NCBI RefSeq assembly: GCF_014697025.1
Contig: NZ_JACJRC010000004.1
Span: forward strand, 1 to 64,000
Reading direction: 5' to 3'
Source of the DNA: Alkalinema sp. FACHB-956
GTDB lineage: Bacteria > Cyanobacteriota > Cyanobacteriia > Leptolyngbyales > Leptolyngbyaceae
Length of the DNA stretch: 64,000 bases
Of this stretch, positions 1 through 64,000 are shown piece after piece. The first letter of the stretch is position 1. The number at the start of each line of letters is the position of its first letter. The notes beneath the pieces were generated by a model. The model made no database searches. It worked only from the letters and a program-made list of their open reading frames with translations, and had not been told where the DNA came from. Both the position numbers and the translations under genes were made by a program.

Positions 1-1
1 G

Positions 2-109
2 GGATGGTCTGGCTATCCCTCGCAGCGTCCCCCTGGTGTTGTGACGATCGTCAAGGGTCTACAACGGTTTGAAGGCATTTTCTTAGGTTGGAAAATGACT
101 TTCCCCTGA
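2..109 (+). CDS. C-terminal tail of an unidentified protein, possibly a transposase (partial)
   Basis: A plus-strand frame is open from the left edge for 35 codons and stops with TGA at 107-109. The translated tail includes PPGVVTIVKGLQRFEGIF and ends GWKMTFP, which looks like real coding sequence. Its stop lies directly on a 20-bp repeat (108-127) that recurs further right, as expected when a transposase gene runs up to the end of its element. Assignment as a transposase is inference; most of the gene lies outside the window, so the family cannot be named. Confidence 0.35.
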   Translation, partial: GWSGYPSQRPPGVVTIVKGLQRFEGIFLGWKMTFP

Positions 110-438
110 CTTGTGTGTACACGGTAGGGCTTGCCCTTCCAGGGTCTCGACTCGCACGCTCAGCTGATTCACTTGTTCCGATAAGACTTCGATTTGGCTG
201 AGCAACGTTTTGACCAGCGTCACGACGGCTTCTTCTCCCTGCCCATACACCGCACGGATTTCTGCATCACTGAGCTGGATGGGTTGAAGCGCAGGTTTAC
301 TCACAGATTCAATCTCTAGTCCCTAATAGAATGCTAAATTAACTGCTTTTTCTGGATTCTTGTAAAAACTCTCTATTTTTTTAAGCCTGAGTAGTTACGC
401 TTTTTCCTAGTTTATTCCGACTTGTGTGTACACGGTAG
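108..438. repeat. 20-bp direct repeat, two copies, probable insertion-sequence end
   Basis: GACTTGTGTGTACACGGTAG occurs at 108-127 and again at 419-438 in the same orientation, with the palindrome GTGTACAC in its centre. The first copy separates the end of the plus-strand coding tail from the broken IS66-like ORF. I infer that it is the terminal sequence of an insertion element and that the second copy is a remnant of another insertion of the same element. No opposite-orientation partner lies in the window. Confidence 0.5.
128..304 (-). pseudogene. IS66-family transposase, N-terminal fragment (truncated)
   Basis: The minus-strand frame starts at 304 with MSKPALQPIQLSDAEIR and continues through a leucine-rich coiled segment ending VRVETLEGQ. 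This is the usual N-terminal leader of IS66-type transposases, where a Lys/Asn/Ser-rich stretch and then the DDE domain would follow. Instead similarity ends at about position 130, where the 20-bp repeat begins, and the frame then reads through unrelated sequence. About 58 residues of an expected 450-550 remain, so this is a dead fragment, probably cut by another element. The family call rests on memory of the leader sequence. Confidence 0.6.
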
Positions 439-502
439 CCCAGAACGGGAGAGGGATTTAGGGTGAGGGTCGCAACCGTAGGATGCGCCCCTGCATGCCT
501 CA

Positions 503-1894
503 CTAGTGTTGAGCAACGCCATCTTCGCGGGCTGCTTTTTGCACCGCTGCGGCAACCGCTGGAGCAATGCGATCGTCGAACACCGAGGGCACAATATGCT
601 CACGGTTGAGTTCCTGGGGATTGACTAAGGACGCAATCGCTAAAGCAGCTTGGAGGAACATGTTAGTGGTTAAGGTCGTGGCTCGGCAGTCCAATGCCCC
701 ACGGAACACGCCGGGAAACGCTAGCACGTTATTAATTTGATTGGGATAGTCACTGCGACCGGTTGCCATGACTGCAACAAGATCCCGTACCAATTCCGGT
801 TGAATTTCGGGAATGGGATTGGCCATGGCAAAGACAATGGGATCCTGGGCCATGGATTTCACCATGTCTACGCTAACGACTCCGGGCGCACTTAAGCCGA
901 GAAACACATCTGCCCCCTGCATCGCCAATGCTAAATCCCCCGCTTGGTCAACGGCAAAGGACTGTTTGGCTTCGTTTAAGTCGGTTCGATCGCTGGAAAC
1001 AATGCCCTTAGAGTCACACAACCAAATAGTCTCTGCGCCTCCTTTCTTGAGCAGATTCCCCACGGCAATCCCCGCAGCCCCTGCACCGTTGATCACAATC
1101 TTGACTTGGCTGATATCTTTCTTGACCAGCTTCAAGGCATTGGTCAAGGCCGCCAAAACGACGATCGCGGTACCGTGTTGATCATCATGGAAAATCGGAA
1201 TGTTCAATTCCCGTTGCAACCGCGCTTCAATTTCAAAACAACGGGGCGCGGCGATATCTTCCAAGTTCACCCCACCAAACACAGGTGCAATCCGCTTGAC
1301 CGTTTCGACAATTTCATCCGTGTCCTGGGTATCCACGCAAATGGGGAAGGCATCCACGCCACCAAATTCCTTAAACAGCATCGCCTTACCTTCCATCACA
1401 GGCATGGCGGCTTCTGGCCCCAGGTTGCCCAACCCCAGTACAGCACTGCCATCGCTGACGATCGCGACCATGTTCTGTTTGATCGTCAGTTCATAGACCC
1501 GTTCCGGTTCCGCCGCGATCGCCTTACAAATCCGACCGACCCCGGGGGTATAGGCCATGGCCAGATCATCTTGACCATGCAAGGCTTGCTTACTTTGAAC
1601 CGTAATTTTGCCACCGCGATGCAGGGTAAACGTGCGATCGTAGACATCCAAGACCTTGACCTCAGGCAATGCCTTCACGGCTTCGGTAATCGATTCCGCA
1701 TGTTCTTCACTGGCGGCATTGACGTTGATTTCCCGAATAGCAATTTCACGGGTTTGTTCAATCAACTCGATGTGTCCTAGGTTGCCCCCCAAGTTAGACA
1801 CGGCCAGGGTAATATTGGCCAACATACCGGGACGATTAGGAACTTGAACGCGAATGGTCAAACTGTAGCTGGGATTTGGGGTCAACTGTGCCAT
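503..1894 (-). CDS. NAD(P)-dependent malic enzyme with N-terminal ACT domain
   Basis: Catalyses oxidative decarboxylation of malate to pyruvate and CO2 in the cytoplasm, linking the TCA branch to pyruvate. The 463-residue product begins with an ACT domain (about residues 10-85), usually a ligand-binding regulatory module. The short bacterial malic enzyme follows: SDGSAVLGLGNLGP, MEGKAMLFKEFGGVDAFP with the catalytic Lys region, FGGVNLEDIAAPRCF, HDDQHGTAIV for metal and malate binding, and the dinucleotide fold INGAGAAGIAVGN. Length is typical for the family. It starts with ATG at 1894; no terminator is evident below 503. Cofactor preference (NAD or NADP) cannot be decided here. Confidence 0.95.
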   Translation of the reverse strand: MAQLTPNPSYSLTIRVQVPNRPGMLANITLAVSNLGGNLGHIELIEQTREIAIREINVNAASEEHAESITEAVKALPEVKVLDVYDRTFTLHRGGKITVQSKQALHGQDDLAMAYTPGVGRICKAIAAEPERVYELTIKQNMVAIVSDGSAVLGLGNLGPEAAMPVMEGKAMLFKEFGGVDAFPICVDTQDTDEIVETVKRIAPVFGGVNLEDIAAPRCFEIEARLQRELNIPIFHDDQHGTAIVVLAALTNALKLVKKDISQVKIVINGAGAAGIAVGNLLKKGGAETIWLCDSKGIVSSDRTDLNEAKQSFAVDQAGDLALAMQGADVFLGLSAPGVVSVDMVKSMAQDPIVFAMANPIPEIQPELVRDLVAVMATGRSDYPNQINNVLAFPGVFRGALDCRATTLTTNMFLQAALAIASLVNPQELNREHIVPSVFDDRIAPAVAAAVQKAAREDGVAQH

Positions 1895-2071
1895 GGATGC
1901 CTATTTTCGGTAGGGTGCAAACTCTTAATTTTAAGATAATTTGTTAAGAGGACAGAAAGGATTCTGGAGAATTCGCGACGATCGTCCTGGAAAAATCAAT
2001 TTTCTAGGGATCTTCAGAATTCAAAAATCAGCGTGCAGAATAGAAAAGAAGAGCTTCGATGAGCTGCAATT

Positions 2072-2506
2072 ATGCCAACGCTTTATCATGAAATCTTGAT
2101 TTCTGCTCCCCGGCAAGCGGTCTGGGAAGCCTTGATCTACAAAGACCGTTGGCGGTTCTGGAATACGTTTCTCTACGATTGCAGTCCTAAGTTGCCCTTT
2201 CACGCAGGACAGTCGATCGTCCTTGCCCTGCGACGGGTGCCTGGAGATGACCCGTTGGAGTTCAAGGCAACGGTAACGCAACTGCACCCCACCTTTACGC
2301 TGCATTGGAAAGCGGCGATTCCTGGCTTCCGCAGCGATGTGGCTATGGAATTACAAGATGTGGGGCCAGCCGTAACCAAGTACCTCTACCAAGAGCGCTT
2401 TTCGGGGTGGGTGAGTCGGTTTGCGTTGTCATTTATCAAAGACGACCAATTGCGGGGCATCCGCCGCATGAGTGGCGAGCTCAAGGATTACGTGGAGCGC
2501 TTTTAG
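2072..2506 (+). CDS. SRPBCC (START/Bet v1-like) family protein
   Basis: A 144-residue protein with the typical SRPBCC opening, a beta strand followed by ISAPRQAVWEALIYKDRWRF, then alternating strands and a long C-terminal helix (GIRRMSGELKDYVERF). The fold makes a hydrophobic pocket; members bind lipids, pigments or polyketides or act as cyclases, and the substrate of this one is unknown. No signal peptide or membrane segment is seen, so it is probably cytoplasmic. It ends just before a strong hairpin shared with the convergent cupin-like gene. A monocistronic unit is likely. Confidence 0.8.
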   Translation: MPTLYHEILISAPRQAVWEALIYKDRWRFWNTFLYDCSPKLPFHAGQSIVLALRRVPGDDPLEFKATVTQLHPTFTLHWKAAIPGFRSDVAMELQDVGPAVTKYLYQERFSGWVSRFALSFIKDDQLRGIRRMSGELKDYVERF

Positions 2507-2530
2507 GCTTCATTAAGGATGCCCCCTATA

Positions 2531-2562
2531 AATACCGGGGTTCTGTATAGAACCCCGGTATT
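2531..2562. terminator. Bidirectional hairpin terminator
   Basis: A perfect 14-bp inverted repeat (AATACCGGGGTTCT, 4-nt loop GTAT, then its complement) lies between the convergent stop codons at 2506 and 2599. Only short T runs flank it, so termination efficiency is uncertain, but position and stem strength fit a shared terminator. Confidence 0.75.
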
Positions 2563-2598
2563 GAAAATGGTATTTAAAATTTAAGGTCTGGAGCCGGA

Positions 2599-3093
2599 TC
2601 AAGAAGCTAGCCGTAACTCAATTTCACGGAAGCCGTGCATTTTGGGGGGCGGTGCTGTTTTAGCCGTTACCTGCATCAGACGGGGAATGTCCGCGCTGCT
2701 GTAAACGCGAAATTCCTTTTCCACCGTGGTTTCCGCCAGCCGCACCGCCTGATTCAGCACGATCGACCCATTGGGATCCGACACCGATCGATGGAAGGTT
2801 CCCGGTGGGATCCGCAGAATCGAACCCTTGGCCTCTAGGCGCACCATGTGGAAGGGATAATCCCAACTGAAGTTGACTAGGTAAAAGGTACGGCCACCGG
2901 ATAACGCAATCAAATTGTCCTCTTGATTGGGATGCATATAAAACTGCCAGTAGCCCTCTTCCGTATTATTAGGGCTGACCGCAGGGCCTTCATGGATGAC
3001 TAAATCACGGGCATTGGATCCTGAAATTGTAATGTCAAAAAAACTAACACTAGGCGTATCTCGAAAGCGATGGTAAGGCAGCAGTTCAAACAT
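2599..3093 (-). CDS. Conserved cupin-like protein of unknown function
   Basis: A 164-residue protein starting at the ATG at 3093 (an in-frame TTG at 3102 is less likely). It is rich in beta strands and has a cupin-like course: EGYWQFYMHPNQEDNLIALSG, then RTFYLVNF, then a short conserved LRIPPGTFHRSVSDP segment resembling the second cupin motif. The classical metal-binding His set is incomplete, so enzymatic activity cannot be assumed. The C-terminus contains a PPPKMHGFREIELRL stretch. It is transcribed divergently from the LysR-type gene at 3268 across a 174-bp gap with repeat boxes and may be a target of that regulator (inference). Confidence 0.65.
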   Translation of the reverse strand: MFELLPYHRFRDTPSVSFFDITISGSNARDLVIHEGPAVSPNNTEEGYWQFYMHPNQEDNLIALSGGRTFYLVNFSWDYPFHMVRLEAKGSILRIPPGTFHRSVSDPNGSIVLNQAVRLAETTVEKEFRVYSSADIPRLMQVTAKTAPPPKMHGFREIELRLAS

Positions 3094-3170
3094 AGGGCGC
3101 AATCAGTGATGTATTGGGCGTTGTCTAGCAGTGAGTGGCAGATTCCAGAATTCTTAAAATCTGTTTACTC

Positions 3171-3200
3171 AAGTTAACTTTGATGTCCCTAAGCTAACTT
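3171..3200. promoter_or_regulatory. Possible LysR-type operator boxes in a divergent promoter
   Basis: The perfect palindrome AAGTTAACTT (3171-3180) is followed two helical turns later by the near copy AAGCTAACTT (3191-3200). The pair lies between the divergent cupin-like and LysR-type genes, where autoregulating LysR proteins usually bind. Function is inferred from spacing and position only. Confidence 0.4.
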
Positions 3201-3267
3201 CTACCCTCCTTGAGGAACAAAACTAAATCCAGGGTACGTTTATGCGAAATGCGAATTGATGTGCTAG

Positions 3268-4149
3268 ATGAACATTTTCCACCTCCAGGCGTTAATGGCA
3301 GTGGTTGAGCGGGGGAGTTTTTCCGCTGCGGCCTTGGAGCTTGATGTCTCCCAAGCCGCAATTAGTCGGGCGATCGCGGCCTTGGAAGATGAATTGGGCG
3401 TACCGCTTTTGCATCGAGGCCGGTTTGGAGCCTACCCCACCCAAACGGGAGAACGGCTGCTTCCCTGCGCTAAACAAATGTTGGATCTGCGCCAACAAAT
3501 GGAACAGGAAGTGCAGCAGACCAAGGGCTTACACGGCGGACAGGTGCGTATTGCCTCCTTTCGCAGCGCCGCCACCCATTTATTGCCGTCCAAAATTGTG
3601 CAATTTCGCGATCGCTTCCCCCAGATCGAAGTGACGTTGACGGAGAGTGATCCAACCACAGTGGAGCAGCTATTGCGGGAAGGCAAAGTCGATATTGGTT
3701 TGGTGCCCCTGCCCCGATCGACGGAATTTGACACCTGGGAAATTGCGCGGGATGAATTTGTCGTGCTGTTGCCCCACCGCAATCCCACCCTGCCGGAACA
3801 ATTGACCTGGGAAATGTTGGCGGATCAGGAATTCATTCTCTACAACTACGCAGAATGTACCTCGGCGGTGCGAGAGCATTGGGCCAAGTGGGGCCGATCG
3901 CTCAAGGCCACCTACGAAATGAAGGAAGATTCGACGATCGTCAGCATGGTGGCCCAGGGGTTGGGGGCTGCCATCTTACCTCGATTAGCTGCCATGCCCA
4001 TTCCGGAATCGATCGCGGTACGATCGTTACCCGTGCCCTTGGAGCGAGTCATTGGCGCAGCGGTGGTTGCAGAGATGCTCCATCCTCCGGCGGTCTTTGC
4101 CTTTCTCGATCTCCTCCGGGGCACTGGAATTTTTCAATCGCGCCGATAG
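3268..4149 (+). CDS. LysR-family transcriptional regulator
   Basis: A 293-residue regulator with an N-terminal winged helix-turn-helix (residues 1-60, FHLQALMAVVERGSFSAAA and SQAAISRAIAALEDELG) and a periplasmic-binding-protein-like effector domain from about residue 90 (GGQVRIASFRSAATHLLP; LREGKVDIGLVPLP; MVAQGLGAAILPRLA). The effector is unknown. Its stop lies 18 bp before ldpA on the same strand, so the two are probably co-transcribed. It also faces the divergent cupin-like gene across boxes that could be its operator. Length and layout are standard for the family. Confidence 0.92.
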   Translation: MNIFHLQALMAVVERGSFSAAALELDVSQAAISRAIAALEDELGVPLLHRGRFGAYPTQTGERLLPCAKQMLDLRQQMEQEVQQTKGLHGGQVRIASFRSAATHLLPSKIVQFRDRFPQIEVTLTESDPTTVEQLLREGKVDIGLVPLPRSTEFDTWEIARDEFVVLLPHRNPTLPEQLTWEMLADQEFILYNYAECTSAVREHWAKWGRSLKATYEMKEDSTIVSMVAQGLGAAILPRLAAMPIPESIAVRSLPVPLERVIGAAVVAEMLHPPAVFAFLDLLRGTGIFQSRR

Positions 4150-4167
4150 TGCGTCTATTCCACACCC

Positions 4168-5472
4168 ATGCAGTTTCAACGTCCTCGCCTCTCTCTGGAA
4201 ACCGGTCAATGGGTCAAACTGATCTGCGGTGCCAGCTATCAACACATTCCTGCCATTCGCAGTTTAGCGATCGTCTACAGTCTAGCGGGGGTGGATTGCA
4301 TCGATGTTGCTGCCGATCCAGCCATCATCGCCACGGTGCGGGAAGCGATCGCGATCGCTAATACTTTAGTACCAAAATCTCAACCCAATTTCCATTTGCC
4401 GAGCTACAATGGAGACGCAACGCCGTGGCTCATGGTGAGCTTGAATGATGGTGAAGATCCGCATTTTCGCAAAGCAGAATTTTCTAGCAGTGCCTGTCCT
4501 GCCGATTGCCCGCGACCCTGCGAAAAGGTGTGCCCTGCTGAGGCGATCGTGTTTGGTTCCGACTACGCTGGGGTGATCGATGCCCTCTGCTATGGCTGTG
4601 GTCGCTGTTTGCCCATTTGCCCGATCGAACAAATCCATGCCCGATCCTACGTTTACGCACCGGAGGTGATTGCACCGACGGTGCTGCAAGCGGGGGTCGA
4701 TGCGGTGGAGATTCATACCCAGGTGGGGCGGTTTGAAGATTTTCAACGGCTGTGGCGATCGATCAAACCCCAGCGCGATCGGCTGAAATTAGTCGCCGTC
4801 AGTTGTCCCGATGGGGAGGACTTAATTGATTACCTCTGGTCTTTAGCCACGCTACTGCAACCGGCTTTGCCGCCCAGTTGCGCTTTGGTTTGGCAAACCG
4901 ATGGGCGACCCATGAGCGGTGACATTGGTGATGGAGCCACGCGGGCTTGTATTCAACTGGGCCAAAAGGTCTTACAAGCGGGTTTACCGGGATTTGTGCA
5001 ACTGGCGGGTGGGACCAATCGTCATACGGTGGAAAAGCTGCGATCGTTGGGTTTATTGCAAGCTCCGCGATCGAGTTCGGATCCACAGGAGGGTGCTGAT
5101 CCGACTGCCCCGGCAGACTCCACCCCCCCCATGCAGTCGGGAACCAGTCTCGCTAGAATGGCGACATCAACGGGTGTTCCCTCTGGGATAGCAACCGGAA
5201 CAACAACCGGGATAGCAACCGGGATAGCAACCGGAACAGTAACCGACAACTTAACCGCACCCACCATTGCTGGAGTGGCCTATGGCAGTTACGCCCGATC
5301 CATTCTCCAACCCGTTTTGCATCAACTGGAAGAACGCGGCTCCACCCGTTTGGAAGAACACCCCGATCTACTCTGGGCCGGTGTTACAATTGCCGCCAAC
5401 TTAGTCTCTCCCTTAAAAAAAATCGCCGGCTGTAGCCTGGTTAACGCCCATGGACTAGGAAATGTGACATAA
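4168..5472 (+). CDS. ldpA: LdpA, iron-sulfur circadian clock input protein
   Basis: LdpA (light-dependent period) is a cyanobacterial Fe-S protein that senses cellular redox state and adjusts the period of the KaiABC clock. The 434-residue product has two cysteine-rich ferredoxin-like motifs, CPADCPRPCEKVCP near residue 109 and CYGCGRCLPICP near residue 141, followed by an (alpha/beta) region with VLQAGVDAVEIHTQVGRF. The C-terminal part contains a low-complexity stretch (about residues 311-366) made of ATG/GIATG-like units encoded by tandem GGGATAGCAACC-type repeats, an insertion relative to what I remember of compact homologues. The C-terminus LVSPLKKIAGCSLVNAHGLG looks intact. It follows the LysR gene closely and precedes ycf45 by 74 bp on the same strand. 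Confidence 0.88.
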   Translation: MQFQRPRLSLETGQWVKLICGASYQHIPAIRSLAIVYSLAGVDCIDVAADPAIIATVREAIAIANTLVPKSQPNFHLPSYNGDATPWLMVSLNDGEDPHFRKAEFSSSACPADCPRPCEKVCPAEAIVFGSDYAGVIDALCYGCGRCLPICPIEQIHARSYVYAPEVIAPTVLQAGVDAVEIHTQVGRFEDFQRLWRSIKPQRDRLKLVAVSCPDGEDLIDYLWSLATLLQPALPPSCALVWQTDGRPMSGDIGDGATRACIQLGQKVLQAGLPGFVQLAGGTNRHTVEKLRSLGLLQAPRSSSDPQEGADPTAPADSTPPMQSGTSLARMATSTGVPSGIATGTTTGIATGIATGTVTDNLTAPTIAGVAYGSYARSILQPVLHQLEERGSTRLEEHPDLLWAGVTIAANLVSPLKKIAGCSLVNAHGLGNVT

Positions 5473-5546
5473 ATGCGATCTTGGGAGTGTTTCCCGAGAT
5501 AACACGATTCTTGATGAAATTTCCTTTTCTTCTTTGAAATATCTTT

Positions 5547-7544
5547 ATGACCGAATCGATCGACGGCCTGTATCCCGAAAACCTGTCTAATCAAAACGTG
5601 TCTAATTCATCCAACCATCATCAGTCCCATCACCCTAGCGATTTTTCCACCACCGCTGATACCGTTGCTGAAGCCTTTGAAACGTCCTCTGTAGACCCTG
5701 CTCCGTTGGGGAACGATGGCCCATCTTCCACAGTTGTGGAACAGAAAATTACCGATGATTTAGACAAATTATTAGAGATTTTGCCCCCGGATTTACGCAC
5801 TGCGCTCCACGCCCATCCCCAGAAAGGGGTATTGGTGGAAGTGGTAATGGATTTGGGACGGCAGCCAGAAGCCCGTTTCCCCGGCAAGGCCGAATATCTG
5901 TCCGATCGCTTAATTACCCTCGAAGATTTGCAAGAGAGCATCCAACGGGTGGGGGACTTTGGCGGCGATAACCGCGCAGGGATTGAACGAACCCTGCATC
6001 GGATCAGTGCTATCCGCAATCGCCGGGGGGATGTGATTGGTTTGACCTGTCGGGTGGGTCGTGCGGTCTTCGGCACGATCGGCATGATTCGCGATCTGGT
6101 GGAAAGCGGACAGTCCATCCTGATGCTGGGGCGTCCCGGCGTGGGCAAAACGACCGCCCTACGGGAAATCGCCCGTGTCCTAGCCGATGACTTGGAAAAG
6201 CGGGTCGTGATTATCGATACCTCCAACGAAATTGCGGGAGATGGTGATGTGCCCCACCCCGCGATCGGTCGCGCGCGGCGAATGCAAGTGGCTCAACCCG
6301 AACTGCAACACCAGGTGATGATTGAAGCCGTGGAGAACCACATGCCTGAAGTCATCGTGATTGATGAAATTGGCACCGAGTTAGAAGCCCTTGCCGCCCG
6401 CACGATCGCCGAACGGGGGGTACAACTGGTCGGCACTGCCCACGGCAACCAGTTGGAAAATCTGATGAAAAATCCCACCCTCTCCGATTTAATTGGTGGG
6501 ATTCAATCTGTCACGCTGAGCGACGAAGAAGCCCGTCGGCGCGGCAGTCAAAAAAGTGTCCTAGAACGCAAAGCTCCGCCCACCTTTGACATTGCGGTGG
6601 AAATGTTAGAGCGACAGAAATGGACGGTGCACGAAGAGGTTGGTCAAACTGTGGACATGCTGCTGCGCGGACGGCAACCCAATCCCCAAGTCCGCACCGT
6701 AGACAGCAAAGGCCAAGTCGTGATTACCCAAGAATCCGGCGGCCCTGTCCCCATCCCACCCAAAAATCGACCTCTCAAAGTTGCGCCCCTCGGCGGTCAG
6801 CCGCCCTACAGTGGATCCTCCTATGGTGGATCAGCCTACAGCAATGGTTCCACCTACAGCACTGGCCCTGTCGCAGTGCCGGATAAACCCATAGGCTGGC
6901 GATCGTCCGGTCGGATGCAGGCCATTTCGAACCCTAGCTTGGAACGGCGGGAGTTTGAGCACCTGTTGGATCGATCGTTGGGCAATGCCTTTGATGGAAG
7001 TGCTGCCATGGAAACCCACTATGGAGCCAATGGGGAAGAACTGCCCCTCCAGGTCTATCCCTACGGCATTGGACGGCATCAGTTGGATCAATTGATCACC
7101 ACGCTCAACCTCCCGATCGTCCTGACCAAGGATATTGATACGGCGGATGCGGTCTTAGCCCTACGTTCCCATGTCAAAAATCACTCCAAGCTACGGCACC
7201 TGGCCAAATCCCGCCAAATCCCCATTCACACGCTGAAATCCAGCAGCATTCCCCAAATTGCCCTAGGGCTGCGACGTTTGCTGAATATGGATGATCCCAG
7301 TGAACCGGAAACACCGGATTTGAGCCTCTTTACCCGAGGGGACACTGATGATGAGTTGGAAGCGTTGGAAGAAGCACGGTTGGCCGTGGAACAGATCGTG
7401 ATTCCCAAGGGGCAACCGGTGGAATTACTGCCTCGATCGGCCAATGTGCGCAAAATGCAGCATGAGTTGGTGGAACACTACCACCTGACTTCCCGCAGCT
7501 TTGGCGATGAACCCAATCGACGGATTCGGATCTATCCTGCGTAA
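5547..7544 (+). CDS. ycf45: Ycf45/SpoIIIAA-like AAA ATPase with C-terminal R3H domain
   Basis: A 665-residue P-loop ATPase conserved in cyanobacteria and some plastids. After an acidic, low-complexity N-terminus (about 70 residues) it shows Walker A GRPGVGKTTALREIA near residue 195, Walker B EVIVIDEIGTELEA near 270 and the sensor segment LVGTAHGNQLENLMKNP. A Gly/Ser/Tyr-rich linker (about residues 415-450) leads to a domain with VYPYGIGRHQLDQLI. The C-terminal 60 residues form an R3H-like single-stranded nucleic acid binding domain (LPRSANVRKMQHELVEHYHL, FGDEPNRRIRIYP). The exact role is unknown; R3H suggests action on RNA or ssDNA. It lies downstream of ldpA, possibly in the same transcript. 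Confidence 0.85.
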   Translation: MTESIDGLYPENLSNQNVSNSSNHHQSHHPSDFSTTADTVAEAFETSSVDPAPLGNDGPSSTVVEQKITDDLDKLLEILPPDLRTALHAHPQKGVLVEVVMDLGRQPEARFPGKAEYLSDRLITLEDLQESIQRVGDFGGDNRAGIERTLHRISAIRNRRGDVIGLTCRVGRAVFGTIGMIRDLVESGQSILMLGRPGVGKTTALREIARVLADDLEKRVVIIDTSNEIAGDGDVPHPAIGRARRMQVAQPELQHQVMIEAVENHMPEVIVIDEIGTELEALAARTIAERGVQLVGTAHGNQLENLMKNPTLSDLIGGIQSVTLSDEEARRRGSQKSVLERKAPPTFDIAVEMLERQKWTVHEEVGQTVDMLLRGRQPNPQVRTVDSKGQVVITQESGGPVPIPPKNRPLKVAPLGGQPPYSGSSYGGSAYSNGSTYSTGPVAVPDKPIGWRSSGRMQAISNPSLERREFEHLLDRSLGNAFDGSAAMETHYGANGEELPLQVYPYGIGRHQLDQLITTLNLPIVLTKDIDTADAVLALRSHVKNHSKLRHLAKSRQIPIHTLKSSSIPQIALGLRRLLNMDDPSEPETPDLSLFTRGDTDDELEALEEARLAVEQIVIPKGQPVELLPRSANVRKMQHELVEHYHLTSRSFGDEPNRRIRIYPA

Positions 7545-7554
7545 TGCGATCTAT

Positions 7555-7593
7555 GAATTAACGGAACGAATTAACAGAGCGAATTAACGGATC
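7555..7593. repeat. Three tandem 13-bp units between convergent genes
   Basis: Units GAATTAACGGAAC, GAATTAACAGAGC and GAATTAACGGATC follow each other at 7555, 7568 and 7581. The third copy contains the TAA stop codon of the minus-strand gene at 7584, so the duplication has reached the end of that reading frame. Confidence 0.85.
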
Positions 7594-8021
7594 TCTGAAG
7601 AGGATAGCTCAGAATGCCGCACTCGATAGACCGTGTGCGGCAAAACTCCAACTAACTGGGCAAAGGCTTCGTCGGGAACTTGTTTAATTGTTTCCGATGA
7701 AAAATAATTTTCAAATTGCTGTAACAGCATCCTAACCCGTTGCTGAGCGTCCGGCGTGTCTGTAATTTGCTGGATGAGCCGAATCCATTGCCGTCGGATT
7801 AAGTAAGCTTTTTGACGATCGTCGCTGGAATCGGGCTCAATCACGGAGAGATCACCCACACAAACGACTCGCTCACAATTACGATCGAAGCCTCCACCAA
7901 TCGCAGCCCCAGGACCTGCGAACTCAGCATGGAATGGCTTGTAGAGAATTAAGCCATTACGTTTGCGACTATTGACCATGAGCAATTGCCCGCTCTGTAG
8001 CTGGGTTAAAATATCACACAC
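7584..8021 (-). CDS. Conserved hypothetical protein (cyanobacterial)
   Basis: A 145-residue soluble protein beginning with GTG at 8021. The N-terminal half is beta-rich (LQSGQLLMVNSRKRNGLILY, ERVVCVGDLSVIEPD) and the C-terminal half helical (KAYLIRRQWIRLIQQITD, RVRMLLQQFENYFSSE). I do not recognise a domain, catalytic motif, signal peptide or membrane segment. It is convergent with ycf45 across a 39-bp gap of tandem repeats. The composition looks genuinely coding, but function is unknown. Confidence 0.6.
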   Translation of the reverse strand: MCDILTQLQSGQLLMVNSRKRNGLILYKPFHAEFAGPGAAIGGGFDRNCERVVCVGDLSVIEPDSSDDRQKAYLIRRQWIRLIQQITDTPDAQQRVRMLLQQFENYFSSETIKQVPDEAFAQLVGVLPHTVYRVRHSELSSSEIR

Positions 8022-8426
8022 GATACCAATCTCTCTACACCCTACCTACTGATCAGGACAAGACTGACTGTATTCCCTCGCGCAGATGGCCCCAAAAATT
8101 GTTAAAAGTTTATGCTCAGTCATTTAAGTCCCTATTGTAGAACAACCCTCTGTAGAACAAACTGCAAATCGAACATCGTCTGCGCCACCTCCTCAGCCTG
8201 AGGACATCGAAGGAAAGTACGTCCTGCTAAGAACTTGTGGCCACAGATCATGGAAACAATTTGCCCCCTCGCCCTGACTTTTCCACCTCCGATGTCAATC
8301 ACGCTTGACAGAACCGTTGCAAGATTCCAACATGCCTCACCAAAATTCGCCCGTGCAATTCAAACTCACTCACATGAGGTTGCAACTCGCTTCATTGGAT
8401 TGACAGCTTAATTCGCTCTCAAGATT
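8022..8426. other. Intergenic region, 405 bp, nothing recognised
   Basis: Contains the promoter side of the minus-strand gene ending at 8021 and the 3' side of the GNAT gene at 8427. A loose duplication of TGTAGAACAA lies near 8135-8160. Short open frames of 39-50 codons exist but none has a convincing start and composition. Confidence 0.5.
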
Positions 8427-9059
8427 TTATATCTTTTTATGAAGGAATATTCGCAGCGATCGAGATTGGCGGTGGAAGCCATACATTCGGGCGAGAGACT
8501 GGGTGCTGTAGCCTAGGTCTAGGTAGAGTTTTCTCGCCGGAAAGTTTTCTTCTAAAACATGTAGATAAAGATCCTGGGCTCCCCAATTAACAATTTTTTG
8601 TTCACACATCTGGATGAGACGTCGTGCAATGCCCTGTTGACGATAGTCAGGATGAACTGCGAGGTTGGCCAGGTAGGGATAGGTGAATTGGGGGCGTCCT
8701 AAAAAGTTGGGATTTCTCAGACTGACTTCGATCGTGCCAACAATCTGAAAATTTCTCGGATTCGTTGGTTGGAACTCTGGTGCTTGCAGCGTCCCCCCTT
8801 GCAACGTTGTTGCTTGCAACTCGGCCACAAAGCAGGCATAGCCCTGTTGTTGCCTCAAGCGATATTTCAGATCTTCTTGCATCCCTAGACGAATCAACGG
8901 CAACAGCCAAGCCATTTGCGGGGAAACCAAATCAAAACATCGGATCAGTAATTCAGCTATTTTCTTCGTATCCGACGATCGGGCCGGACGCACTCTCAAA
9001 GGATAAGACGTGATCTCTGGGGGACAAGCAGAGTTGATATCAGGCCAGAACAGAGACAA
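8427..9059 (-). CDS. GNAT-family N-acetyltransferase
   Basis: A 210-residue GNAT protein: beta strand LRVRPARSSDTKKIAELLIRC at the N-terminus, the acetyl-CoA loop HPDYRQQGIARRLIQMCE (R/Q-x-x-G-x-A/G pattern), and the C-terminal DLYLHVLEENFPARKLYLDL segment typical of ribosomal or small-molecule acetyltransferases. The start is TTG at 9059; an AGGAG sequence 7 nt upstream supports it and no suitable ATG lies nearby. The substrate is unknown. It lies downstream of psbT but beyond that gene's terminator, so it is probably a separate unit. Confidence 0.85.
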   Translation of the reverse strand: MSLFWPDINSACPPEITSYPLRVRPARSSDTKKIAELLIRCFDLVSPQMAWLLPLIRLGMQEDLKYRLRQQQGYACFVAELQATTLQGGTLQAPEFQPTNPRNFQIVGTIEVSLRNPNFLGRPQFTYPYLANLAVHPDYRQQGIARRLIQMCEQKIVNWGAQDLYLHVLEENFPARKLYLDLGYSTQSLARMYGFHRQSRSLRIFLHKKI

Positions 9060-9264
9060 GGCTAGCTCCTAGAATTCCCAAAGTTTGATAACAACAGTTT
9101 CTAGTTCACGACAATTGCCAGCGGTGAAGCAAGTGCTATGAAGCAAAGCTCGTAAAACAAAATCTGTAAAACAAAACCTATGAGACATCAATCAGCAGAA
9201 TTGAAGCATCGCCAGCAAGATTCGTGCCGGTTCTACGCTGACCATGAAAATCTAGCAATTAAAA

Positions 9265-9298
9265 ACCTGCCCAGTGTTTAGATGATCACTAGGCAGGT
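9265..9298 (-). terminator. Rho-independent terminator after psbT
   Basis: On the minus strand ACCTGCC and AGTG arms pair across one mismatch around a 10-nt loop, and the stem is followed by five T residues (complement of 9260-9264). It lies 20 bp downstream of the psbT stop and probably ends the psbB-psbT transcript. Confidence 0.75.
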
Positions 9299-9317
9299 AG
9301 CCACACAGACTTAACAA

Positions 9318-9413
9318 TTACTTGCCAATCCGTGGGGGTTCGCGAAAGGCGATGGCAAAGAACAGAACGCCCAGGGCCAACGTCAAAATCAAAATGTAAG
9401 CAACGCTTTCCAT
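9318..9413 (-). CDS. psbT: Photosystem II protein T
   Basis: A 31-residue one-helix thylakoid protein of the photosystem II core. The minus strand from ATG at 9413 reads [15 protein letters not shown], continues through a hydrophobic helix and ends with FREPPRIGK, the normal PsbT sequence and length. It lies 107 bp downstream of psbB on the same strand, the conserved psbB-psbT arrangement of cyanobacteria and plastids. PsbT sits at the dimer interface near D1 and helps recovery of the acceptor side after photodamage (known for the family). Confidence 0.97.
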
Positions 9414-9520
9414 AACAGCCTCTGAATCAAGGATTCACGAAACAATCTATCAGGTGATGGGGGACAAGCCATAGGGTAAACCACTACAACTTGCCCCAAA
9501 CATCCTATCGAGCCACGGCC

Positions 9521-11047
9521 CTAAGCTTTAGCACGGGTGGTCTTATCACCCACCTTCTGATAGAAGCCCCACTCGACTTGTTCTTCGCTGAGTTCGGGGT
9601 CAATACCCGCAAACACGTCGCGGAAGAGAGTCCGAGAACCATGCCAGATATGGCCGAAGAAGAACAGCAGTGCAAAAACAGCGTGACCGAAGGTAAACCA
9701 ACCTCGAGGACTGGTGCGGAAGGTCCCATCAGAATTCAATGTTTCACGATCGAATTCAAACGGTTCACCCAACTGGGCTGCCCGAGCATATTTCTTAACA
9801 ACCGCAGGATCGGTGAAGGTCTGACCATTCAACTGACCGCCATAGAAGGTAACGGTTACACCGGTTTGTTCAAAGCTGTACTTAGACTCTGCCTTCCGGA
9901 AGGGAATGTCAGCCCGAACAACGCCATCTTTATCCGTCAAAACAACGGGGAAGTTTTCAAAGAAGTTTGGTAAACGACGAACAAAGAGCTCACGACCTTC
10001 GCTGTCGGTAAAGACTGGATGACCCAGCCAACCTTGGGCAATTCCATCACCCTTATTCATTTGACCCGTACGGAATAAGCCTCCCTTCGCAGGGCTGTTA
10101 CCCACATAGTCATAGAAAGCCAGCTTCTCAGGAATCGCTTCATAGGCTTCTTTTAAGCTGCTGCCTTCTGCCACAGCCGTTTGGACTCGCCGATCGATTT
10201 CTTGACGGAAGTAGCTACCATCCCACTGATAACGAGTGGGGCCAAAGAGTTCGATCGGAGTGGTTGCGTTGCCGTACCACATGGTACCCGCCACCACAAA
10301 CGCAGAGAAAAAGACAGCGGCAATACTGCTGGAGAGAACCGTTTCAATATTCCCCATCCGCAGCGCCCGATAGAGCCGTTCGGGCGGACGTACCGTCAAG
10401 TGGAACAGACCAGCGATAATCCCCACAATCCCAGCGGCAATGTGGTGCGCCACAACCCCACCAGGGTTAAAGGGGTTAAATCCGGAAGGCCCCCACTCCG
10501 GCGCAACGGGTTGAATATGTCCCGTCACACCGTAGGCATCGGATACCCACATGCCAGGTCCCCACAAGCCAGTCAGGTGGAATGCACCAAAACCAAAGCA
10601 GAGAAGACCAGACAAGAACAAATGAATCCCAAACATCTTGGGGAGGTCTAGGGCTGGCTCACCAGTACGGGGGTCACGGAATAATTCCAAATCCCAAAAT
10701 ACCCAATGCCAGACAGCCGCCAAAAATAGCAGACCCGATAAAACGATGTGAGCTAGGGCCACACCTTCAAACGACCAGAAACCTGGATCGACATTTGTCT
10801 CACCTGTGATGCTCCAGCCACCCCAGGAACCCGTCACGCCCAAGCGTGCCATGAAGGGCAGCACGAACATGCCTTGCCGCCACATTGGGTTCAGTACTGG
10901 ATCGGTCGGATCAAAAATAGCCAACTCATAGAGGGCCATTGAACCCGCCCAGCCAGCAACTAGAGCAGTGTGCATTAGGTGAGTCGCGATCAACCGACCT
11001 GGGTCGTTAATCAGGACGGTGTGAACACGGTACCAAGGTAGTCCCAT
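9521..11047 (-). CDS. psbB: Photosystem II chlorophyll-binding protein CP47
   Basis: CP47 is the 508-residue inner antenna of photosystem II, an integral thylakoid protein with six membrane helices that binds chlorophyll a and passes energy to the D1/D2 reaction centre. The N-terminus [18 protein letters not shown], the many His ligands (for example [31 protein letters not shown]), the large lumenal loop between helices 5 and 6, and the C-terminal [14 protein letters not shown] are all present. No frameshift is seen and length matches the family. Start ATG at 11047; an upstream gap of 567 bp holds divergent promoters shared with the ferredoxin gene. Confidence 0.99.
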
Positions 11048-11614
11048 TGACTACGCTCCTCCTCTAAACGACTGCAACGCTTCTTTCAGCCTTTTGTTAA
11101 AGTGCTAGGTATTGGTAATTTACCAGATTACGGATAGCTCCGGCCTGCTCTCCCACTGCCCTGACCTGTCAGGAATCCGACTAGCGCAACACCCTGGGAG
11201 TAGCATGGACAGACAACACTGCATTCGCAAAAATGAAAGTGTATAAAGAAGTGTAACTACTGTTAGAAGCGTTTGCAAGACAGACCAGACAACGGCTGCG
11301 GTGGTTCAGCCCTTCCCGTCGAGAAGTTCACAATTCTTAACTTTTGGGCCATGATAGTTGACAATGCCAATGAACTTGATCCAGGGCTTTTGTCCAGTTA
11401 GCGCCCAATGCCTGAATAGACCCCCAAGTTCCGGTTTTGGGGCCTTCTACGGGGTGCACAGCCCTTGGGGTCGCCCTTGGACATCCCAGGGGCTAATTTA
11501 GGGCTCTTCCCCACCCATCAGGCATCGCATTATGCAAAGCTGTATGTAAAGCTGCTGTATGTAAAGCTGTTGTTGCGTTAATTTGGCTACCCTTGACCTC
11601 CAGGAATCTTTGCC
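11048..11614. other. Divergent promoter region between psbB and a ferredoxin gene
   Basis: This 567-bp gap serves psbB (minus) and the 2Fe-2S ferredoxin (plus). It contains a short inverted repeat TGGTAATTTACCA at about 11113-11125 and a direct repetition of TATGTAAAGCTGCTG-type units at 11531-11572 (one 12-bp and two 15-bp copies). Exact promoters cannot be assigned by eye. Confidence 0.5.
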
Positions 11615-12025
11615 ATGACTGAATCCTCACCCCCATCCCTTGCAACGGATGTTGTTCATGACTCTTCGGTCGTTTCTAGTTCTTCTCAACCCACCCAGTC
11701 ACCCATGTTTACAACTGCTTGTATCCGTTTTGAAGCTGAAAATAAAGAAGCGATCGCCTCTGGGGGCGCTAATCTCCGGGTTAAGGCGATCGAATCCGGG
11801 ATTGACCTCTATACCCTGATGGGCAAAATGATGAACTGTGGCGGGTATGGTCAATGCGGAACCTGCGTTGTAGAAATTGTCGAGGGCTTGGACAACCTCT
11901 CCCCCAAAACGGCTGTCGAGGAACGGCGGTTCCGCAACAAGCCCGACAATTACCGGCTCGCCTGCCAAACCCTGGTCAACGGAGATGTGACCGTCCGAAC
12001 CAAGCCGACAGGCAAGAAGAAGTAA
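11615..12025 (+). CDS. 2Fe-2S ferredoxin
   Basis: A 136-residue electron carrier with a plant-type 2Fe-2S cluster. Cluster ligands are seen as [10 protein letters not shown] (C-x5-C-x2-C near residue 75) and the distal Cys in YRLACQT near residue 114. The spacing and the downstream segment [14 protein letters not shown] match a second class of cyanobacterial ferredoxin distinct from photosynthetic PetF. The first 30 residues are Ser/Thr-rich and look like an extension. Start ATG 11615 is preceded by AGGA at suitable distance, whereas the internal ATG at 11705 has none. It is divergent from psbB; an association with photosystem II is inferred only from position. Confidence 0.88.
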
Positions 12026-12183
12026 CCCTTCGCAGAGATCCTGGGCACCCAGCTCCAGTCCAAATCTCCAAAAGCCCGTCATCATTTTCGCAACACTTCT
12101 TTACACAAGTTGGTTGGCGATTCCGACAGTGGTATTCTGAGGGGTAATATCCCAGTTATGCAGTTAGAGACGGACTAAGTGGT

Positions 12184-12291
12184 ATGCAAGTTAACGACCT
12201 TGGCTTTGTAGCAAGCATTCTATTTGTGTTGGTTCCTTCGGTGTTTTTGCTCATTCTCTATATCCAAACCGCTAGCCGTCAAAATCAGTAG
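12184..12291 (+). CDS. psbM: Photosystem II reaction centre protein M
   Basis: A 35-residue one-helix thylakoid subunit at the photosystem II dimer interface. The frame from ATG at 12184 reads [18 protein letters not shown], continues hydrophobic, and ends with the polar tail [10 protein letters not shown], matching PsbM in sequence and length. It follows the ferredoxin gene by 158 bp on the same strand. An imperfect hairpin (12303-12341) follows the stop. Confidence 0.97.
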
Positions 12292-12472
12292 TGTCTGAAC
12301 ACAGTCAATACTCCCAAGACTGGCTACTGGGAATGTTGACTATGAAGCCGTTGAGGCAATTCAGGCATTTCAGGTCGCGATAGCGTTGAGTCAGTTAAAG
12401 CAAATTTTTTTCATACCTTGATCAAACTTGTTACGCCTTAATCAAGCGTTTAACAAGGTTTTCGTATTGATA

Positions 12473-12505
12473 TGCATGTTCGATCGCCATACGATCGAAC
12501 ATGCA
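12473..12505. terminator. Perfect hairpin, probable bidirectional terminator
   Basis: A 14-bp perfect inverted repeat (TGCATGTTCGATCG and its complement) with a 5-nt loop lies just past the stop of the minus-strand gene at 12512 and downstream of psbM on the plus strand. T-rich sequence follows on the plus strand (TTCTATTT). It contains CGATCG cores like the HIP1 octamer. Confidence 0.6.
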
Positions 12506-12511
12506 TTCTAT

Positions 12512-12832
12512 TTATGGTTGCAACTCTCCTGAAGCAGTATTTTCGAGACAATTCACCATCAGTTGTTGAATTTTCATTCTGGGAATGTGGGGCCAGCCCC
12601 CTTCTAGCTCAATATCTTTTAACAAGTTGTACAGTCCATGACGGGTCGTTGGCAATGAATCTTGGAAAGCACCCTCAAAAATTTCCCGGTGTAACTGCTC
12701 TAATACCCGCAGCAATGCTAACAGCGCAAACGTATCTCCCTCGGCCTGTTGAGCCAAATTTTTCACCACGCCCATGAGATCTTGTAGCTCCGGTTCTAGC
12801 GCCGTCGATCGTTGAGTTACCTGATTTTCCAT
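12512..12832 (-). CDS. Conserved hypothetical protein (cyanobacterial, helical)
   Basis: A 106-residue, mostly helical, acidic soluble protein (ELQDLMGVVKNLAQQAEGD; FALLALLRVLEQLHREIFE; PRMKIQQLMVNCLE). ATG at 12832 is preceded by AGGAGTGTT, a good ribosome-binding site. No known motif is recognised. It sits convergently between psbM and the psbO upstream region; whether it relates to photosystem II is unknown. Confidence 0.65.
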   Translation of the reverse strand: MENQVTQRSTALEPELQDLMGVVKNLAQQAEGDTFALLALLRVLEQLHREIFEGAFQDSLPTTRHGLYNLLKDIELEGGWPHIPRMKIQQLMVNCLENTASGELQP

Positions 12833-13255
12833 AACACTCCTGAAATTTGCTTGGGTCTATATAACTTGCGCTCTTAACTTGCTCAGGATAGTAATCTGAA
12901 CCTTAAGTTGGAGTAAAGCATTGGAGAGAAATCTAGGCACACTAGGACGTATTGGCAGAATTTACTGGACAGAACTTACTGGACAGAACTTGTTGTAAAG
13001 CTTTGTTGAAAAGCAATGTGGGTATGAAATTGGACTTTTAGATCGATTCTTCTCAATCTGTTTCAATCAAAGCCCAAGGAAGGGGTAACAAGCCATGTAA
13101 AATGCTATGAGAGGTTCAAGCTGACCTATAGCCTTTATTAAATATTCCAAAGCCTGTCAGTGGATGAAGCCAGTAGTGTTCGCTTGATTTCAAGCGACTA
13201 CGGTTGATTGTGAATTTCACTGCGGGATTTTTTGACATTGACTTTGAGGTTGACC
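12833..13255. promoter_or_regulatory. Upstream region of psbO
   Basis: This 423-bp gap holds the divergent promoters of the small minus-strand gene and of psbO. It contains two tandem 14-bp copies of AATTTACTGGACAG/AACTTACTGGACAG (12959-12986). No promoter can be assigned with confidence. Confidence 0.45.
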
Positions 13256-14083
13256 ATGAGGTACCGCGCTATCATCGCTGCACTCCTGGCATTTTGTCTG
13301 AGTGTATTCGTGACTGCCTGTAGTGAGGCCCCCACTAGCAAAGAGGGCTTGACCTACGAAGAAATTCACAACACCGGTCTGGCAAACTTGTGCCCTACGT
13401 TGGAAGAAACTGCTCGGGGTTCTGTACCGTTAACTGGCGGTCAGTCCTACGTGCTGAAGGATCTGTGCTTACAACCCACCAACTTTGCAGTCAAAGTGGA
13501 AGGCGAAAGTAAGCGTCAAAAGGCTGAATTTGTGCCTGGGAAAGTCATGACCCGCTACACGTCGTCGATCGACGCCGTTGAAGGTCGCCTGACTGTCAAT
13601 TCTGATGGCAGTGTCACCTTTAAGGAAGAAGATGGTCTGGACTTCCAAGCCGTGACAGTTCAACTTCCCGGTGGCGAACAGTTCCCCATGCTGTTCACGA
13701 TTAAAGGTTTAGAAGCAACCAGTCAACCTGGTTTAAATGCTATCAACTCCTCTACCGACCTACAGGGTGAGTTCCGCGTTCCATCCTACCGAACATCGAA
13801 CTTCTTGGATCCTAAAGGACGTGGCTTAACCACTGGTTACGAAAGTGCCGTCGCGATTCCCTCCAGTGGAGACGATGAAGAACTCGCTAAGGAAAACACC
13901 AAGCGGTTCTTGACGGGTAAAGGGAACATCTCCCTTCAGATTACTCGGGTCAATGGTGAAACGGGTGAAGTTGCTGGGAACTTTGAAAGCTTCCAGCCTT
14001 CCGAATCTGATATGGGATCTAAGGAACCCAGCGATGTGCGAGTCCGTGGTGTTTTCTATGGTCGGGTTGCATCGGCAGCCTAA
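13256..14083 (+). CDS. psbO: Photosystem II manganese-stabilising protein
   Basis: PsbO is the 33-kDa extrinsic lumenal subunit that stabilises the oxygen-evolving Mn4CaO5 cluster. The mature part begins LTYEEIHNTGLANLCPTLEE and carries the conserved Cys pair (NLCP and LKDLCLQP) that forms a disulfide, GQSYVLKDLC, and the C-terminal SFQPSESDMGSKEPSDV, RGVFYGRV. ATG at 13256 gives 275 residues with a hydrophobic signal sequence ending FVTACSEAP; an upstream in-frame TTG at 13232 is unlikely. The Cys after the signal resembles a lipobox, as in some other cyanobacterial PsbO proteins, so lipid anchoring is possible. A strong terminator follows. Confidence 0.97.
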   Translation: MRYRAIIAALLAFCLSVFVTACSEAPTSKEGLTYEEIHNTGLANLCPTLEETARGSVPLTGGQSYVLKDLCLQPTNFAVKVEGESKRQKAEFVPGKVMTRYTSSIDAVEGRLTVNSDGSVTFKEEDGLDFQAVTVQLPGGEQFPMLFTIKGLEATSQPGLNAINSSTDLQGEFRVPSYRTSNFLDPKGRGLTTGYESAVAIPSSGDDEELAKENTKRFLTGKGNISLQITRVNGETGEVAGNFESFQPSESDMGSKEPSDVRVRGVFYGRVASAA

Positions 14084-14140
14084 TTTTCTAAGGCCAGAGA
14101 GTCCGCAACTGGGTGAGTTTAACTAGCTGAACATGAAATA

Positions 14141-14170
14141 AAGATGGATCAAAATTGATCCATCTTTTTT
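14141..14170 (+). terminator. Rho-independent terminator of psbO
   Basis: AAGATGGATCAA pairs perfectly with TTGATCCATCTT across a 2-nt gap (the innermost pairs open to form the loop), followed by TTTTTT ending at 14170. It lies 57 bp after the psbO stop. Confidence 0.92.
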
Positions 14171-14647
14171 AATATGATGACCCACTCGTTATCCCCAAAT
14201 TCCTCGGGTTACCGCCAGCACCCAGCTCAGTCCCCAGCACGTGAGTTGTTCTGAGACCCATCGGATCCTAGTTTCCTCACTTTTATGGGGGCTCAGTCCA
14301 TTCCACTCCGGAGCTGTCTGGGCTAGCAACCGATCGTCCGGTCGAAGACCTTTGGCTGAAACCTGTGGAAAGCCGGCATAGCAACGGGCTTTTTCTCATT
14401 GTCATCAGTAGAAATGCAGTTGTAGGAGGGTGTACGAACGCATACCTTGAAGTTAAGCTGTCAAAAGCGACTCATTTGCCAACAAACCGCTTAAACAATT
14501 CTTTCGATATATTTTCAGCTATATTTCAGAGATATAGCGAGTTTCAGTGGGTGCATTCTGCGATCGGTGATTTGGTAGGTTTATTTCAGCGTTCTGCTGA
14601 TCTCTCAATTGTTTGTGGTGATTTGCTCTACCCAATTAAATAAGATC
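14171..14647. other. Intergenic region upstream of the sigma-factor gene
   Basis: About 480 bp between the psbO terminator and the sigma factor start. A 92-codon open frame at 14365-14643 has no supporting composition. CAGCACCCAGCTCAG/CCCCAGCACG repeats occur near 14217-14240. It probably holds the promoter of the sigma factor gene. Confidence 0.4.
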
Positions 14648-15421
14648 ATGTTTAACTCAGTCTCTAGTGAACTGAAGAGTGAAAGTTTACGCCTACTGCA
14701 GGAATACCAGCGGAACCATTCGGCTCAGCTACGCAATCAAATTGTTGAGTTGAACTTTGGGCTGGTTCGGAAAGAAGCCCACCATTGGATGCATCAGTGT
14801 ACTGAAACCTATGATGACTTGATTCAGGTTGGCTGTATTGGCTTAATCCGAGCGATCGAGCGGTTTGATGTAACCAAGGGCAACGCCTTTAGTTCCTTCG
14901 CCCTTCCCTACATTCGGGGCGAAATTCAGCACTATTTGAGAGATAAGAGTCCCGCTGTTCGGATCCCTCGCCGGTGGCAAGCGTTGCAACGGCAGGCCAT
15001 TAGCCAAGTCAGAGAACTCCAGGTTCAGCTAGGGCGGACTCCCAATGACCAAGAAATTGCCCAAGCCCTAGAGGTTTCTCTGGCAGAATGGCAGGAAATG
15101 AAGTTAGCTGTACGCAACCGAGCCCTGTTAAGCTTGGATGCACCCGTCAACGACGATGAGAATGGCACAATTTCCCTCGGTGAACTGGTGCCCGATCATC
15201 AATATCGCAGCTTTCAGTTAGCCCAGGAAGATCAAATTCGGCTGCAACAGGCACTGGTTCAACTCGAAAATCTCACGCGGCAAATTTTGGAGTTTGTGTT
15301 CTTGCATGATCTCACCCAAAAAGAAACGGCTGAACGGTTGGGTGTCAGTTGCGTCACCGTCTCTCGTCGCGTAAAAAAAGGTCTAGAAACCCTACAACAT
15401 CTGATGGTGGGGCATGAGTAA
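14648..15421 (+). CDS. sigF: RNA polymerase sigma factor, SigF-like (group 3)
   Basis: A 257-residue sigma-70 family protein directing RNA polymerase to a special promoter set. Region 2 (YDDLIQVGCIGLIRAIERFD, then FSSFALPYIRGEIQHYLRD) and the following VRIPRRWQALQRQ are typical of the SigF/SigB group; region 3 includes LGRTPNDQEIAQALEVS and region 4 ends TQKETAERLGVSCVTVSRRV. Group 3 SigF in cyanobacteria controls type IV pili and motility genes (known for Synechocystis). ATG at 14648 gives the expected N-terminus; the longer frame upstream is not needed. A lipoprotein gene follows on the same strand after 95 bp. The exact SigF subgroup is recalled, not computed. Confidence 0.8.
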   Translation: MFNSVSSELKSESLRLLQEYQRNHSAQLRNQIVELNFGLVRKEAHHWMHQCTETYDDLIQVGCIGLIRAIERFDVTKGNAFSSFALPYIRGEIQHYLRDKSPAVRIPRRWQALQRQAISQVRELQVQLGRTPNDQEIAQALEVSLAEWQEMKLAVRNRALLSLDAPVNDDENGTISLGELVPDHQYRSFQLAQEDQIRLQQALVQLENLTRQILEFVFLHDLTQKETAERLGVSCVTVSRRVKKGLETLQHLMVGHE

Positions 15422-15516
15422 TGGGGTTTTCTGTCAAACCCCTCAGTTCCCCTGAATAACTGTGTCATTTGCCAAAATAGAGAGTATCTTGAAGGAAAAG
15501 TTTTCGGGGATTGGAG

Positions 15517-16314
15517 ATGCAAAGACAGATAATTCTAGCGATCGTGGGCCTGTGGGCACTGTCGATCGGTGGATGCGCGTCGGAGGAGACGAGTACAGCA
15601 CCATCGGAATCACCCAGTGCCTCCCCCACTGCCAGCCCGAGTCCTGCAGCGGCTCAACCTTTTAATAAACCTTTGGTTGCCCAAAAAGATTCTAAATTGA
15701 AGGGGGACAGCGGGAAAAAAACTGCCGTTGGTACTTTGAGCATCCCAGAGTTACAAAAGTCTACCGATCCTTTAGAACGGGCCAGACAAGTACAGGCAGG
15801 CATTAAGTCTGGCAAAGGTAGTTCAACGGATCCCTTCGCTTCACTTTCTCCCCTCATTTCCTTCAAAACCCCAGTCGTTCCTTCCACCCTTCCTCCTGAG
15901 AGCAAAGAAGGGGAAAGTACTCGCCTACCCAGTTTACCGAACTTTCCTAAGCCACCCGCCACGATCCCAACCATTCGTTTTCGATCCCAGCCTCCGGTCG
16001 CCATTAATCCTAGACCTGGGTTACCCTCTCAACCTACAGCAATTCCTACGATTCCTCCCTTACCCGAACCCACATTAGCGCGGGCGGTGGAGGTCAGTGG
16101 GGTCGTGATGATTCGAGGCACCGCTCAAGCGATCGTCAAAGCCCCCAATGAGCCGACGAGCCGCTATGTCTCGGCTGGACAACGCTTATCGAACGGTCAA
16201 GTTCTGGTCAAACGGATTGAAGTCTTTTCAGGATCCGACCCAGTCGTCATTTTGGAAGAAAACGGTGTAGAGGTTGCTAGACCAGTTGGATCCAAGGGAT
16301 CTAAAGCCGCTTAA
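15517..16314 (+). CDS. Proline/serine-rich lipoprotein downstream of the sigma factor
   Basis: A 265-residue exported protein: a hydrophobic signal ending LSIGGC, which is a plausible lipobox, then an Ala/Ser/Pro-rich stretch, a charged segment and a Pro-rich linker. Only the last 80 residues look globular: VEVSGVVMIRGTAQAIVK, RYVSAGQRLSNGQVLVKRI, then VVILEENGVEV. This C-terminal beta-rich module resembles the domain found in PilP/GspC-type pilus assembly proteins. Because SigF is linked to pili, a pilus-related role is a reasonable guess but unproven. ATG at 15517 is preferred to a TTG two codons earlier. Confidence 0.65.
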   Translation: MQRQIILAIVGLWALSIGGCASEETSTAPSESPSASPTASPSPAAAQPFNKPLVAQKDSKLKGDSGKKTAVGTLSIPELQKSTDPLERARQVQAGIKSGKGSSTDPFASLSPLISFKTPVVPSTLPPESKEGESTRLPSLPNFPKPPATIPTIRFRSQPPVAINPRPGLPSQPTAIPTIPPLPEPTLARAVEVSGVVMIRGTAQAIVKAPNEPTSRYVSAGQRLSNGQVLVKRIEVFSGSDPVVILEENGVEVARPVGSKGSKAA

Positions 16315-16410
16315 ACCAGAATGCTTGTTCACCGAAGTGGTGGCTTTAGGGTAAGTAGGCTATGACTCCTGACTGACATAACTCCTAACTGAGTATCAGT
16401 CTACCAGAGG

Positions 16411-16474
16411 TACCTCAACCTCAAGTTACTTCAACTTCAAGTTACTTCAACCTCAAGTTACCTCGACTTCAGGT
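16411..16474. repeat. Four tandem 16-bp repeats
   Basis: Copies start at 16411, 16427, 16443 and 16459 with consensus TACYTCAACYTCAAGT; the last differs at two more positions (TACCTCGACTTCAGGT). They are in the gap after the lipoprotein gene and before its terminator. Confidence 0.9.
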
Positions 16475-16528
16475 TGAGATTTGTTCCCAGCCCGATCACT
16501 GGTTGGGCCATTTTCTTCTTCCCCCGAT

Positions 16529-16556
16529 AAAACCGATGGTGAACCATCGGTTTTTT
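16529..16556 (+). terminator. Rho-independent terminator
   Basis: AAAACCGATGGT and ACCATCGGTTTT form a perfect 12-bp stem with a GA centre, followed by further T residues. It lies 214 bp after the lipoprotein stop and probably ends the sigma factor-lipoprotein transcript. Confidence 0.9.
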
Positions 16557-16835
16557 GTTGTCTATAGGTTGAGGCGATTAGGCTTCACTCTATAGACAAA
16601 AGCCTTCTCAACAGCCTTCTCAACAGTTTGCCCTACAAGCCCAGCAGTCGGACTACAATTTGCAACAAGTTCGATTGTCCTTAAGTGGGCACGCTACATT
16701 ATTGATAAAGGCACATGGGTAATTGGTAAAGGTACGCTCTTGGGAGCTTTAACGCTGTTGCACCACAGGCTGTTGAGAGACATCCTCTTAAGACATTAGA
16801 CATTAGACAATTCACCATGCTGGAAAGCCCATCCT

Positions 16836-17555
16836 ATGCAGCCTCCATGGGCTTGTCACCGTGGCCTAATAACCGTTTTATTAACCTTTTCTCTGCATTT
16901 TCGCCATTTTTCGATGCCTAGCTCGCAAAGTTCTTCATCTGGGTCGTTCTTTTCAGAGTGGGAGACTCAATTTCCACAATTCTTTCCACAAATGGGTGGA
17001 CTCCCTAGTCTTCAGGACGTTCTTCGACTCCGGCAAATTCATGCTTTGGAGCATGGGACTGTTTGGGTATTGAGTGAACAGCATCTGAATCAAGCTAGAC
17101 GGATGCGTCCTCGGCTACCTCGAACCATCGCGGTAGATGATGAACACTTAAGTGGCCTCTCAACCCACGAAGGGTTTTATCTGTACGGCCAGGTTGAAAC
17201 GGCGCAACTCACGCAAGCAGTGAGGCAAGCTTTACACCGACTCACTTCAGGAGAGTCATCCTTAGCCATCCATCCACGATGTGGGACAAACGTAGCCGTT
17301 GGGATGACTTTGACGGCGGGACTGGTGCTGGGTGCGCATCTGTTGTTCCCGAAAAATCCCTTAACACAGGCGATCGGACTCGGATCGGCAGTACTGACAG
17401 CTGCACATCTCACACCCACGATCGGCGAATGGGCACAAGCACACCTCACTACGGCCATTCCCTTCAACTTAGTGGTGCGCCGCATCTATCCCTTATCTGA
17501 CCCAGGAGGACGCCCAACCCACTTCGTCCAGATTGGCTGGACGGAGCGATCGTAA
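16836..17555 (+). CDS. Conserved membrane-associated protein (DUF6391-like)
   Basis: A cyanobacterial protein of up to 239 residues. The core carries RLRQIHALEHGTVWVLSEQ, the motif HPRCGTNVAVG, then a hydrophobic stretch MTLTAGLVLGAHLLF and a second AIGLGSAVLTAAHL, suggesting two membrane segments near the C-terminal half. The conserved His-x-x-Glu-His (HALEH) could bind metal, but no activity is known to me. ATG 16836 has a weak purine-rich site upstream; the alternative ATG 16914 would remove 26 residues of unconvincing sequence and may be the true start. The DUF number is from memory. Confidence 0.6.
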   Translation: MQPPWACHRGLITVLLTFSLHFRHFSMPSSQSSSSGSFFSEWETQFPQFFPQMGGLPSLQDVLRLRQIHALEHGTVWVLSEQHLNQARRMRPRLPRTIAVDDEHLSGLSTHEGFYLYGQVETAQLTQAVRQALHRLTSGESSLAIHPRCGTNVAVGMTLTAGLVLGAHLLFPKNPLTQAIGLGSAVLTAAHLTPTIGEWAQAHLTTAIPFNLVVRRIYPLSDPGGRPTHFVQIGWTERS

Positions 17556-17573
17556 AGCCTAGCAGCCTGACAA

Positions 17574-17608
17574 AAAATGCTGATCAAAAAATGATTGATC
17601 AGCATTTT
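17574..17608. terminator. Bidirectional terminator
   Basis: A 14-bp perfect stem AAAATGCTGATCAA with its complement and a 7-nt loop lies between convergent genes. On the minus strand the stem runs into six T residues, on the plus strand into four, so it can serve both the DUF6391-like gene and the BON gene. Confidence 0.88.
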
Positions 17609-17640
17609 AGAGCTTGCTTAATTTGTTCAGTTGAACTTAG

Positions 17641-17988
17641 CTATCCAACTTCGACTTGCTCCACATTCACGCCTGTTGCTCCACTTTGAGCCCTTGCAAT
17701 TTCTACTAAGCGATTGAGAATATCTTGGCTGGGGACTTTCCCCTTCAGCACAACTTCCCCGGTTAACTGGGCCACCCACACCGTATCAATGTCAGCAACG
17801 GCAGCATCCTGATCAAAAGCCTGAGCAACCCGTTTGGCTAAGCCGCTTTGATCATACTCTCCATTTAAGCCAACTCGTTCAGGGGGAATGGACTCAGCCG
17901 GGACATCAGCAGTCACCATGGGAGTTGCCGCCGTCGCTTCCGGTGCGGCTTGATTTCCACCCCCAAAAATTCTTTGTAACCAACCCAT
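17641..17988 (-). CDS. BON-domain-like protein
   Basis: A 115-residue protein with a short N-terminal amphipathic segment (MGWLQRIFGGGNQ), an Ala/Thr/Pro linker, and a C-terminal BON-like domain: GLAKRVAQAFDQDAAVAD, then VWVAQLTGEVVLKGKVPSQD and LNRLVEIARAQSGATGVNVEQVEV. BON domains bind phospholipid or act as small scaffold modules. No cleavable signal is evident. The gene is a single unit ending at a strong terminator; the function in cyanobacteria is unknown. Confidence 0.7.
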   Translation of the reverse strand: MGWLQRIFGGGNQAAPEATAATPMVTADVPAESIPPERVGLNGEYDQSGLAKRVAQAFDQDAAVADIDTVWVAQLTGEVVLKGKVPSQDILNRLVEIARAQSGATGVNVEQVEVG

Positions 17989-18455
17989 AACTCTAGTTTC
18001 TCCAACTGTTCTAATTTGTAAGAAGATATGAGGCTAGACTTTGTTCAAGTTAGTTGAATCACTAACTGTGGACGACTTAGAGCACATTAGAGCACATTGG
18101 TTCAAACCCATAAGTGCCCAAATAGGGAAATTTTAAGCTTTCAATCTCATCCTCAGGTTTGTTGAATCTCCAGCTAGCGCCGACTATCCAAAAACGTCGA
18201 AATCCATGACTTCGAGAAGCGATCGCAAATCTCCCTAGGGAACTCACCCTGCACGATACAATAGTGAACGGGCAGCGTGCTGAAACTGCTCAAAAGTCTT
18301 TAGAAGTTGTTAGCAGTTAGGGTTGCAGGATATTCGGATTCAAGACCTGCTGGCCAGCAGAAGGATCCATCTGTACCACCAGCTAATTGGCTGCGCCACC
18401 GTTGACCGTTCGATCGATTCACCCTTGCATTAATTTAGTCGGCTATTAACTTGCT
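17989..18455. promoter_or_regulatory. Divergent region upstream of ilvH
   Basis: 467 bp separating the BON gene and ilvH. It contains short stem candidates near 18340-18400 (CTGCTGGCCAGCAG at 18348-18361) but no clear leader peptide or riboswitch could be recognised. Confidence 0.4.
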
Positions 18456-18977
18456 ATGAAGCACACGCTGTCGGTTTTAGTTGAAGATGAAGCTGGAGTC
18501 TTAAGTCGCATTTCTGGGCTATTTGCGCGTCGTGGCTTCAATATCGAAAGTTTGGCCGTAGGCCCAGCCGAACAGATGGGAATTTCGCGCATTACCATGG
18601 TGGTTCCTGGGGATGCCCAAGAAATTGAGCAGCTAACCAAGCAGCTCTACAAGCTGGTCAACGTTCTGAAGGTGCAGGACATTACCGAAGTTCCTTGTGT
18701 GGAACGGGAGTTAATGCTGTTGAAGGTCAATGCCAGCAGTGGAACTCGATCGGAACTCTTGGAACTGGCTCAGATTTTCCGGGCAAGGGTCGTCGATGTG
18801 GCTGAAGATTCCCTCACGTTGGAAGTCGTTGGGGATCCTGGAAAAATGGTGGCGATCGTCCAGGTATTGAACAAGTTTGGGATCCGCGAAATCGCCCGCA
18901 CCGGGAAAATTGCCTTGACTCGGGAATCGGGGGTGAATACCGAATTCCTCAAGTCTCTGGAAGCTAAGGTGGTTTAG
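18456..18977 (+). CDS. ilvH: Acetolactate synthase small (regulatory) subunit
   Basis: The 173-residue regulatory subunit of acetohydroxyacid synthase, the first common enzyme of isoleucine, valine and leucine synthesis. The N-terminal ACT domain starts [19 protein letters not shown] with [16 protein letters not shown], which binds valine for feedback inhibition. The C-terminal domain ([37 protein letters not shown]) activates the catalytic subunit. Length fits the family. The catalytic subunit gene is not in this window. A terminator follows at once, so it is monocistronic. Confidence 0.97.
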
Positions 18978-19018
18978 TCACATTCCGCAAACCTTAGCCA
19001 AATCCAGTCAAGCCAAGC

Positions 19019-19061
19019 AAAACCCGGGAAGACATCAAACCACTGTTCCTCCCGGGTTTTT
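19019..19061 (+). terminator. Rho-independent terminator of ilvH
   Basis: AAAACCCGGGA (19019-19029) pairs with TCCCGGGTTTT (19050-19060), followed by one more T. It starts 42 bp after the stop of ilvH. Confidence 0.88.
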
Positions 19062-19084
19062 AATTGTTCGTCATCCATCCGTCA

Positions 19085-19831
19085 TTATTTCTGACTATTC
19101 ATTTTCGGGTCAAAGGGTAACCCATCGCGGAACTCTCCTGAAAACCGTTTGCCATCGGCAAAGACCATGACTCCGCGTCCTTCGGGTTTCGCCCCGCGCA
19201 GTTCTCCGGAATAGCTGCGGTAAGTTGATCCTGCGGGGTAGGCACAGCTTCCCCGTCCTGAAAGTTGGCTACTGAAAAAGACTCCTTGGCAACGAATCCC
19301 TTTAGAGACAAAGACCCCTTGCCCCTTGGCTTGTCCAAGGTAAAACGTTCCGGAGTAAACACTGCCATTGCTGAAGGTAAACACCCCTTGCCCGTGGGGA
19401 CTGCCTTCTTTCACCGAGCCGATATAGCGATCGCCATTGGCCATCGTGAATGCTCCTTGCCCATGGGGTTGACCATTTTTGATTCCCCCTTCGTAGCGAT
19501 CGTTATTGGCAAATAAAAACATCCCTTGGCCATTGGGGATCCCGTTACGCACTTGGCCTTCATAGCGATCGTCGTTGCTATAGACAAGAATCCCCCGCCC
19601 ATTCGGAATCCCATTTCGCATTTGCCCCTCATAGGATTTATAGGGAGCCGAACCAGGATTTTCTTTGATATAAGCACAAATCCAGTTGTCTCCGCCTCGG
19701 CGTTCACAGCGGGGCTTAACGAGGTCGTCACCGGATTGGGCCTGGGCAATTCCCGCCCAACCACCTACCACGCCAACCCCAACCAATGTGAGGAGCGAAA
19801 CCCTAAATAATTGCTGTGTCTGTATAACCAT
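19085..19831 (-). CDS. Exported MORN-repeat protein
   Basis: A 248-residue protein with a signal peptide (VSLLTLVGVGVVGGWAGIAQA, cleavage near residue 32) followed by about seven MORN repeats of about 23 residues, each with the pattern YEGQ..NG.PNGQG (for example DRYEGQVRNGIPNGQGMF, DRYEGGIKNGQPHGQGAF, DRYIGSVKEGSPHGQGVF). MORN repeats form an elongated beta sheet that binds lipids or proteins. A Cys-containing segment at residues 39-50 precedes the repeats. The protein is probably periplasmic or surface-located. Its role is unknown. The M48 protease gene lies upstream on the same strand across a repeat-bearing gap. Confidence 0.85.
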   Translation of the reverse strand: MVIQTQQLFRVSLLTLVGVGVVGGWAGIAQAQSGDDLVKPRCERRGGDNWICAYIKENPGSAPYKSYEGQMRNGIPNGRGILVYSNDDRYEGQVRNGIPNGQGMFLFANNDRYEGGIKNGQPHGQGAFTMANGDRYIGSVKEGSPHGQGVFTFSNGSVYSGTFYLGQAKGQGVFVSKGIRCQGVFFSSQLSGRGSCAYPAGSTYRSYSGELRGAKPEGRGVMVFADGKRFSGEFRDGLPFDPKMNSQK

Positions 19832-19994
19832 AACGGTATCAACTCTTACTCAATAATCAGTGCTAAAGAAATGAAGGAAGGGGGGAGATGAAATAAATGC
19901 ACGGGCAGAGGTTTCCCTTTCAGGGTACCCGCTCTTATCTTGCTGCATACCAAAGATGTTAGGCACTATAGGCCGTAGGCACTAAAGGGTATAT

Positions 19995-20056
19995 AGGCTA
20001 CCTGCACTAAAGGCTATCTGCACTACAAGCTATCTGCATAAAGGTTATATGCACTA
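19995..20056. repeat. Degenerate tandem repeats of about 16 bp
   Basis: Units AGGCTACCTGCACTAA, AGGCTATCTGCACTAC, AAGCTATCTGCATA and AAGGTTATATGCACTAAG follow each other; weaker copies (GGCCGTAGGCACTAAAGG) extend to about 19965. The array separates the M48 protease from the MORN gene. Confidence 0.75.
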
Positions 20057-20068
20057 AGATTTTATGCG

Positions 20069-20896
20069 CTATTTCCGGAGTTCGGACGATAAAGGGGTTT
20101 TGGGGCCGATCGCATAGCCCTTTTGCTGAATGAGTTGCCGCAAATGGTCAACTCGACTTTTCGGGGTCGGATGGGTGGCCAGTAAGTCAATTTGTTTGCG
20201 ATCCTTTTTACTCATTCGATCGAAGAAATCAACCGCTCCCCCCACTTGACCATATTGGGCATTCAGTAACTGAAGCCCCACTTCATCCGCTTGGGTTTCC
20301 TGGGATTGGGAAAACTGGGCACGGCTAATGGCTGCCACGCTGGAGGCTCCTAGGGAAACCAAAGATCCCCCATCGCCCGTCAGTGCTGTAAATGCCAGTT
20401 GAATTAAGAGCGCATTGCCGAGGCCTCGCAGGTGATCCCGGTTGGCAAAGTGGCCCAGTTCATGGCCCATGACCATGACCAATTCGTTCTCTGACTCCGT
20501 TTGGTTCAACAAACCTTGGTAGATCAAAATGCGATCGCCGGGAATGGCCCCCGCATTAACGATCGGTTGAGGGATATAGAGAACTTGGTAATTACGGTCT
20601 TTCCGCTTGTCCGCAGGCAGTTTGGCTTCCAGTTGATCCAGAAGCTGATTTAGCTTTTCTTGGGTCGTGCCCGCTTCGGCCATGCGTTCATAGGTCGGGA
20701 CGATCGCAGCTCCCAACTTTTGCTCAACACTGGGAGGGATCCACCAGATGATCAAATGGACAATGACAGAAATTAGCCAAATCGTCCCTATCACAAAGCC
20801 AATCCCAATGACAGCCAGCTTAAAGAGATCGAACCCGCTGGATTCGGGGTTACGATCGCTATGGGCAGCAGTCCCAGAAGGAATTTCGATCGGCAT
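20069..20896 (-). CDS. M48-family zinc metallopeptidase
   Basis: A 275-residue membrane-anchored protease. One N-terminal membrane segment (LAVIGIGFVIGTIWLISVIV) is followed by the catalytic domain with the zinc motif MGHELGHFANRDH (HExxH type, near residue 145) and the third ligand region QETQADEVGLQLL. The C-terminal LLATHPTPKSRVDHLRQL is the typical M48 end. Relatives include HtpX and the BepA/LoiP group, which degrade or refold misfolded membrane and envelope proteins. The substrate is unknown. It stands alone before the MORN gene. Confidence 0.9.
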   Translation of the reverse strand: MPIEIPSGTAAHSDRNPESSGFDLFKLAVIGIGFVIGTIWLISVIVHLIIWWIPPSVEQKLGAAIVPTYERMAEAGTTQEKLNQLLDQLEAKLPADKRKDRNYQVLYIPQPIVNAGAIPGDRILIYQGLLNQTESENELVMVMGHELGHFANRDHLRGLGNALLIQLAFTALTGDGGSLVSLGASSVAAISRAQFSQSQETQADEVGLQLLNAQYGQVGGAVDFFDRMSKKDRKQIDLLATHPTPKSRVDHLRQLIQQKGYAIGPKTPLSSELRK

Positions 20897-21024
20897 ATTA
20901 AGTCGCCTGGAAAGTTAAATCATCTGAAAAGAGATTCAAGGATTTCAATGCATCCCTACCAGTCCTACTCAGGGTTGCGGCAGTTGGCCTCAGGACGAGT
21001 TGAGTCACTAGCTTCAGGAGGGAT

Positions 21025-21720
21025 CTAGTTACTCTTGACGGGACGGAAGGCATTGAGGAAGTTCAGCAAGGGATTCAAGTGACGAGACTGGATCCATAGC
21101 CGACCTTGACCGCTGAAGCGGCAAACTAAACCCTCTCCACCAAAAATACTGGTTTTCAAGCTTTTGAAAGACAATCCACCCAACATTTCCACGTTGTAGT
21201 TCAAGGTGTCTTCGAAGGCGACCACATAGCCCGTATCTACAATATAGGATCCATTGACTGGAATTTCTAGAATGGCTCCGTAGGAACTAAACCAGATATC
21301 ACCAGGGCCGATCGCCTGCACCAGGAATAACGATTCACCACTGAAAAAACCCTTAAAGCCTTGAAACTTCGTATTCAGTTCCACCGTGGGGCTACAGGCC
21401 ACGAACCCCGATGATTGCACCATCAACGATCGACCACTCTCTAGCCGATAGTAACAAATGTCGCCAGGGATCCCAGGAGCAATGTAAATGTCACCCGGTT
21501 TGCCTTGGGCTGTAAATTCGCTGATGAACAGGGATTCGCCGCTAAACATGCGACCAATACTTTTCATCATGCCCCCTCGCATTTTGGATTTCATTTCGAG
21601 GTTGGCATCCATAGCGGCCATGGCTCCCGCTTCTACCAGAATGGTTTGATTGCTTTGCAGCTTGACGGTCAGACCTGCGTAGGCCGGAGCATGTTCAATT
21701 TCGTAGGTATAGTCACTCAT
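21025..21720 (-). CDS. AIM24/TIGR00266-family protein (paralogue 1)
   Basis: A 231-residue beta-rich protein of the AIM24 family: YEIEHAPAYAGLTVKLQSNQ, VEAGAMAAMDANLEMKSKM, GESLFISEFTAQGKPGDIY, GFFSGESLFLVQAIGPGDIWF and IVDTGYVVAFEDTLNY, ending FGGEGLVCRFSGQGRLWIQS. Repeated GESLF/GEGL motifs are the family mark. Function in bacteria is unknown; the yeast name-giver is a mitochondrial inner-membrane protein. It is the last of three paralogues arranged head to tail on the minus strand, probably one operon. Confidence 0.9.
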   Translation of the reverse strand: MSDYTYEIEHAPAYAGLTVKLQSNQTILVEAGAMAAMDANLEMKSKMRGGMMKSIGRMFSGESLFISEFTAQGKPGDIYIAPGIPGDICYYRLESGRSLMVQSSGFVACSPTVELNTKFQGFKGFFSGESLFLVQAIGPGDIWFSSYGAILEIPVNGSYIVDTGYVVAFEDTLNYNVEMLGGLSFKSLKTSIFGGEGLVCRFSGQGRLWIQSRHLNPLLNFLNAFRPVKSN

Positions 21721-21843
21721 GACGTTTCAAGCAGTAAGGTTATCTCACGAAAAGGGCTGATCTTTGTCCATCTCATCTCCCCAGGATGCAGCTCGCGAGC
21801 CGATCGCGGAGATCGCACAAGATCCAGCAGACTGGTGCAACCG

Positions 21844-22521
21844 TTAGCGAGGGGGTAATTGGCTGCCGACCATGCGACCAAATGCCCCCGGATTGTGGGT
21901 TTGGCAGTAGAGTTTCCCTCGGCCTTTAAAGCGGCAAATAAAACCTTCTCCACCGAAAAATGCTCCCATCCAGCTTTGGTTAGCTTTGCCGATCGTGAAA
22001 CTCAGACTCTTTTCAAAGGCAACAATATGGCCGGTGTCTACAACGTATTCTCCATCCACATCAATTTCGTAGATTCCACCAAAGGCACTGAGCAACACCA
22101 ATCCAGAGCCACTGGCCGTCAACCAAAACAGTGATTCTCCGGAGAACAGCGATTTAAACCCTTGGAACCCCAATTCAATGTCTACCCCTGGGGTACTGGC
22201 CATATAGCCCGTGGACTGAATGACCAGTTCTGCCCCCTTGAGTTGATAGGGCAGAATGTCTCCCATTAATTTAGGTGCAAGAAAAATTTCCCCCGGTTCC
22301 CCATGGGTTTGAAAAACGCTTAAAAACAGGGATTCTCCCGCCAACATTCGCTTGAGCCCGCCTAGAATGCCGCCACCTTTACCTTTGCGCAGGGTGGTGC
22401 TGACATTGAGGTTGCTGCTCATGGCCACCATGGAGCCCGCTTCAGCCACCAATTCTTCGTTGGGAGCCATGTCGATTTTGGCGATCGAGCTATCCGGTTG
22501 GTGCAAAATATCCAGTTTCAT
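21844..22521 (-). CDS. AIM24/TIGR00266-family protein (paralogue 2)
   Basis: A 225-residue paralogue with MKLDILHQPDSSIAKIDM, VAEAGSMVAMSSNLNVSTT, AGESLFLSVFQTHGEPGEIF, SLFSGESLFWLTASGSGLVL and FGGEGFICRFKGRGKLYCQT. It differs from its neighbours mainly in the C-terminal tail (NPGAFGRMVGSQLPPR). It lies 123 bp upstream of paralogue 1 and 100 bp downstream of paralogue 3. Divergence between the copies suggests an old triplication, with three related chains perhaps forming a hetero-oligomer (inference). Confidence 0.9.
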   Translation of the reverse strand: MKLDILHQPDSSIAKIDMAPNEELVAEAGSMVAMSSNLNVSTTLRKGKGGGILGGLKRMLAGESLFLSVFQTHGEPGEIFLAPKLMGDILPYQLKGAELVIQSTGYMASTPGVDIELGFQGFKSLFSGESLFWLTASGSGLVLLSAFGGIYEIDVDGEYVVDTGHIVAFEKSLSFTIGKANQSWMGAFFGGEGFICRFKGRGKLYCQTHNPGAFGRMVGSQLPPR

Positions 22522-22621
22522 AATGAATTCTGCTAGACGACATGAGGATTATTTGATGAACCCAGGGATCCAGAAGACTTGGGCGGATCGATGCATCGAT
22601 CTACAGATCTTGCCCATGGGA

Positions 22622-23287
22622 CTACCAACGAATCTTGCTGCGTAGGAAGCCGACCAATCCACTGATGCTGCGGGATTGTAGGTAGACTTCGCCTTGGCCC
22701 GTGAGTCGGTTGACTAGTCCTTCTCCAGAAGTCACTGAACCCAGCAGGCCCCCGGCTAGCTTGATATTCATTTTGATGCTGGGATCGTAGGCAACCAGGT
22801 GGCCAGAATCGACAATATATTCCCCATTGATTTGCCGCTTGCTGAGCCCACCGTAGGCCCCCAGGAACACAATGCCATTGCCGCCAACCTTCAGTTTGAA
22901 AAGCCCTTCACCCGCCAGCCAACTGGAAAATCCAGCCCAGTGGACTCCCAAATGGACGTTCCCCGCGTGGGCAATGTAGGCTCCGGGTTGGAGGCAGAGT
23001 TCCCGATTTTTTAGTTCGAGGCAGGTAATGTCCCCGATCGTGGATTGGGTCAACACGACTTGCTGGGGCTTCTGGGTGGAATTGCTAAAGGTATTAACGA
23101 AGAGCGATTCTCCGCCTAAAAAGGTTTTTAACAAGGCTGGGATCAAGCCCCCGGAAAACGAGGTTGCGATCGTCACGCCACCGTCCATACTGGCCATGGC
23201 TCCCGCTTCAGCAACCAAGCGTTCGCCGGGATTTAAGGTGATAAAAACGGTGGCAAAGGTAGGCTTATAGCGAATGTCATATTTCAC
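22622..23287 (-). CDS. AIM24/TIGR00266-family protein (paralogue 3)
   Basis: A 221-residue paralogue beginning MKYDIRYKPTFATVFITL when translated from GTG at 23287. That start has GAAGGAG seven bases upstream and aligns with the N-termini of the other two copies; the longer frame to 23317 would add ten residues that contain this ribosome-binding site. Motifs: VAEAGAMASMDGGVTIATS, GGESLFVNTFSNSTQKPQQ, WLAGEGLFKLKVGGNGIVF, IVDSGHLVAYDPSIKMN, TSGEGLVNRLTGQGEVYLQS. It is the promoter-proximal gene of the three-copy cluster. Function is unknown. Confidence 0.88.
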   Translation of the reverse strand: MKYDIRYKPTFATVFITLNPGERLVAEAGAMASMDGGVTIATSFSGGLIPALLKTFLGGESLFVNTFSNSTQKPQQVVLTQSTIGDITCLELKNRELCLQPGAYIAHAGNVHLGVHWAGFSSWLAGEGLFKLKVGGNGIVFLGAYGGLSKRQINGEYIVDSGHLVAYDPSIKMNIKLAGGLLGSVTSGEGLVNRLTGQGEVYLQSRSISGLVGFLRSKIRW

Positions 23288-23574
23288 AAAGGGCACTCCT
23301 TCAGGTGAATGAACCACGGTTCAATGAAGCACTGTGCATGCAAATTGCGCTGGGTACTGAGAGATCTCTAGCGAAGGTTGAGACAGGTTATGCACTTATC
23401 CTCAGACTACCCACCGTTACGATAGCTATAACTTCACCGTTCGATCACAAACTTTCCGATCGCTCTTCGCACCCGTTCAACCGGTGTCTGCCGAAACATG
23501 GACGATCGCATCTGAGGGCTAGCGGTTAAACCGAGCCTAGGAGAGATCTTATGGCGCAATCTATCTGTGGAGAC

Positions 23575-25086
23575 TTACCCTAAAAAGAGTTTGTAGGCAG
23601 GATTCTGGCTCTCGTCCCAATAGCGATAGCCCAGGGTGTCTAAAAAGGCTTGCCACTCAGGCATTTCCTGGGGCGGCACTTGCATCCCTACCAGAATGCG
23701 ACCGTAGTCGGCACCGTGGTTGCGGTAATGGAACAGGCTAATATTCCAGTTGGGACTCATGCAACTGAGGAATTTAATCAAAGCACCGGGCCGTTCTGGA
23801 AATTCAAAGCGATAGAGCAGTTCATGATCTGCCAAGGTGGAGTGGCCGCCCACCATATGACGCAGGTGGAGCTTGGCCAGTTCATCGTCGGTGAGATCGA
23901 TCGTTTCAAAGTGGTTCTGCTCAAAGATTTCCTTGATCTGCACCGCATCCGATCGCCGACTAATTTGAACCCCAACAAAAATGTGAGCTTCCTTCGCAGC
24001 GGAAATGCGGTAATTAAATTCCGTAATGTTGCGAGTGCCTAAACATTCACAAAACCGCCGAAAGCTGCCCCGTTCTTCAGGAATGGTCACGGCAAAGACT
24101 GCCTCCCGCCGTTCCCCAATTTCCGCCCGTTCCGCCACAAACCGCAGCCGATCGAAGTTCATGTTGGCCCCACAGGCCACCGCCACCAAGGTTTGACCGT
24201 GAATACCCGTTTGCTCAACGTAGGCTTTAGCACCCGCGATCGCCAAGGCTCCGGCGGGTTCTAGGATCGATCGGGTGTCTTCAAACACATCTTTGATGGC
24301 AGCACAGGTATCATCGGTGTCTACCAAAATAATGTCATCTACGTATTGCTGACAAAGCCGGAAGGTTTCTTCCCCCACTTCCCGCACTGCCACGCCATCG
24401 GCAAAGAGTCCCACCTGGGGCAACCGAATCCGGTGGCCTGCTTTGAGCGATTGGCTCATGGCATCGGCATCTACAGGTTCCACGCCGATAATTTTGGTCT
24501 CCGGAGATAAGCGTTTGATGTAGGCGGCAATGCCGGAAATCAGCCCCCCCCCGCCGATCGCGACGAAAATCGCATGGATAGGCTTTTGGTATTGGCGGAG
24601 AATTTCCATGCCGATCGTGCCTTGCCCCGCAATCACATCGGGATCATCAAAGGGATGGATGAAGGTTAAGCCCTTTTCCTGCTCCAGTTGCCGCGCATGG
24701 GCATAGGCATCATCGTAGGTATCGCCATGGAGCACCACTTCCCCGCCGCGCGCCACGACCGCATTGACCTTCACCTGGGGCGTGGTCACAGGCATGACAA
24801 TAATCGCCTTTGTCCCCAACTGTCTCGCACCCAGGGCAACGCCTTGGGCATGGTTGCCAGCGGAAGCCGCAATGACCCCCTGGGCCAAGACCTCCGGCGG
24901 CAGTTTTGCCATCTTGTTGTAAGCGCCCCGCAGCTTAAAGGAAAACACCGACTGCATATCTTCCCGTTTCAGCAGAATAGTATTGTGCAGCCGTGCTGAA
25001 AGGTTATGGGCTACTTCTAGGGGGGTTTCCTGAGCAACATCGTAAACACGGGCGGTCAGGATGCGTTCTAAATAGTCGGTGTGCAT
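23575..25086 (-). CDS. ilvA: Threonine ammonia-lyase, biosynthetic
   Basis: Deaminates threonine to 2-oxobutanoate with PLP, the first committed step of isoleucine synthesis. The 503-residue protein (ATG at 25086) has the PLP lysine in MQSVFSFKLRGAYNKM, the SAGNHAQGVALGA phosphate region, the glycine loop FVAIGGGGLISGIAAYIK, and two C-terminal ACT-like regulatory repeats (FAVTIPEERGSFRRFCECLG and YRFEFPERPGALIKFLSCM), as in E. coli IlvA, which senses isoleucine and valine. The longer open frame to 25215 is not supported by homology. A minus-strand hairpin with a T tract lies 214 bp upstream and could attenuate transcription into the gene. Confidence 0.96.
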   Translation of the reverse strand: MHTDYLERILTARVYDVAQETPLEVAHNLSARLHNTILLKREDMQSVFSFKLRGAYNKMAKLPPEVLAQGVIAASAGNHAQGVALGARQLGTKAIIVMPVTTPQVKVNAVVARGGEVVLHGDTYDDAYAHARQLEQEKGLTFIHPFDDPDVIAGQGTIGMEILRQYQKPIHAIFVAIGGGGLISGIAAYIKRLSPETKIIGVEPVDADAMSQSLKAGHRIRLPQVGLFADGVAVREVGEETFRLCQQYVDDIILVDTDDTCAAIKDVFEDTRSILEPAGALAIAGAKAYVEQTGIHGQTLVAVACGANMNFDRLRFVAERAEIGERREAVFAVTIPEERGSFRRFCECLGTRNITEFNYRISAAKEAHIFVGVQISRRSDAVQIKEIFEQNHFETIDLTDDELAKLHLRHMVGGHSTLADHELLYRFEFPERPGALIKFLSCMSPNWNISLFHYRNHGADYGRILVGMQVPPQEMPEWQAFLDTLGYRYWDESQNPAYKLFLG

Positions 25087-25773
25087 TGTTCGAGAAAGCG
25101 CCGTAGAAGAAAGCGCAGGTAGAAGAAGGGCAGCCGATCGTGAATGGTCTGGAAACGGCAGTTCTCTGAAGGGAACCTTTCTTACTCTACAACTGCCTAC
25201 CCCGGCAAAGCACAAACCTTGGGTTAAACCTTGGAATAGGGAAACCTTGATAACCCTAGAGGATTGCTGGAGTACCGTTGGAAAATACTGTTGGGGAAAT
25301 ATTAAAAAACTCAGCCCATGAATCGTAGTCGAAATGGGCTGAGCTTTGTCAGAATTACCACTTGGGCGAAACCACCCTCATGTAACGAGCCTAACACTGA
25401 GGTTTTTGGAGATTTATTCTTCTTCCGGAACTTCATAGAATCTTGTTCCTAGCAATGCCTGTAACAATCAGTTAGCAGTCCCCGCCAACCTTGAAGAACC
25501 CTACCCAACTGGGTAAGACGCAGCGATCGGGGCCTTGCTTATCCTGCTTATTTTTGATTTTTATTAAAAAATTTTTTATCGCAGACTCACAGGCAAAGTT
25601 GAACTGACCCAGCAAGTTTGCTGCTGCCCTCGGTAGATCAGCCACAATTGCAGGTAATTCCCTCAATAGGATCGATTGACTGGAATCAATTGACTGGAAT
25701 CGATCGATCTAATGCTGTAGGGATTTACGGTGACTAGAATCGGGCCGTCTGCAATCCAATCACAGAAATTACT
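25087..25773. other. Gap upstream of ilvA with a minus-strand terminator and possible small transcript
   Basis: 687 bp between ilvA and the lysozyme gene. It contains the hairpin at 25304-25343, two tandem 14-bp repeats (25674-25701), and on the minus strand a 17-codon Leu-rich frame (TTG start) ending with TAA at 25414-25416. A 64-codon minus frame at 25472-25666 is not convincing. The gap may encode a small RNA or an attenuated ilvA leader. Confidence 0.4.
25304..25343 (-). terminator. Rho-independent terminator on the strand of ilvA, upstream of the gene
   Basis: CTCAGCCCAT pairs with ATGGGCTGAG around a 14-nt loop, and on the minus strand the stem is followed by six T residues (25304-25309). 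There is no recognised gene upstream on that strand before the divergent lysozyme gene, so the hairpin ends either a small RNA or an ilvA leader. Confidence 0.8.
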
Positions 25774-26895
25774 ATGGTGCTTCAGGGAATCGATATCTCG
25801 GAATATCAAGAAATCATTAATTGGTCTGCCGTCAGTGCAACCAATACGGTATTCGGAGTCGCTAAGGCCACCGAGGGTGTACAGTCTCGCGATCCCATGT
25901 TTCTGCGCAACTGGGCTGGGATGAAGTCCGCAGGCTTAATGCGCAGTGCTTACCACTTCTTTGTGGCCAATAAAGATCCCTTGCTGCAAGCCAAAAATTT
26001 TCTAGGACTGACCCAAGCCGTTTGGGAAGACAGTGATCTTCCCCCCGTACTGGACTTGGAAAAAAGCTATGGCTTGGATCCCAATACGGTGCTCGATCGA
26101 GCTGGACAGTGGTTGGATGCTGTGGAAGCAGCTTTGGGACGGCAACCGATTCTCTACACCTTTCCTAGCTTTTGGCACGATGCTTTAGGAAACTCGCCTC
26201 GTTTAGCCCATTACAAACTCTGGATTGCCCACTACGAAACCAATAATCCTTGGGTACCCGGCGGTTGGAAGACCTGGACATTTCACCAATACACCGAGTC
26301 TGGTGCAGTCTCTGGGATTGCAGGCCCCGTCGATCGCAATACCTTTAATGGCGATCTAGATTCCCTGGCCCGATTGCTCAAAGACAAACCCCCACTCCGC
26401 CAAGGGTACGAAGGTCAAGTCGTGCTGGAACTACAAAAATTGTTGAAGGGCAAAGGATTGGATGTGGGGAATCCTGATGGTGATTTTGGGCTGAAAACGA
26501 AAAATGCGGTTCGCACCTTCCAGTCCGCCCAGAAGTTGGCAGTCGATGGAATTGTGGGAAGCAAAACCTGGAATGCACTCTTGAGTAGCAGTGGAATGAC
26601 AACGCCCCGCCCCCCTTCCAACTCTACGTTGGTTGATGTCTGTCGCAGTTACAAAGCATTGGCTCACCAAGATCAAGCATTGCAATGGTTACAAAGCAAT
26701 ATTGCGAAGCCAATTCTGGATCAATTCACTCTGCAGTGGCGGCAAACACAGTCCGTTTCGACATCACCGCTATCATTCATCAATGTTTGCAAAAGCTACA
26801 AAGCCCTGCCCCACCAAATCCAGGCATTACAACAACTCCAACAAAAACTCCCCCAAGCCACGTTGTCCCAGTTTCTCCAAATTTGGCGTAACTAA
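25774..26895 (+). CDS. GH25 lysozyme with peptidoglycan-binding domain and C-terminal repeats
   Basis: A 373-residue muramidase-like protein. The GH25 barrel (residues 1-195) starts MVLQGIDISEYQEIINW and contains the catalytic-site segments PPVLDLEKSYG (Asp/Glu pair near residue 91) and WTFHQYTESG. A PG_binding_1 domain follows (LKGKGLDVGNPDGDFG with TFQSAQKLAVDGIVGSKTW). The last 90 residues hold two copies of a roughly 40-residue motif, VCRSYKALAHQDQALQWLQ and VCKSYKALPHQIQALQQLQ, each ending in a W-R pair. No signal peptide is seen at the predicted start, so export is unclear. Cell-wall turnover is the likely role. Confidence 0.9.
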   Translation: MVLQGIDISEYQEIINWSAVSATNTVFGVAKATEGVQSRDPMFLRNWAGMKSAGLMRSAYHFFVANKDPLLQAKNFLGLTQAVWEDSDLPPVLDLEKSYGLDPNTVLDRAGQWLDAVEAALGRQPILYTFPSFWHDALGNSPRLAHYKLWIAHYETNNPWVPGGWKTWTFHQYTESGAVSGIAGPVDRNTFNGDLDSLARLLKDKPPLRQGYEGQVVLELQKLLKGKGLDVGNPDGDFGLKTKNAVRTFQSAQKLAVDGIVGSKTWNALLSSSGMTTPRPPSNSTLVDVCRSYKALAHQDQALQWLQSNIAKPILDQFTLQWRQTQSVSTSPLSFINVCKSYKALPHQIQALQQLQQKLPQATLSQFLQIWRN

Positions 26896-26992
26896 AAGCG
26901 ATAGAATCAAAGGCCAATTCTACAAACAAAGCAACGGACTCAAGTCAGGAGTCGATCGGGGTGCTTTGGTCTAGCTGAAGGAGCGATCGCGG

Positions 26993-28267
26993 TTGGTCAT
27001 TGGAACACCACAAACAGGGAAAAAAAGCAGGATCGTCGTCATTGGGGGCGGGGCAGCCGGTTTTTTTGGCGCGATCGCCGGTGCAGAAGTCAATCCATCG
27101 GCTCAGGTGACTGTCCTGGAGGCCGGTCGGGAATGCCTCGCGAAAGTTCGCATCTCCGGAGGGGGACGCTGTAACGTTACCCATCACTGTTTTGACCCCG
27201 CCGCCTTGGTGCACCATTATCCTCGGGGAGCTAAGGCGTTGCGGGGAGCCTTTTCCCGGTTTCAACCCAAGGATACGATCGCCTGGTTCACCCGTCGGGG
27301 TGTGGAACTGAAAACCGAAGCCGATGGCCGGATGTTTCCCACCACCGATGACTCGGGCACGATCGTTGATTGCTTAATGACCGCCGCTCGACAGGCTGGC
27401 GTCAAATTGTGGTTGGGAGCCATGGTGAAAACCGTGGAAAAAGTCGGGGAGACCTTTCGAGTCCACCTGCGATCGGGGGATGAGCTCGTGTGCGATCGCC
27501 TGTTGTTGGCCACGGGTAGCAGTCCCCAGGGGTACCAATTGGCAAAGGCATTGGGTCACACGATCGTGCCTCCCGTCCCCTCGTTATTCACCCTAACGAT
27601 TCGGGATCCTCGCCTACAGGACTTGGCGGGGGTTGCGGTTAGTAATGCCCATCTCAAGCTACAAGTGGAGGGCGACTCCGCCAAATTGGAGCAAACCGGG
27701 CCAGTGCTGATTACCCACTGGGGGCTGAGTGGGCCAGCGGTCTTAAAGCTATCAGCTTGGGGGGCTCGTCTCCTGCATCAAACTCGGTATCAAGCCAAAC
27801 TCCGCATTAATTGGCTACCCAGTTCCACACCGGATAACCTGCGGCAAGAACTGTTAAAGGTCAAATCCCAACTGGCCAAAAAAACGATCGCCGGAAATTG
27901 TCCCGTCATGCTGCCCCGCCGTCTTTGGGAAAGTCTAGTCGTGCAGGTGGGGATCACGCCCCAAGCCCGTTGGGCGGATTTCTCGAAACCAGCCATGAAC
28001 GCACTGATTCAGGAACTCTTTCAAGGGGAATACGTCGTCTCTGGTAAGGGTGTCTTTAAGGAAGAATTTGTCACCTGTGGTGGGGTCGAACTCAAGGAAG
28101 TAGACTTTAAAACCCTAGAAAGTCGGATTTGTCCCGGCCTTTATTTCGCAGGGGAAGTGTTAGATATTGATGGCGTAACGGGTGGGTTTAATTTTCAAAG
28201 TGCCTGGACAACGGGTTGGCTAGCAGGGCAAGCGATCGGTCAGGGGTGTGACCATCCAATCCACTAA
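26993..28267 (+). CDS. HI0933-family NAD(P)/FAD-dependent oxidoreductase
   Basis: A 424-residue flavoprotein. It begins with TTG at 26993, supported by GAAGGAG nine bases upstream. The dinucleotide fold RIVVIGGGAAGFFGAIAGAE is followed by EAGRECLAKVRISGGGRCNV, the second FAD motif LLLATGSSPQGYQLAKALGH, and the C-terminal FVTCGGVELKEVDFKTLES, FAGEVLDIDGVTGGFNFQSA. This is the BaiN/HI0933 family, whose substrates are mostly unknown. Length is normal. No neighbour on either side suggests a pathway. Confidence 0.92.
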   Translation: MVIGTPQTGKKSRIVVIGGGAAGFFGAIAGAEVNPSAQVTVLEAGRECLAKVRISGGGRCNVTHHCFDPAALVHHYPRGAKALRGAFSRFQPKDTIAWFTRRGVELKTEADGRMFPTTDDSGTIVDCLMTAARQAGVKLWLGAMVKTVEKVGETFRVHLRSGDELVCDRLLLATGSSPQGYQLAKALGHTIVPPVPSLFTLTIRDPRLQDLAGVAVSNAHLKLQVEGDSAKLEQTGPVLITHWGLSGPAVLKLSAWGARLLHQTRYQAKLRINWLPSSTPDNLRQELLKVKSQLAKKTIAGNCPVMLPRRLWESLVVQVGITPQARWADFSKPAMNALIQELFQGEYVVSGKGVFKEEFVTCGGVELKEVDFKTLESRICPGLYFAGEVLDIDGVTGGFNFQSAWTTGWLAGQAIGQGCDHPIH

Positions 28268-28432
28268 GCCCATGCACGCTAAACCCATGCGCTAAATCCA
28301 TCGGCTGCATAAATCGTTCAGATACGCCGTTAGATCAGATACGCCGTTAGAGTTCTGTATCGGGAATCTAGATCCATTGGAGAAAGCAATCCGTTCTCCA
28401 CAATCCAGATCTTGAGGCCAAACTTGCCCGGT

Positions 28433-28466
28433 CAAAATCTACAAACTGACAAAATCTACAAACTGA
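28433..28466. repeat. Two tandem 17-bp repeats before a secreted-protein gene
   Basis: CAAAATCTACAAACTGA is present twice without a gap (28433-28449 and 28450-28466), ending 11 bp before the ATG at 28478; the ribosome-binding site GAGAGGTGG overlaps the end of the second copy. A looser duplication of AGATACGCCGTTAG is at about 28319-28350. Confidence 0.88.
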
Positions 28467-28477
28467 GAGGTGGCTCA

Positions 28478-29008
28478 ATGAGGGGAAGATTCACAGGATT
28501 AGGCATTTTGGGCGCGATCGGAGTGAGCCTGCTGGGGGCACCCATGGCACAGGCTGACTGGCCTGGACAAGTCTCTGGGCACATCTATGTTGGCGGTGAA
28601 CAACGCCGGGTTGAAACCTCTCGGACAATCATTATCAATGGCCAAAATAGCCAACCCACAGTTATCTACGAGAAAACTGAACAACGGCAACCCAGTCATT
28701 GGGGCGGTTCTGCCAGCTATTACTCCTATGGCAATCACAACAACTGGGAAAACCGCAATACCTGGGAAAACCATAATACCTGGGGCAATCATACCTGGGG
28801 CAACCCCGGCAACTGGCCCCAGCGTCGGTTTCCTCCCACTCCCCCAATTACACACCAGCCCTCAGTGATCTATCCATCCGTTGGACAACCGATCGTCATT
28901 AATAACCCTCAGAATGTCTATATTGCACCCCGACGATACTCAGGATACAACTTCCGCACACGGGTTTGTACGACCAGCTTTGAGGGCATTCGCACCTGTA
29001 ATGATTGA
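28478..29008 (+). CDS. Secreted hypothetical protein with Asn/Trp-rich repeats
   Basis: A 176-residue exported protein. ATG at 28478 has GAGAGGTGG upstream and gives a clean signal peptide (RFTGLGILGAIGVSLLGAP, cleaved after MAQA). The middle part has degenerate tandem units built on N-H-N-x-W and N-T-W-E-N/G (for example NHNNWENRNTWENHNTWG), then a Pro-rich stretch and a C-terminal segment with two Cys (RVCTTSFEGIRTCND) that probably form a disulfide. The composition is that of small cyanobacterial exoproteins. I do not recognise a family. Confidence 0.6.
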   Translation: MRGRFTGLGILGAIGVSLLGAPMAQADWPGQVSGHIYVGGEQRRVETSRTIIINGQNSQPTVIYEKTEQRQPSHWGGSASYYSYGNHNNWENRNTWENHNTWGNHTWGNPGNWPQRRFPPTPPITHQPSVIYPSVGQPIVINNPQNVYIAPRRYSGYNFRTRVCTTSFEGIRTCND

Positions 29009-29078
29009 CAAGGGATGAAAGGATTGGTGAGGGAGGACGGGCAACCCAGGGAAGATGACCGCAGGACACTGGTTCATC

Positions 29079-29108
29079 TAGCCCTAGATCTCGTAGCCCT
29101 AGATCTCG
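29079..29108. repeat. Two tandem 15-bp repeats
   Basis: TAGCCCTAGATCTCG occurs twice in tandem (29079-29093, 29094-29108) just before the stop of the minus-strand HEAT protein gene at 29112. Confidence 0.88.
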
Positions 29109-29111
29109 CCC

Positions 29112-29873
29112 TTACAGGCCCCAACCTTCCTGTTCCAACTCCTCAATGACTTGCATTCCACGGGTATCCCCGAGCTTCAGCATGGCAGATTTGGCATCTT
29201 CTCGCACGCTGAGATCTTCATCCTCAGCAAACGCTTCAATCAACGCATCTACTGCGGTTGCATAGATCACATTCGAGGGCAGTTCCCGACACAGTTCTCC
29301 GATCGACCAGGCGCAATTACTCCGCACCGCAGACACCGCATCCCGACGTAACCCTTCAATCAAAGGGGGGATGGTGGTAATCATTTCCTCGTAGCCGATC
29401 GAGGCCATTTGAGCCAGGGAGCTAGCAGCCCACAGGCGAACCGCCGAAATATCATTTTTCAACGCTTCAAGGAGGGTAGGCAGCGTCCGCTTGTCCCGGC
29501 AGTTACCCAACGCCCAGACAATCCCTTTGCGCACATAACCGTTCCAATCCTGGTTGTATTGGTTAATGAGCGGTTCCACCACTTCCGGACTGGTATTACG
29601 ACCCAACCCATAGGCTGCGCTGACCCGTACTAAGGCACAATCATCCTTGAGTAAGTGGATCAACGGCGCGATCGCACGAGCATCTTGCAACTCACAAAAC
29701 ACCCGTGCCGCAGTCATCCGCTGCTGGACATCGGGGGAACTCAGTAACGGCAAAATCTCCTCAGGATTGGGCTTAGGCATCCCTTCTTCCGGGGAGATGA
29801 CCGGGAGCCGATCTAACGGATCTTCTAAATCGGCTTCTAAATCGAGAACGCTTAAATCATCATTGCTATACAT
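29112..29873 (-). CDS. HEAT-repeat protein
   Basis: A 253-residue helical-repeat protein of the CpcE/NblB-like HEAT class. ATG at 29873 (MYSNDDLSVLDLEADLEDP) is preferred to the longer frame. Six or so repeats follow: LLSSPDVQQRMTAARVFCEL, LIHLLKDDCALVRVSAAYGLG, WNGYVRKGIVWALGNC, LLEALKNDISAVRLWAASSL, EGLRRDAVSAVRSNCAWSIG and AFAEDEDLSVREDAKSAML. Such proteins bind other proteins or phycobilisome parts; some act as phycobilin lyases or as chlorophyll-metabolism scaffolds. The acidic N-terminus is conserved in cyanobacterial copies as I recall them. The partner is unknown. Confidence 0.85.
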   Translation of the reverse strand: MYSNDDLSVLDLEADLEDPLDRLPVISPEEGMPKPNPEEILPLLSSPDVQQRMTAARVFCELQDARAIAPLIHLLKDDCALVRVSAAYGLGRNTSPEVVEPLINQYNQDWNGYVRKGIVWALGNCRDKRTLPTLLEALKNDISAVRLWAASSLAQMASIGYEEMITTIPPLIEGLRRDAVSAVRSNCAWSIGELCRELPSNVIYATAVDALIEAFAEDEDLSVREDAKSAMLKLGDTRGMQVIEELEQEGWGL

Positions 29874-30013
29874 AACTTTTAAGGGTATCGGGTAAAGGGT
29901 GCCTGGGTAAAGAGGCATGCAGTTCACCGATGGCCGATTACAGCATCAATGGGAACAACTCAAGACAACTCCGTTGCTACAACTGAAGTGACAAGTTGGC
30001 AACTACTGGGCAA

Positions 30014-30388
30014 CTATAAACTTTCGAGGTAGCTTAAGAGGTCTGCCATTTCTTGGGGACTGGGCTGAAACTGCGGCATAGGTGGAGTGTTGCCGCTAAT
30101 GACTTGCTCAATCAATGCTTGGCGGGACTTATGGCCGGATACCCCTTTTAGACTGGGGCCAACTTTGCCATCAGCCATTAAGCCATGGCAACCAGAGCAG
30201 TTCATTTGAAAAATTGCATGACCTTGCACAACGTTTCCTGGGCGGGTCAGCACACTGCGGACGTAGGGATCGGGACGATGAAAAGGTCTCATCCCCATTA
30301 ATGCCAAGGCACAGGCCAACAGCAGTACTAGAAGCCCTAGCGCTGCCCTACGATTCAAGCCTTCAGTTTTGACCAACTGCTCGTTCAA
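30014..30388 (-). CDS. cytM: Membrane-anchored cytochrome c (CytM-like)
   Basis: A c-type cytochrome with one N-terminal membrane anchor (RRAALGLLVLLLACALALMG) and a lumenal or periplasmic haem domain: GHAIFQMNCSGCHGLMADG holds the CxxCH haem site, and MPQFQPSPQEMADLLSYL the axial Met region. The segment PDPYVRSVLTRPGNVVQG before the haem motif is typical of cytochrome cM, which modulates photosynthetic and respiratory electron flow. No ATG exists in a suitable place; the TTG at 30388 (residue after RP) gives 124 residues, near CytM length, while the open frame extends to 30493. It is divergent from petG, a partner of the cytochrome b6f complex. Confidence 0.82.
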   Translation of the reverse strand: MNEQLVKTEGLNRRAALGLLVLLLACALALMGMRPFHRPDPYVRSVLTRPGNVVQGHAIFQMNCSGCHGLMADGKVGPSLKGVSGHKSRQALIEQVISGNTPPMPQFQPSPQEMADLLSYLESL

Positions 30389-30674
30389 AGGTCTTTGCTT
30401 ATATCGACAATTTAAAAGGAAAGTTACGAGACTCTCTATACAAACAGTAACAAACTTTAGCCATCTCAGTCCACGCAAATCTACGGATAGCAACCAGGCT
30501 AAGCTTTAGGGGCTGAAGGGCGATCGTTGCTCTCCCCCGAAATTTGTATGGTTTTATGGGAATTTCTTCACACAAGGTGATGTTTTGACTGCGAAACAGA
30601 TTACCATAGGACAGGGTTATGAATTGATACAAATTTGCTGTGCAAAAGCAGCATTGTTGTTAGGAGGCGAGAAC

Positions 30675-30785
30675 ATGGTTGAACCAATTTTGTTGGGCAT
30701 TGTCCTAGGTTTAGTTCCTGTGACGATCGCAGGGTTGTTTGTTGCGGCTTACACGCAGTATCGTCGTTCTAACCAGTTTGAATAG
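30675..30785 (+). CDS. petG: Cytochrome b6f complex subunit PetG
   Basis: A 36-residue one-helix subunit of the cytochrome b6f complex needed for assembly and stability in the thylakoid membrane. ATG at 30675, with TAGGAGG 9 bp before it, reads [19 protein letters not shown] and ends [12 protein letters not shown], matching PetG. A longer upstream frame is not needed. It is divergent from the cytM-like gene. A terminator is found only about 280 bp further on (31060-31101), so the transcript may have a long 3' region. Confidence 0.96.
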
Positions 30786-31262
30786 GTTAGTTTGTATAAG
30801 TTAGTTGATTGGCTTAGGTTTTGACTTGACGAAATGTTGACTGACGGTTGTTCTGACTTAAGCAGTACAAAGCTCATTTAGAAGAGCTAGTTGACTTAAT
30901 GTCACGTTCGCCGATCGTCAAACAATTGAAAAAGCTTTGATGACAAGAAATTTGCGAATGAGGATATAGGATCCATAGTTCAATACTTCTGATTTAGGTC
31001 ATCGAACCTTATAGTTAAGTCAACTTAACAATTACATCAAAAATTTCATCAATTCAATCAAGCTTTACGATCGCGCTACGGTTCGTGAAGCTTTTGTTTT
31101 TTTGAGGTGCTGATGACTGTGCTCATTGACTGTGCCTATTGACTGTCCCCATCCAGCCGTGCAGGCCATGGGTGTTTCGAAACAGACTTGTCATCCCCTT
31201 GCCATATAGCCTGCCTAAACTATAAGCATTAAAGTTAGGAAAGTGGCTACTGGACAAACATC
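30786..31262. other. Intergenic region downstream of petG
   Basis: 477 bp holding a small hairpin AGCTC(8 nt)GAGCT at about 30872-30889, a plus-strand terminator (31060-31101) and then the promoter side of the DUF1361 gene. No open frame of merit lies between petG and the terminator, so the region could be a long petG 3' region or encode a small RNA. Confidence 0.45.
31060..31101 (+). terminator. Rho-independent terminator, 275 bp after petG
   Basis: AAGCTTTACGA pairs with TCGTGAAGCTT (one G-T pair, 12-nt loop) and is followed by TTGTTTTTTT. No coding region on the plus strand lies between petG and this terminator. Confidence 0.8.
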
Positions 31263-32075
31263 ATGGAACCCTCTCTGATGAAGTTTTTATTGTGGGATAC
31301 GTTCCACATTATCTATGTCCATCGGAATTGGATGGGCTGGAATTTATTGTTAGCGTTAATCCCATTGGTTTTAAGCGTTATATTATTTCGCAGGGGCGAG
31401 TTGGATACGACTTCTACTAAACCGTATCAGGAAAAACCGTATCAGGAATCGCAATCGACTCAATCCAGACAACCTCGATCGCGATCGATTCACGATCGGA
31501 TAATTGCACGAGGACTACGGTATCTCGGAAAATTAACAGCCACAGTACAGAGTCGTTCTTGGCTGTGGTGGGTGGGGTTCATCATCTTTGTTGCCTTTCT
31601 ACCAAATGCACCTTACATATTGACCGATGTCATTCATCTAGTGAAAGCAATCCAAGGTGAACCTTCGATTTGGCGGAGTTCGCTAGTATTTATTCCTGTG
31701 TTTTTAGGATTTATGTTTTTGGGATTCGAATCCTATGTCATCAGCATGATTAACTTAGGCGCTTATCTCAATAGGACTGGAAAGAGCCAATACATTAGCT
31801 ATGCAGAGATTTTTCTACATTTTATGAGCGCGATCGGCATTTATTTAGGCCGATTTATGCGGTTCAATAGTTGGGACATTGTAACCAATCCAGATGGCTT
31901 AGTTGGATATGTGGTAGATGATTTACTCCAGCATCAACCAATCACTGCGATCGTGTATACCTTTATCGTCATCACACTATTGTATATCCCAACTAAAGAA
32001 GTCACTCTAGCAGTGATTGCCTATCGCCAGTTAAATCGCCCCCAAACGATGGGAGATCGGCTAATTTTAGAATAA
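31263..32075 (+). CDS. DUF1361 membrane protein
   Basis: A 270-residue integral membrane protein. Hydrophobic segments include WNLLLALIPLVLSVILF near the N-terminus, WWVGFIIFVAFLPNAPYILT (with the family signature LPNAPYILTDVIHL), SLVFIPVFLGFMFLGFESY, a helix around FLHFMSAIGIYLGR, and VYTFIVITLLYIP. Between the first and second helices is a polar loop with a tandem KPYQEKPYQE duplication. The family occurs in many bacteria, and no function is known. ATG at 31263; a second ATG five codons later is possible. Confidence 0.82.
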   Translation: MEPSLMKFLLWDTFHIIYVHRNWMGWNLLLALIPLVLSVILFRRGELDTTSTKPYQEKPYQESQSTQSRQPRSRSIHDRIIARGLRYLGKLTATVQSRSWLWWVGFIIFVAFLPNAPYILTDVIHLVKAIQGEPSIWRSSLVFIPVFLGFMFLGFESYVISMINLGAYLNRTGKSQYISYAEIFLHFMSAIGIYLGRFMRFNSWDIVTNPDGLVGYVVDDLLQHQPITAIVYTFIVITLLYIPTKEVTLAVIAYRQLNRPQTMGDRLILE

Positions 32076-32306
32076 ATAACTGGGAGAGCAACTGAGGAGT
32101 GACTGGAAAGGATCTAGGGCTAGGCTAGAGCAGCCCCTAGGGGGGAGACCCATAGCCTAGGGGGATGACTTAGAGAATAACTCTAGCGATGGGGTTGGAG
32201 CCAATGGCTCAGGCTAGGGATTGGGACTGAGCTCGTTATTCCGAGATGAGATCTGGGCATCATAAAAGAATGTGGCTCGACTCGTCTTGTATCCCTGAAT
32301 ATCCCC

Positions 32307-35300
32307 ATGACCCTCAACCCGGCACCTAATCTGTCTGACTCTGTGCAACTGTCTGACTCTGTGCAATCCACCACTCAGCTTGAATCAGAAACCCCAACCT
32401 TAGATCAGCAGATCCAAGCCTTTACTCGGGTAATTCATAACATTCGAGCAGCCTTAGATCTAGAGACTATATTCAAGACCACAGCCACAGAAGTCCGAAA
32501 ATTATTGGAAGCCGATCGGGTGGCTGTTTTCCAGTTTGACCTGAGCCAGGACTGGGCAGGTTCGTTTGTGTCTGAAGATGTCTCCCCGGTCCATCCCTCC
32601 GCTCTACAGGCATCGGTTTATGATCATTGTTTTGGGGGCAGATTTGCAGAGCAGTATCAACTTGGGCGCATTCAGGCCGTCGCAGATATCTATGAGGCAG
32701 AACTCAGTGAATGTCATGTTCAGATCTTAGAACAGTTTCAGGTTCGCGCCAATTTGGTTATCCCGCTCCTCCAGGACACAAAGCTTTGGGGACTACTGTG
32801 TGTGCATCAATGCCAAGGGCCGCGAATTTGGAGCCAGCGAGAAATTGAGTTCGTTCGTCAAATTGCCCAGCATTTTGATATTGCATTAAAACAAGTTGCT
32901 GATGTACAACAATTGCAATATCAATTACAGCAACAAAAGGCACTCACCCGCGTCATCACCCGAATTCGAGAATCGCTGAATCTAGAAACCATCTTTCAAC
33001 GAACAGTCACGGAAGTTCAACAACTGCTAAAAGCCGATCGCGTAGCCATTTTCCAGTTCGATCGGCTACAGGATTGGGCCGGTAAATTTGTATCCGAAGA
33101 TGTGAACGATGCCTATCCATCTGCCCTCGAACAACAAGTCTATGATCATTGCTTTGGAGAACAGTTCTCCCATTTCTACCAGCAGGGACGAGTGGGAGCG
33201 ATCCACGACATTTATCAGCAAGATTTACAAGATTGTCATGTTGCCATCCTAGAAAAATTTGCTGTCCGATCCAATCTAGTTGCCCCAATTTTACAAGGGA
33301 AAGAATTATGGGGATTACTATGCATCCATCAATGCAGTTCACCTAGAAATTGGCTGCCCTCGGAAATTGAATTTGCTAGTCAGTTGGGAGAACAGTTAGG
33401 GGTTGCGCTGCAACAGAACGAACACCTCCAACACATGCAAGAACAGGCAACGCAGTTGGCGCAAGCAGAAATGCAAGCGAAGGCGGCAGAACGTCAAAAA
33501 ATGCTGACCCAAACCTTCGATCGCATTCGTCAATCCTTGGATCTAGCAACCATCTTTCAAACGACTACCGCTGAAGTACGATCGCTCTTAAGTGCAGAAC
33601 GGGTAGCGATTTTTCGATTTAATCCAGATTGGAGTGGGGATTTTGTGGCCGAGTCGGTTGCCCCCGGTTGGTTGCCTTTGGTTGGCGTCCTACCGTCCAT
33701 TCAGGATACCCACTTGCAAGAAACCCAAGGAGGGCGGTATCGCCACAATGAAACGTTAGCCGTGGATGACATCTATACCGCAGGCCATCAACCCTGTCAC
33801 GTTGCGCTGCTGGAAGAATTTGAAGCAAAGGCGTATGTAGTTGCTCCCGTCTTCCAAGGGTCAGAGTTATGGGGATTGCTAGCAGCCTATCAGAATTCCA
33901 GCGCTCGTCAATGGCAGGCCGATGAAGTAGATCTGTTGACACAAATCGGCTCACAACTCAGTATGGCCCTACAGCAGACAGAACATGTCCGCCAACTGCA
34001 GGCGCAAGCCATGCAAATTGCCAAAGCTTCAGAACGCCAAGCTGCCCTTGCAACTACGATCGCTCGCATCCGCAAATCCCTAGACATTGAATCGATTTTT
34101 GAAACAACCACATTGGAAGTGCGGCAACTCTTGGGGGTTGAGCGGGTAGCGATTTATCGGTTTTATGCCGGGGGAGGCGGTGACTTTGTTGCAGATTCGA
34201 TCGTCAGTGATTGGCAACCCATGCCCCCAAAAAATCCCATTTCGCTAGATCATGATTTTTTAAAGACCACTAAACGGGGTAAATATCCACGTCACGAGAT
34301 GTTTGTCACCATTTCCCAAGGGGAAACCCTCTGGGGCTTATTAGTTGCCTATCAAAACTCCCAACCCCGCTATTGGGAAGATGAGGAAGTCAAACTGTTA
34401 TCCCAAGTGGCAGATCAATTAGGAGTCGCTCTGCAACAAGCAGAACTCTTAGAACACACGCAGCAGCAAACCGAAAAGCTCAATCAAGCCCTAAAAGATC
34501 TTAAGGAATCCCAAGGCCAGCTGATTCAAGGGGAAAAGATGGCCAGTCTTGGACAATTGATTGCAGGCATTGCCCATGAGATTAATAACCCTATCAATTT
34601 CATCTATGGGAACCTCCATCACGTAAATATCTATACCCAAGATCTCTTTAAAGTGATTGAAGCCTATCAATCAGCAATATCCCAGCCCCAGGAACAGATC
34701 GAACAACTCTTGGAATCCTTGGACTATCCATTTCTCTGCAAAGATTTACCCCAGACCCTGACTTCAATGGACGTTGGGGTGCAACGCATTCGAGATTTAG
34801 TAGTCTCGCTACGGAACTTCTCGCGATTAGATCAGACAGCAATTGTCCCAGCAAATCTGCACGATGGGCTTGACAGCACTCTTTTAATCTTGCAGCATCG
34901 CATCAAACCCCAAGTCGACAAACGACCTGAAATTCAGATTATGCGCCACTATGGTGAGGTACCGCTAGTGGAATGTTATCCAGCACAGGTCAATCAAGTG
35001 TTCATGAATGTTTTAAGCAATGCGATCGATGCGATCGATGACGCCCATCAGCAATTTCCCCAACGTAATCCCTACATCAAAATCCACACCGTGACCCTAG
35101 CCAACCAAGTGGTTCGGGTCACCATCAGCAATAGTGGACCCGCGATTGACCCATCGGTCATTCCTTCCATGTTCGATCCCTTCTTCACCACCAAAGACAT
35201 TGGCAAAGGAACGGGGTTGGGTTTATCCATTAGCTATCAGATCATTGTTGAAAAACATGGCGGGAAGATGGGATGCTTTGTCAATGACAATGAAGAAACC

Positions 35301-35354
35301 ACGCTTTGGGTTGAGCTGCCGACGACAGGGCTACACTCAACAGGACTGCACTGA
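32307..35354 (+). CDS. Four-GAF histidine kinase with cyanobacteriochrome-type bilin sites
   Basis: A 1015-residue soluble sensor kinase. Four GAF domains lie in tandem, at about residues 40-200, 215-375, 395-560 and 575-710, then a coiled-coil linker, a HisKA segment (MASLGQLIAGIAHEINNP, phospho-acceptor His 757) and a HATPase_c domain (NQVFMNVLSNAIDAI; FFTTKDIGKGTGLGLSIS). GAF1 has DHCF (Cys 108) and the canonical ECH (Cys 136); GAF2 has DHCF (Cys 282) and DCH (Cys 310); in both the Cys spacing is 28, the DXCF cyanobacteriochrome arrangement. GAF3 has only the canonical PCH (Cys 497) with DTHLQETQGGRY, as in red/green types. GAF4 lacks the segment that carries the Cys and is probably blind. 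No receiver domain or partner regulator adjoins it. Confidence 0.9.
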   Translation: MTLNPAPNLSDSVQLSDSVQSTTQLESETPTLDQQIQAFTRVIHNIRAALDLETIFKTTATEVRKLLEADRVAVFQFDLSQDWAGSFVSEDVSPVHPSALQASVYDHCFGGRFAEQYQLGRIQAVADIYEAELSECHVQILEQFQVRANLVIPLLQDTKLWGLLCVHQCQGPRIWSQREIEFVRQIAQHFDIALKQVADVQQLQYQLQQQKALTRVITRIRESLNLETIFQRTVTEVQQLLKADRVAIFQFDRLQDWAGKFVSEDVNDAYPSALEQQVYDHCFGEQFSHFYQQGRVGAIHDIYQQDLQDCHVAILEKFAVRSNLVAPILQGKELWGLLCIHQCSSPRNWLPSEIEFASQLGEQLGVALQQNEHLQHMQEQATQLAQAEMQAKAAERQKMLTQTFDRIRQSLDLATIFQTTTAEVRSLLSAERVAIFRFNPDWSGDFVAESVAPGWLPLVGVLPSIQDTHLQETQGGRYRHNETLAVDDIYTAGHQPCHVALLEEFEAKAYVVAPVFQGSELWGLLAAYQNSSARQWQADEVDLLTQIGSQLSMALQQTEHVRQLQAQAMQIAKASERQAALATTIARIRKSLDIESIFETTTLEVRQLLGVERVAIYRFYAGGGGDFVADSIVSDWQPMPPKNPISLDHDFLKTTKRGKYPRHEMFVTISQGETLWGLLVAYQNSQPRYWEDEEVKLLSQVADQLGVALQQAELLEHTQQQTEKLNQALKDLKESQGQLIQGEKMASLGQLIAGIAHEINNPINFIYGNLHHVNIYTQDLFKVIEAYQSAISQPQEQIEQLLESLDYPFLCKDLPQTLTSMDVGVQRIRDLVVSLRNFSRLDQTAIVPANLHDGLDSTLLILQHRIKPQVDKRPEIQIMRHYGEVPLVECYPAQVNQVFMNVLSNAIDAIDDAHQQFPQRNPYIKIHTVTLANQVVRVTISNSGPAIDPSVIPSMFDPFFTTKDIGKGTGLGLSISYQIIVEKHGGKMGCFVNDNEETTLWVELPTTGLHSTGLH

Positions 35355-35381
35355 TGTTGCCACTGATGGATTTCAGCAACG

Positions 35382-37796
35382 CTATTGATTCCAGCTTGAT
35401 TCAGCCACTGAAGGTCGGAGCAGGAGGCGTTTTTCCATGCGGGCGATCGCGCGCCACGTTGTCCCCAAGGCATCGGGATTAATCGACACCCCTTGAATGC
35501 CGTGGGCAATCGCGGTTTCCAATAGCATCTCATCTGGGTGGGGTGAATGCAGGCAGAGGATAGCGGGAATTTGTTTTTGATTCGTGACTTGCAAGAGATC
35601 GGTAATCACCTTCAGCATGGCTGGATGATGCAGCGGATAAAACTGATTAAGATAGGCATCATCCCGATCGATGGCAAAGAGGAGTTGATGTAAGTCCCCC
35701 GTCCCAATCATGACCCCTTGAACTCCCGCATCAATCAATGCATCCAACGCAAACAGGATCGCAGGAACCTCCGCCATGATCCACAATTCCACATGGGGTA
35801 ACTGGAGTAAATCGGTTGCCCGAATCCGTTGGTAACAGGCTCGAAATTCCTCCACAGTTCGGACAAAGGGCAGCACCAATCTAAACGGCCCAGAGGACTG
35901 CCGACAGACTTGTTCGATCGCTCGCAGTTCCAACTCAAACCAATCCGGGAAAATCTGATAGCCCAGGGTACCGTGGGCCGTGAAGATCGAATCGTGCAGG
36001 CCACTGCGATGATCTAGGGTGCGATAAAACAGCGGACGATCGCCAACCGCTTGGGTGAAGGCCGTTAAGCGATCGACAATGAGCTGGTGCAATGCCGACA
36101 GATCTGCTGGAGCCATTAAACTTGGTAACGCAGCATCCCGCAGCCACGACGCCAACATTAATTCCGATCGCACTAAGCCAATCCCATCAATTGGGAGCGA
36201 TCGCAATGCCTCAACCCCATCCACTTGACTCAGGCTGACCAATAACTGAGTGGCGGTGACCGGATAACGGAGGGGATGGAGGGCCCGCTCGTCCGCGATC
36301 GTAGTCTGGGGCAACGATCGATCAACCCCCTCAAAATCCTCTGGGGACTCCACTTGATACACCTGGTGGTTATCAATGCAGAGCCAATCCCCCGTCCGAA
36401 ACATTTGACTCGCTTGGGGCACATTCACCACGATCGGAATCCCCAGTTCCCGCGCCAAAATCGCCCCATGGCTGGTCAGACTACCTTCCTCAGTGACAAA
36501 GGCGATCGCATGGTTGAGCTGAGGCACCCAGTTGGGTTGCAACTTCGCCGTCACAATAATCCTTCCTGGAGGAATATCTGCTGGCAACCCATCCTGGGAA
36601 ATAACCACCGCTGGCCCTCGACAGCGTTGTTGTCCAGTGGTTGAGCCCGCCAGTTTGACAGGCGCGGCACCGAGGGAGCGATCAGACTGGGCTTGAGGAT
36701 CCACTAGGGAATCCAGTCGTTGTCCGAGGGTCGGCGCTTCCCTGGAACCTGCCATCGGAGACAAGGCACAGAACGGGAAATCCGGCGCAATGCCATCGGA
36801 CACCAAATTCAGGCCAGGACGCACATCCATAACCCAGAGGCGATCGGGCTGGGCCGCACCCTGGGCAGTCGCGCCCCTTTCCCAGAGCACATCAACCCGT
36901 AAATGAGTTCCAACATCCTGTTGCAACCGCAGTCCAAGGTCGATCGTGCTTTGCAGTTGACTCAGGGTCAAGGCCCACGTCTCTCGATCAACACTGGGAC
37001 AGCGGAGCAGTTGCCGAGTCGCCAGATCGATGGTGAATTCTTCGACCACCCCATCCAGCAGCGGATCAAGGGTCAGATCCCGGAGCAGGAGTAAGCCTTG
37101 GCCCTCACTGAGGTTCAAGGTTGCATAGGTCGCGATCGGGGGTAAGGCTTGCACGACAACGGACAGCGGGATCTCGTTCAAGGCATCGGTTTGCAATTGC
37201 CAGTAGGCTAGATTTCTGGCTCGAGCCACTTCCGCCCACACCTCTTTGAGCGATCGCAGGAAGCTCAACGGGCGACGATCGTACTGCGTCACCTTGGGCA
37301 GTAGGCAATCTTCTTCAGCTTGGGCCAGGGCCGCGCTGGGGCGTGTGATGGAACTGCGCAACCAGAGCCACTGGCCATCCCAGGAGTCCAGGGCAATGTG
37401 CTCCGATCCCCAGGGGGAAGCGGTTTGGAGGGTTGATCGTCCGATCGCCTGTTGGGCTAAGGCATCCACTGCCGTCCACAGTTCTGTGACCCAGGGATCT
37501 GTCAAGGAGACCTTGAGAATTTGTTGGCGACAATGTTGGGCCATGGACTGTAGTCGCTTGGGATCAGCGCTATTGCCTGAGATCCCGATCGGGGGGAGAT
37601 CTAGATCCGCTAGAACCGCCTGAAAAACGTGCCTGGGAATGACGAAGCCGGACAGAATCGGATAGCCTCGCTGCTGTAGGTCGTGCAACTGCCAGGCCCG
37701 ATCGCCCACAAAGACTTGATCGTTGAGTGCAAGTTGATCCAACCAATAGAATGCTTTAGCCACGGGCAGAAGCTCAAAAAGGACAACGACAGGCAA
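35382..37796 (-). CDS. PEP synthase/PPDK-like protein with degenerate ATP-binding half
   Basis: An 804-residue protein related to phosphoenolpyruvate synthase and pyruvate phosphate dikinase. The N-terminal region recalls the PPDK nucleotide domain (LQQRGYPILSGFVIPRHVF; LWLRSSITRPSAAL) but lacks the usual Gly-Gly-Lys-Gly start and is shortened. The phosphohistidine swivel domain is intact: VTEEGSLTSHGAILARELG, His present. The C-terminal PEP-binding barrel has GIGLVRSELMLASW, FYRTLDHRSG, ELWIMAEVPAILFALDALI, MIGTGDLHQLLFAIDRD and a final ILCLHSPHPDE in place of the usual CGQ/CGE motif. It could be a divergent enzyme or a regulatory relative; activity is uncertain. It starts at 37796 near a divergent comF gene. 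Confidence 0.75.
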   Translation of the reverse strand: MPVVVLFELLPVAKAFYWLDQLALNDQVFVGDRAWQLHDLQQRGYPILSGFVIPRHVFQAVLADLDLPPIGISGNSADPKRLQSMAQHCRQQILKVSLTDPWVTELWTAVDALAQQAIGRSTLQTASPWGSEHIALDSWDGQWLWLRSSITRPSAALAQAEEDCLLPKVTQYDRRPLSFLRSLKEVWAEVARARNLAYWQLQTDALNEIPLSVVVQALPPIATYATLNLSEGQGLLLLRDLTLDPLLDGVVEEFTIDLATRQLLRCPSVDRETWALTLSQLQSTIDLGLRLQQDVGTHLRVDVLWERGATAQGAAQPDRLWVMDVRPGLNLVSDGIAPDFPFCALSPMAGSREAPTLGQRLDSLVDPQAQSDRSLGAAPVKLAGSTTGQQRCRGPAVVISQDGLPADIPPGRIIVTAKLQPNWVPQLNHAIAFVTEEGSLTSHGAILARELGIPIVVNVPQASQMFRTGDWLCIDNHQVYQVESPEDFEGVDRSLPQTTIADERALHPLRYPVTATQLLVSLSQVDGVEALRSLPIDGIGLVRSELMLASWLRDAALPSLMAPADLSALHQLIVDRLTAFTQAVGDRPLFYRTLDHRSGLHDSIFTAHGTLGYQIFPDWFELELRAIEQVCRQSSGPFRLVLPFVRTVEEFRACYQRIRATDLLQLPHVELWIMAEVPAILFALDALIDAGVQGVMIGTGDLHQLLFAIDRDDAYLNQFYPLHHPAMLKVITDLLQVTNQKQIPAILCLHSPHPDEMLLETAIAHGIQGVSINPDALGTTWRAIARMEKRLLLRPSVAESSWNQ

Positions 37797-38109
37797 GTGG
37801 AGAGATTCAGCACTTGCAAAGATTCCCTTGCAAAGATTTCATCACTGTAAAACTCGATCGTTGAAAAACTCAATGTATTGAAAAATATTGCTGGCTGCTA
37901 CCTATGTCGATACTTATACATTGAATACATTCCTTTTCCTAGTCCTGATTGAATCGGCCTCCATTTTCCTAGCCCTCACTGGATGAATTCCGGAACGCCC
38001 TAGAGCAAACTATTACAGAGCAGCCGTGAAAAGTCGCCCTCACTAGGCATTTGGGCATCCTAACAAAGAAACTGCAAACCGTGGCAAAGAGAGCGAGCAA
38101 ATCAGGCCA
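37797..38109. other. Divergent promoter gap, nothing further recognised
   Basis: About 310 bp between the PEP synthase-like gene and comF. It is AT-rich in the middle (37870-37930, ATTGAAAAA-like words). No RNA gene or small protein is recognised. Confidence 0.4.
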
Positions 38110-38796
38110 GTGCAAATCAGTAGTTTTCTCAACCTCTTCTTACAAAATACCTGTGGACTCTGCGATCGGGCAGCAACAGACTGTCTCTGCCCCGCTTGCC
38201 AACACCAAGTTCTCTTAGATCGCGGCCAGGGTGCGGTGGCCGAACATCCAGCCACCGCCGATCGGGTCTTTGCCTGGGGGCGCTATGATCGCAGCGTGAA
38301 GCGGGCGATCGCCCAGTTGAAGTATGGCCACCAGCCCCAAATCGGCGACTGGTTTGGTCAGCAATTGGCGGCAGCTTGGATCGATCGGGGGTTGTCTAAA
38401 GCCTCTCCTCGGTTAATTGCAGTGCCCATCCCCTTGGCCGCCGATCGTCGGAAACAACGGGGCTATAACCAAGCAGAACAGATTGCCCGATCGTTTTGTC
38501 AGCGGGTTGGCTATCCCTTACAGCCTCAAGGCCTATTGCGGGTGCGGGAAACCCAGGCACAGTACCAACTGTCCGGTCGCGATCGGATAGACAATTTGGC
38601 CCAGGCGTTCCGGCTGAATCCCCAGTGGCAGCAATCCCCACCGCGCGATCCGGTTGTCTTGATTGACGATATCTATACCACCGGAGCAACGATCCAGGCA
38701 GCAACGGCAGTGCTACGCCGATCGGGGATTCGGGTCTGGGGCTGTGCAGTAGTAGCACGGGCAGGAGCCTCCCTCGGAAGTCCGCCCAGTTCCTGA
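38110..38796 (+). CDS. ComF family amidophosphoribosyltransferase-like protein
   Basis: A 228-residue protein beginning with GTG at 38110. The N-terminal zinc ribbon has the ligands CGLCDRAATDCLCPAC, and the C-terminal phosphoribosyltransferase fold has VPIPLAADRRKQRGYNQAEQ and the PRPP loop VVLIDDIYTTGATIQAA. ComF proteins take part in DNA uptake in competent bacteria; in cyanobacteria natural transformation depends on related late genes. The stop codon lies inside a 17-bp tandem duplication (38787-38820), so the 3' end has been altered by repeat growth without harming the domain. Confidence 0.9.
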   Translation: MQISSFLNLFLQNTCGLCDRAATDCLCPACQHQVLLDRGQGAVAEHPATADRVFAWGRYDRSVKRAIAQLKYGHQPQIGDWFGQQLAAAWIDRGLSKASPRLIAVPIPLAADRRKQRGYNQAEQIARSFCQRVGYPLQPQGLLRVRETQAQYQLSGRDRIDNLAQAFRLNPQWQQSPPRDPVVLIDDIYTTGATIQAATAVLRRSGIRVWGCAVVARAGASLGSPPSS

Positions 38797-38820
38797 AGAC
38801 CCCCAGTTCCTGAAGACCCC
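38787..38820. repeat. Two tandem 17-bp repeats across the comF stop
   Basis: CAGTTCCTGAAGACCCC is repeated directly at 38787-38803 and 38804-38820. The first copy contains the TGA stop of comF at 38794-38796. Confidence 0.9.
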
Positions 38821-38826
38821 CAACGC

Positions 38827-39186
38827 CTAGTGACGACGCAGGATGGTCGGCGGCGGAAAGTCGAGGGATTGGAAAACGGGCACCGGATCGAGTCCTGTGA
38901 TGTGGTGGAATTCTTCTGGTGTGAGGGTGCGGGTCATGCCATCCATCGCCCAAGCCTGTAGGCGATCGTCTACGCAACTGAGAAACTCGATACCGCGAGG
39001 CATGGGAACCCTCAGCCACAATGCAGCCAGGGTTTCCGCTAGGGCTAGCTCAATAATCGGGGCCGCATACACATCCATCAGTTCATCCAAGCAACTCGCA
39101 AACGCGTCGGCTTCGGTGCCATCCAGTTGATAGCTACTGACAATGTGCTTCACCCTTTGGTAGCTGATTTTTTCCTCCAGCGTCAT
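38827..39186 (-). CDS. Conserved hypothetical protein (cyanobacterial)
   Basis: A 119-residue, mainly helical soluble protein: SYQRVKHIVSSYQLDGTEAD, FASCLDELMDVYAAPIIELA and AETLAALWLRVPMPRGIEFL, then DRLQAWAMDGMTRTLTPEEF. No motif for catalysis, membrane insertion or export is recognised. ATG at 39186. It is convergent with comF with only 30 bp between stops; neighbouring order may be conserved but this cannot be judged here. The composition is clearly coding. Confidence 0.65.
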   Translation of the reverse strand: MTLEEKISYQRVKHIVSSYQLDGTEADAFASCLDELMDVYAAPIIELALAETLAALWLRVPMPRGIEFLSCVDDRLQAWAMDGMTRTLTPEEFHHITGLDPVPVFQSLDFPPPTILRRH

Positions 39187-39567
39187 GAAAACCCCAGTCT
39201 TGGCAAACCCAATTGCGTCATCTTTTTCCCAGCTTATACCAGCTTTCGGAAATCAGGACGAATTTTTCTGAATCTTCAACGATCTAGCGCTTTTAGGCCA
39301 ACCCATTGACCCAAGCACGCTTTCACTGAACCCAAGCACACCTTCCTAGGGTTACCTGCTGCATTGTACCGACTCCGCAATAACCTGGGTAACCACGCGC
39401 TGTGCTGGCACCGGAACCGTAGCTAGACGATCGCTACCAGGGATTTTCTCAACTATTACGATATTTTTGGTCGTTGTTTGCTAAATTGACTCAATCTTGT
39501 TGTTTAAAATCAACCACGATCGCATCGGCAAAACAAATGCTAGCACTACTAGAAAATCACGAGCTAA
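39187..39567. other. Intergenic region, 381 bp, nothing recognised
   Basis: Between the small hypothetical gene and the TVP38 gene. GACCCAAGCACGC/GAACCCAAGCACACC near 39309-39340 is a loose duplication. No terminator with a T tract, RNA gene or convincing small ORF was seen. Confidence 0.4.
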
Positions 39568-40167
39568 TTAAGCCTCGATCGATTGATCTAATGCAGCTTT
39601 AGCAATGCGGGTAATATACACCGTGACAGCAACCGTAGCCACAAACCCAACAATTCGAATCCCCCATTGTGCAATTTGCACTTCATGGTTCATTGCCACA
39701 TCTCCCACCAGTGAACCAATGTAGACGTACATCACTGTGCCAGGAATCATCCCGATCGAGGCTAAGGCGTAGTCTTTGAAGGAGACATTCGTCAGGGAGA
39801 GGGCATAATTCAGCAAATTAAAGGGAAAAACTGGAGACAGGCGCGTGAGTAACACAATTTTGAAACCTGCCTGTCCAATTGCGCGATCGATCGCAGCAAA
39901 TTTAGCATTTCCTGAAATTTTCTGGTCAACCCACTGGCGGGCAACGGTTCGCCCCAGGAGGAAGGCAAGAATAGCCCCCAGGGTTGCCCCCACCAAGACG
40001 TAGAGAGATCCCCAAACAATCCCAAAGAAGGCTCCGGCTCCCACGGTTAACACCGTACCCGGAATGAGCAACACGGTGGCGATCGCGTAAATCGCGATAA
40101 ACCCCAAACCGCCCACCAAGCCCAAATTCTGCGACCACTGCAAAACCTGTTCAAAAAATCCATTCAT
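39568..40167 (-). CDS. TVP38/TMEM64 (VTT/SNARE-associated) family membrane protein
   Basis: A 199-residue integral membrane protein of the DedA-like VTT group. ATG at 40167 gives MNGFFEQVLQWSQNLGLVG, and an upstream in-frame ATG at 40221 adds 18 residues without membrane character. Signature segments: AIATVLLIPGTVLTVGAGAF, GATLGAILAFLLGRTVARQW, VLLTRLSPVFPFNLLNYAL (with the family Arg-x-x-P-x-x-P), and IGMIPGTVMYVYIGSLVGD, forming four to five helices. The family is implicated in lipid scrambling or transport in eukaryotes and envelope integrity in bacteria. Confidence 0.9.
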   Translation of the reverse strand: MNGFFEQVLQWSQNLGLVGGLGFIAIYAIATVLLIPGTVLTVGAGAFFGIVWGSLYVLVGATLGAILAFLLGRTVARQWVDQKISGNAKFAAIDRAIGQAGFKIVLLTRLSPVFPFNLLNYALSLTNVSFKDYALASIGMIPGTVMYVYIGSLVGDVAMNHEVQIAQWGIRIVGFVATVAVTVYITRIAKAALDQSIEA

Positions 40168-40254
40168 AGATAGGGAGTCATCACGTGTAGAACCGTCAGG
40201 ATCAACAGTCCGATGACCCATTGTAGCTTTGTCGGCTAAGACAGGCAGGCTCGT

Positions 40255-40288
40255 AGGCTAAGACAGGTTGCAGGCTAAGACAGGTTGC
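40255..40288. repeat. Two tandem 17-bp repeats upstream of ureE
   Basis: AGGCTAAGACAGGTTGC is repeated at 40255-40271 and 40272-40288, with partial copies before (GGCTAAGACAGG at about 40234) and after. Confidence 0.88.
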
Positions 40289-40372
40289 AGGCACTACACG
40301 CTATGTACGCCTTACCGCTATGCTGGGATTACATCACCTTTGCAAGTTGTCTAGTCAAGCAGTAGTAAGCCT

Positions 40373-40813
40373 GTGTTGCCTGTCTTTACCCACCGATTGA
40401 ATGATGTTCCTGCGCGGGATCCTGATTGGATCCTTTCCTTGACGGCAGAAGAGCGCACCCGATCGCGGCTCCACTGCAAAACAGATGAAGGGGAAGCCAT
40501 CTACCTCCAATTGCCGAGGGGCACGGTTTTGCAAGAAGGGGATTGGTTGCAATCCAACCATGGTCATCTTTTGCAAATCCTGGCTAAGCCCGAGCCGGTA
40601 CTCACGGTAAAAGCGCAGTTTCCCCTAGCCCTGTTGCAGGCAGCCTACCATTTAGGCAATCGCCATGTGCCGCTGGAAATTACAGCCACCTACCTACGGC
40701 TAGCTCCGGATCCAGTGCTACAGCATTTGTTAGAACACCGAGGTTTGACGATCGTGGAAGAGGTTGCCCCCTTCCAACCAGAAACCGGAGCCTACGGAGA
40801 GCACTCCCATTAA
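40373..40813 (+). CDS. ureE: Urease accessory protein UreE (nickel metallochaperone)
   Basis: A 146-residue protein that delivers nickel to urease. The N-terminal peptide-binding domain ([38 protein letters not shown]) is followed by the metal-binding domain with [15 protein letters not shown], the conserved His at the dimer interface, and a short C-terminal tail ending EHSH instead of a long His-rich tail. The start is GTG at 40373. ureF follows after 41 bp on the same strand, so the two form an operon. No ureG, ureD or urease structural gene is in the window. Confidence 0.94.
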
Positions 40814-40854
40814 CCCCCGCTACCCTCCCACCCCCCCACCCCGCTACCCCAAAT

Positions 40855-41565
40855 ATGCAAACGTCCGGATTACTACGGTTAATGCAATTGGTCAGTCCCA
40901 GTTTACCTGTGGGTGCCTACAGCTATTCCGAGGGGCTGGAAACCCTAGTTCAAAGGGGAACGATCGCGAATGTTGAGCAGTTACAGCACTGGTTAATCCA
41001 GGAGCTGACCTATGGGGCCGTGCGCTTGGAAGCGGCGGTGATGCTGCGATCGTACCAAGCCAGCCAAGCGGGAGATCGGGCAGCCATCCAGTACTGGAAT
41101 CAATGGCTGACGGCAGCAAGGGACACAGAGGAGCTACGATCGCAGAGTTTGCAAATGGGGCGATCGTTGTTGCGGTTATTTCAGGATGTACAGAGTAGCT
41201 TAGATTCAACTCGGACAACCGATTTAGAAACAGTTTTAACAACACTAGACGCATTGAAATCCCAAGGCTGTCATTTTGCCATTGCCTTTGGCTTAGTTGC
41301 ATCTATGTGGGAAGTGGAAGAAACTGCTGCACTATTGGGTTATTTACACAGTTGGGCCAGCAACTTAGTCAGTGCAGCGATTAAGTTAGTACCCTTAGGC
41401 CAAACGGAAGGACAACGGTTATTGTTAACGCTCAATCCCACGATCGAACAGGCAGCGCAAACGATCGTTCAGTTGGCCGATGGGGATTTGGTGAGCTGTG
41501 GATGGGGTTTATCCCTAGCCAGTATGCACCATGAAACCCTCTACAGTCGCCTCTTTCGCAGTTAA
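40855..41565 (+). CDS. ureF: Urease accessory protein UreF
   Basis: A 236-residue helical protein that, with UreD/UreH and UreG, forms the urease activation complex. Motifs: [91 protein letters not shown] and the C-terminal [13 protein letters not shown], the conserved UreF end. It starts with ATG at 40855, soon after ureE. In many genomes ureG follows ureF; here an AT-rich stretch with a phage-like ORF and an HNH nuclease follows instead. Confidence 0.95.
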
Positions 41566-41632
41566 ATGACAACAATCCATTGCGTCTAGAATGTATCTCT
41601 CAAATTCCTTCGGAGTTCTCCAAATACTCTAA

Positions 41633-41743
41633 GCACTATTTGATGACTATGAGCCAACATTGAAGAATATGTTCATGGAAATTAGCTCTTTAGATCAAAA
41701 ATCATTTCAGAACCATCTAGCTAAGTTAGAGGATTTATTCTAG
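41633..41743 (+). pseudogene. Possible gene remnant in the AT-rich insert
   Basis: A 36-codon frame without a clear start reads ALFDDYEPTLKNMFMEISSL then DQKSFQNHLAKLEDLF and stops at 41743. Its amphipathic, charged composition looks like the C-terminal helix pair of a degraded gene. The AT-rich base composition matches the following two genes rather than ureF. It may equally be chance. Confidence 0.3.
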
Positions 41744-41808
41744 AAAATGCTTACTATATCTAGAGTAGTCAACTAATCCGAATCATCTAAAAGTAGTAGT
41801 CTCAACAA

Positions 41809-42132
41809 ATGGATCTTCACTTCAATAAAAAAAATCGGACAATTACTATATCGAATACAGAATACATCGAATTGAGAAATCTATACTCTGCTATCCGAGA
41901 ATGGGAGTACGAAAATATATCTGTACCTGTAATCGCTAGAGGATGTGGCTTATTTCAAGTAGCGAATGGGGCAAAAACTTCTCCCATAGTTATTCTTGTT
42001 GGAGGATGGAGAATTTTATCGGAGGGAAAGGTCACAATTGTTGGGGGATTATTTCGAGCTGAAGATGAAGAGGGTAGGTATATTAGTCCAGTTGCAAAAA
42101 GCTTTGGCAGTAATATTACGATTAGGAACTAA
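41809..42132 (+). CDS. Small protein resembling phage structural proteins
   Basis: A 107-residue protein of AT-rich composition. Its course (TITISNTEYIELRNLYSAIR, EWEYENISVPVIARGCG, then VILVGGWRILSEGKVTIVG, GLFRAEDEEGRYISP) recalls a group of roughly 100-150-residue phage proteins that carry a DLYSxWKEW-type helix followed by an N/GGWRI strand and a final beta sheet. That likeness is by eye. The stop lies 2 bp before the start of the HNH gene, indicating a two-gene unit. Base composition differs from the ureF and hydrolase neighbours, suggesting horizontal acquisition. A role with the nuclease is possible but unproven. Confidence 0.5.
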   Translation: MDLHFNKKNRTITISNTEYIELRNLYSAIREWEYENISVPVIARGCGLFQVANGAKTSPIVILVGGWRILSEGKVTIVGGLFRAEDEEGRYISPVAKSFGSNITIRN

Positions 42133-42134
42133 GA

Positions 42135-42935
42135 ATGGTTGATGCACGAAACATACGTTCACGGGATGTGAAAAAGCTGTATGGCTTGACTCGCAATCAA
42201 TGCAGTAATCCGGACTGTCGGCAACCACTTATTGTTCCGAGTAAGGCTTCTAGCAATTGTTACGGACAACTTGGAAAAATTGCACACATTAGGGCGGCTG
42301 AAGACAGTGGCCCTAGATGGGATCCATCAATGACAGATGATGATCGTAGATCATTTGCAAATCTGATTCTTCTCTGCTCTAGATGCCATGACTTGGTCGA
42401 TGATATCGAACTTGCAGCAGAGTACCCCGTCTCCCTACTTGAGAAATGGAAGAGAGAACACGAAGATGTTTCGTGGCAGCCTTCTGAGAAGATCAACGAC
42501 TGGGGTGTAATTATTATTCATGAAAATAACGAGCAAATTGAGCTTCCATATTTTCGAACACAAACTGGACTCCAGATATTCTCAGAGGAGCAATGGGCAA
42601 TTGTAGAACAGGCATTCTGGATATATGTAGAGATTGCAGAAGTTGTGGGTGCACTAGACCATGCTCGCACTATGCATCAGACACTTATCCAGCATGGTCT
42701 ATATGGAGAAAATAGCATAACGCAAAATATAGAAAGACTTTTCTCCTCATGCAGAAATCGACCAGATTTACTTCCTGAGTCTGCTGATCCCACAATTTAT
42801 GAATCACCAGCCGCAAGAATCTTCTCAATGATGTTGGGAAATCCACTGACGCTGGATCAGGTTCTATGGTTATCTACACACCCACAGAGCGTTATAACTA
42901 CTACTTCTCTCGATAATATAGGCACCAATGATTAG
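42135..42935 (+). CDS. HNH endonuclease-domain protein
   Basis: A 266-residue protein with an N-terminal HNH nuclease core: KKLYGLTRNQCSNPDCRQPL supplies one Cys pair, GKIAHIRAAEDSGPRWD the first His region, and FANLILLCSRCHDLVDD the second Cys pair and the catalytic His. Zinc-ribbon HNH proteins like this cut DNA as restriction or phage-defence factors, or in homing. The C-terminal 150 residues are helical and unrecognised (EEQWAIVEQAFWIYVEIAEV, MHQTLIQHGLYGENSITQN). It follows the phage-like ORF by 2 bp and overlaps the next gene by 8 bp. AT-rich composition supports transfer. Confidence 0.8.
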   Translation: MVDARNIRSRDVKKLYGLTRNQCSNPDCRQPLIVPSKASSNCYGQLGKIAHIRAAEDSGPRWDPSMTDDDRRSFANLILLCSRCHDLVDDIELAAEYPVSLLEKWKREHEDVSWQPSEKINDWGVIIIHENNEQIELPYFRTQTGLQIFSEEQWAIVEQAFWIYVEIAEVVGALDHARTMHQTLIQHGLYGENSITQNIERLFSSCRNRPDLLPESADPTIYESPAARIFSMMLGNPLTLDQVLWLSTHPQSVITTTSLDNIGTND

Positions 42936-43860
42936 CCGATTGGGGCGGTATGCTAGGCAACGTAAAAAACGGTTGATTGCGGTAGTGGCAGTCCTGACGA
43001 TCGCCTATTGCTCAACCTGCCTATTTTTATTTCTGCGGCAACGGCACCTGATTTATCGTCCTGCTCCAGACTTCTCCCTGCACCCCGACGCACCCGCCTT
43101 TAACCTGCCCTACGAAGACGTTTGGATGCCGATCGCGAATTCTTCAGACACCCTCCATGGTTGGTGGATTCCTGCGCCGACCCCCCAAGAATCCTTTGCA
43201 CCCTTATCCAATGAACCACAACGGATTCTCACCCGACCCAAAGTCATGTTGTACCTCTGTGGCGTTGGCCGCAACATGGGGGACTACAATTACTTGGCTC
43301 GTGTATCGGCCTTTCGACAATTGGGCTTTTCGGTCTTGGTGTTTGACTATCGAGGCTACGGGCGCAGCAAAGGCGACTTTCCCACCGAAGCGCAACTGTA
43401 TCAGGATAGCCAAGCCGCCTGGGATTACCTCCGCACCGTGCGCCAGATCCCCGCAGAAGACATTGTGATTTATGGCGAATCTTTGGGAGGCGCGATCGCC
43501 TTGGATTTGGCCATTCGCAATCCAACCGCAGCAGGTTTAATCATGCAGAGTTCCTTTACTTCCATGGCAAAGGTGATTCAGTCCAGACCGTTGCTCAATC
43601 TATTTCCGATCGATCAACTGCTGACGGAACGCTTCGATTCGCTCACGAAATTGCGAGTGCTACGCATTCCTGTGCTCTTTCTCCATGGCAGTGCTGATTC
43701 TGTCGTGCCCGCTGAAATGAGCCAACGTCTCTACACGGCAGCCCCCAATCCCAAACAAGTCTTATTCATTGCTGGAGCAGACCATGTCAGGATTTATCAA
43801 CCGGGCAATCAGTCCTATCTGAAAGCCATTCAGAAATTTGTGATGCAACTCTCGAAGTGA
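42928..43860 (+). CDS. Membrane-anchored alpha/beta hydrolase
   Basis: A 310-residue hydrolase with one N-terminal membrane segment (LIAVVAVLTIAYCSTCLFLF) and an alpha/beta-hydrolase domain of the BEM46-like group: VLVFDYRGYGRSKGDFPTE (oxyanion region), nucleophile elbow IYGESLGGAIALDLA (Ser), acid in FLHGSADSVVPAEMS (Asp) and His in AGADHVRIY. The substrate is unknown. ATG at 42928 overlaps the stop of the HNH gene (ATGATTAG), but its GC-richer coding style is that of the chromosome, so the overlap probably arose when the insert joined it. Confidence 0.9.
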   Translation: MISRLGRYARQRKKRLIAVVAVLTIAYCSTCLFLFLRQRHLIYRPAPDFSLHPDAPAFNLPYEDVWMPIANSSDTLHGWWIPAPTPQESFAPLSNEPQRILTRPKVMLYLCGVGRNMGDYNYLARVSAFRQLGFSVLVFDYRGYGRSKGDFPTEAQLYQDSQAAWDYLRTVRQIPAEDIVIYGESLGGAIALDLAIRNPTAAGLIMQSSFTSMAKVIQSRPLLNLFPIDQLLTERFDSLTKLRVLRIPVLFLHGSADSVVPAEMSQRLYTAAPNPKQVLFIAGADHVRIYQPGNQSYLKAIQKFVMQLSK

Positions 43861-43907
43861 GGCCAATCGCGCGATCGTTGAGATTGGTAATGACAGGCGA
43901 TCGGCCA

Positions 43908-44615
43908 TCACTTAATCGGGCTCATAAATTCCTGGGGATAGGTATAAACTTGATTCGTGCGAAAGCTGGGAACGGTTTGGTTAGGCATTGTTGAGTTGGG
44001 GGAATTTGGGTTGGGGTTATAGGTGCCTGGGCGGCGGGGCGGCGTTAGCACTTGCGGCGGTTGCAGAGGTGGCAACTCCACTGAGGGTTGTTTGGGTTCC
44101 GGCGGTTGCGGAACAACAACCTTTTCCTGAATTACCCGAGGGCGAATATTGATGAACACAATATTGCGTTGACTATCTACACAACCGACGATGTCTGGTT
44201 GCTGCGTGCCTTGGGGCAATTGGAACGTACTCGCAGTCCCGATCGGGGCGGGATATCCCAAGGAAGACGTGGCCCCACCGGGTCGGGGAAAATCAAAGGA
44301 ACCCATGACGCCACCGGGTTTGGGAAAATCAAAGCCATCACTCAGGCCCACTTGGTTCAGGCTGAAGCGATTGCCACAGGTATCTTTGCCATCGCCGATC
44401 GTGATGACAATCCGGCTATCACCCGTTCGACTGACTGCTTGGGAAATTTGGGAAATTTGCGAGAGCGATCGGGTCTCAAATCCTTGGGGTTGGGCTTGGG
44501 CCGTGGGAACCCATCCCAGTAGGGTTGCCAGCATTAGCCCTACCACACCTCCCTTGCGAAGTTCCCTCGTCCAATTCTGCGTAGCCACTGTAGACTGCAT
44601 CACTGTAGACTTCAT
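43908..44615 (-). CDS. Secreted proline-rich protein
   Basis: A 235-residue exported protein with a signal peptide (GGVVGLMLATLLGWVPTAQAQ). The mature part has a DTCGNRFSLNQ segment and a repeated FPRPGG/FPKPGG/YPAPIG motif, then IVGCVDSQRNIVFINIRPR, a beta strand with the second Cys, and a long Pro/Gln-rich tail. The two Cys may form a disulfide. I do not recognise a family, and it may be a surface or periplasmic protein of cyanobacteria. The gene is convergent with the hydrolase and divergent from the sigma-like gene. Confidence 0.6.
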   Translation of the reverse strand: MKSTVMQSTVATQNWTRELRKGGVVGLMLATLLGWVPTAQAQPQGFETRSLSQISQISQAVSRTGDSRIVITIGDGKDTCGNRFSLNQVGLSDGFDFPKPGGVMGSFDFPRPGGATSSLGYPAPIGTASTFQLPQGTQQPDIVGCVDSQRNIVFINIRPRVIQEKVVVPQPPEPKQPSVELPPLQPPQVLTPPRRPGTYNPNPNSPNSTMPNQTVPSFRTNQVYTYPQEFMSPIK

Positions 44616-44794
44616 ACAAGACTCCTCGTCCTTTCAAAATTAGGTCTTGCGTCCTGCATAGGAGTCAAAACTAGGAATTATGCACATCCGGAACAGTGGT
44701 CTCTGGCTGCGTAATTTCCATCAATGCTGGCATTTATAATTCCTGTAGCGGCAACTTACCGATAACAAGCTACTGCTAACCCCCTCTGACAACT

Positions 44795-45994
44795 ATGCGA
44801 TCGCGTCCCACTCTCACTGACCGATTCTCGACCTTTCTGCAATTTGAAGGCGATCACCCCCAAACCTGGGTGCCCGATGGTCGGCTTCAGCGTAGTATGC
44901 AACGGTCATTGCAGCAGCACCCTAGGGAACTGTCTGAGAATTTTTGGGCCTTGTTTTGGTTCAAAGTTTGGCACCAGGAAAAGGCCAAAGCCACGCCCAG
45001 TCGGTTGCTGTCTCGATCGCTCTCCACCAATCACCTAGCTGCCTACCTCCAAGAAAGCTGCTACTGGTCAGCCAAGCGCATGTTGACCCAATTTAGTGCC
45101 GTGCAGTATACCGTAGCCGATTGCTTCCAAGGGGCGATCGTGCGGATGCAGAAAATTCTAGAGGGCTTTGATCCCAACCAAGGCTTCAGTTTAGAAAGTT
45201 ACGCCAGCGCCATTTTTAGCAGCACAATTCGCGATACCCTGCGACAACGTCAGGAAATCGACATTTGTAGTAACTGGGCCTTATTGCGAAAAGTCAGCCA
45301 AAAGCGCGTGATTGAAGCCCTGCAAACCGCTGGACAGTCTGCAAACACAATTCAAGCTTACGTCCTGGTATGGCAGGAATTTAAGCGGCTCTACGTTCCG
45401 ACCCAGGCCACGGGTACCCGCAAGTTGCCTCCCCCCAGCCCCGAAATTTGGCAAGCGCTCGCCCAAACCTACGATCGGGAGCGGGGCAGCCTCCCGGAAG
45501 CCTCGGCAGTCACGCTGGAACGCTGGCTCAATGCAACGGCCCAAGCCGTCAGGGTCTATCTGAACCCCAATGTGGTTTCCATTAATACCCCCAAGCCCGG
45601 GCAGGACTCCGGGGAATTACTGGACGATCTCACCGATGAGGTGCGGGGTTCATTGATGAATGACCTGATTGCCCAGGAGGAAGCCGAAGAGCGCAAAACC
45701 CAGCAACAGGACGTGAATCAGGTTCTTGTCGCAGCGATCGCCGATTGTGATGGCGAAATCCAGAAAATTTTGCAACTGTACTATGGCGAAGGACAAACCC
45801 AGCAGCAAATGGCCGCTCAATTGGCCATCAAACAGTACACCATTTCCCGCCGCCTGACCCGCGCCAAAGAGATTTTGCTGAAAAAACTGATTCTCTGGAG
45901 CCGAGATACCCTGCATATCGAGATCACCCCGGACGTAATAGACACCATGGGAACGGTACTGGAAGAATGGCTACAAAAGCATTACCAAGCTTAG
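44795..45994 (+). CDS. Sigma-70-family-like protein (cyanobacterial divergent sigma factor)
   Basis: A 399-residue protein whose ends resemble sigma-70 regions 2 and 4. Region 2-like: YTVADCFQGAIVRMQKILEG, FDPNQGFSLESYASAIFSST and IRDTLRQRQEIDICSNWALL. Region 4-like: CDGEIQKILQLYYGEGQTQQ, QMAAQLAIKQYTISRRLTRA, KEILLKKLI. The long middle part (residues 200-290) is unusual. It belongs to a cyanobacterial set that is often followed by a DUF1822 gene, as here 95 bp downstream. The promoters it recognises are unknown. Confidence 0.75.
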   Translation: MRSRPTLTDRFSTFLQFEGDHPQTWVPDGRLQRSMQRSLQQHPRELSENFWALFWFKVWHQEKAKATPSRLLSRSLSTNHLAAYLQESCYWSAKRMLTQFSAVQYTVADCFQGAIVRMQKILEGFDPNQGFSLESYASAIFSSTIRDTLRQRQEIDICSNWALLRKVSQKRVIEALQTAGQSANTIQAYVLVWQEFKRLYVPTQATGTRKLPPPSPEIWQALAQTYDRERGSLPEASAVTLERWLNATAQAVRVYLNPNVVSINTPKPGQDSGELLDDLTDEVRGSLMNDLIAQEEAEERKTQQQDVNQVLVAAIADCDGEIQKILQLYYGEGQTQQQMAAQLAIKQYTISRRLTRAKEILLKKLILWSRDTLHIEITPDVIDTMGTVLEEWLQKHYQA

Positions 45995-46088
45995 GCAGCG
46001 CTGAACAATTGGCCATCCTGTCCAGCCCAGTTTTTTCCACAACGCACTAACCCTGTTCAGTCTGATCTCAGTTAAGGAGTCGCCCACT

Positions 46089-47213
46089 ATGTTCTCAACC
46101 ACCACCCCGTTGCCCCTCCCTCAACCAGAACAAGTTTGGCGACAAACCGATCGCTTTCGCATCTCGCCCGATCGCTGGACAGCCTATCTCAATCAACTGG
46201 CGATCGCAGCGATTCAACCCTGGTTACAAGCAGAATTTGCCCAGGTCAAGCCCGCCCTGAATAGTGTGGCCCAAGCCAGTCTCTGGAGCTGTACCACCGG
46301 AACCCCCTTGCTAATCAACGGTCAGCGCTGGGTGATCATTCCCACGGAGACGATCGACCAGGATGAGTGGAGCATTCCCCAGGAATGGATTGACATTCCC
46401 GATTGGGCAGCGGATTACTACGTGGCGGTGGATATCAATCCCGATGGCGGCGCAGAAATTTGGGGCTTTGCCAGCCATTACCAAATCAAGACCCTGGGCA
46501 TTTATGAAGCGAACGATCGCAGCTACCGTCTCAGCGCCAACCATCTCATCACAGATTTGGCCACCCTGCACCTGCGCCAGGAATTTTGTCCCCAACCCCT
46601 GCGGGCGGCCATTGCGGAGATTCCTAAACCAACGATCGCCCACGCCCAGAATTTGATTGCCCGACTCGCAACCCTCGCCCCCACGATCACCCTACGACTA
46701 GAACTCCCCTTTTCCACCTGGGCGGGCCTGATTGCCCATGGCGGCTGGCGACAAGATCTGCATCAACAACGGCAAGGCTTGCAACAGCAACCGTCGATCG
46801 GGCAATGGCTACGGCAAGGCTTAGATCAACTGAGCAGTGAACTCGGCTGGCAGCAGGTAGACCTGCAATTCGCCACTGTGGGAGCCAGGGGCCATGGCGA
46901 AGACCCCTCGGAGACCGTGGCCTTTGCACGGCAATTAACGATCGCAGGGCAATCCTACGAATTACAAATCACCCCATTGGATGATTTCCTGCGGTTTGAA
47001 CTGCGCAATACTAATTCTGGTGGTTTGATTCCTGGCGGCTTTCGGCTCACACTTTTGACAGAAGATTTGGAAATGTTTGAAGGTAATCAAGCATTGGCTG
47101 AATCTGCGATCGAGGCATTGACCTTAGAGGTTGCCTTAGAACACGGAGAAGGCATCGTTTGGGAAGTAGAACCGACCCCCGATGCCTTCGAACGAGAAAT
47201 TGTTCGGTTGTAG
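46089..47213 (+). CDS. DUF1822 family protein
   Basis: A 374-residue protein of a cyanobacteria-specific family. Conserved parts include the N-terminal WTAYLNQLAIAAIQPWLQAE, then LLINGQRWVIIPTETID, a DWAADYYVAVDINPDGGAE strand pair and YEANDRSYRLSANHLITDL, then a Gln-rich helical middle and beta strands with TVAFARQLTIAGQSYELQI. No signal peptide or membrane segment is apparent. In other genomes DUF1822 genes commonly follow divergent sigma factor genes; the present pair fits that pattern, so the protein may be an accessory or anti-sigma-like partner (inference). Confidence 0.8.
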   Translation: MFSTTTPLPLPQPEQVWRQTDRFRISPDRWTAYLNQLAIAAIQPWLQAEFAQVKPALNSVAQASLWSCTTGTPLLINGQRWVIIPTETIDQDEWSIPQEWIDIPDWAADYYVAVDINPDGGAEIWGFASHYQIKTLGIYEANDRSYRLSANHLITDLATLHLRQEFCPQPLRAAIAEIPKPTIAHAQNLIARLATLAPTITLRLELPFSTWAGLIAHGGWRQDLHQQRQGLQQQPSIGQWLRQGLDQLSSELGWQQVDLQFATVGARGHGEDPSETVAFARQLTIAGQSYELQITPLDDFLRFELRNTNSGGLIPGGFRLTLLTEDLEMFEGNQALAESAIEALTLEVALEHGEGIVWEVEPTPDAFEREIVRL

Positions 47214-47695
47214 TTTAGGTAGTAATAGGATTTCAGATTTAGCAACAGCTCCTAGCAATTTTCCGGATTTCCAGTCGCTGCTCAGCCACTTAAGCCGACT
47301 ACACCTGTTCGAGACACTTTGGATTCGAGATGCTTTGGATTCGAGATACTTTGGATTAGCTAAGTATTAGTCAAGATGCTTCTTAGTCAAAACATCTGTT
47401 AGTCAAGACACATCTTGCAATAGATGGTGTTCCCTGATGATGTGGAATTGGGTTTTGTGCTGAGTCAAGCGCTGAGTCAAGCTCGGCATTTAGGAGCAGA
47501 ACCCTGGAAATCTAACCCGGAAACTTGATTGATATGCTAATCCAGTAGTCACAGTCCCTAGCGTGACCGTTTTTCAGATTGGTCTTTACACCCCTAGAAG
47601 ACAAAAGCCGACCATAGCGACTCACTGTAACGAGAACTGTAGCCGTTACGGCAAATTTACAAGTTACTCGTAAAAGTCGTCAATTTTAATCTAAT
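47214..47695. other. Intergenic region with two 16-bp repeat arrays
   Basis: Within 480 bp downstream of the DUF1822 gene lie two different three-copy 16-bp arrays (47311-47358 and 47367-47414) and a duplicated GCTGAGTCAAGC near 47458-47482. No gene or terminator with a T tract is evident. Confidence 0.55.
47311..47414. repeat. Two adjacent three-copy arrays of 16-bp units
   Basis: GAGAYRCTTTGGATTM repeats at 47311, 47327 and 47343; then, after 8 bp, TTAGTCAARAYRYWTS repeats at 47367, 47383 and 47399. The two arrays share period but not sequence. Confidence 0.88.
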
Positions 47696-47884
47696 CTACT
47701 GCGATCGCTTGACCTGCTGCCGCTTTACATGCCCAAACACCAATGCCTGCTTTAGCATGACAACGGCTTCCAGGTCATCTCCATTGCACCCTTGACCCAC
47801 AAGACGACGAAGCTGTCCCTCATGCTCCTTCGAGAGATAGCCCATTTCTAGCACACGATGAACCAGCAAATAGATTGCAGACAT
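47696..47884 (-). CDS. Small conserved hypothetical protein
   Basis: A 62-residue protein starting ATG at 47884: MSAIYLLVHRVLEMGYLSKE then EGQLRRLVGQGCNGDDLEAV and MLKQALVFGHVKRQQ. The composition is amphipathic with a basic tail. It resembles other small cyanobacterial proteins of unknown function, though I cannot name a family. The flanking region is otherwise without genes, so it is probably monocistronic. Confidence is moderate because of the short length. Confidence 0.55.
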   Translation of the reverse strand: MSAIYLLVHRVLEMGYLSKEHEGQLRRLVGQGCNGDDLEAVVMLKQALVFGHVKRQQVKRSQ

Positions 47885-48495
47885 GCACAGACTCCCTTAC
47901 CTCGGTCGATCGGCTCACTCTGACTGAGACTAGAGATTAGGGATCGATCGTGGAGAACTTGTGAAGAGTGCAACATTTCTATAAACCTTATATAAAGAAT
48001 ATTAAAGTAATCCACTTCAACTAAAAATTTATACAAGTAGATGTAACGCAGATTACATATTTACAATCCTTAGCTTTTATTTATAAAACTACATGCGATG
48101 ATGGCAATTTCTATTGTGAGAACAATTCCCATATCAAGCCGAGCATTTGGAAGATTGCAAACCCACCATCCCTTAAGGCAATAGATTTTCATCAATTTGG
48201 GCAATGCGTTTAAATCATATAGGCATCTGAGCCAGAGCAAACCGCCTTGAGGGGAGAAGTTCCCCGATCTTCGCTGCGGAGCAGCCCCGACGATCGCGCC
48301 TCACCACGAATTTATCGAACTCATGTCACATTTAGAATTCAGCTTGCGCCTTCATCGTTGACTCCCCCAATTCAAACAACAAAAAGAGGGGCAGCGCTAT
48401 GCCTCCCTCCGTTTGGCTAGTGGTTTTACTGGGTTCTTAGGTTGATAGGTACTTGTGATGAGTACTGATTGATGAGTATTTGTGAACGGAATTGA
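47885..48495. other. Intergenic region between a small gene and gyrA
   Basis: Just over 600 bp, AT-rich between 47980 and 48110. A minus-strand terminator candidate for gyrA lies at 48381-48409. The minus frame at 47848-48036 (62 codons) overlaps the small gene and has no support. Confidence 0.45.
48381..48409 (-). terminator. Candidate terminator of gyrA
   Basis: On the minus strand a G/C-rich imperfect stem (GAGGGAGGCA with TGCCCCTC) around a short loop is followed by five T residues (complement of 48381-48385). It lies about 90 bp after the gyrA stop. Confidence 0.5.
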
Positions 48496-51087
48496 CTAGT
48501 CAGTCTCCGCCATTCCACTCGTTTCATCATCCTCGTCGGTCACCTCTCCACTCACCGGCACCACAGCCACCGCAGTAATTGCATCATCCTCATCCAGCCG
48601 CTGCAACCGCACACCCGTTGCTGGACGAGATTGGGCGGAAATGGCATCCACGGCTTGACGAATGATGATTCCCCGGTTCGTCACAAGCATCAGTTCCTCC
48701 CCTTCGTTCACCATGGTCAAGGCCGACAAGGTATCCCCTTTCTTACGGAATTTGGTGGCAATGATGCCCATCCCGCCACGATTTTGTAGGCGGAACTGTC
48801 CCACGGGCACCCGTTTGCCCAAGCCCCCTGTGGTCACTACCAAAATCCAAGGCCCCTGGTTTTTGCCGTCAGTCAGTTCCTCGGAGTCATCATCACTATC
48901 CGCTTCCAACAGGGCGGCCTGTTCCGCAAGAATTTGGCTGGAGACGATCGCCATGCCGACCAAGCGATCGCCCTCTTTGAGGTTCATCGATCGTACCCCA
49001 CGGGTCGCGCGACCCAATGGGCGTAACTGATCGTTATTCACCCGGAAGTGAATCGCGCGACCTTGGCTCGACCCGAGGATAATACTGTCGTGCACCGTTG
49101 CTAGCCGTACCCAGCGCAGCTGATCCCCCTCTTCGAGGGAAATGGCAATCAACCCATTGGCCCGAATGTTGCTAAAGGCAGACAGTACCGTCTTTTTAAT
49201 GAAGCCCTTTTGGGTCAGCATCACTAGATAAACATCATCCCGGAACTCGCTCACTGGGACGACAGAGGTGATCTTTTCCTCGTGGGTGACTTGCAGGAGT
49301 TGCACGATCGGGGTGCCCCGCGCCGTCCGGGAACAGGTGGGAATTTGGTACGCCTTAATGGCATAGACCACACCACGATCGCTGAACATCATCACCACAT
49401 CGTGATCACAACAAGTGACAAAGTGATCAACCGCATCATCTTCCTTCATTTTGGCCCCAGCTTTGCCCCGAGTGTTGCGGCTTTGGGCTTCAAAGGAATC
49501 GACAGGCATCCGTTTGACGTATCCCTGTTCTGTAATCAGGATGATCGATTTTTCATTGGCGATCAAATCCTCATCCATTAACTCATCTTCGCCCTGCTCG
49601 ATGTGAGTTCGACGAGGAGTCGCATGGACTTTCTTGAGTTCACTAACTTCTTCTTCAATGATTGCCAGAATCCGTTCTCGCTTCGCTAGGATGTCTTGCA
49701 AGTCAATAATTTGCCGTTGCAAGTCCTCATGTTCTTTCTGGATCTTTTCTGCTTCCAAGGCAGTTAAGCGGCGCAATTGCATTTGCAAAATTGCATCGGA
49801 TTGATTCTCAGACAAGTTGTAAGTGTCGATGAGTTCCTGCTTGGCGATCGCAGCATCGGCAGCATGGCGAATCAGATCGATAATGGCATCCAGATTGGCC
49901 AAGGCTGTCAGCAAGCCCTGCAACAGGTGATCCCGCTCTTCGGCTTTACGCAGCAGATAGCGGGTACGACGGGTAATGGTTTCAACCCGGAAGTCGAGGA
50001 AGGTTTTTAGGAACGCCCGCAGAGTTAGGGTTTGCGGCTCGTTATTCACCAAAGCCAGCATATTTGCCCCAAAGGTATTCTGGAGGGGAGTTTGCTTATA
50101 GAGATTATTCAACACCACCCGAGGATAGGCATCCCGCTTCAGTTCAATGACGATCCGCATCCCATCCCGATCGCTTTCATCGCGAATGTCGGAAATACCT
50201 TCCAATTTCTTGTCATTGACCAGCTCCGCAATTTTTTCAATTAACGCAGCCTTGTTGGTTTGGTAGGGCAATTCCGTGACGATGATGGCATCCTTATCCG
50301 GTGCACCCCGCCGTTCGATCGTTTCGATGCTGGCGACTCCCCGCATGGTAATGGAGCCACGACCACTGGTGTAGGCTTCTCGAATCCCCGATTTCCCAAC
50401 AATTAACGCTCCCGTCGGGAAGTCAGGGCCTAGGATATATTCCATCAACCCAGCATCGGTAATCTCTGGATTGTGAATCATTGCAACCAACCCATCAATC
50501 AACTCACCCAGATTGTGGGGGGGAATGTTGGTCGCCATCCCAACCGCAATTCCAGCAGACCCGTTGAGTAATAACTGAGGGATCCGAGATGGCAATACAG
50601 TGGGTTCTTGCTGAGATCCATCAAAGTTATCAGCAAAATCAACGGTTTCCGATTCGATATCCTGCAACAGGGCATTCATCGTCAGCGCAGTCAGCCGCGA
50701 CTCCGTGTACCGCATAGCTGCGGGAGGGTCATTGTCGATCGAACCAAAGTTTCCATGGCCATCAATCAACGGCGATCGCATGGAGAAATCCTGGGCCATC
50801 CGCACCAAGGCATCATAGACCGCCGTGTCTCCGTGGGGGTGGTACTTACCCAGTACTTCCCCGACCACACGGGCGCATTTCCGGAAGGGGCGATCGTGGG
50901 TTAGCCCCAATTCATGCATGGCATAGAGAATCCGGCGGTGCACAGGCTTGAGGCCATCTCGAGCATCTGGCAACGCACGGCCCACAATCACGCTCATGGC
51001 GTATTCCAGGTAAGACCGCTGCATCTCGTTACGCAAATCAGTCGGAACAATGCGCTCCTCGTTCGGCGGCTCTTGAGAAAAGGTCAT
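48496..51087 (-). CDS. gyrA: DNA gyrase subunit A
   Basis: The 863-residue breakage-reunion subunit of DNA gyrase, which introduces negative supercoils with GyrB. The N-terminal domain has the quinolone-site region [20 protein letters not shown] and the active-site Tyr in [12 protein letters not shown]. The C-terminal beta-pinwheel holds the GyrA box [10 protein letters not shown] (consensus Q-R-R-G-G-K-G with a variant), which supports DNA wrapping, and other blades such as [18 protein letters not shown]. The acidic tail ([12 protein letters not shown]) is common in gyrases. It starts with ATG at 51087. No neighbour is in the same operon. Confidence 0.98.
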
Positions 51088-51716
51088 AGCGTGAAATACT
51101 CCAAAAGCAGCAATTTTTGTGATACCCAGACCGGGCGATTAATTATAACCGACTGGGGGCAACTTGACTCATCAATTTTAGCACAAAATCAGCACTTTGA
51201 GAGGCCGCTCAAACCCAAGTCAATTGCGACTTTGGAGGACTTTCCACGAGAGGCATTAGAGGTCTTCTACGACTCATTATTTTTTAGTGTTTTATATTAA
51301 TTGATTTTAGCATTTTCATTTTTTTGCCTCAGCTTTACTTCAGCTAATTCTAAAGTTGTAAAAAGATAATCCTTAGTTGATTTATAAAATCCCGCACTAC
51401 GTTGCCGTTCATGAGAGAGCAACATTTAATTATTCATTCATAAAACCCATACCCAGCAGCCAATAGTTGCTGATCCAGCTTTCTAGCCAAGCCCCTGGCG
51501 CGGGTCATACAGCCAAGCCCCTAGGGCTGGTAATGTCCGTTTTCTGAGAACCTTCTTATTCCACGATCGTAGCCCCCGCTCAACCGCGCGAGATGTGACG
51601 ATTCCTGCCATGGGCTACCTCATAAAAGCAACACAATTCCAGCAAAAAGGCGACCGAGACGATCGCCTTATCATGGGTTTAAAAATTGAGACCTTATTGA
51701 AAACTTAAATTAACAC
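51088..51716. other. Intergenic region upstream of gyrA
   Basis: About 630 bp: the promoter side of gyrA, AT-rich near 51280-51320, a duplicated AGCCAAGCCCCT near 51485-51524, and a minus-strand terminator (51642-51669) belonging to the small gene at 51717-51875. No further gene is seen. Confidence 0.45.
51642..51669 (-). terminator. Terminator of the 52-residue protein gene
   Basis: AAGGCGA and TCGCCTT arms pair around a 9-nt loop, and on the minus strand the stem runs into five T residues (complement of 51644-51648). It is placed 48 bp after the small gene's stop. Confidence 0.7.
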
Positions 51717-51875
51717 TTAACGCCAACTCATTAAATTCTGCGTGAAGGATCGAGTCTCCAAGGTTGTCAGGTTGACCGCAGACATCATAGCCGTTCCCGA
51801 CAGACACAATCCACTAATGACAACAAATACCAGCAATACTTTTAAATCGGCTTCAGAGGAAGAATATTTACGCAT
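51717..51875 (-). CDS. Small single-span membrane protein, 52 residues
   Basis: A short minus-strand gene: ATG at 51875 preceded by GGAG (9 bp spacing) and followed after the TAA at 51717-51719 by a terminator. The sequence begins MRKYSSSEADLK, continues with one hydrophobic helix VLLVFVVISGLCLSG, and ends TRSFTQNLMSWR. It resembles small thylakoid or plasma-membrane proteins, but I cannot match it to a named photosystem, cytochrome b6f or NDH subunit. The plus-strand frame over the same DNA (51742-52014) lacks any such support. Confidence 0.6.
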   Translation of the reverse strand: MRKYSSSEADLKVLLVFVVISGLCLSGTAMMSAVNLTTLETRSFTQNLMSWR

Positions 51876-52586
51876 AGAGCTTAACTCCAACAGAGGATCA
51901 AAGGGGGCCGCGATCGCCTTGAACAGGTACAGTCATTTACAGGGGCAACTTGTTCTAGTTATGCAGATGGGATTCTGCAAATCGAAAGTTTTGGAGTCAT
52001 CGTGTGACTCCTAAGCCCGAAGCAAGGACCAAACCATTCCAACTATTCAAACCGTTCGTATCCAGCAAACCGAGTCATATGCAGCAATATCGAGACGCTT
52101 GAGCAAACCCCAGCGAGGTCAAACATGCTGTGCGAAGTCATTCGTTGTGTTGTCTCATTCAGAACGTACCCAGCAGCCATTAGCGAGCACTAGCGGCTAG
52201 TCCTAGCCCCTCGCCTGCACTTAACGCCTGCAACCAACGTCCACTCCATCCCTCTCTCTACGGAGGGATGAATACTCAGAATACGATCTCTGCTGGGTGA
52301 TGGATTCGGGTCAAGATACTTTTTTACAAATCAGCAATCTTTCTTTACAGATAATTTTAGGGTTCCTCCCGGCGATCGGTCTTTTCCCAGTGTGAATTGA
52401 TTGGTGAACCGATCGCCCAGCTCAGCAGGCTCCATGATTCTGAGAGTCACTCTCTCCAAAATTCGCGTTATCCTGACAAATAAGCCGCAACAAATAAGCC
52501 GCACTCCAAGCCTGAGCTTGACGAAAATTTTAGCTTCGCCCAAATTTTAGCTTTGTCCAAATTTTAGCTTCGCCCAAACTTGAACT
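51876..52586. other. Intergenic region, 711 bp, with three 17-bp repeats
   Basis: Between the small membrane protein and the deacetylase gene. It carries three tandem 17-bp repeats at 52525-52575 just before the deacetylase start. The open frame at 52331-52543 on the minus strand looks non-coding. No RNA gene was recognised. Confidence 0.5.
52525..52575. repeat. Three tandem 17-bp repeats upstream of the deacetylase gene
   Basis: AAATTTTAGCTTCGCCC at 52525, AAATTTTAGCTTTGTCC at 52542 and AAATTTTAGCTTCGCCC at 52559 follow without gaps, ending 11 bp before the ATG at 52587. They therefore make up its whole 5' proximal region. Confidence 0.9.
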
Positions 52587-53510
52587 ATGCTGCCAGTCAT
52601 CTACTCCGATCGCTTTTTACACCACGAAACTGGAACCTTCCATCCTGAAAAGCCAGAGCGCTTAACGGTCATTCGCTCAGGAATTCAGGCAGCATCCTGG
52701 GCAGACCAAATTGAATGGCGGGAACCAACCCCCATCGATGTTCGATCGCCCTTGTCCTGGATTCAGAAAATCCACACCCAGCACTACATTGAAGCCGTCA
52801 GAGAACTCTGCAAGGACGGTGGCGGACAAATTGATGCAGATACCCCCGCTTCTCCCGCGACCTATGAAGTGGCTATGCTGGCGGTGAATGCATGGCTCGA
52901 TGGCGTCAACCATGCATTAAATACTGGCAAGCCTGTTTTTGTGTTGGCTCGGCCCCCCGGCCATCACGCCATTGCCCATCGGGGGATGGGGTTCTGCGTA
53001 TTTAGTAATGCTGCGATCGCGGCGAATTATGCCTTATTTGAAGGGTGCGATCGGGTCGCCATTCTCGATTGGGATGTGCATCACGGGAACGGCACCCAAG
53101 AGATTGTGGAATCTAATCCCCAGATTGCCTATTGTTCTTTGCATGAATTTCCCCACTACCCCGGCACAGGTCGTAAAACGGAACGCGGATTCCACGACAA
53201 CGTCCTGAACATTCCCATGCAAGCAGGCAATGACATAGCCCAGTACACCGCCGCCTTTGAGCAGCAAGTCATGCCGTTCTTGAGAAATTTTGCCCCAGAT
53301 TTGTTAATTGTCAGCGCGGGCTATGATGCCAACCAGGATGATCCCTTATCCGATACAGCCCTACTTCCGGAGGATTATGGTTGGTTCACTCAACAATGTT
53401 TGGATCTGACTTCCAAGATCGTGTTTGGGTTGGAAGGGGGCTATGATTTTGCCTCCTTGCGCGACTCTGTTTTAGCCACCCTTCAGCCTTGCCTTCGTTA
53501 TAGTTGTTAA
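52587..53510 (+). CDS. Histone deacetylase family protein
   Basis: A 307-residue zinc deacetylase of the HDAC/acetylpolyamine amidohydrolase family. Motifs in order: HHETGTFHPEKPERL near residue 12, ARPPGHHAIAHRGMGFCVF (the catalytic His pair), AILDWDVHHGNGTQEI (zinc Asp and His), HEFPHYPGTG, SAGYDANQDDPL (second zinc Asp) and EGGYDFASL at the C-terminal end. All catalytic residues appear present. Bacterial members deacetylate polyamines, acetoin pathway proteins or acetyl-lysine. The substrate here is unknown. It begins with ATG at 52587 immediately after the 17-bp repeats. Confidence 0.93.
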   Translation: MLPVIYSDRFLHHETGTFHPEKPERLTVIRSGIQAASWADQIEWREPTPIDVRSPLSWIQKIHTQHYIEAVRELCKDGGGQIDADTPASPATYEVAMLAVNAWLDGVNHALNTGKPVFVLARPPGHHAIAHRGMGFCVFSNAAIAANYALFEGCDRVAILDWDVHHGNGTQEIVESNPQIAYCSLHEFPHYPGTGRKTERGFHDNVLNIPMQAGNDIAQYTAAFEQQVMPFLRNFAPDLLIVSAGYDANQDDPLSDTALLPEDYGWFTQQCLDLTSKIVFGLEGGYDFASLRDSVLATLQPCLRYSC

Positions 53511-53603
53511 GCCTGAGTGCTGCATGACTGGCGTTTACGTTAGTGCCTCCTGCACCAGAAGTGATCGGTGATCGAACCCCTTGCCCCCGCCCCTTGCCGC
53601 GTT

Positions 53604-55235
53604 TCAATCCGTCATTGCAGCAAACACAGGACAGTAGCCATCCGGTGTCACCCGGAAGTTAAACAACGGTGATCGTCGATTACTACAGCGTTGGTTTTGG
53701 TAATACCGACAGTTAATACAACAATCCCGATCGACGGATTCCAATTTCTGCTCGATGTTTTCGCTGCGTAACTCCCGTTGCGTAATCCCGCGCAAAATCA
53801 ACTGTTCTCCCTGCCAGCGGGCTTCAACTAAGCCCGTATCACTCAGCATTCGCCAACGTGGATCACTCGTCATTGACTCGGGTAATGTAATTACGATCGA
53901 TTCTTGGGTTTCCGCAACTTCGCCCTCATAGCTTAGCTCCGGCGCTTCCGGTTGCAGAAATTGCTCACCGATCGCAAACTCAACGAGCGTTCCCGGCGAT
54001 GGAATATGGAGCTTATAACGACTGCTCAATTCATCCAATCCCGCCAGATCGTGCAGTGCTTGGAGTGCTCCATGGATGAATACCACATGCTGCGGTCGCA
54101 AATTATGGATTAATTGCACCGCCCCCAGGCCATCGGAATGTTCCGCTAACAGATACGTTTCCACGGTCACCGTCGCGGCCTCCAATGACACGTCCGCCAC
54201 CACCTCCGAACTGAGCCAATCTAAGCGGAGATCTTGGTGTTGCGGCAGCAAGATTAGCCAAGATGTATGGGGCTGGCAAAATTCGGCTAATTCAGAAATC
54301 GCATCCGTCAGCACAATGCAAGGTTCCTGCCCCAGCCGCGATCGCTGATCTGGACTGAGGCGACGCACCCGAGGCGAAATCCGATCGTCCCAAAAGAGCG
54401 GTTGATACTGGGCAAAATTCTGTACCGGGGCAGGCAAATGGGGCAACAACTCCAAATACGCATCACAGCCCTGCGCCACCTGTCCTTCCACCCAAATATC
54501 CAAATTGCGCCCCGAAAACAGATAGTGGCTGCGCAACAGCATCAGTAATTCCTGGGCCAACCCAAAGGGAGAAACGGGCAGCAGGATCGATTGTCCATTG
54601 GCGATCGCCCGTTCCATCCGTTCCATCAAATCATTTTCCTGGCGGCGACGGCGGGGATGGCGTTCGGCTCCATAGCTCCCTTCAATAATCAGCACATCGG
54701 GCTGGATACCGCGCAATTCCTCCAGTTTCAGCCCTTCCACCAAGCGCGCATTGGACAAAAAAAAGTCGCCGCTGTAGAACAGGCGATAGGGCCGATCGCC
54801 CCCCGTATAGGTCAACAAAATCGCAGCCGATCCCGGCAAATGGCCTGCGGGAAACAGTTGCACCGTTAGGTTATCTAGAATTTCGATCGGCGATCGCCAA
54901 GGCAGCGCCTGACAGAACCAGGGCACCGGGGCTTGATCTAACCAATTGAGGGGCAGAAGGTGAGTTGTAACTTCGCTGGCGTAGATGGGGAGATGGGGAA
55001 ACGCAAAATGGAGAGGCAGGAGCGATCGGGCGTGATCCGCGTGGGCATGACTACACAGCACCACATCCGCAGGCGGTCGCTGGGAAGTAGGCTGGAACTC
55101 GGAGGTTGCCGGATCAATGAGGGTTTGTACATTTCTCAGGCCACAGTCTAGGAGAATTCGATACTCTCCCAAGGTGACCAGCAAACAAACCCCTTCTTCT
55201 CCATGCCCCACCGCGTAGGGGACACATTGAAACAT
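53604..55235 (-). CDS. MBL-fold beta-CASP metallohydrolase (RNase-like)
   Basis: A 543-residue protein of the metallo-beta-lactamase superfamily with the beta-CASP insertion. The zinc motif is LCSHAHADHARSLLPLH (H-x-H-x-D-H), with LFPAGHLPGSAAILL, YSGDFFLSNARLVEG and IIEGSYGAERHPRRRRQEND (the mRNA 3'-processing/CPSF-like signature), and HVVFIHGALQAL near the end. The C-terminal 100 residues add a small Cys-rich domain (CCINCRYYQNQRCSNRRS, then CPVF) likely to bind a metal. It is an RNA or DNA processing nuclease by family; the exact target is unknown. It is convergent with the deacetylase gene. Confidence 0.88.
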   Translation of the reverse strand: MFQCVPYAVGHGEEGVCLLVTLGEYRILLDCGLRNVQTLIDPATSEFQPTSQRPPADVVLCSHAHADHARSLLPLHFAFPHLPIYASEVTTHLLPLNWLDQAPVPWFCQALPWRSPIEILDNLTVQLFPAGHLPGSAAILLTYTGGDRPYRLFYSGDFFLSNARLVEGLKLEELRGIQPDVLIIEGSYGAERHPRRRRQENDLMERMERAIANGQSILLPVSPFGLAQELLMLLRSHYLFSGRNLDIWVEGQVAQGCDAYLELLPHLPAPVQNFAQYQPLFWDDRISPRVRRLSPDQRSRLGQEPCIVLTDAISELAEFCQPHTSWLILLPQHQDLRLDWLSSEVVADVSLEAATVTVETYLLAEHSDGLGAVQLIHNLRPQHVVFIHGALQALHDLAGLDELSSRYKLHIPSPGTLVEFAIGEQFLQPEAPELSYEGEVAETQESIVITLPESMTSDPRWRMLSDTGLVEARWQGEQLILRGITQRELRSENIEQKLESVDRDCCINCRYYQNQRCSNRRSPLFNFRVTPDGYCPVFAAMTD

Positions 55236-55265
55236 TCCGACAAGCAGATCTAGGGATGGCGCTAG

Positions 55266-55388
55266 TTAATGGGCAGAACCGTTACCGTGGTAGTTATCTG
55301 AGTCGTAAAAACCATTTTTCGTGCCAAAAAACAGGCAAGCCATGGGGAAAATCACAGCAATCCCGATGAGTAAAACTTTAACGTCCAT
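55266..55388 (-). CDS. Small one-helix membrane protein, 40 residues
   Basis: ATG at 55388, with AAGGAG 11-12 bp before it, reads MDVKVLLIGIAVIFPMACLF, then FGTKNGFYDSDNYHGNGSAH and stops at 55266-55268. One hydrophobic helix with a polar, His/Asn-rich tail is the layout of the small thylakoid subunits. I recall similar cyanobacterial proteins of this type (GTKNGFYD with HGNGSAH end) but not an established name. It lies between the metallohydrolase and trpS on the same strand, 30 bp upstream of the former. Confidence 0.75.
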   Translation of the reverse strand: MDVKVLLIGIAVIFPMACLFFGTKNGFYDSDNYHGNGSAH

Positions 55389-55577
55389 AAATTCCGATCG
55401 CTCCTTAACGATGCAGCAGGTTGGGTGGGAGTAAACCCGGTTCGATCGTAGCGGAACTTTTCAGAATGTCCTAGAATGCAAAGATTTTTGACAGGATTGG
55501 GACCGGCATATCGCCGCGATCGTTGAATCGATCGTCGCAGATCGATCGCCCGCCCCCATCTCTGCAAATAGAACAGC

Positions 55578-56588
55578 TTACAACGGGATGGAATAACCCA
55601 ACGCTTGCTTCGCCTTCAGCAGTGTGGCATTGGCCACTTCTGCGGCCTTTTCCTTACCCTGCTTGAGCACCGATTCCAGATAGCCTTTGTCATCCATAAT
55701 CGCGTGGTATTTCTCCTGAATCGGCGTCAGGGCCGCGATCGTCGTTTCTGTCAGCAACGGCTTAAACTGGCCCCAACCCATGTCCGCACATTCCTGGGCC
55801 ACCGCCTCCTTGGATTGCCCCGACAGCAGCATATAGAGCGTCAGCAAGTTATTACACTCCGGGCGATCGGGGTTGTCAAACTCCAACCCACGGGTGGGAT
55901 CGGTTTTACACTTCTTAATTTTTTGCGTGATGGTCTCCGGGCTATCCAGCAAATTAATCCGGCTCAATTCCGACGGATCGGATTTCGACATCTTTTTCGT
56001 CCCATCGGTCAAACTCATGACCCGTGCGCCTTCCTTGCGGATGAGGGGCGTCGGGACTTTCAGCACAGGGTTTTCTTCGCTGCTGAATTTGTGATTAAAT
56101 CGTTGGGCAATATCCCGCGTTAACTCGAGGTGTTGTTTCTGATCTTCGCCAACGGGTACCAGATCCGGCTCATAGAGCAAAATATCCGCCGCTTGCAACA
56201 CGGGGTAATCCAACAGCCCCACACTGACATCTTCGCCCTGCTTGATCGCCTTTTCCTTGAACTGAATCATGCGCTCCAGCCAATTCAACGGCGTAATGCA
56301 ATTGAATAACCAGGCCAGCTCGCTATGGGCGGAAATGTGGGACTGCACAAAGATCGTGGCATAGTCCAAACTAATGCCGCTGGCTAGGTAAGTCGCTGCA
56401 ACTTTGTAGGTATTGTTAGCCAGTTGAGCGGGGTCGTGGGGCACGGTGATGGCGTGCAGGTCAGCCATGAACAGGAAGCTGTCATAGTTCTCTTGGATCT
56501 CAACCCAGTTACGGATTGCGCCCAAATAATTACCCAGGTGCAAATCCCCGGTTGGTTGAATGCCAGATAGAACTCGCTGCTTCGCCAT
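55578..56588 (-). CDS. trpS: Tryptophan--tRNA ligase
   Basis: Charges tRNA-Trp with tryptophan in translation. The 336-residue class I synthetase (ATG at 56588, MAKQRVLSGIQPTGDLHLGN) has the HIGH-like DLHLGNYLGA and the KMSKS loop GTKKMSKSDPSEL, plus ALEADILLYEPDLVPVGEDQ-type motif here as AADILLYEPDLVPVGEDQ and the C-terminal helix with EKAAEVANATLLKAK. The longer frame upstream is not supported. It lies 190 bp upstream of the 40-residue protein gene on the same strand. No regulatory T-box is evident. Confidence 0.97.
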   Translation of the reverse strand: MAKQRVLSGIQPTGDLHLGNYLGAIRNWVEIQENYDSFLFMADLHAITVPHDPAQLANNTYKVAATYLASGISLDYATIFVQSHISAHSELAWLFNCITPLNWLERMIQFKEKAIKQGEDVSVGLLDYPVLQAADILLYEPDLVPVGEDQKQHLELTRDIAQRFNHKFSSEENPVLKVPTPLIRKEGARVMSLTDGTKKMSKSDPSELSRINLLDSPETITQKIKKCKTDPTRGLEFDNPDRPECNNLLTLYMLLSGQSKEAVAQECADMGWGQFKPLLTETTIAALTPIQEKYHAIMDDKGYLESVLKQGKEKAAEVANATLLKAKQALGYSIPL

Positions 56589-56964
56589 AGGATCCAGAAG
56601 AGACAAACTAGAATTAACAAATGTTACAGGCTTCAATTCTAGCGGGTTGTGGGAGCAGCGGATCAGGACGGGCGAGGCAATCGGCGAATGACGCGATCGG
56701 GGATTCGGGCAATGTTCAGTAAACTTATCTCGTCGAACTTAGTCTCGTCGGGCAGGTTGGGGTGGGAGATCTTGAAACGTAGTCTTACCCCAGGCTGGCG
56801 TTGAGAAAATTCTAGAAAATTCTTAAGCAGTGAAGTTGAGATAATTCGGGGTGAAACTGTTAACGACTGAGTGCAACGTTAACAGTTTCCTCGGAAGTAA
56901 CGGCCTTTAACGCACAATGTGACTAAATTCAGGATGACTTTATTGATCTGAGTTTGTGGGGATT
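56589..56964. other. Gap between trpS and a small gene, containing a perfect 13-bp hairpin
   Basis: About 375 bp with the perfect inverted repeat GAAACTGTTAACG (56854-56866) and its complement (56878-56890). Loop length is 11. It has no T tract on either side. The rest of the gap holds nothing recognised. Confidence 0.6.
56854..56890. repeat. Perfect 13-bp inverted repeat without T tract
   Basis: GAAACTGTTAACG, 11-nt loop, then CGTTAACAGTTTC, located between the small 57-residue gene and trpS. It could be a protein-binding site, an RNA stability element or a remnant of a mobile element; nothing in the sequence decides. Confidence 0.85.
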
Positions 56965-57138
56965 TTAGCTATCGAGCTTGCCACTAGAGGTGCTGTCCTT
57001 GTCGAGGCAGCGCTCTAGAAATTCCACTTGGTAAATATACCAGAATCGTCGGGGATTCAGGACAGGGATATAAGCACTTTCGAACAACGGCTGATTGAGA
57101 TAATGCCAAATTGGGAATTTGATGAGAGAAGAGAACAT
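56965..57138 (-). CDS. Small hypothetical protein, 57 residues
   Basis: A minus-strand frame starts with ATG at 57138: MFSSLIKFPIWHYLNQPLFE then SAYIPVLNPRRFWYIYQVEF and LERCLDKDSTSSGKLDS. Aromatic and charged composition is typical of real protein, and the pattern (hydrophobic patches with Trp, Tyr, Phe, and a Cys near the C-terminal part) resembles small cyanobacterial conserved proteins. There is no strong ribosome-binding site upstream, so the start is uncertain. It lies in a long gap upstream of trpS. Confidence 0.5.
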   Translation of the reverse strand: MFSSLIKFPIWHYLNQPLFESAYIPVLNPRRFWYIYQVEFLERCLDKDSTSSGKLDS

Positions 57139-57654
57139 GGTGCAAAGGTTAGTAGGGGAGTGATGTTTTAAACATGCCCCTGGGACATGGGGTTTTCCTA
57201 GGAAAGATCCCGGATCTTAGGCCCGGGGGTATGGCACCGGATCTGTAATTCTAAGGAGATGACTGAACGCTCGATCGTCGGTACACCCTGCCGTTTGAGC
57301 GGGAGTCTTGATGCTCCCTTCCTTTACCAAGATTTGATGACAAGCCCCCTAACCAGCAGGCTAAGGGGTAAGATCAAGACGATCGAGATAGAACCCTGGC
57401 TGCGTAATATCAGTTAACAAAACGCAGAATTACTTAACGAAAAGCACGGCAAGCACGACAAGCCCCGCAATGGGTACGACAACGAGTGCAGGACAGCTTG
57501 ATTGACGAGTATCATTTCACCAGTGAAATTGCTAATGAACCGGACGGATCAACCAAGGGACTTGCATCAGCCATCCATTCACAATTCACCAATAAGCCGT
57601 TAATACTCCGTTAGTACTCCGTTAACACTCCGTTAATATTCCATTAGGGCTGCA
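57139..57654. other. Intergenic region, 516 bp, with a four-copy 11-bp repeat
   Basis: Contains an imperfect inverted repeat CATGCCCC...GGGACATG near 57172-57189, G/C-rich hairpin potential near 57205-57245 and the repeat array 57597-57640. No gene is recognised. Confidence 0.5.
57597..57640. repeat. Four tandem 11-bp repeats next to the S8 protease stop
   Basis: CCGTTAATACT, CCGTTAGTACT, CCGTTAACACT and CCGTTAATATT follow in tandem at 57597, 57608, 57619 and 57630, with a partial fifth copy (CCATTAG). They lie just beyond the stop of the S8 protease gene at 57655. Confidence 0.9.
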
Positions 57655-58875
57655 TTAACGATGGATGATAGGATCAGCCATCCCATCTGGATCACCCAGG
57701 ACAACGCCACTGGTTACAGGCACCCCTAATAACAGCACCCCAGCGGCGTGGGGAGTGGCCATGGACGTTCCGCTAATGGTGTTGTAAGTCCCACCCTTCC
57801 AGGTTGATTTGATATTGACACCAGGCGCTGCATAGTCGATCGGGGGATTACCGTAGTTGGAGAACGAGGCCCAGCGATCGCTCGCATCAAAAGCAGAAAT
57901 GGTGTAAATATTAGCTCCATTGGCCCGAGCGGGGGAAACGTTATTGGCATTTTGAGCTTCATTCCCCGCTGCAACCGCAAATTTAATGCCCTTCGCTGCC
58001 GCCAGCTTGACTGCATTATCCAGGGCATCGGATGCACCACCCCCCAAACTCATATTGGCGACATCACCAATCTTGGCTCGGGCCGCCACCGCATCCACCC
58101 CAGCGATCACACCAGCCATGGTTCCACCCCCATTACTGTCTAAAACTTTAACGGGTACAACGGTGGCACCTGCCGCTACTCCGACGACGCCAATGCTGTT
58201 ATTCAAAGCAGCGATCGTGCCTGCAACATGGGTTCCATGACCATTTCCGTCATTACACCCTAACCGTCCTTCTGTGCCCGAGGTAAAGGCCGTAAAGCAG
58301 CGGGACGCATCAACTTTCAGATCAGGATGTTTGAGGTCAATCCCGGTATCAATTACCCAAGCCGTTTTACCTGTACCATTACCAGGGCTGCCCATGCGGG
58401 TAATGCCCCAAGGAACTTCCTGGGGAGGTTGGGTCGTTGCAGTCGTTCCGGAGGAAGTTTTACCCACAACTTGGACCATTTGATCTACTTCGATCGAGGC
58501 GACCAAGGGATTTTGGCGTAATCCTTGCAGTGCAGGCTCAGGAATGGAAAGGGCAGTGCCCTGAATGGTTTCTTGATAGATGAATTCTACTTTTCCACCC
58601 GCTTTTTGTGCCATTTCCAGGGCTGCACCCGGAATTTTATCCTTGGCGATCGCATTCCGCTGGAATGTCACAATGTAGGTTTTGAGGGGCGTTGTCTTGG
58701 GGGCAGTGTTATTGGTGGAACTATTTTGTTGCAGACCACTCAGATCAAGACATTGCCCGCTAGAAGTTTGTAGATAAGCACCAGCCGTTGAACAGTCTTG
58801 TGCCTGGGTTGGAGAACTAGAACCCGTCAATAGACCAGTCAAAACGAACAAAGAGATCAATCCGATTTTCTTCAT
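57655..58875 (-). CDS. Secreted S8-family (subtilisin-like) serine protease
   Basis: A 406-residue exported protease. A signal peptide (IGLISLFVLTGLLTGSSSPTQ) is followed by a Cys-containing segment, an I9 inhibitor-like prodomain (KTYIVTFQRNAIAKDKIPG to about residue 130) and the catalytic domain with Asp (AWVIDTGIDLKHPDL), His (GNGHGTHVAGTIAALNN) and Ser (ISGTSMATPHAAGVLLLG). The oxyanion Asn lies in KFAVAAGNEAQNA. The C-terminus GDPDGMADPIIHR is a common end in this family. The enzyme probably degrades external proteins or matures exoproteins. It is not in an operon with the trypsin-like gene, which lies about 1 kb away on the same strand. Confidence 0.94.
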   Translation of the reverse strand: MKKIGLISLFVLTGLLTGSSSPTQAQDCSTAGAYLQTSSGQCLDLSGLQQNSSTNNTAPKTTPLKTYIVTFQRNAIAKDKIPGAALEMAQKAGGKVEFIYQETIQGTALSIPEPALQGLRQNPLVASIEVDQMVQVVGKTSSGTTATTQPPQEVPWGITRMGSPGNGTGKTAWVIDTGIDLKHPDLKVDASRCFTAFTSGTEGRLGCNDGNGHGTHVAGTIAALNNSIGVVGVAAGATVVPVKVLDSNGGGTMAGVIAGVDAVAARAKIGDVANMSLGGGASDALDNAVKLAAAKGIKFAVAAGNEAQNANNVSPARANGANIYTISAFDASDRWASFSNYGNPPIDYAAPGVNIKSTWKGGTYNTISGTSMATPHAAGVLLLGVPVTSGVVLGDPDGMADPIIHR

Positions 58876-59345
58876 TTTTCCAAAATCACTAATCGTCTCG
58901 CAATGTGTTCAAATATACTTTTCGCCTCATAAAAACATCACAGAAAAAACACTGAAATTATTAATTTAAAACTATTCAATCAACGCACAAGCAACAACTA
59001 ATTGAGCCTAAGAATTCAACCAAATAGTAGTTGTGCCACGGCATAAAATGTCGTTATATATAAAAAATTCAAGCCACGATAAAAATTGCAATTATAAATG
59101 TGCAAACATCGTAAAATCAAAACTTTTCAATCGACAATCATCTTCTCGATCGCTGAATCCACCTGCTATAGAGTCAATCAACGATCTATCTTTTGACAAT
59201 TCTCACAGATTCGATCGATTCAACTAAGCAAAAACCATCACTCAGCTCCAAAAACAAGCTAGAAATGATGGCTAATCAAAACTATATTTCCAATGATTAG
59301 GGGTTAGCGATGATCAAGCATCAGAGATGGAATCGCTGTTCCCCA
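58876..59345. other. Intergenic region, 470 bp, AT-rich
   Basis: Upstream region of the S8 protease, AT-rich from 58920 to 59130. A weak frame of 64 codons at 59033-59227 has no supporting composition. Nothing else is recognised. Confidence 0.4.
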
Positions 59346-59675
59346 TCAATCCTGGGCTGGCGCGATCGCTTCCGTTAAGCCAGCTTTTGGCGGCTCTTGC
59401 AAATCAGGAATGGTATTCCAGAGTTCCGAGGGTTGATCTTTCCCAACCAAGACAACAGGACTGGGGGCATTGAGATCGATCGAAGGTTGCACTTCAGGAT
59501 TAGCCGTTGTTTTCCCGCACAGTTGGGAGAGATCTTGAGTGCGCCCATTAGCCCAAGTCATCTGACAAATGGCGTTATCCGCATTGGCGAGATTGGGTTT
59601 TGCTTGTACTAGAATACCTGTGATGACTGAAATCGAAAGACATCCTAGTCCTATTGTCAGTTGTGTTATTTTCAT
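59346..59675 (-). CDS. Small secreted hypothetical protein
   Basis: A 109-residue protein with an N-terminal signal peptide (MKITQLTIGLGCLSISVITG, cleavage probably after LVQA, near residue 25). The mature part has two Cys (NAICQMTWANGRTQDLSQLC), which may form a disulfide, and a Pro-rich acidic tail. The segment ICQMTWANGRTQDLSQLC recalls a short motif seen in several small cyanobacterial exoproteins. It lies between two secreted-protease genes on the same strand. Confidence 0.6.
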   Translation of the reverse strand: MKITQLTIGLGCLSISVITGILVQAKPNLANADNAICQMTWANGRTQDLSQLCGKTTANPEVQPSIDLNAPSPVVLVGKDQPSELWNTIPDLQEPPKAGLTEAIAPAQD

Positions 59676-59734
59676 CGTTATTCATCCATGATCAGATTTT
59701 ACTAGAACCATGACTCTCTTATGTTTTAGAAATG

Positions 59735-59852
59735 GTTCAGAAGCCGTTCAGAAGTCGTTCAGAAGCCGTTCAGAAGTCGTTCAGAAACAGTTCAGAAACA
59801 GTTCAGAAACAGTTCAGAAACAGTTCAGAAACAGTTCAGAAACAGTTCAGAG
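59735..59852. repeat. Eleven-copy tandem array of an 11-bp unit
   Basis: Units GTTCAGAAGCC/GTTCAGAAGTC (first four, alternating) and then GTTCAGAAACA (six copies) start every 11 bp from 59735 to 59834; an eleventh copy at 59845 is partial (GTTCAGAGCG). The array lies between the secreted hypothetical and the trypsin-like protease gene. The first copies vary and later ones are identical, a sign of recent one-sided expansion. Confidence 0.95.
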
Positions 59853-59891
59853 CGTATTGACAGAAGAAATCGTGCGCGATCGATCATCGCA

Positions 59892-60731
59892 TTAGGGAAT
59901 AGGAACCACAGTATTGCTAGCTGCGCCCGTTTCCCGCAGTTTTTGAACAGCGGGCATGAATCGTTCCAGGGGTACCGCTCCATTAATCGTCACGCCTCGG
60001 TAGGTAAAGGAACCCCAGTTGAGTCCTTGAATACGGCGATCGGAGGTATGCAAGCTGGAACCAGAGGAACCCGATGTACTGTCACAGTTGTGCGGCACAA
60101 TGCCACTGATAACCGGAAGAATGTTGCAATTGAGATGGCCTGTGGGGGTTGTCCCACCACCGGAATAGCCAATGAGATGGGTCAATTTCCCGGCAACGGA
60201 TTGCCCCGCTTTGGTCACGCGATTGGAATAGGGTTCATTACCGAACCAACCTGTCCGGGTGCCGAGGTCACTGGTAAAGCGAATGACCGCCCAATCCCGC
60301 GTGGCATCCCCCAAGGTTTTTGGAAATGTCTTAAGGCCAGTCCAATAGGTATCCACATTGGCTGTGGCAAAAACCCGGTTGCCATGTTGTAGGGCAAATG
60401 CCTTAATTTGTCGGGGGCCACGGCCCTGTTCATCCAGCAAGCAGTGGGTATTGGTTAACCCAATGTTGCGCCCTACAACGGTAAAGGTACAAGCGTAGTA
60501 CAGGCCATCGGCTTTCTGGATTTCTAACCGTCCGATCGCTTGGCGATTGGTCTGGGTCATCCATTCGTAGGCGGGGACAATGCGATTGTCGGCACCGATA
60601 ATATCAGCCTGCGCGATCGGAACAATCCCTGGCATTCCTCCCATCACGCCACACGTGGCTGCGATCGTCGTCACAGCAAGATGACGTAAGCGCGGATTGG
60701 ACTGTGGAGTCCTAGAAACCTGATTAGTCAT
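59892..60731 (-). CDS. Secreted trypsin-like serine protease (S1/V8-type)
   Basis: A 279-residue exported protease. ATG at 60731 (MTNQVSRTPQSNPRLRHLAV) is preferred to a TTG upstream. A signal sequence (TTIAATCGVMGGMPGIVPI, cleaved after AQA) leads to a chymotrypsin-like fold: His in GLTNTHCLLDEQG, Asp in ATRDWAVIRF, Ser in CDSTSGSSGSSLHTSD, which resembles glutamyl endopeptidase/V8-type enzymes. Two Cys pairs (CTFTV and THC; NCNIL and HNC) can form disulfides. It probably digests extracellular protein. Confidence 0.85.
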   Translation of the reverse strand: MTNQVSRTPQSNPRLRHLAVTTIAATCGVMGGMPGIVPIAQADIIGADNRIVPAYEWMTQTNRQAIGRLEIQKADGLYYACTFTVVGRNIGLTNTHCLLDEQGRGPRQIKAFALQHGNRVFATANVDTYWTGLKTFPKTLGDATRDWAVIRFTSDLGTRTGWFGNEPYSNRVTKAGQSVAGKLTHLIGYSGGGTTPTGHLNCNILPVISGIVPHNCDSTSGSSGSSLHTSDRRIQGLNWGSFTYRGVTINGAVPLERFMPAVQKLRETGAASNTVVPIP

Positions 60732-61446
60732 GGGCGAGCTCAATATTTTACGTATGGATAAAACAACACTAGGCAGAGTTTTTGGGTTGCCTCAAAGCAA
60801 TGTCAAAATTCAAGCAACAGGAGTGACCATCTTCTAAGGCTGAGACTCTAATGGTTAGACATTGGAAGAAGATCCCGAAATCCCAAGAATTTCAGCAATT
60901 ATCATTGCCCATGAATTGATCAAGCGCTTTCGAGCAGCCAGGAATTTAGACGCAATAACAGCTGAATCATCCTTGATATTTAGCTCCCCATTGCAGCGAT
61001 AGCCTCACAGCAGCTCTCTACTGGCAACAAGTTGCGATCGTTCAAATAACCCCTGACAGATGGAAAGATAGAATGCGTCTATAGAAGCCATCTATAGAAT
61101 TCGCCTTTGGATCATCCATCGATCGTCATTGCACATGATTGCGATCGATGCGTGAAGTTTCTTTTCTGGAAGTAGACTAGGTAGAAGCGTTATGTTCATC
61201 ATAATTTTATGGAACGTTTGCACAAACCGAGTTTTTACGAGATTCAACAATCCGTAATTTCCCACCTTGGCTTCCAACTCACCCTTGCCCCGAACTAGAT
61301 CCGTCGAGAATGCCACAACAAAACACGTAAATACACAATTTCGTGAAGACTGCGGGTAGAAAACCACTATAATTTTTCTTGCAATTAAGTTGCAGCCTCG
61401 GAAACTTCCTAGGCAATAGAATCCACGCAATGCAATCTACCAAACT
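60732..61446. other. Intergenic region, 715 bp, nothing recognised
   Basis: Separates the protease and the receptor-like channel gene. A 112-codon minus-strand frame at 61092-61430 lacks coding character. It probably carries divergent promoters. No RNA gene or terminator with a T tract was seen. Confidence 0.4.
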
Positions 61447-62655
61447 GTGAATGTGAAGTTGAATGGGAATCATGATCCAATAAATGGGCGTCGTTCTCGG
61501 ACGATCGGAGCTCGGGCTTTCAGCCGTTTAGGATGGTGCGGGGTTATCGTCAGTTGGATAACTGTGGGCTGCCTATTGCCTGCAACGGCACAGCCTGCTA
61601 CTCCCTCCGTAAATCCTCGATCCGTAGAAGCGCGATCGTCGGCAAAAGTGATTAAAGTAGCAACCCGTGTGGTTCCGCCCTTTGTGATTGAGGAGAATAA
61701 ACGACTCACAGGGTTTAGCATTGACCTATGGCGTAGCATTGCCAATGAAATGGGCGTACAAACCACCTTTGTCGTTCAACCGGATGTGAATCAACTGCTG
61801 CAAACCGTGCAGTCGCGGCAGGCCGATCTGGGGATTGCGGCGGTTTCAATTACCTCCGATCGCTACAAATCCTTGGACTTTTCCCAACCCATTTTGGAAT
61901 CCGGCTTACAAATTCTCGTGCGGGATGAGTCAGCCAGCCACTTTTCTCCCTTGAGCATCATGGCGGTATTTTTCTCACCGGCCCTCTGGCAGGTGTTGGG
62001 CGTGATGGTGCTACTCATCCTCATTCCAGCCCACATCATTTGGTGGCTAGAACGGCGCAACCCCCAAGGCATGTTATCCAACACCGCTTACTTTCCAGGC
62101 ATTTTTCAGGCTTGCTGGTGGTCTGCGGCAACACTGGCGACCCAAGCCGACGAGATGCCCAAAAGTGCTGCATCACGGGTCATCGCGGTCATTTGGATGT
62201 TCACCAGTGTGGTGTTTGTCGCCTATTTCACAGCCACCGTCACGACTTCGCTCACGATTCAACAACTGCGGGGAACGATTAATGGCCCCGAGGATCTCCC
62301 CAACAAACGAGTAGCCACCACGGCAGGCAGCACGTCAGCCGTTTATCTAGCGGAGCATAACGCAGAAGTCCTAGAATTCCCTCGTATTGATGAGGCCTAT
62401 ACCGCCTTACTCCAAAAGAAAGCGGATGCGGTCGTTTTTGATTCACCAGTGTTGTTGTACTATGCTGCCCAGGCAGGACGGGGCAAGGTTCACACCGTAG
62501 GGCCAGTCTTTCGGCGAGAGAGCTACGGCATTGTCTTTCCGCCCAATAGCCCCCACGAGAAAGCTGTTAATGAGGCGTTGTTAACGCTGCGCGAGAACGG
62601 AACCTATCAGGATTTGTACGATAAGTGGTTCACTAGCAAATCTCCGCAAGATTAG
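61447..62655 (+). CDS. Ionotropic glutamate receptor-like ligand-gated channel
   Basis: A 402-residue membrane protein: a signal/anchor segment (VIVSWITVGCLLPATAQ), S1 half of a periplasmic-binding domain (IKVATRVVPPFVIEENKRLT, GFSIDLWRSIANEMGVQTTF), a first helix (ALWQVLGVMVLLILIPAHII), a pore loop (ACWWSAATLATQADEMPK, residues about 222-239), a second helix (RVIAVIWMFTSVVFVAYFTA, then TVTTSLTIQQLRG) and the S2 half (NKRVATTAGSTSAVYLAEHN to the end). This is the GluR0-type layout. The pore lacks the TVGYGD K+ signature of GluR0; it recalls eukaryotic receptors (QQGCDISP-like, YTANL-like). Start is GTG at 61447. Confidence 0.87.
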   Translation: MNVKLNGNHDPINGRRSRTIGARAFSRLGWCGVIVSWITVGCLLPATAQPATPSVNPRSVEARSSAKVIKVATRVVPPFVIEENKRLTGFSIDLWRSIANEMGVQTTFVVQPDVNQLLQTVQSRQADLGIAAVSITSDRYKSLDFSQPILESGLQILVRDESASHFSPLSIMAVFFSPALWQVLGVMVLLILIPAHIIWWLERRNPQGMLSNTAYFPGIFQACWWSAATLATQADEMPKSAASRVIAVIWMFTSVVFVAYFTATVTTSLTIQQLRGTINGPEDLPNKRVATTAGSTSAVYLAEHNAEVLEFPRIDEAYTALLQKKADAVVFDSPVLLYYAAQAGRGKVHTVGPVFRRESYGIVFPPNSPHEKAVNEALLTLRENGTYQDLYDKWFTSKSPQD

Positions 62656-63270
62656 CGGAGACACTCGCCCTATGAAAGCCGTACTATCGAACAGCTAGAG
62701 CAGTTTCGGTTGAATTATGACACAATGAAAGTGGGCAAAAACTCACAATTTGTTTTTGTGTCTTGTCAGTTTTCTCATCATAGTCAATCGCCAAGTCCGT
62801 CGCCAAGTCCATTGATTTCTGCCTTAAACGCCGCGCTATCACATACACACGTTGGAGAAGCATGTAAGCACTCAATGCATTCAATGCATAATGAGCATAA
62901 TGGTTCAATTCAGCCAAATTAATGGAATTGAGGCGGAGCGGAGTCAAGTTTTATCGACAAGATTTGCGATTTATATCAAGTTCAGTGTTCATCGGAGACC
63001 CAACGATCGTTCAAACAATCGTCAAGTTTCAAATGAGCATCTTAAAATATGATTGTGATTGAATTTATTCTCTAGACTTGCGATCATCGTAGGTTATTCC
63101 CCTACCACTGGGAATAATTCCACCCCCAAGCTTCAATCTTGCTGGGCATCGATCGTGGGAATTCAGGCTGGGAGAAACTCAAGGGTGGCAACTTGTCATA
63201 ACTCAACTGGGTTCACAAAATTCTTCTGTCATTGTTCAGTGCTCTTCACCTCGAACTCCATCTTTCTAGA
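62656..63270. other. Intergenic region, 615 bp, nothing recognised
   Basis: Between the channel gene and the receiver-GAF gene. Short overlapping frames on both strands (62684-62947 minus; 62710-62922 plus) have no supporting composition. A duplicated CGCCAAGTCC lies near 62790-62810. Confidence 0.4.
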
Positions 63271-64000
63271 ATGCATTTTGATTCCATCCCACAGAAGCCT
63301 CCCCCCATTGCAGTGTTAATCATCGATGATTCAGATACAGACGGTCTCACGTATCTGGGATACCTGCAAACTGAACTCAATCATACCTATGACATCACCC
63401 AAGCCCCCACATTGCACGCAGGAATTCAACTGTGGAAATCCCGGCAGTTTGATCTCGCTTTGTTAAATCTACAACTACCGGATGGCGATGGAATAGACTT
63501 TTTACAATACTTATATTCAACTAAAATCAATGGTTTAACTAATCATAAACTCCCTGTGATTGTCTTGATCCGTGCAGGCAATGAACGACAAGCCGCAAAG
63601 GCCATGCAACTCGGTGCGATCGATTACCTGATCAAGGAAGAACTGACCGAAAGTGCATTCCAGAAAAGTATTCTGAGCACGATCGAATATCAAAAACTGG
63701 CTCAGCAATTGCTGAAATCGCAACAACAACAGCAACTGCTCACAGAAATTTCCCTACAAATTCGCCAATCTTTAGATCTCTCGCAAATTCTCCAGGCCAC
63801 TGTAGATGGCCTGCGGCAACTGCTGGGGTGCGATCGGGCCGTGATCTATCAATTCCACGCAGATTGGAGTGGAAGTATTGCAGTCGAGTCAGTAGAACAA
63901 CTGGAACTCACCATTTTTCAGCAGGAAATTTTTGATCCTTGCCTCTCGACAAAATGGCACGAGCCCTATCGTCAGGGCAGGGTGAGTTTTGTGCACGATC
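63271..64000 (+). CDS. Response-regulator/GAF photoreceptor protein (partial, runs off the edge)
   Basis: Open from ATG at 63271 to the right edge. Residues 13-135 form a receiver domain (PIAVLIIDDSDTDGLTYLGY; FDLALLNLQLPDGDGIDF; RQAAKAMQLGAIDYLIKEE). The phospho-acceptor position is Asn 66, while the DD pair and the Lys before EE are kept, so it is probably not phosphorylated normally. After a coiled coil (residues 145-160, Gln-rich) a GAF domain starts (LTEISLQIRQSLDLSQILQA, GCDRAVIYQFHADWSGSI, then EIFDPCLSTKWHEPYRQGR), with Cys 224 in a DPCL motif like the DXCF cyanobacteriochrome site. The remaining GAF and any output domain lie beyond the window. Confidence 0.85.
   Translation, partial: MHFDSIPQKPPPIAVLIIDDSDTDGLTYLGYLQTELNHTYDITQAPTLHAGIQLWKSRQFDLALLNLQLPDGDGIDFLQYLYSTKINGLTNHKLPVIVLIRAGNERQAAKAMQLGAIDYLIKEELTESAFQKSILSTIEYQKLAQQLLKSQQQQQLLTEISLQIRQSLDLSQILQATVDGLRQLLGCDRAVIYQFHADWSGSIAVESVEQLELTIFQQEIFDPCLSTKWHEPYRQGRVSFVHD

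Follow-up and report, generated by a model that had tools for sequence, protein, structure and literature searches.

The kinase gene and its genomic setting

A gene at positions 32307–35354 on the forward strand of the window (the whole stretch of 64,000 nucleotides analysed here) encodes a histidine kinase of 1015 residues in which, according to its translation and Pfam, four GAF domains precede a HisKA and a HATPase domain. A Pfam scan of the protein matched GAF along four stretches with a summed score of 283 bits, and it returned a HATPase_c domain (67 bits; 34983–35324, forward strand like all features of this gene) and a HisKA/DHp domain at 34548–34715, the last scoring 23.7 bits and so lying under its own cut-off of 26.9. 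The H-box of this domain, HEINNP, contains His757 (34575–34577), and the presence of this histidine together with the HATPase domain identifies the protein by sequence as a HisKA-type kinase. A scan against NCBIfam matched 45 families, and among the 25 matches listed none passed its cut-off.

The host genome (6.16 Mb, cyanobacterial judging from its genes) holds 67 GAF matches, and three bilin-reductase and two haem-oxygenase matches point to a supply of bilin. Two bilin-reductase genes adjoin one another at G000:C11:10165-11582, in an arrangement that we take to be that of pebA-pebB; the strain may therefore make phycoerythrobilin. No response regulator was found among 10 ORFs near the kinase gene, which is thus an orphan as far as seen. 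Promoter and terminator scans gave matches no more numerous than those in shuffled sequences, and none of 60 plasmid records contained a place spanning 80% of the kinase protein. A search for related loci yielded 67 (L001–L067), most of which match the kinase half alone.

Convergent with the kinase gene, a PEP-utilising enzyme is encoded on the reverse strand at window positions 35382–37796, its stop lying 27 bases beyond the kinase stop; mobile and PEP-binding Pfam domains were listed for it, and an N-terminal nucleotide-binding domain was not found at E 1e-4. Another strong match to GAF, of 87.9 bits, occupies window positions 63775–64000 and continues to C4:64218, in an open frame of 1172 codons that crosses the window end.

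The three upstream GAF domains

Profile and alignments place the first two GAF domains in the DXCF cyanobacteriochrome type. GAF1 (32457–32888) carries Cys108 (32628–32630) within a DHCF motif and the canonical Cys136 (32712–32714), while GAF2 (32979–33410) carries the DHCF cysteine Cys282 (33150–33152) and the canonical Cys310 (33234–33236). The first-pass annotation, made from the letters of the sequence, had given these residue numbers, together with Cys497 of GAF3 and the ORF coordinates, and the translation bears them out exactly, as it does the spacing of 28 residues between the two cysteines of each domain. The DXCF assignment by comparison with TePixJ was equally sound: the alignments put both cysteines of GAF1 and of GAF2 at TePixJ positions, and the alignment to known cyanobacteriochromes that had been proposed as a check finds the DXCF and canonical cysteines of GAF1 in register with TePixJ, with no gap between the two cysteines when compared to 3vv4 (DPCF...ECHL). 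This structure is also among the matches of GAF2, and in an alignment of 155 GAFs the cysteines of GAF1 and GAF2 share the same two columns. Since cysteines occupy both columns in 48 of the 125 ordinary GAFs of this set, the dual-Cys pattern characterises the family and has not arisen by chance.

The TePixJ GAF (3vv4, 4glq) therefore resembles GAF1 and GAF2 in the register of its DXCF and canonical cysteines (for GAF2 by way of the shared columns), whereas TePixJ itself is recorded as a methyl-accepting chemotaxis protein and the window protein has a kinase as its output. The best solved sequence relative of both domains is PPHK, a dual-sensor histidine kinase of Leptolyngbya sp. JSC-1 (PDB 6oap), whose aligned GAF is full length and has a tyrosine in place of the DXCF cysteine (DQYF), unlike the DHCF of GAF1. 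Passages of PMC8584932 and PMC11480761 describe PPHK as a phosphorylation-responsive photosensitive kinase that integrates light with phosphorylation as its second input. By analogy with known families, GAF1 and GAF2 would bind phycocyanobilin through their two cysteines, probably isomerise it to phycoviolobilin and then alternate between states of blue type and green/teal type.

GAF3 (33540–33971) has, as the first reading of the sequence held, one canonical cysteine, Cys497 (33795–33797), which both translation and alignment confirm; in the 155-GAF alignment it falls in the canonical column, and the DXCF cysteine is absent. The domain matches NpR6012g4 (6bhn, E 4.2e-65) and AnPixJg2 (3w2z, E 5.5e-59), with which it shares DTHLQETQGGRY and the canonical cysteine. 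Both of these proteins, however, have the conserved tryptophan of the WXDXXL motif, where the equivalent in GAF3 is IQDTHL, with Ile465 (33699–33701) in the tryptophan's place. According to PMC11284453, this tryptophan contacts the bilin by stacking on ring D and by a bond to ring A, and it is diagnostic for typical XRG domains. Its replacement by Ile465, on which the first-pass annotation did not remark, makes the original label of 'red/green-type' insecure, and that label is kept here in part: the relationship to the red/green NpR6012g4 and AnPixJg2 stands, and the diagnostic residue is absent.

GAF3 may instead be an orange- or yellow-absorbing variant, or belong to the NpR3784-type lineage, in which the tryptophan position is taken by an aliphatic residue, and we consider the chances of this to be evenly poised. 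Its other two key positions are Thr468 and Ala526, and PMC11284453 reports that XRG domains in which cysteine replaces the tryptophan and the other two residues are Thr/Ala absorb yellow or orange light in the dark, with peaks at 574 and 604 nm; the same source gives valine in place of the tryptophan for the NpR3784 lineage, where GAF3 has isoleucine. In the proteins that share the shortened GAF described below, tryptophan occupies this column in none of the 25 canonical-Cys non-DXCF GAFs (three of them gapped there, and insert-Cys GAFs included). Against such a variant, overall likeness is highest to the red/green NpR6012g4 and AnPixJg2, and typical members of the NpR3784 lineage are themselves red/green. 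A loss of tryptophan peculiar to these proteins is not supported, as only three of the 16 canonical-Cys non-DXCF GAFs elsewhere in the set, some of them phytochrome-like, retain it. Known families suggest that GAF3 would bind bilin through Cys497 and have two states, one orange-to-red and the other green, between which it switches.

Two DXCF-type domains and one red/green-related domain, as classed by sequence, are accordingly combined in one kinase, as the first-pass annotation had proposed. Mixing of spectral types in one protein is already known from NpR1597 of Nostoc punctiforme, for which passages of PMC5240096 describe a teal DXCF domain (g1) and an insert-Cys domain (g2), and passages of PMC6121604 a red/orange domain (g4). 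The window protein resembles NpR1597, as portrayed there, in having several spectral types, and differs from it in its two DXCF GAFs, the absence of an insert-Cys GAF and the short GAF in last place. The protein adds a new receptor to a class already known, and its interest lies in the short GAF.

A conserved short GAF and its distribution

GAF4 (34083–34433), characterised by profiles, tree and an AF2 model, scores 51 bits to PF01590 and is a GAF by fold. As noted at first sight of the sequence, it has lost the Cys-bearing segment: alignments reveal no residues between RHE (662–664; 34290–34298) and MFVTISQGETLWG, beginning MFV, the missing piece being that which bears the Cys helix, and the same gap is found in six relatives of a first comparison. 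An FVADS signature starts at 34185, and a C-terminal helix (residues 692–726; 34380–34484) extends towards the kinase in the AF2 model. AF2 models of GAF4 and GAF3 were built from alignments of the same 10 rows. In that of GAF4 (mean pLDDT 84), the N-terminal helix is joined by another helix, four strands and the long C-terminal helix, with residues 633–663 devoid of secondary structure and pLDDT below 50 at 646–656. GAF3 (pLDDT 92) has an additional helix (468–479), a short strand and a helix (496–504) that carries Cys497; it is these two helices and the strand, the Cys helix included, that GAF4 lacks between its core strands. The model thus retains the sheet and the signalling helices, and the bilin lobe is gone. 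In a fold search with GAF4, cyanobacteriochrome and phytochrome GAFs ranked first, PPHK (6oap) being among the best matches, and the comparison with 6xhh_B gave a VIA Z of 15.3 over 131 residues at an rmsd of 2.3; many phytochrome GAFs attain a high Z, so VIA singles out no one relative.

We then searched 388 sampled genomes of the class with a profile of 64 positions spanning the gap junction, which detected short GAFs in at least 30 proteins of at least 29 genomes. Their sites score 104–137 bits and start at profile position 2–6, and the next row scores 93 bits; the later rows listed start at position 10 or beyond, save for two genomes. One of these, G115, contains an ordinary GAF with cysteine (profile 7–64, 79.7 bits) and was rejected; the copy of the other, G229, is truncated at a contig end and was left out of the count. 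The 30 sites span six family codes (f1, 7; f11, 2; f13, 8; f24, 1; f26, 1; f32, 10), and deeper sampling found the short GAF in seven of 42 genomes of the strain's own order, nine of 63 of family f13 and at least 103 of 192 of family f32, where even the genome with the least significant top match reaches an E-value of 5e-33, far below the values of ordinary GAFs in the search of the class. No short GAF was found by profile search among ORFs of at least 200 codons at L001–L067.

All 30 short GAFs display R[HN]ExFVxIxxGxx[LF]WGLL and FVADS, the latter occurring in none of the 125 ordinary GAFs, and the canonical Cys column on which bilin binding depends is missing in all 30; one to three cysteines lie elsewhere in the core in six of the 30, and none in GAF4 of the window. 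A further sample of 20 loci (21 ORFs) was picked to cover a range of ORF lengths and scores, and its counts therefore do not measure prevalence; in three cases (L155, L156 and L167) the strict regular expression missed what the profile matched. In trees, all 30 short GAFs stand on one side of a branch when 133 columns without the gap region are used (FastTree 0.98; IQ-TREE quick SH-aLRT 98), as do all 51 once the gap columns are removed (SH-aLRT 99); since the profile spans the gap, it would miss short GAFs of other sequence, and both the single clade and the gap in 30 of 30 describe the profile's own matches.

The nearest relatives of the short GAFs are the full-length GAFs that follow a short GAF in some proteins (SH-aLRT 85 for the two together in 66 rows, 73 with fewer rows). 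This relationship suggests, with moderate support from the sequences, that a kinase-proximal GAF was duplicated before one copy lost the segment. In L113, L117, L122 and L124 the domains follow the order DXCF, insert-Cys, short GAF and further GAF, and L150 has the same order with a last GAF that keeps its cysteine; since this order fits NpR1597, NpR1597g3 may by analogy be a short GAF as well. The short GAF was not described in the literature searched, which comprised open-licence papers.

The short GAF is also the best conserved part of these proteins. Over 435 pairs of the 30 proteins, the short GAF has a mean identity of 0.645, compared with 0.526 in the kinase and 0.502 in the upstream GAFs, whose divergence is inflated by the comparison of GAFs of different types and orders; the short GAF exceeds the kinase in 386 pairs and the upstream GAFs in 421. 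Because the proteins had been chosen by likeness across the gap, a control was run on the 60 N-terminal residues ending in FVADS, which lie outside the profile. In the 385 pairs used (50 were dropped, a part being too short or not found), this stretch had a mean identity of 0.711, which fell to 0.634 in the H-box helix and 0.556 in the ATPase core, the stretch surpassing the helix in 283 pairs and the core in 355. The dN/dS of the short GAF is 0.04–0.18; in 16 close pairs it is lower than that of the kinase every time and lower than that of the upstream GAFs in 15, although some proteins recur among these pairs and 14 pairs come from f32.

These data bear on the first-pass description of GAF4 as degenerate. 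A bilin sensor that lost its Cys segment and is now drifting could be recognised in the company that the short GAF keeps, as Cys-less full-length GAFs are found nearby, the CH motif is absent from eight of the 11 newly added GAFs that follow a short GAF (L150–L168) and kept in three, and no GAF of L126–L128 has a canonical cysteine. However, an identical gap, one clade over six family codes, the highest conservation and a low dN/dS make such drift very improbable, and plain decay is rejected by the conservation and the single clade. 'Degenerate' is thus a misnomer for a domain whose copies form one clade (SH-aLRT 99) with identity above that of the kinase, also outside the search profile. As judged by these sequences, GAF4 is a strongly conserved shortened module common to many cyanobacteria.

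Coupling to the kinase and proposed role

In the window protein, 82 residues separate the LWGLL anchor of GAF4 (residue 675) from His757 of the H-box. The short GAF directly precedes the kinase in 26 of the 30 proteins, with this spacing at 82 in 23, 81 in two and 111 in one, and in eight of the 21 further ORFs chosen for variety (82 in seven, 81 in one). It is not always the final coupler, as another GAF intervenes in the remaining four of the 30, a Cys-less one in each case, and in 11 of the 21, and we rejected the idea of an invariable last position before the kinase. Among the comparison GAF kinases, the equivalent spacing is also 82 in six of 10.

With the lobe that covers the ligand pocket lost entirely, GAF4 presumably can neither bind bilin nor sense light, and relaying is the likeliest role for a domain that has lost its pocket and kept the parts in the signal path. 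Its sequence predicts that GAF4 probably transmits light signals and does not sense them. The suggestion of the fourth GAF as a relay, a guess when first put, is now favoured by the comparative data. On balance we consider it probable that the protein is a cyanobacteriochrome histidine kinase in which two DXCF GAFs and a red/green-related one are accompanied by a short GAF4 kept for the purpose of relaying to the kinase. Light would alter bilin geometry in GAF1–GAF3 and move the helices that join the domains; GAF4 would take up the helical strain from the tandem sensors and feed it to the kinase in a fixed register, so that the short GAF, as a fixed relay, would sum the upstream states and hand them on. 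Coiled-coil linkers of sensor kinases, as passages of PMC6798134 set out, have discrete lengths, are a known route of transmission and are thought to integrate tandem sensors.

The main rival is that the short GAF serves chiefly in dimerisation or partner binding, for instance in docking a response regulator or another kinase, and does not transmit light-induced strain. The model places the conserved FVADS and ExFV motifs in strands, which could offer docking sites to partners; no response regulator was seen among the 10 nearby ORFs, PPHK takes phosphorylation as a second input in passages of PMC8584932 and PMC11480761, and the strong conservation of the short GAF would fit such a role as well. 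GAF4 nevertheless begins and ends with helices that are aligned with the adjacent domains, and the spacing from short GAF to H-box is that of ordinary photosensory GAFs, which leads us to rate a docking or dimerisation role as unlikely, though deserving of serious attention.

GAF domains commonly bind small molecules, and the loop at 633–663 could become ordered upon binding. Sensing of another small ligand by the short GAF is a doubtful prospect, however, with the pocket-closing lobe gone in 30 of 30 and loop sequences that vary strongly.

Beyond this protein, it is an evenly balanced proposition that the short GAFs make up a subfamily so far undescribed, which would have arisen once, traded its ligand lobe for pure signal integration, originated beside the kinase-proximal red/green-type GAF and later been combined with many sets of colour sensors, being kept even where every canonical bilin cysteine was lost. 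For tandem colour sensors that feed one kinase output, a conserved GAF without a pocket would be a ready-made adaptor between the two, and the question of how signals are combined can be tested by swapping or deleting one domain of ~120 residues. The short GAF could also act as a neutral spacer in multi-colour optogenetic kinases, and not all Cys-less GAFs in such receptors should be dismissed as decayed.

At least one dual-Cys GAF is kept in 23 of the 30 short-GAF proteins. That every upstream GAF senses light does not hold for the relatives, as L126, L127 and L128 have no canonical bilin cysteine in any GAF, yet their short GAF and kinase are conserved; they are possibly blind descendants with another input. 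The phospho-acceptor histidine of the H-box has been lost in L154 (ORF at +9038), L155 and L156, being replaced by tyrosine in one of the seven further ORFs with a spacing of 82 and by serine in two of the 21. For L154, a histidine-bearing sister gene within 5 kb suggests a pseudokinase–kinase pair.
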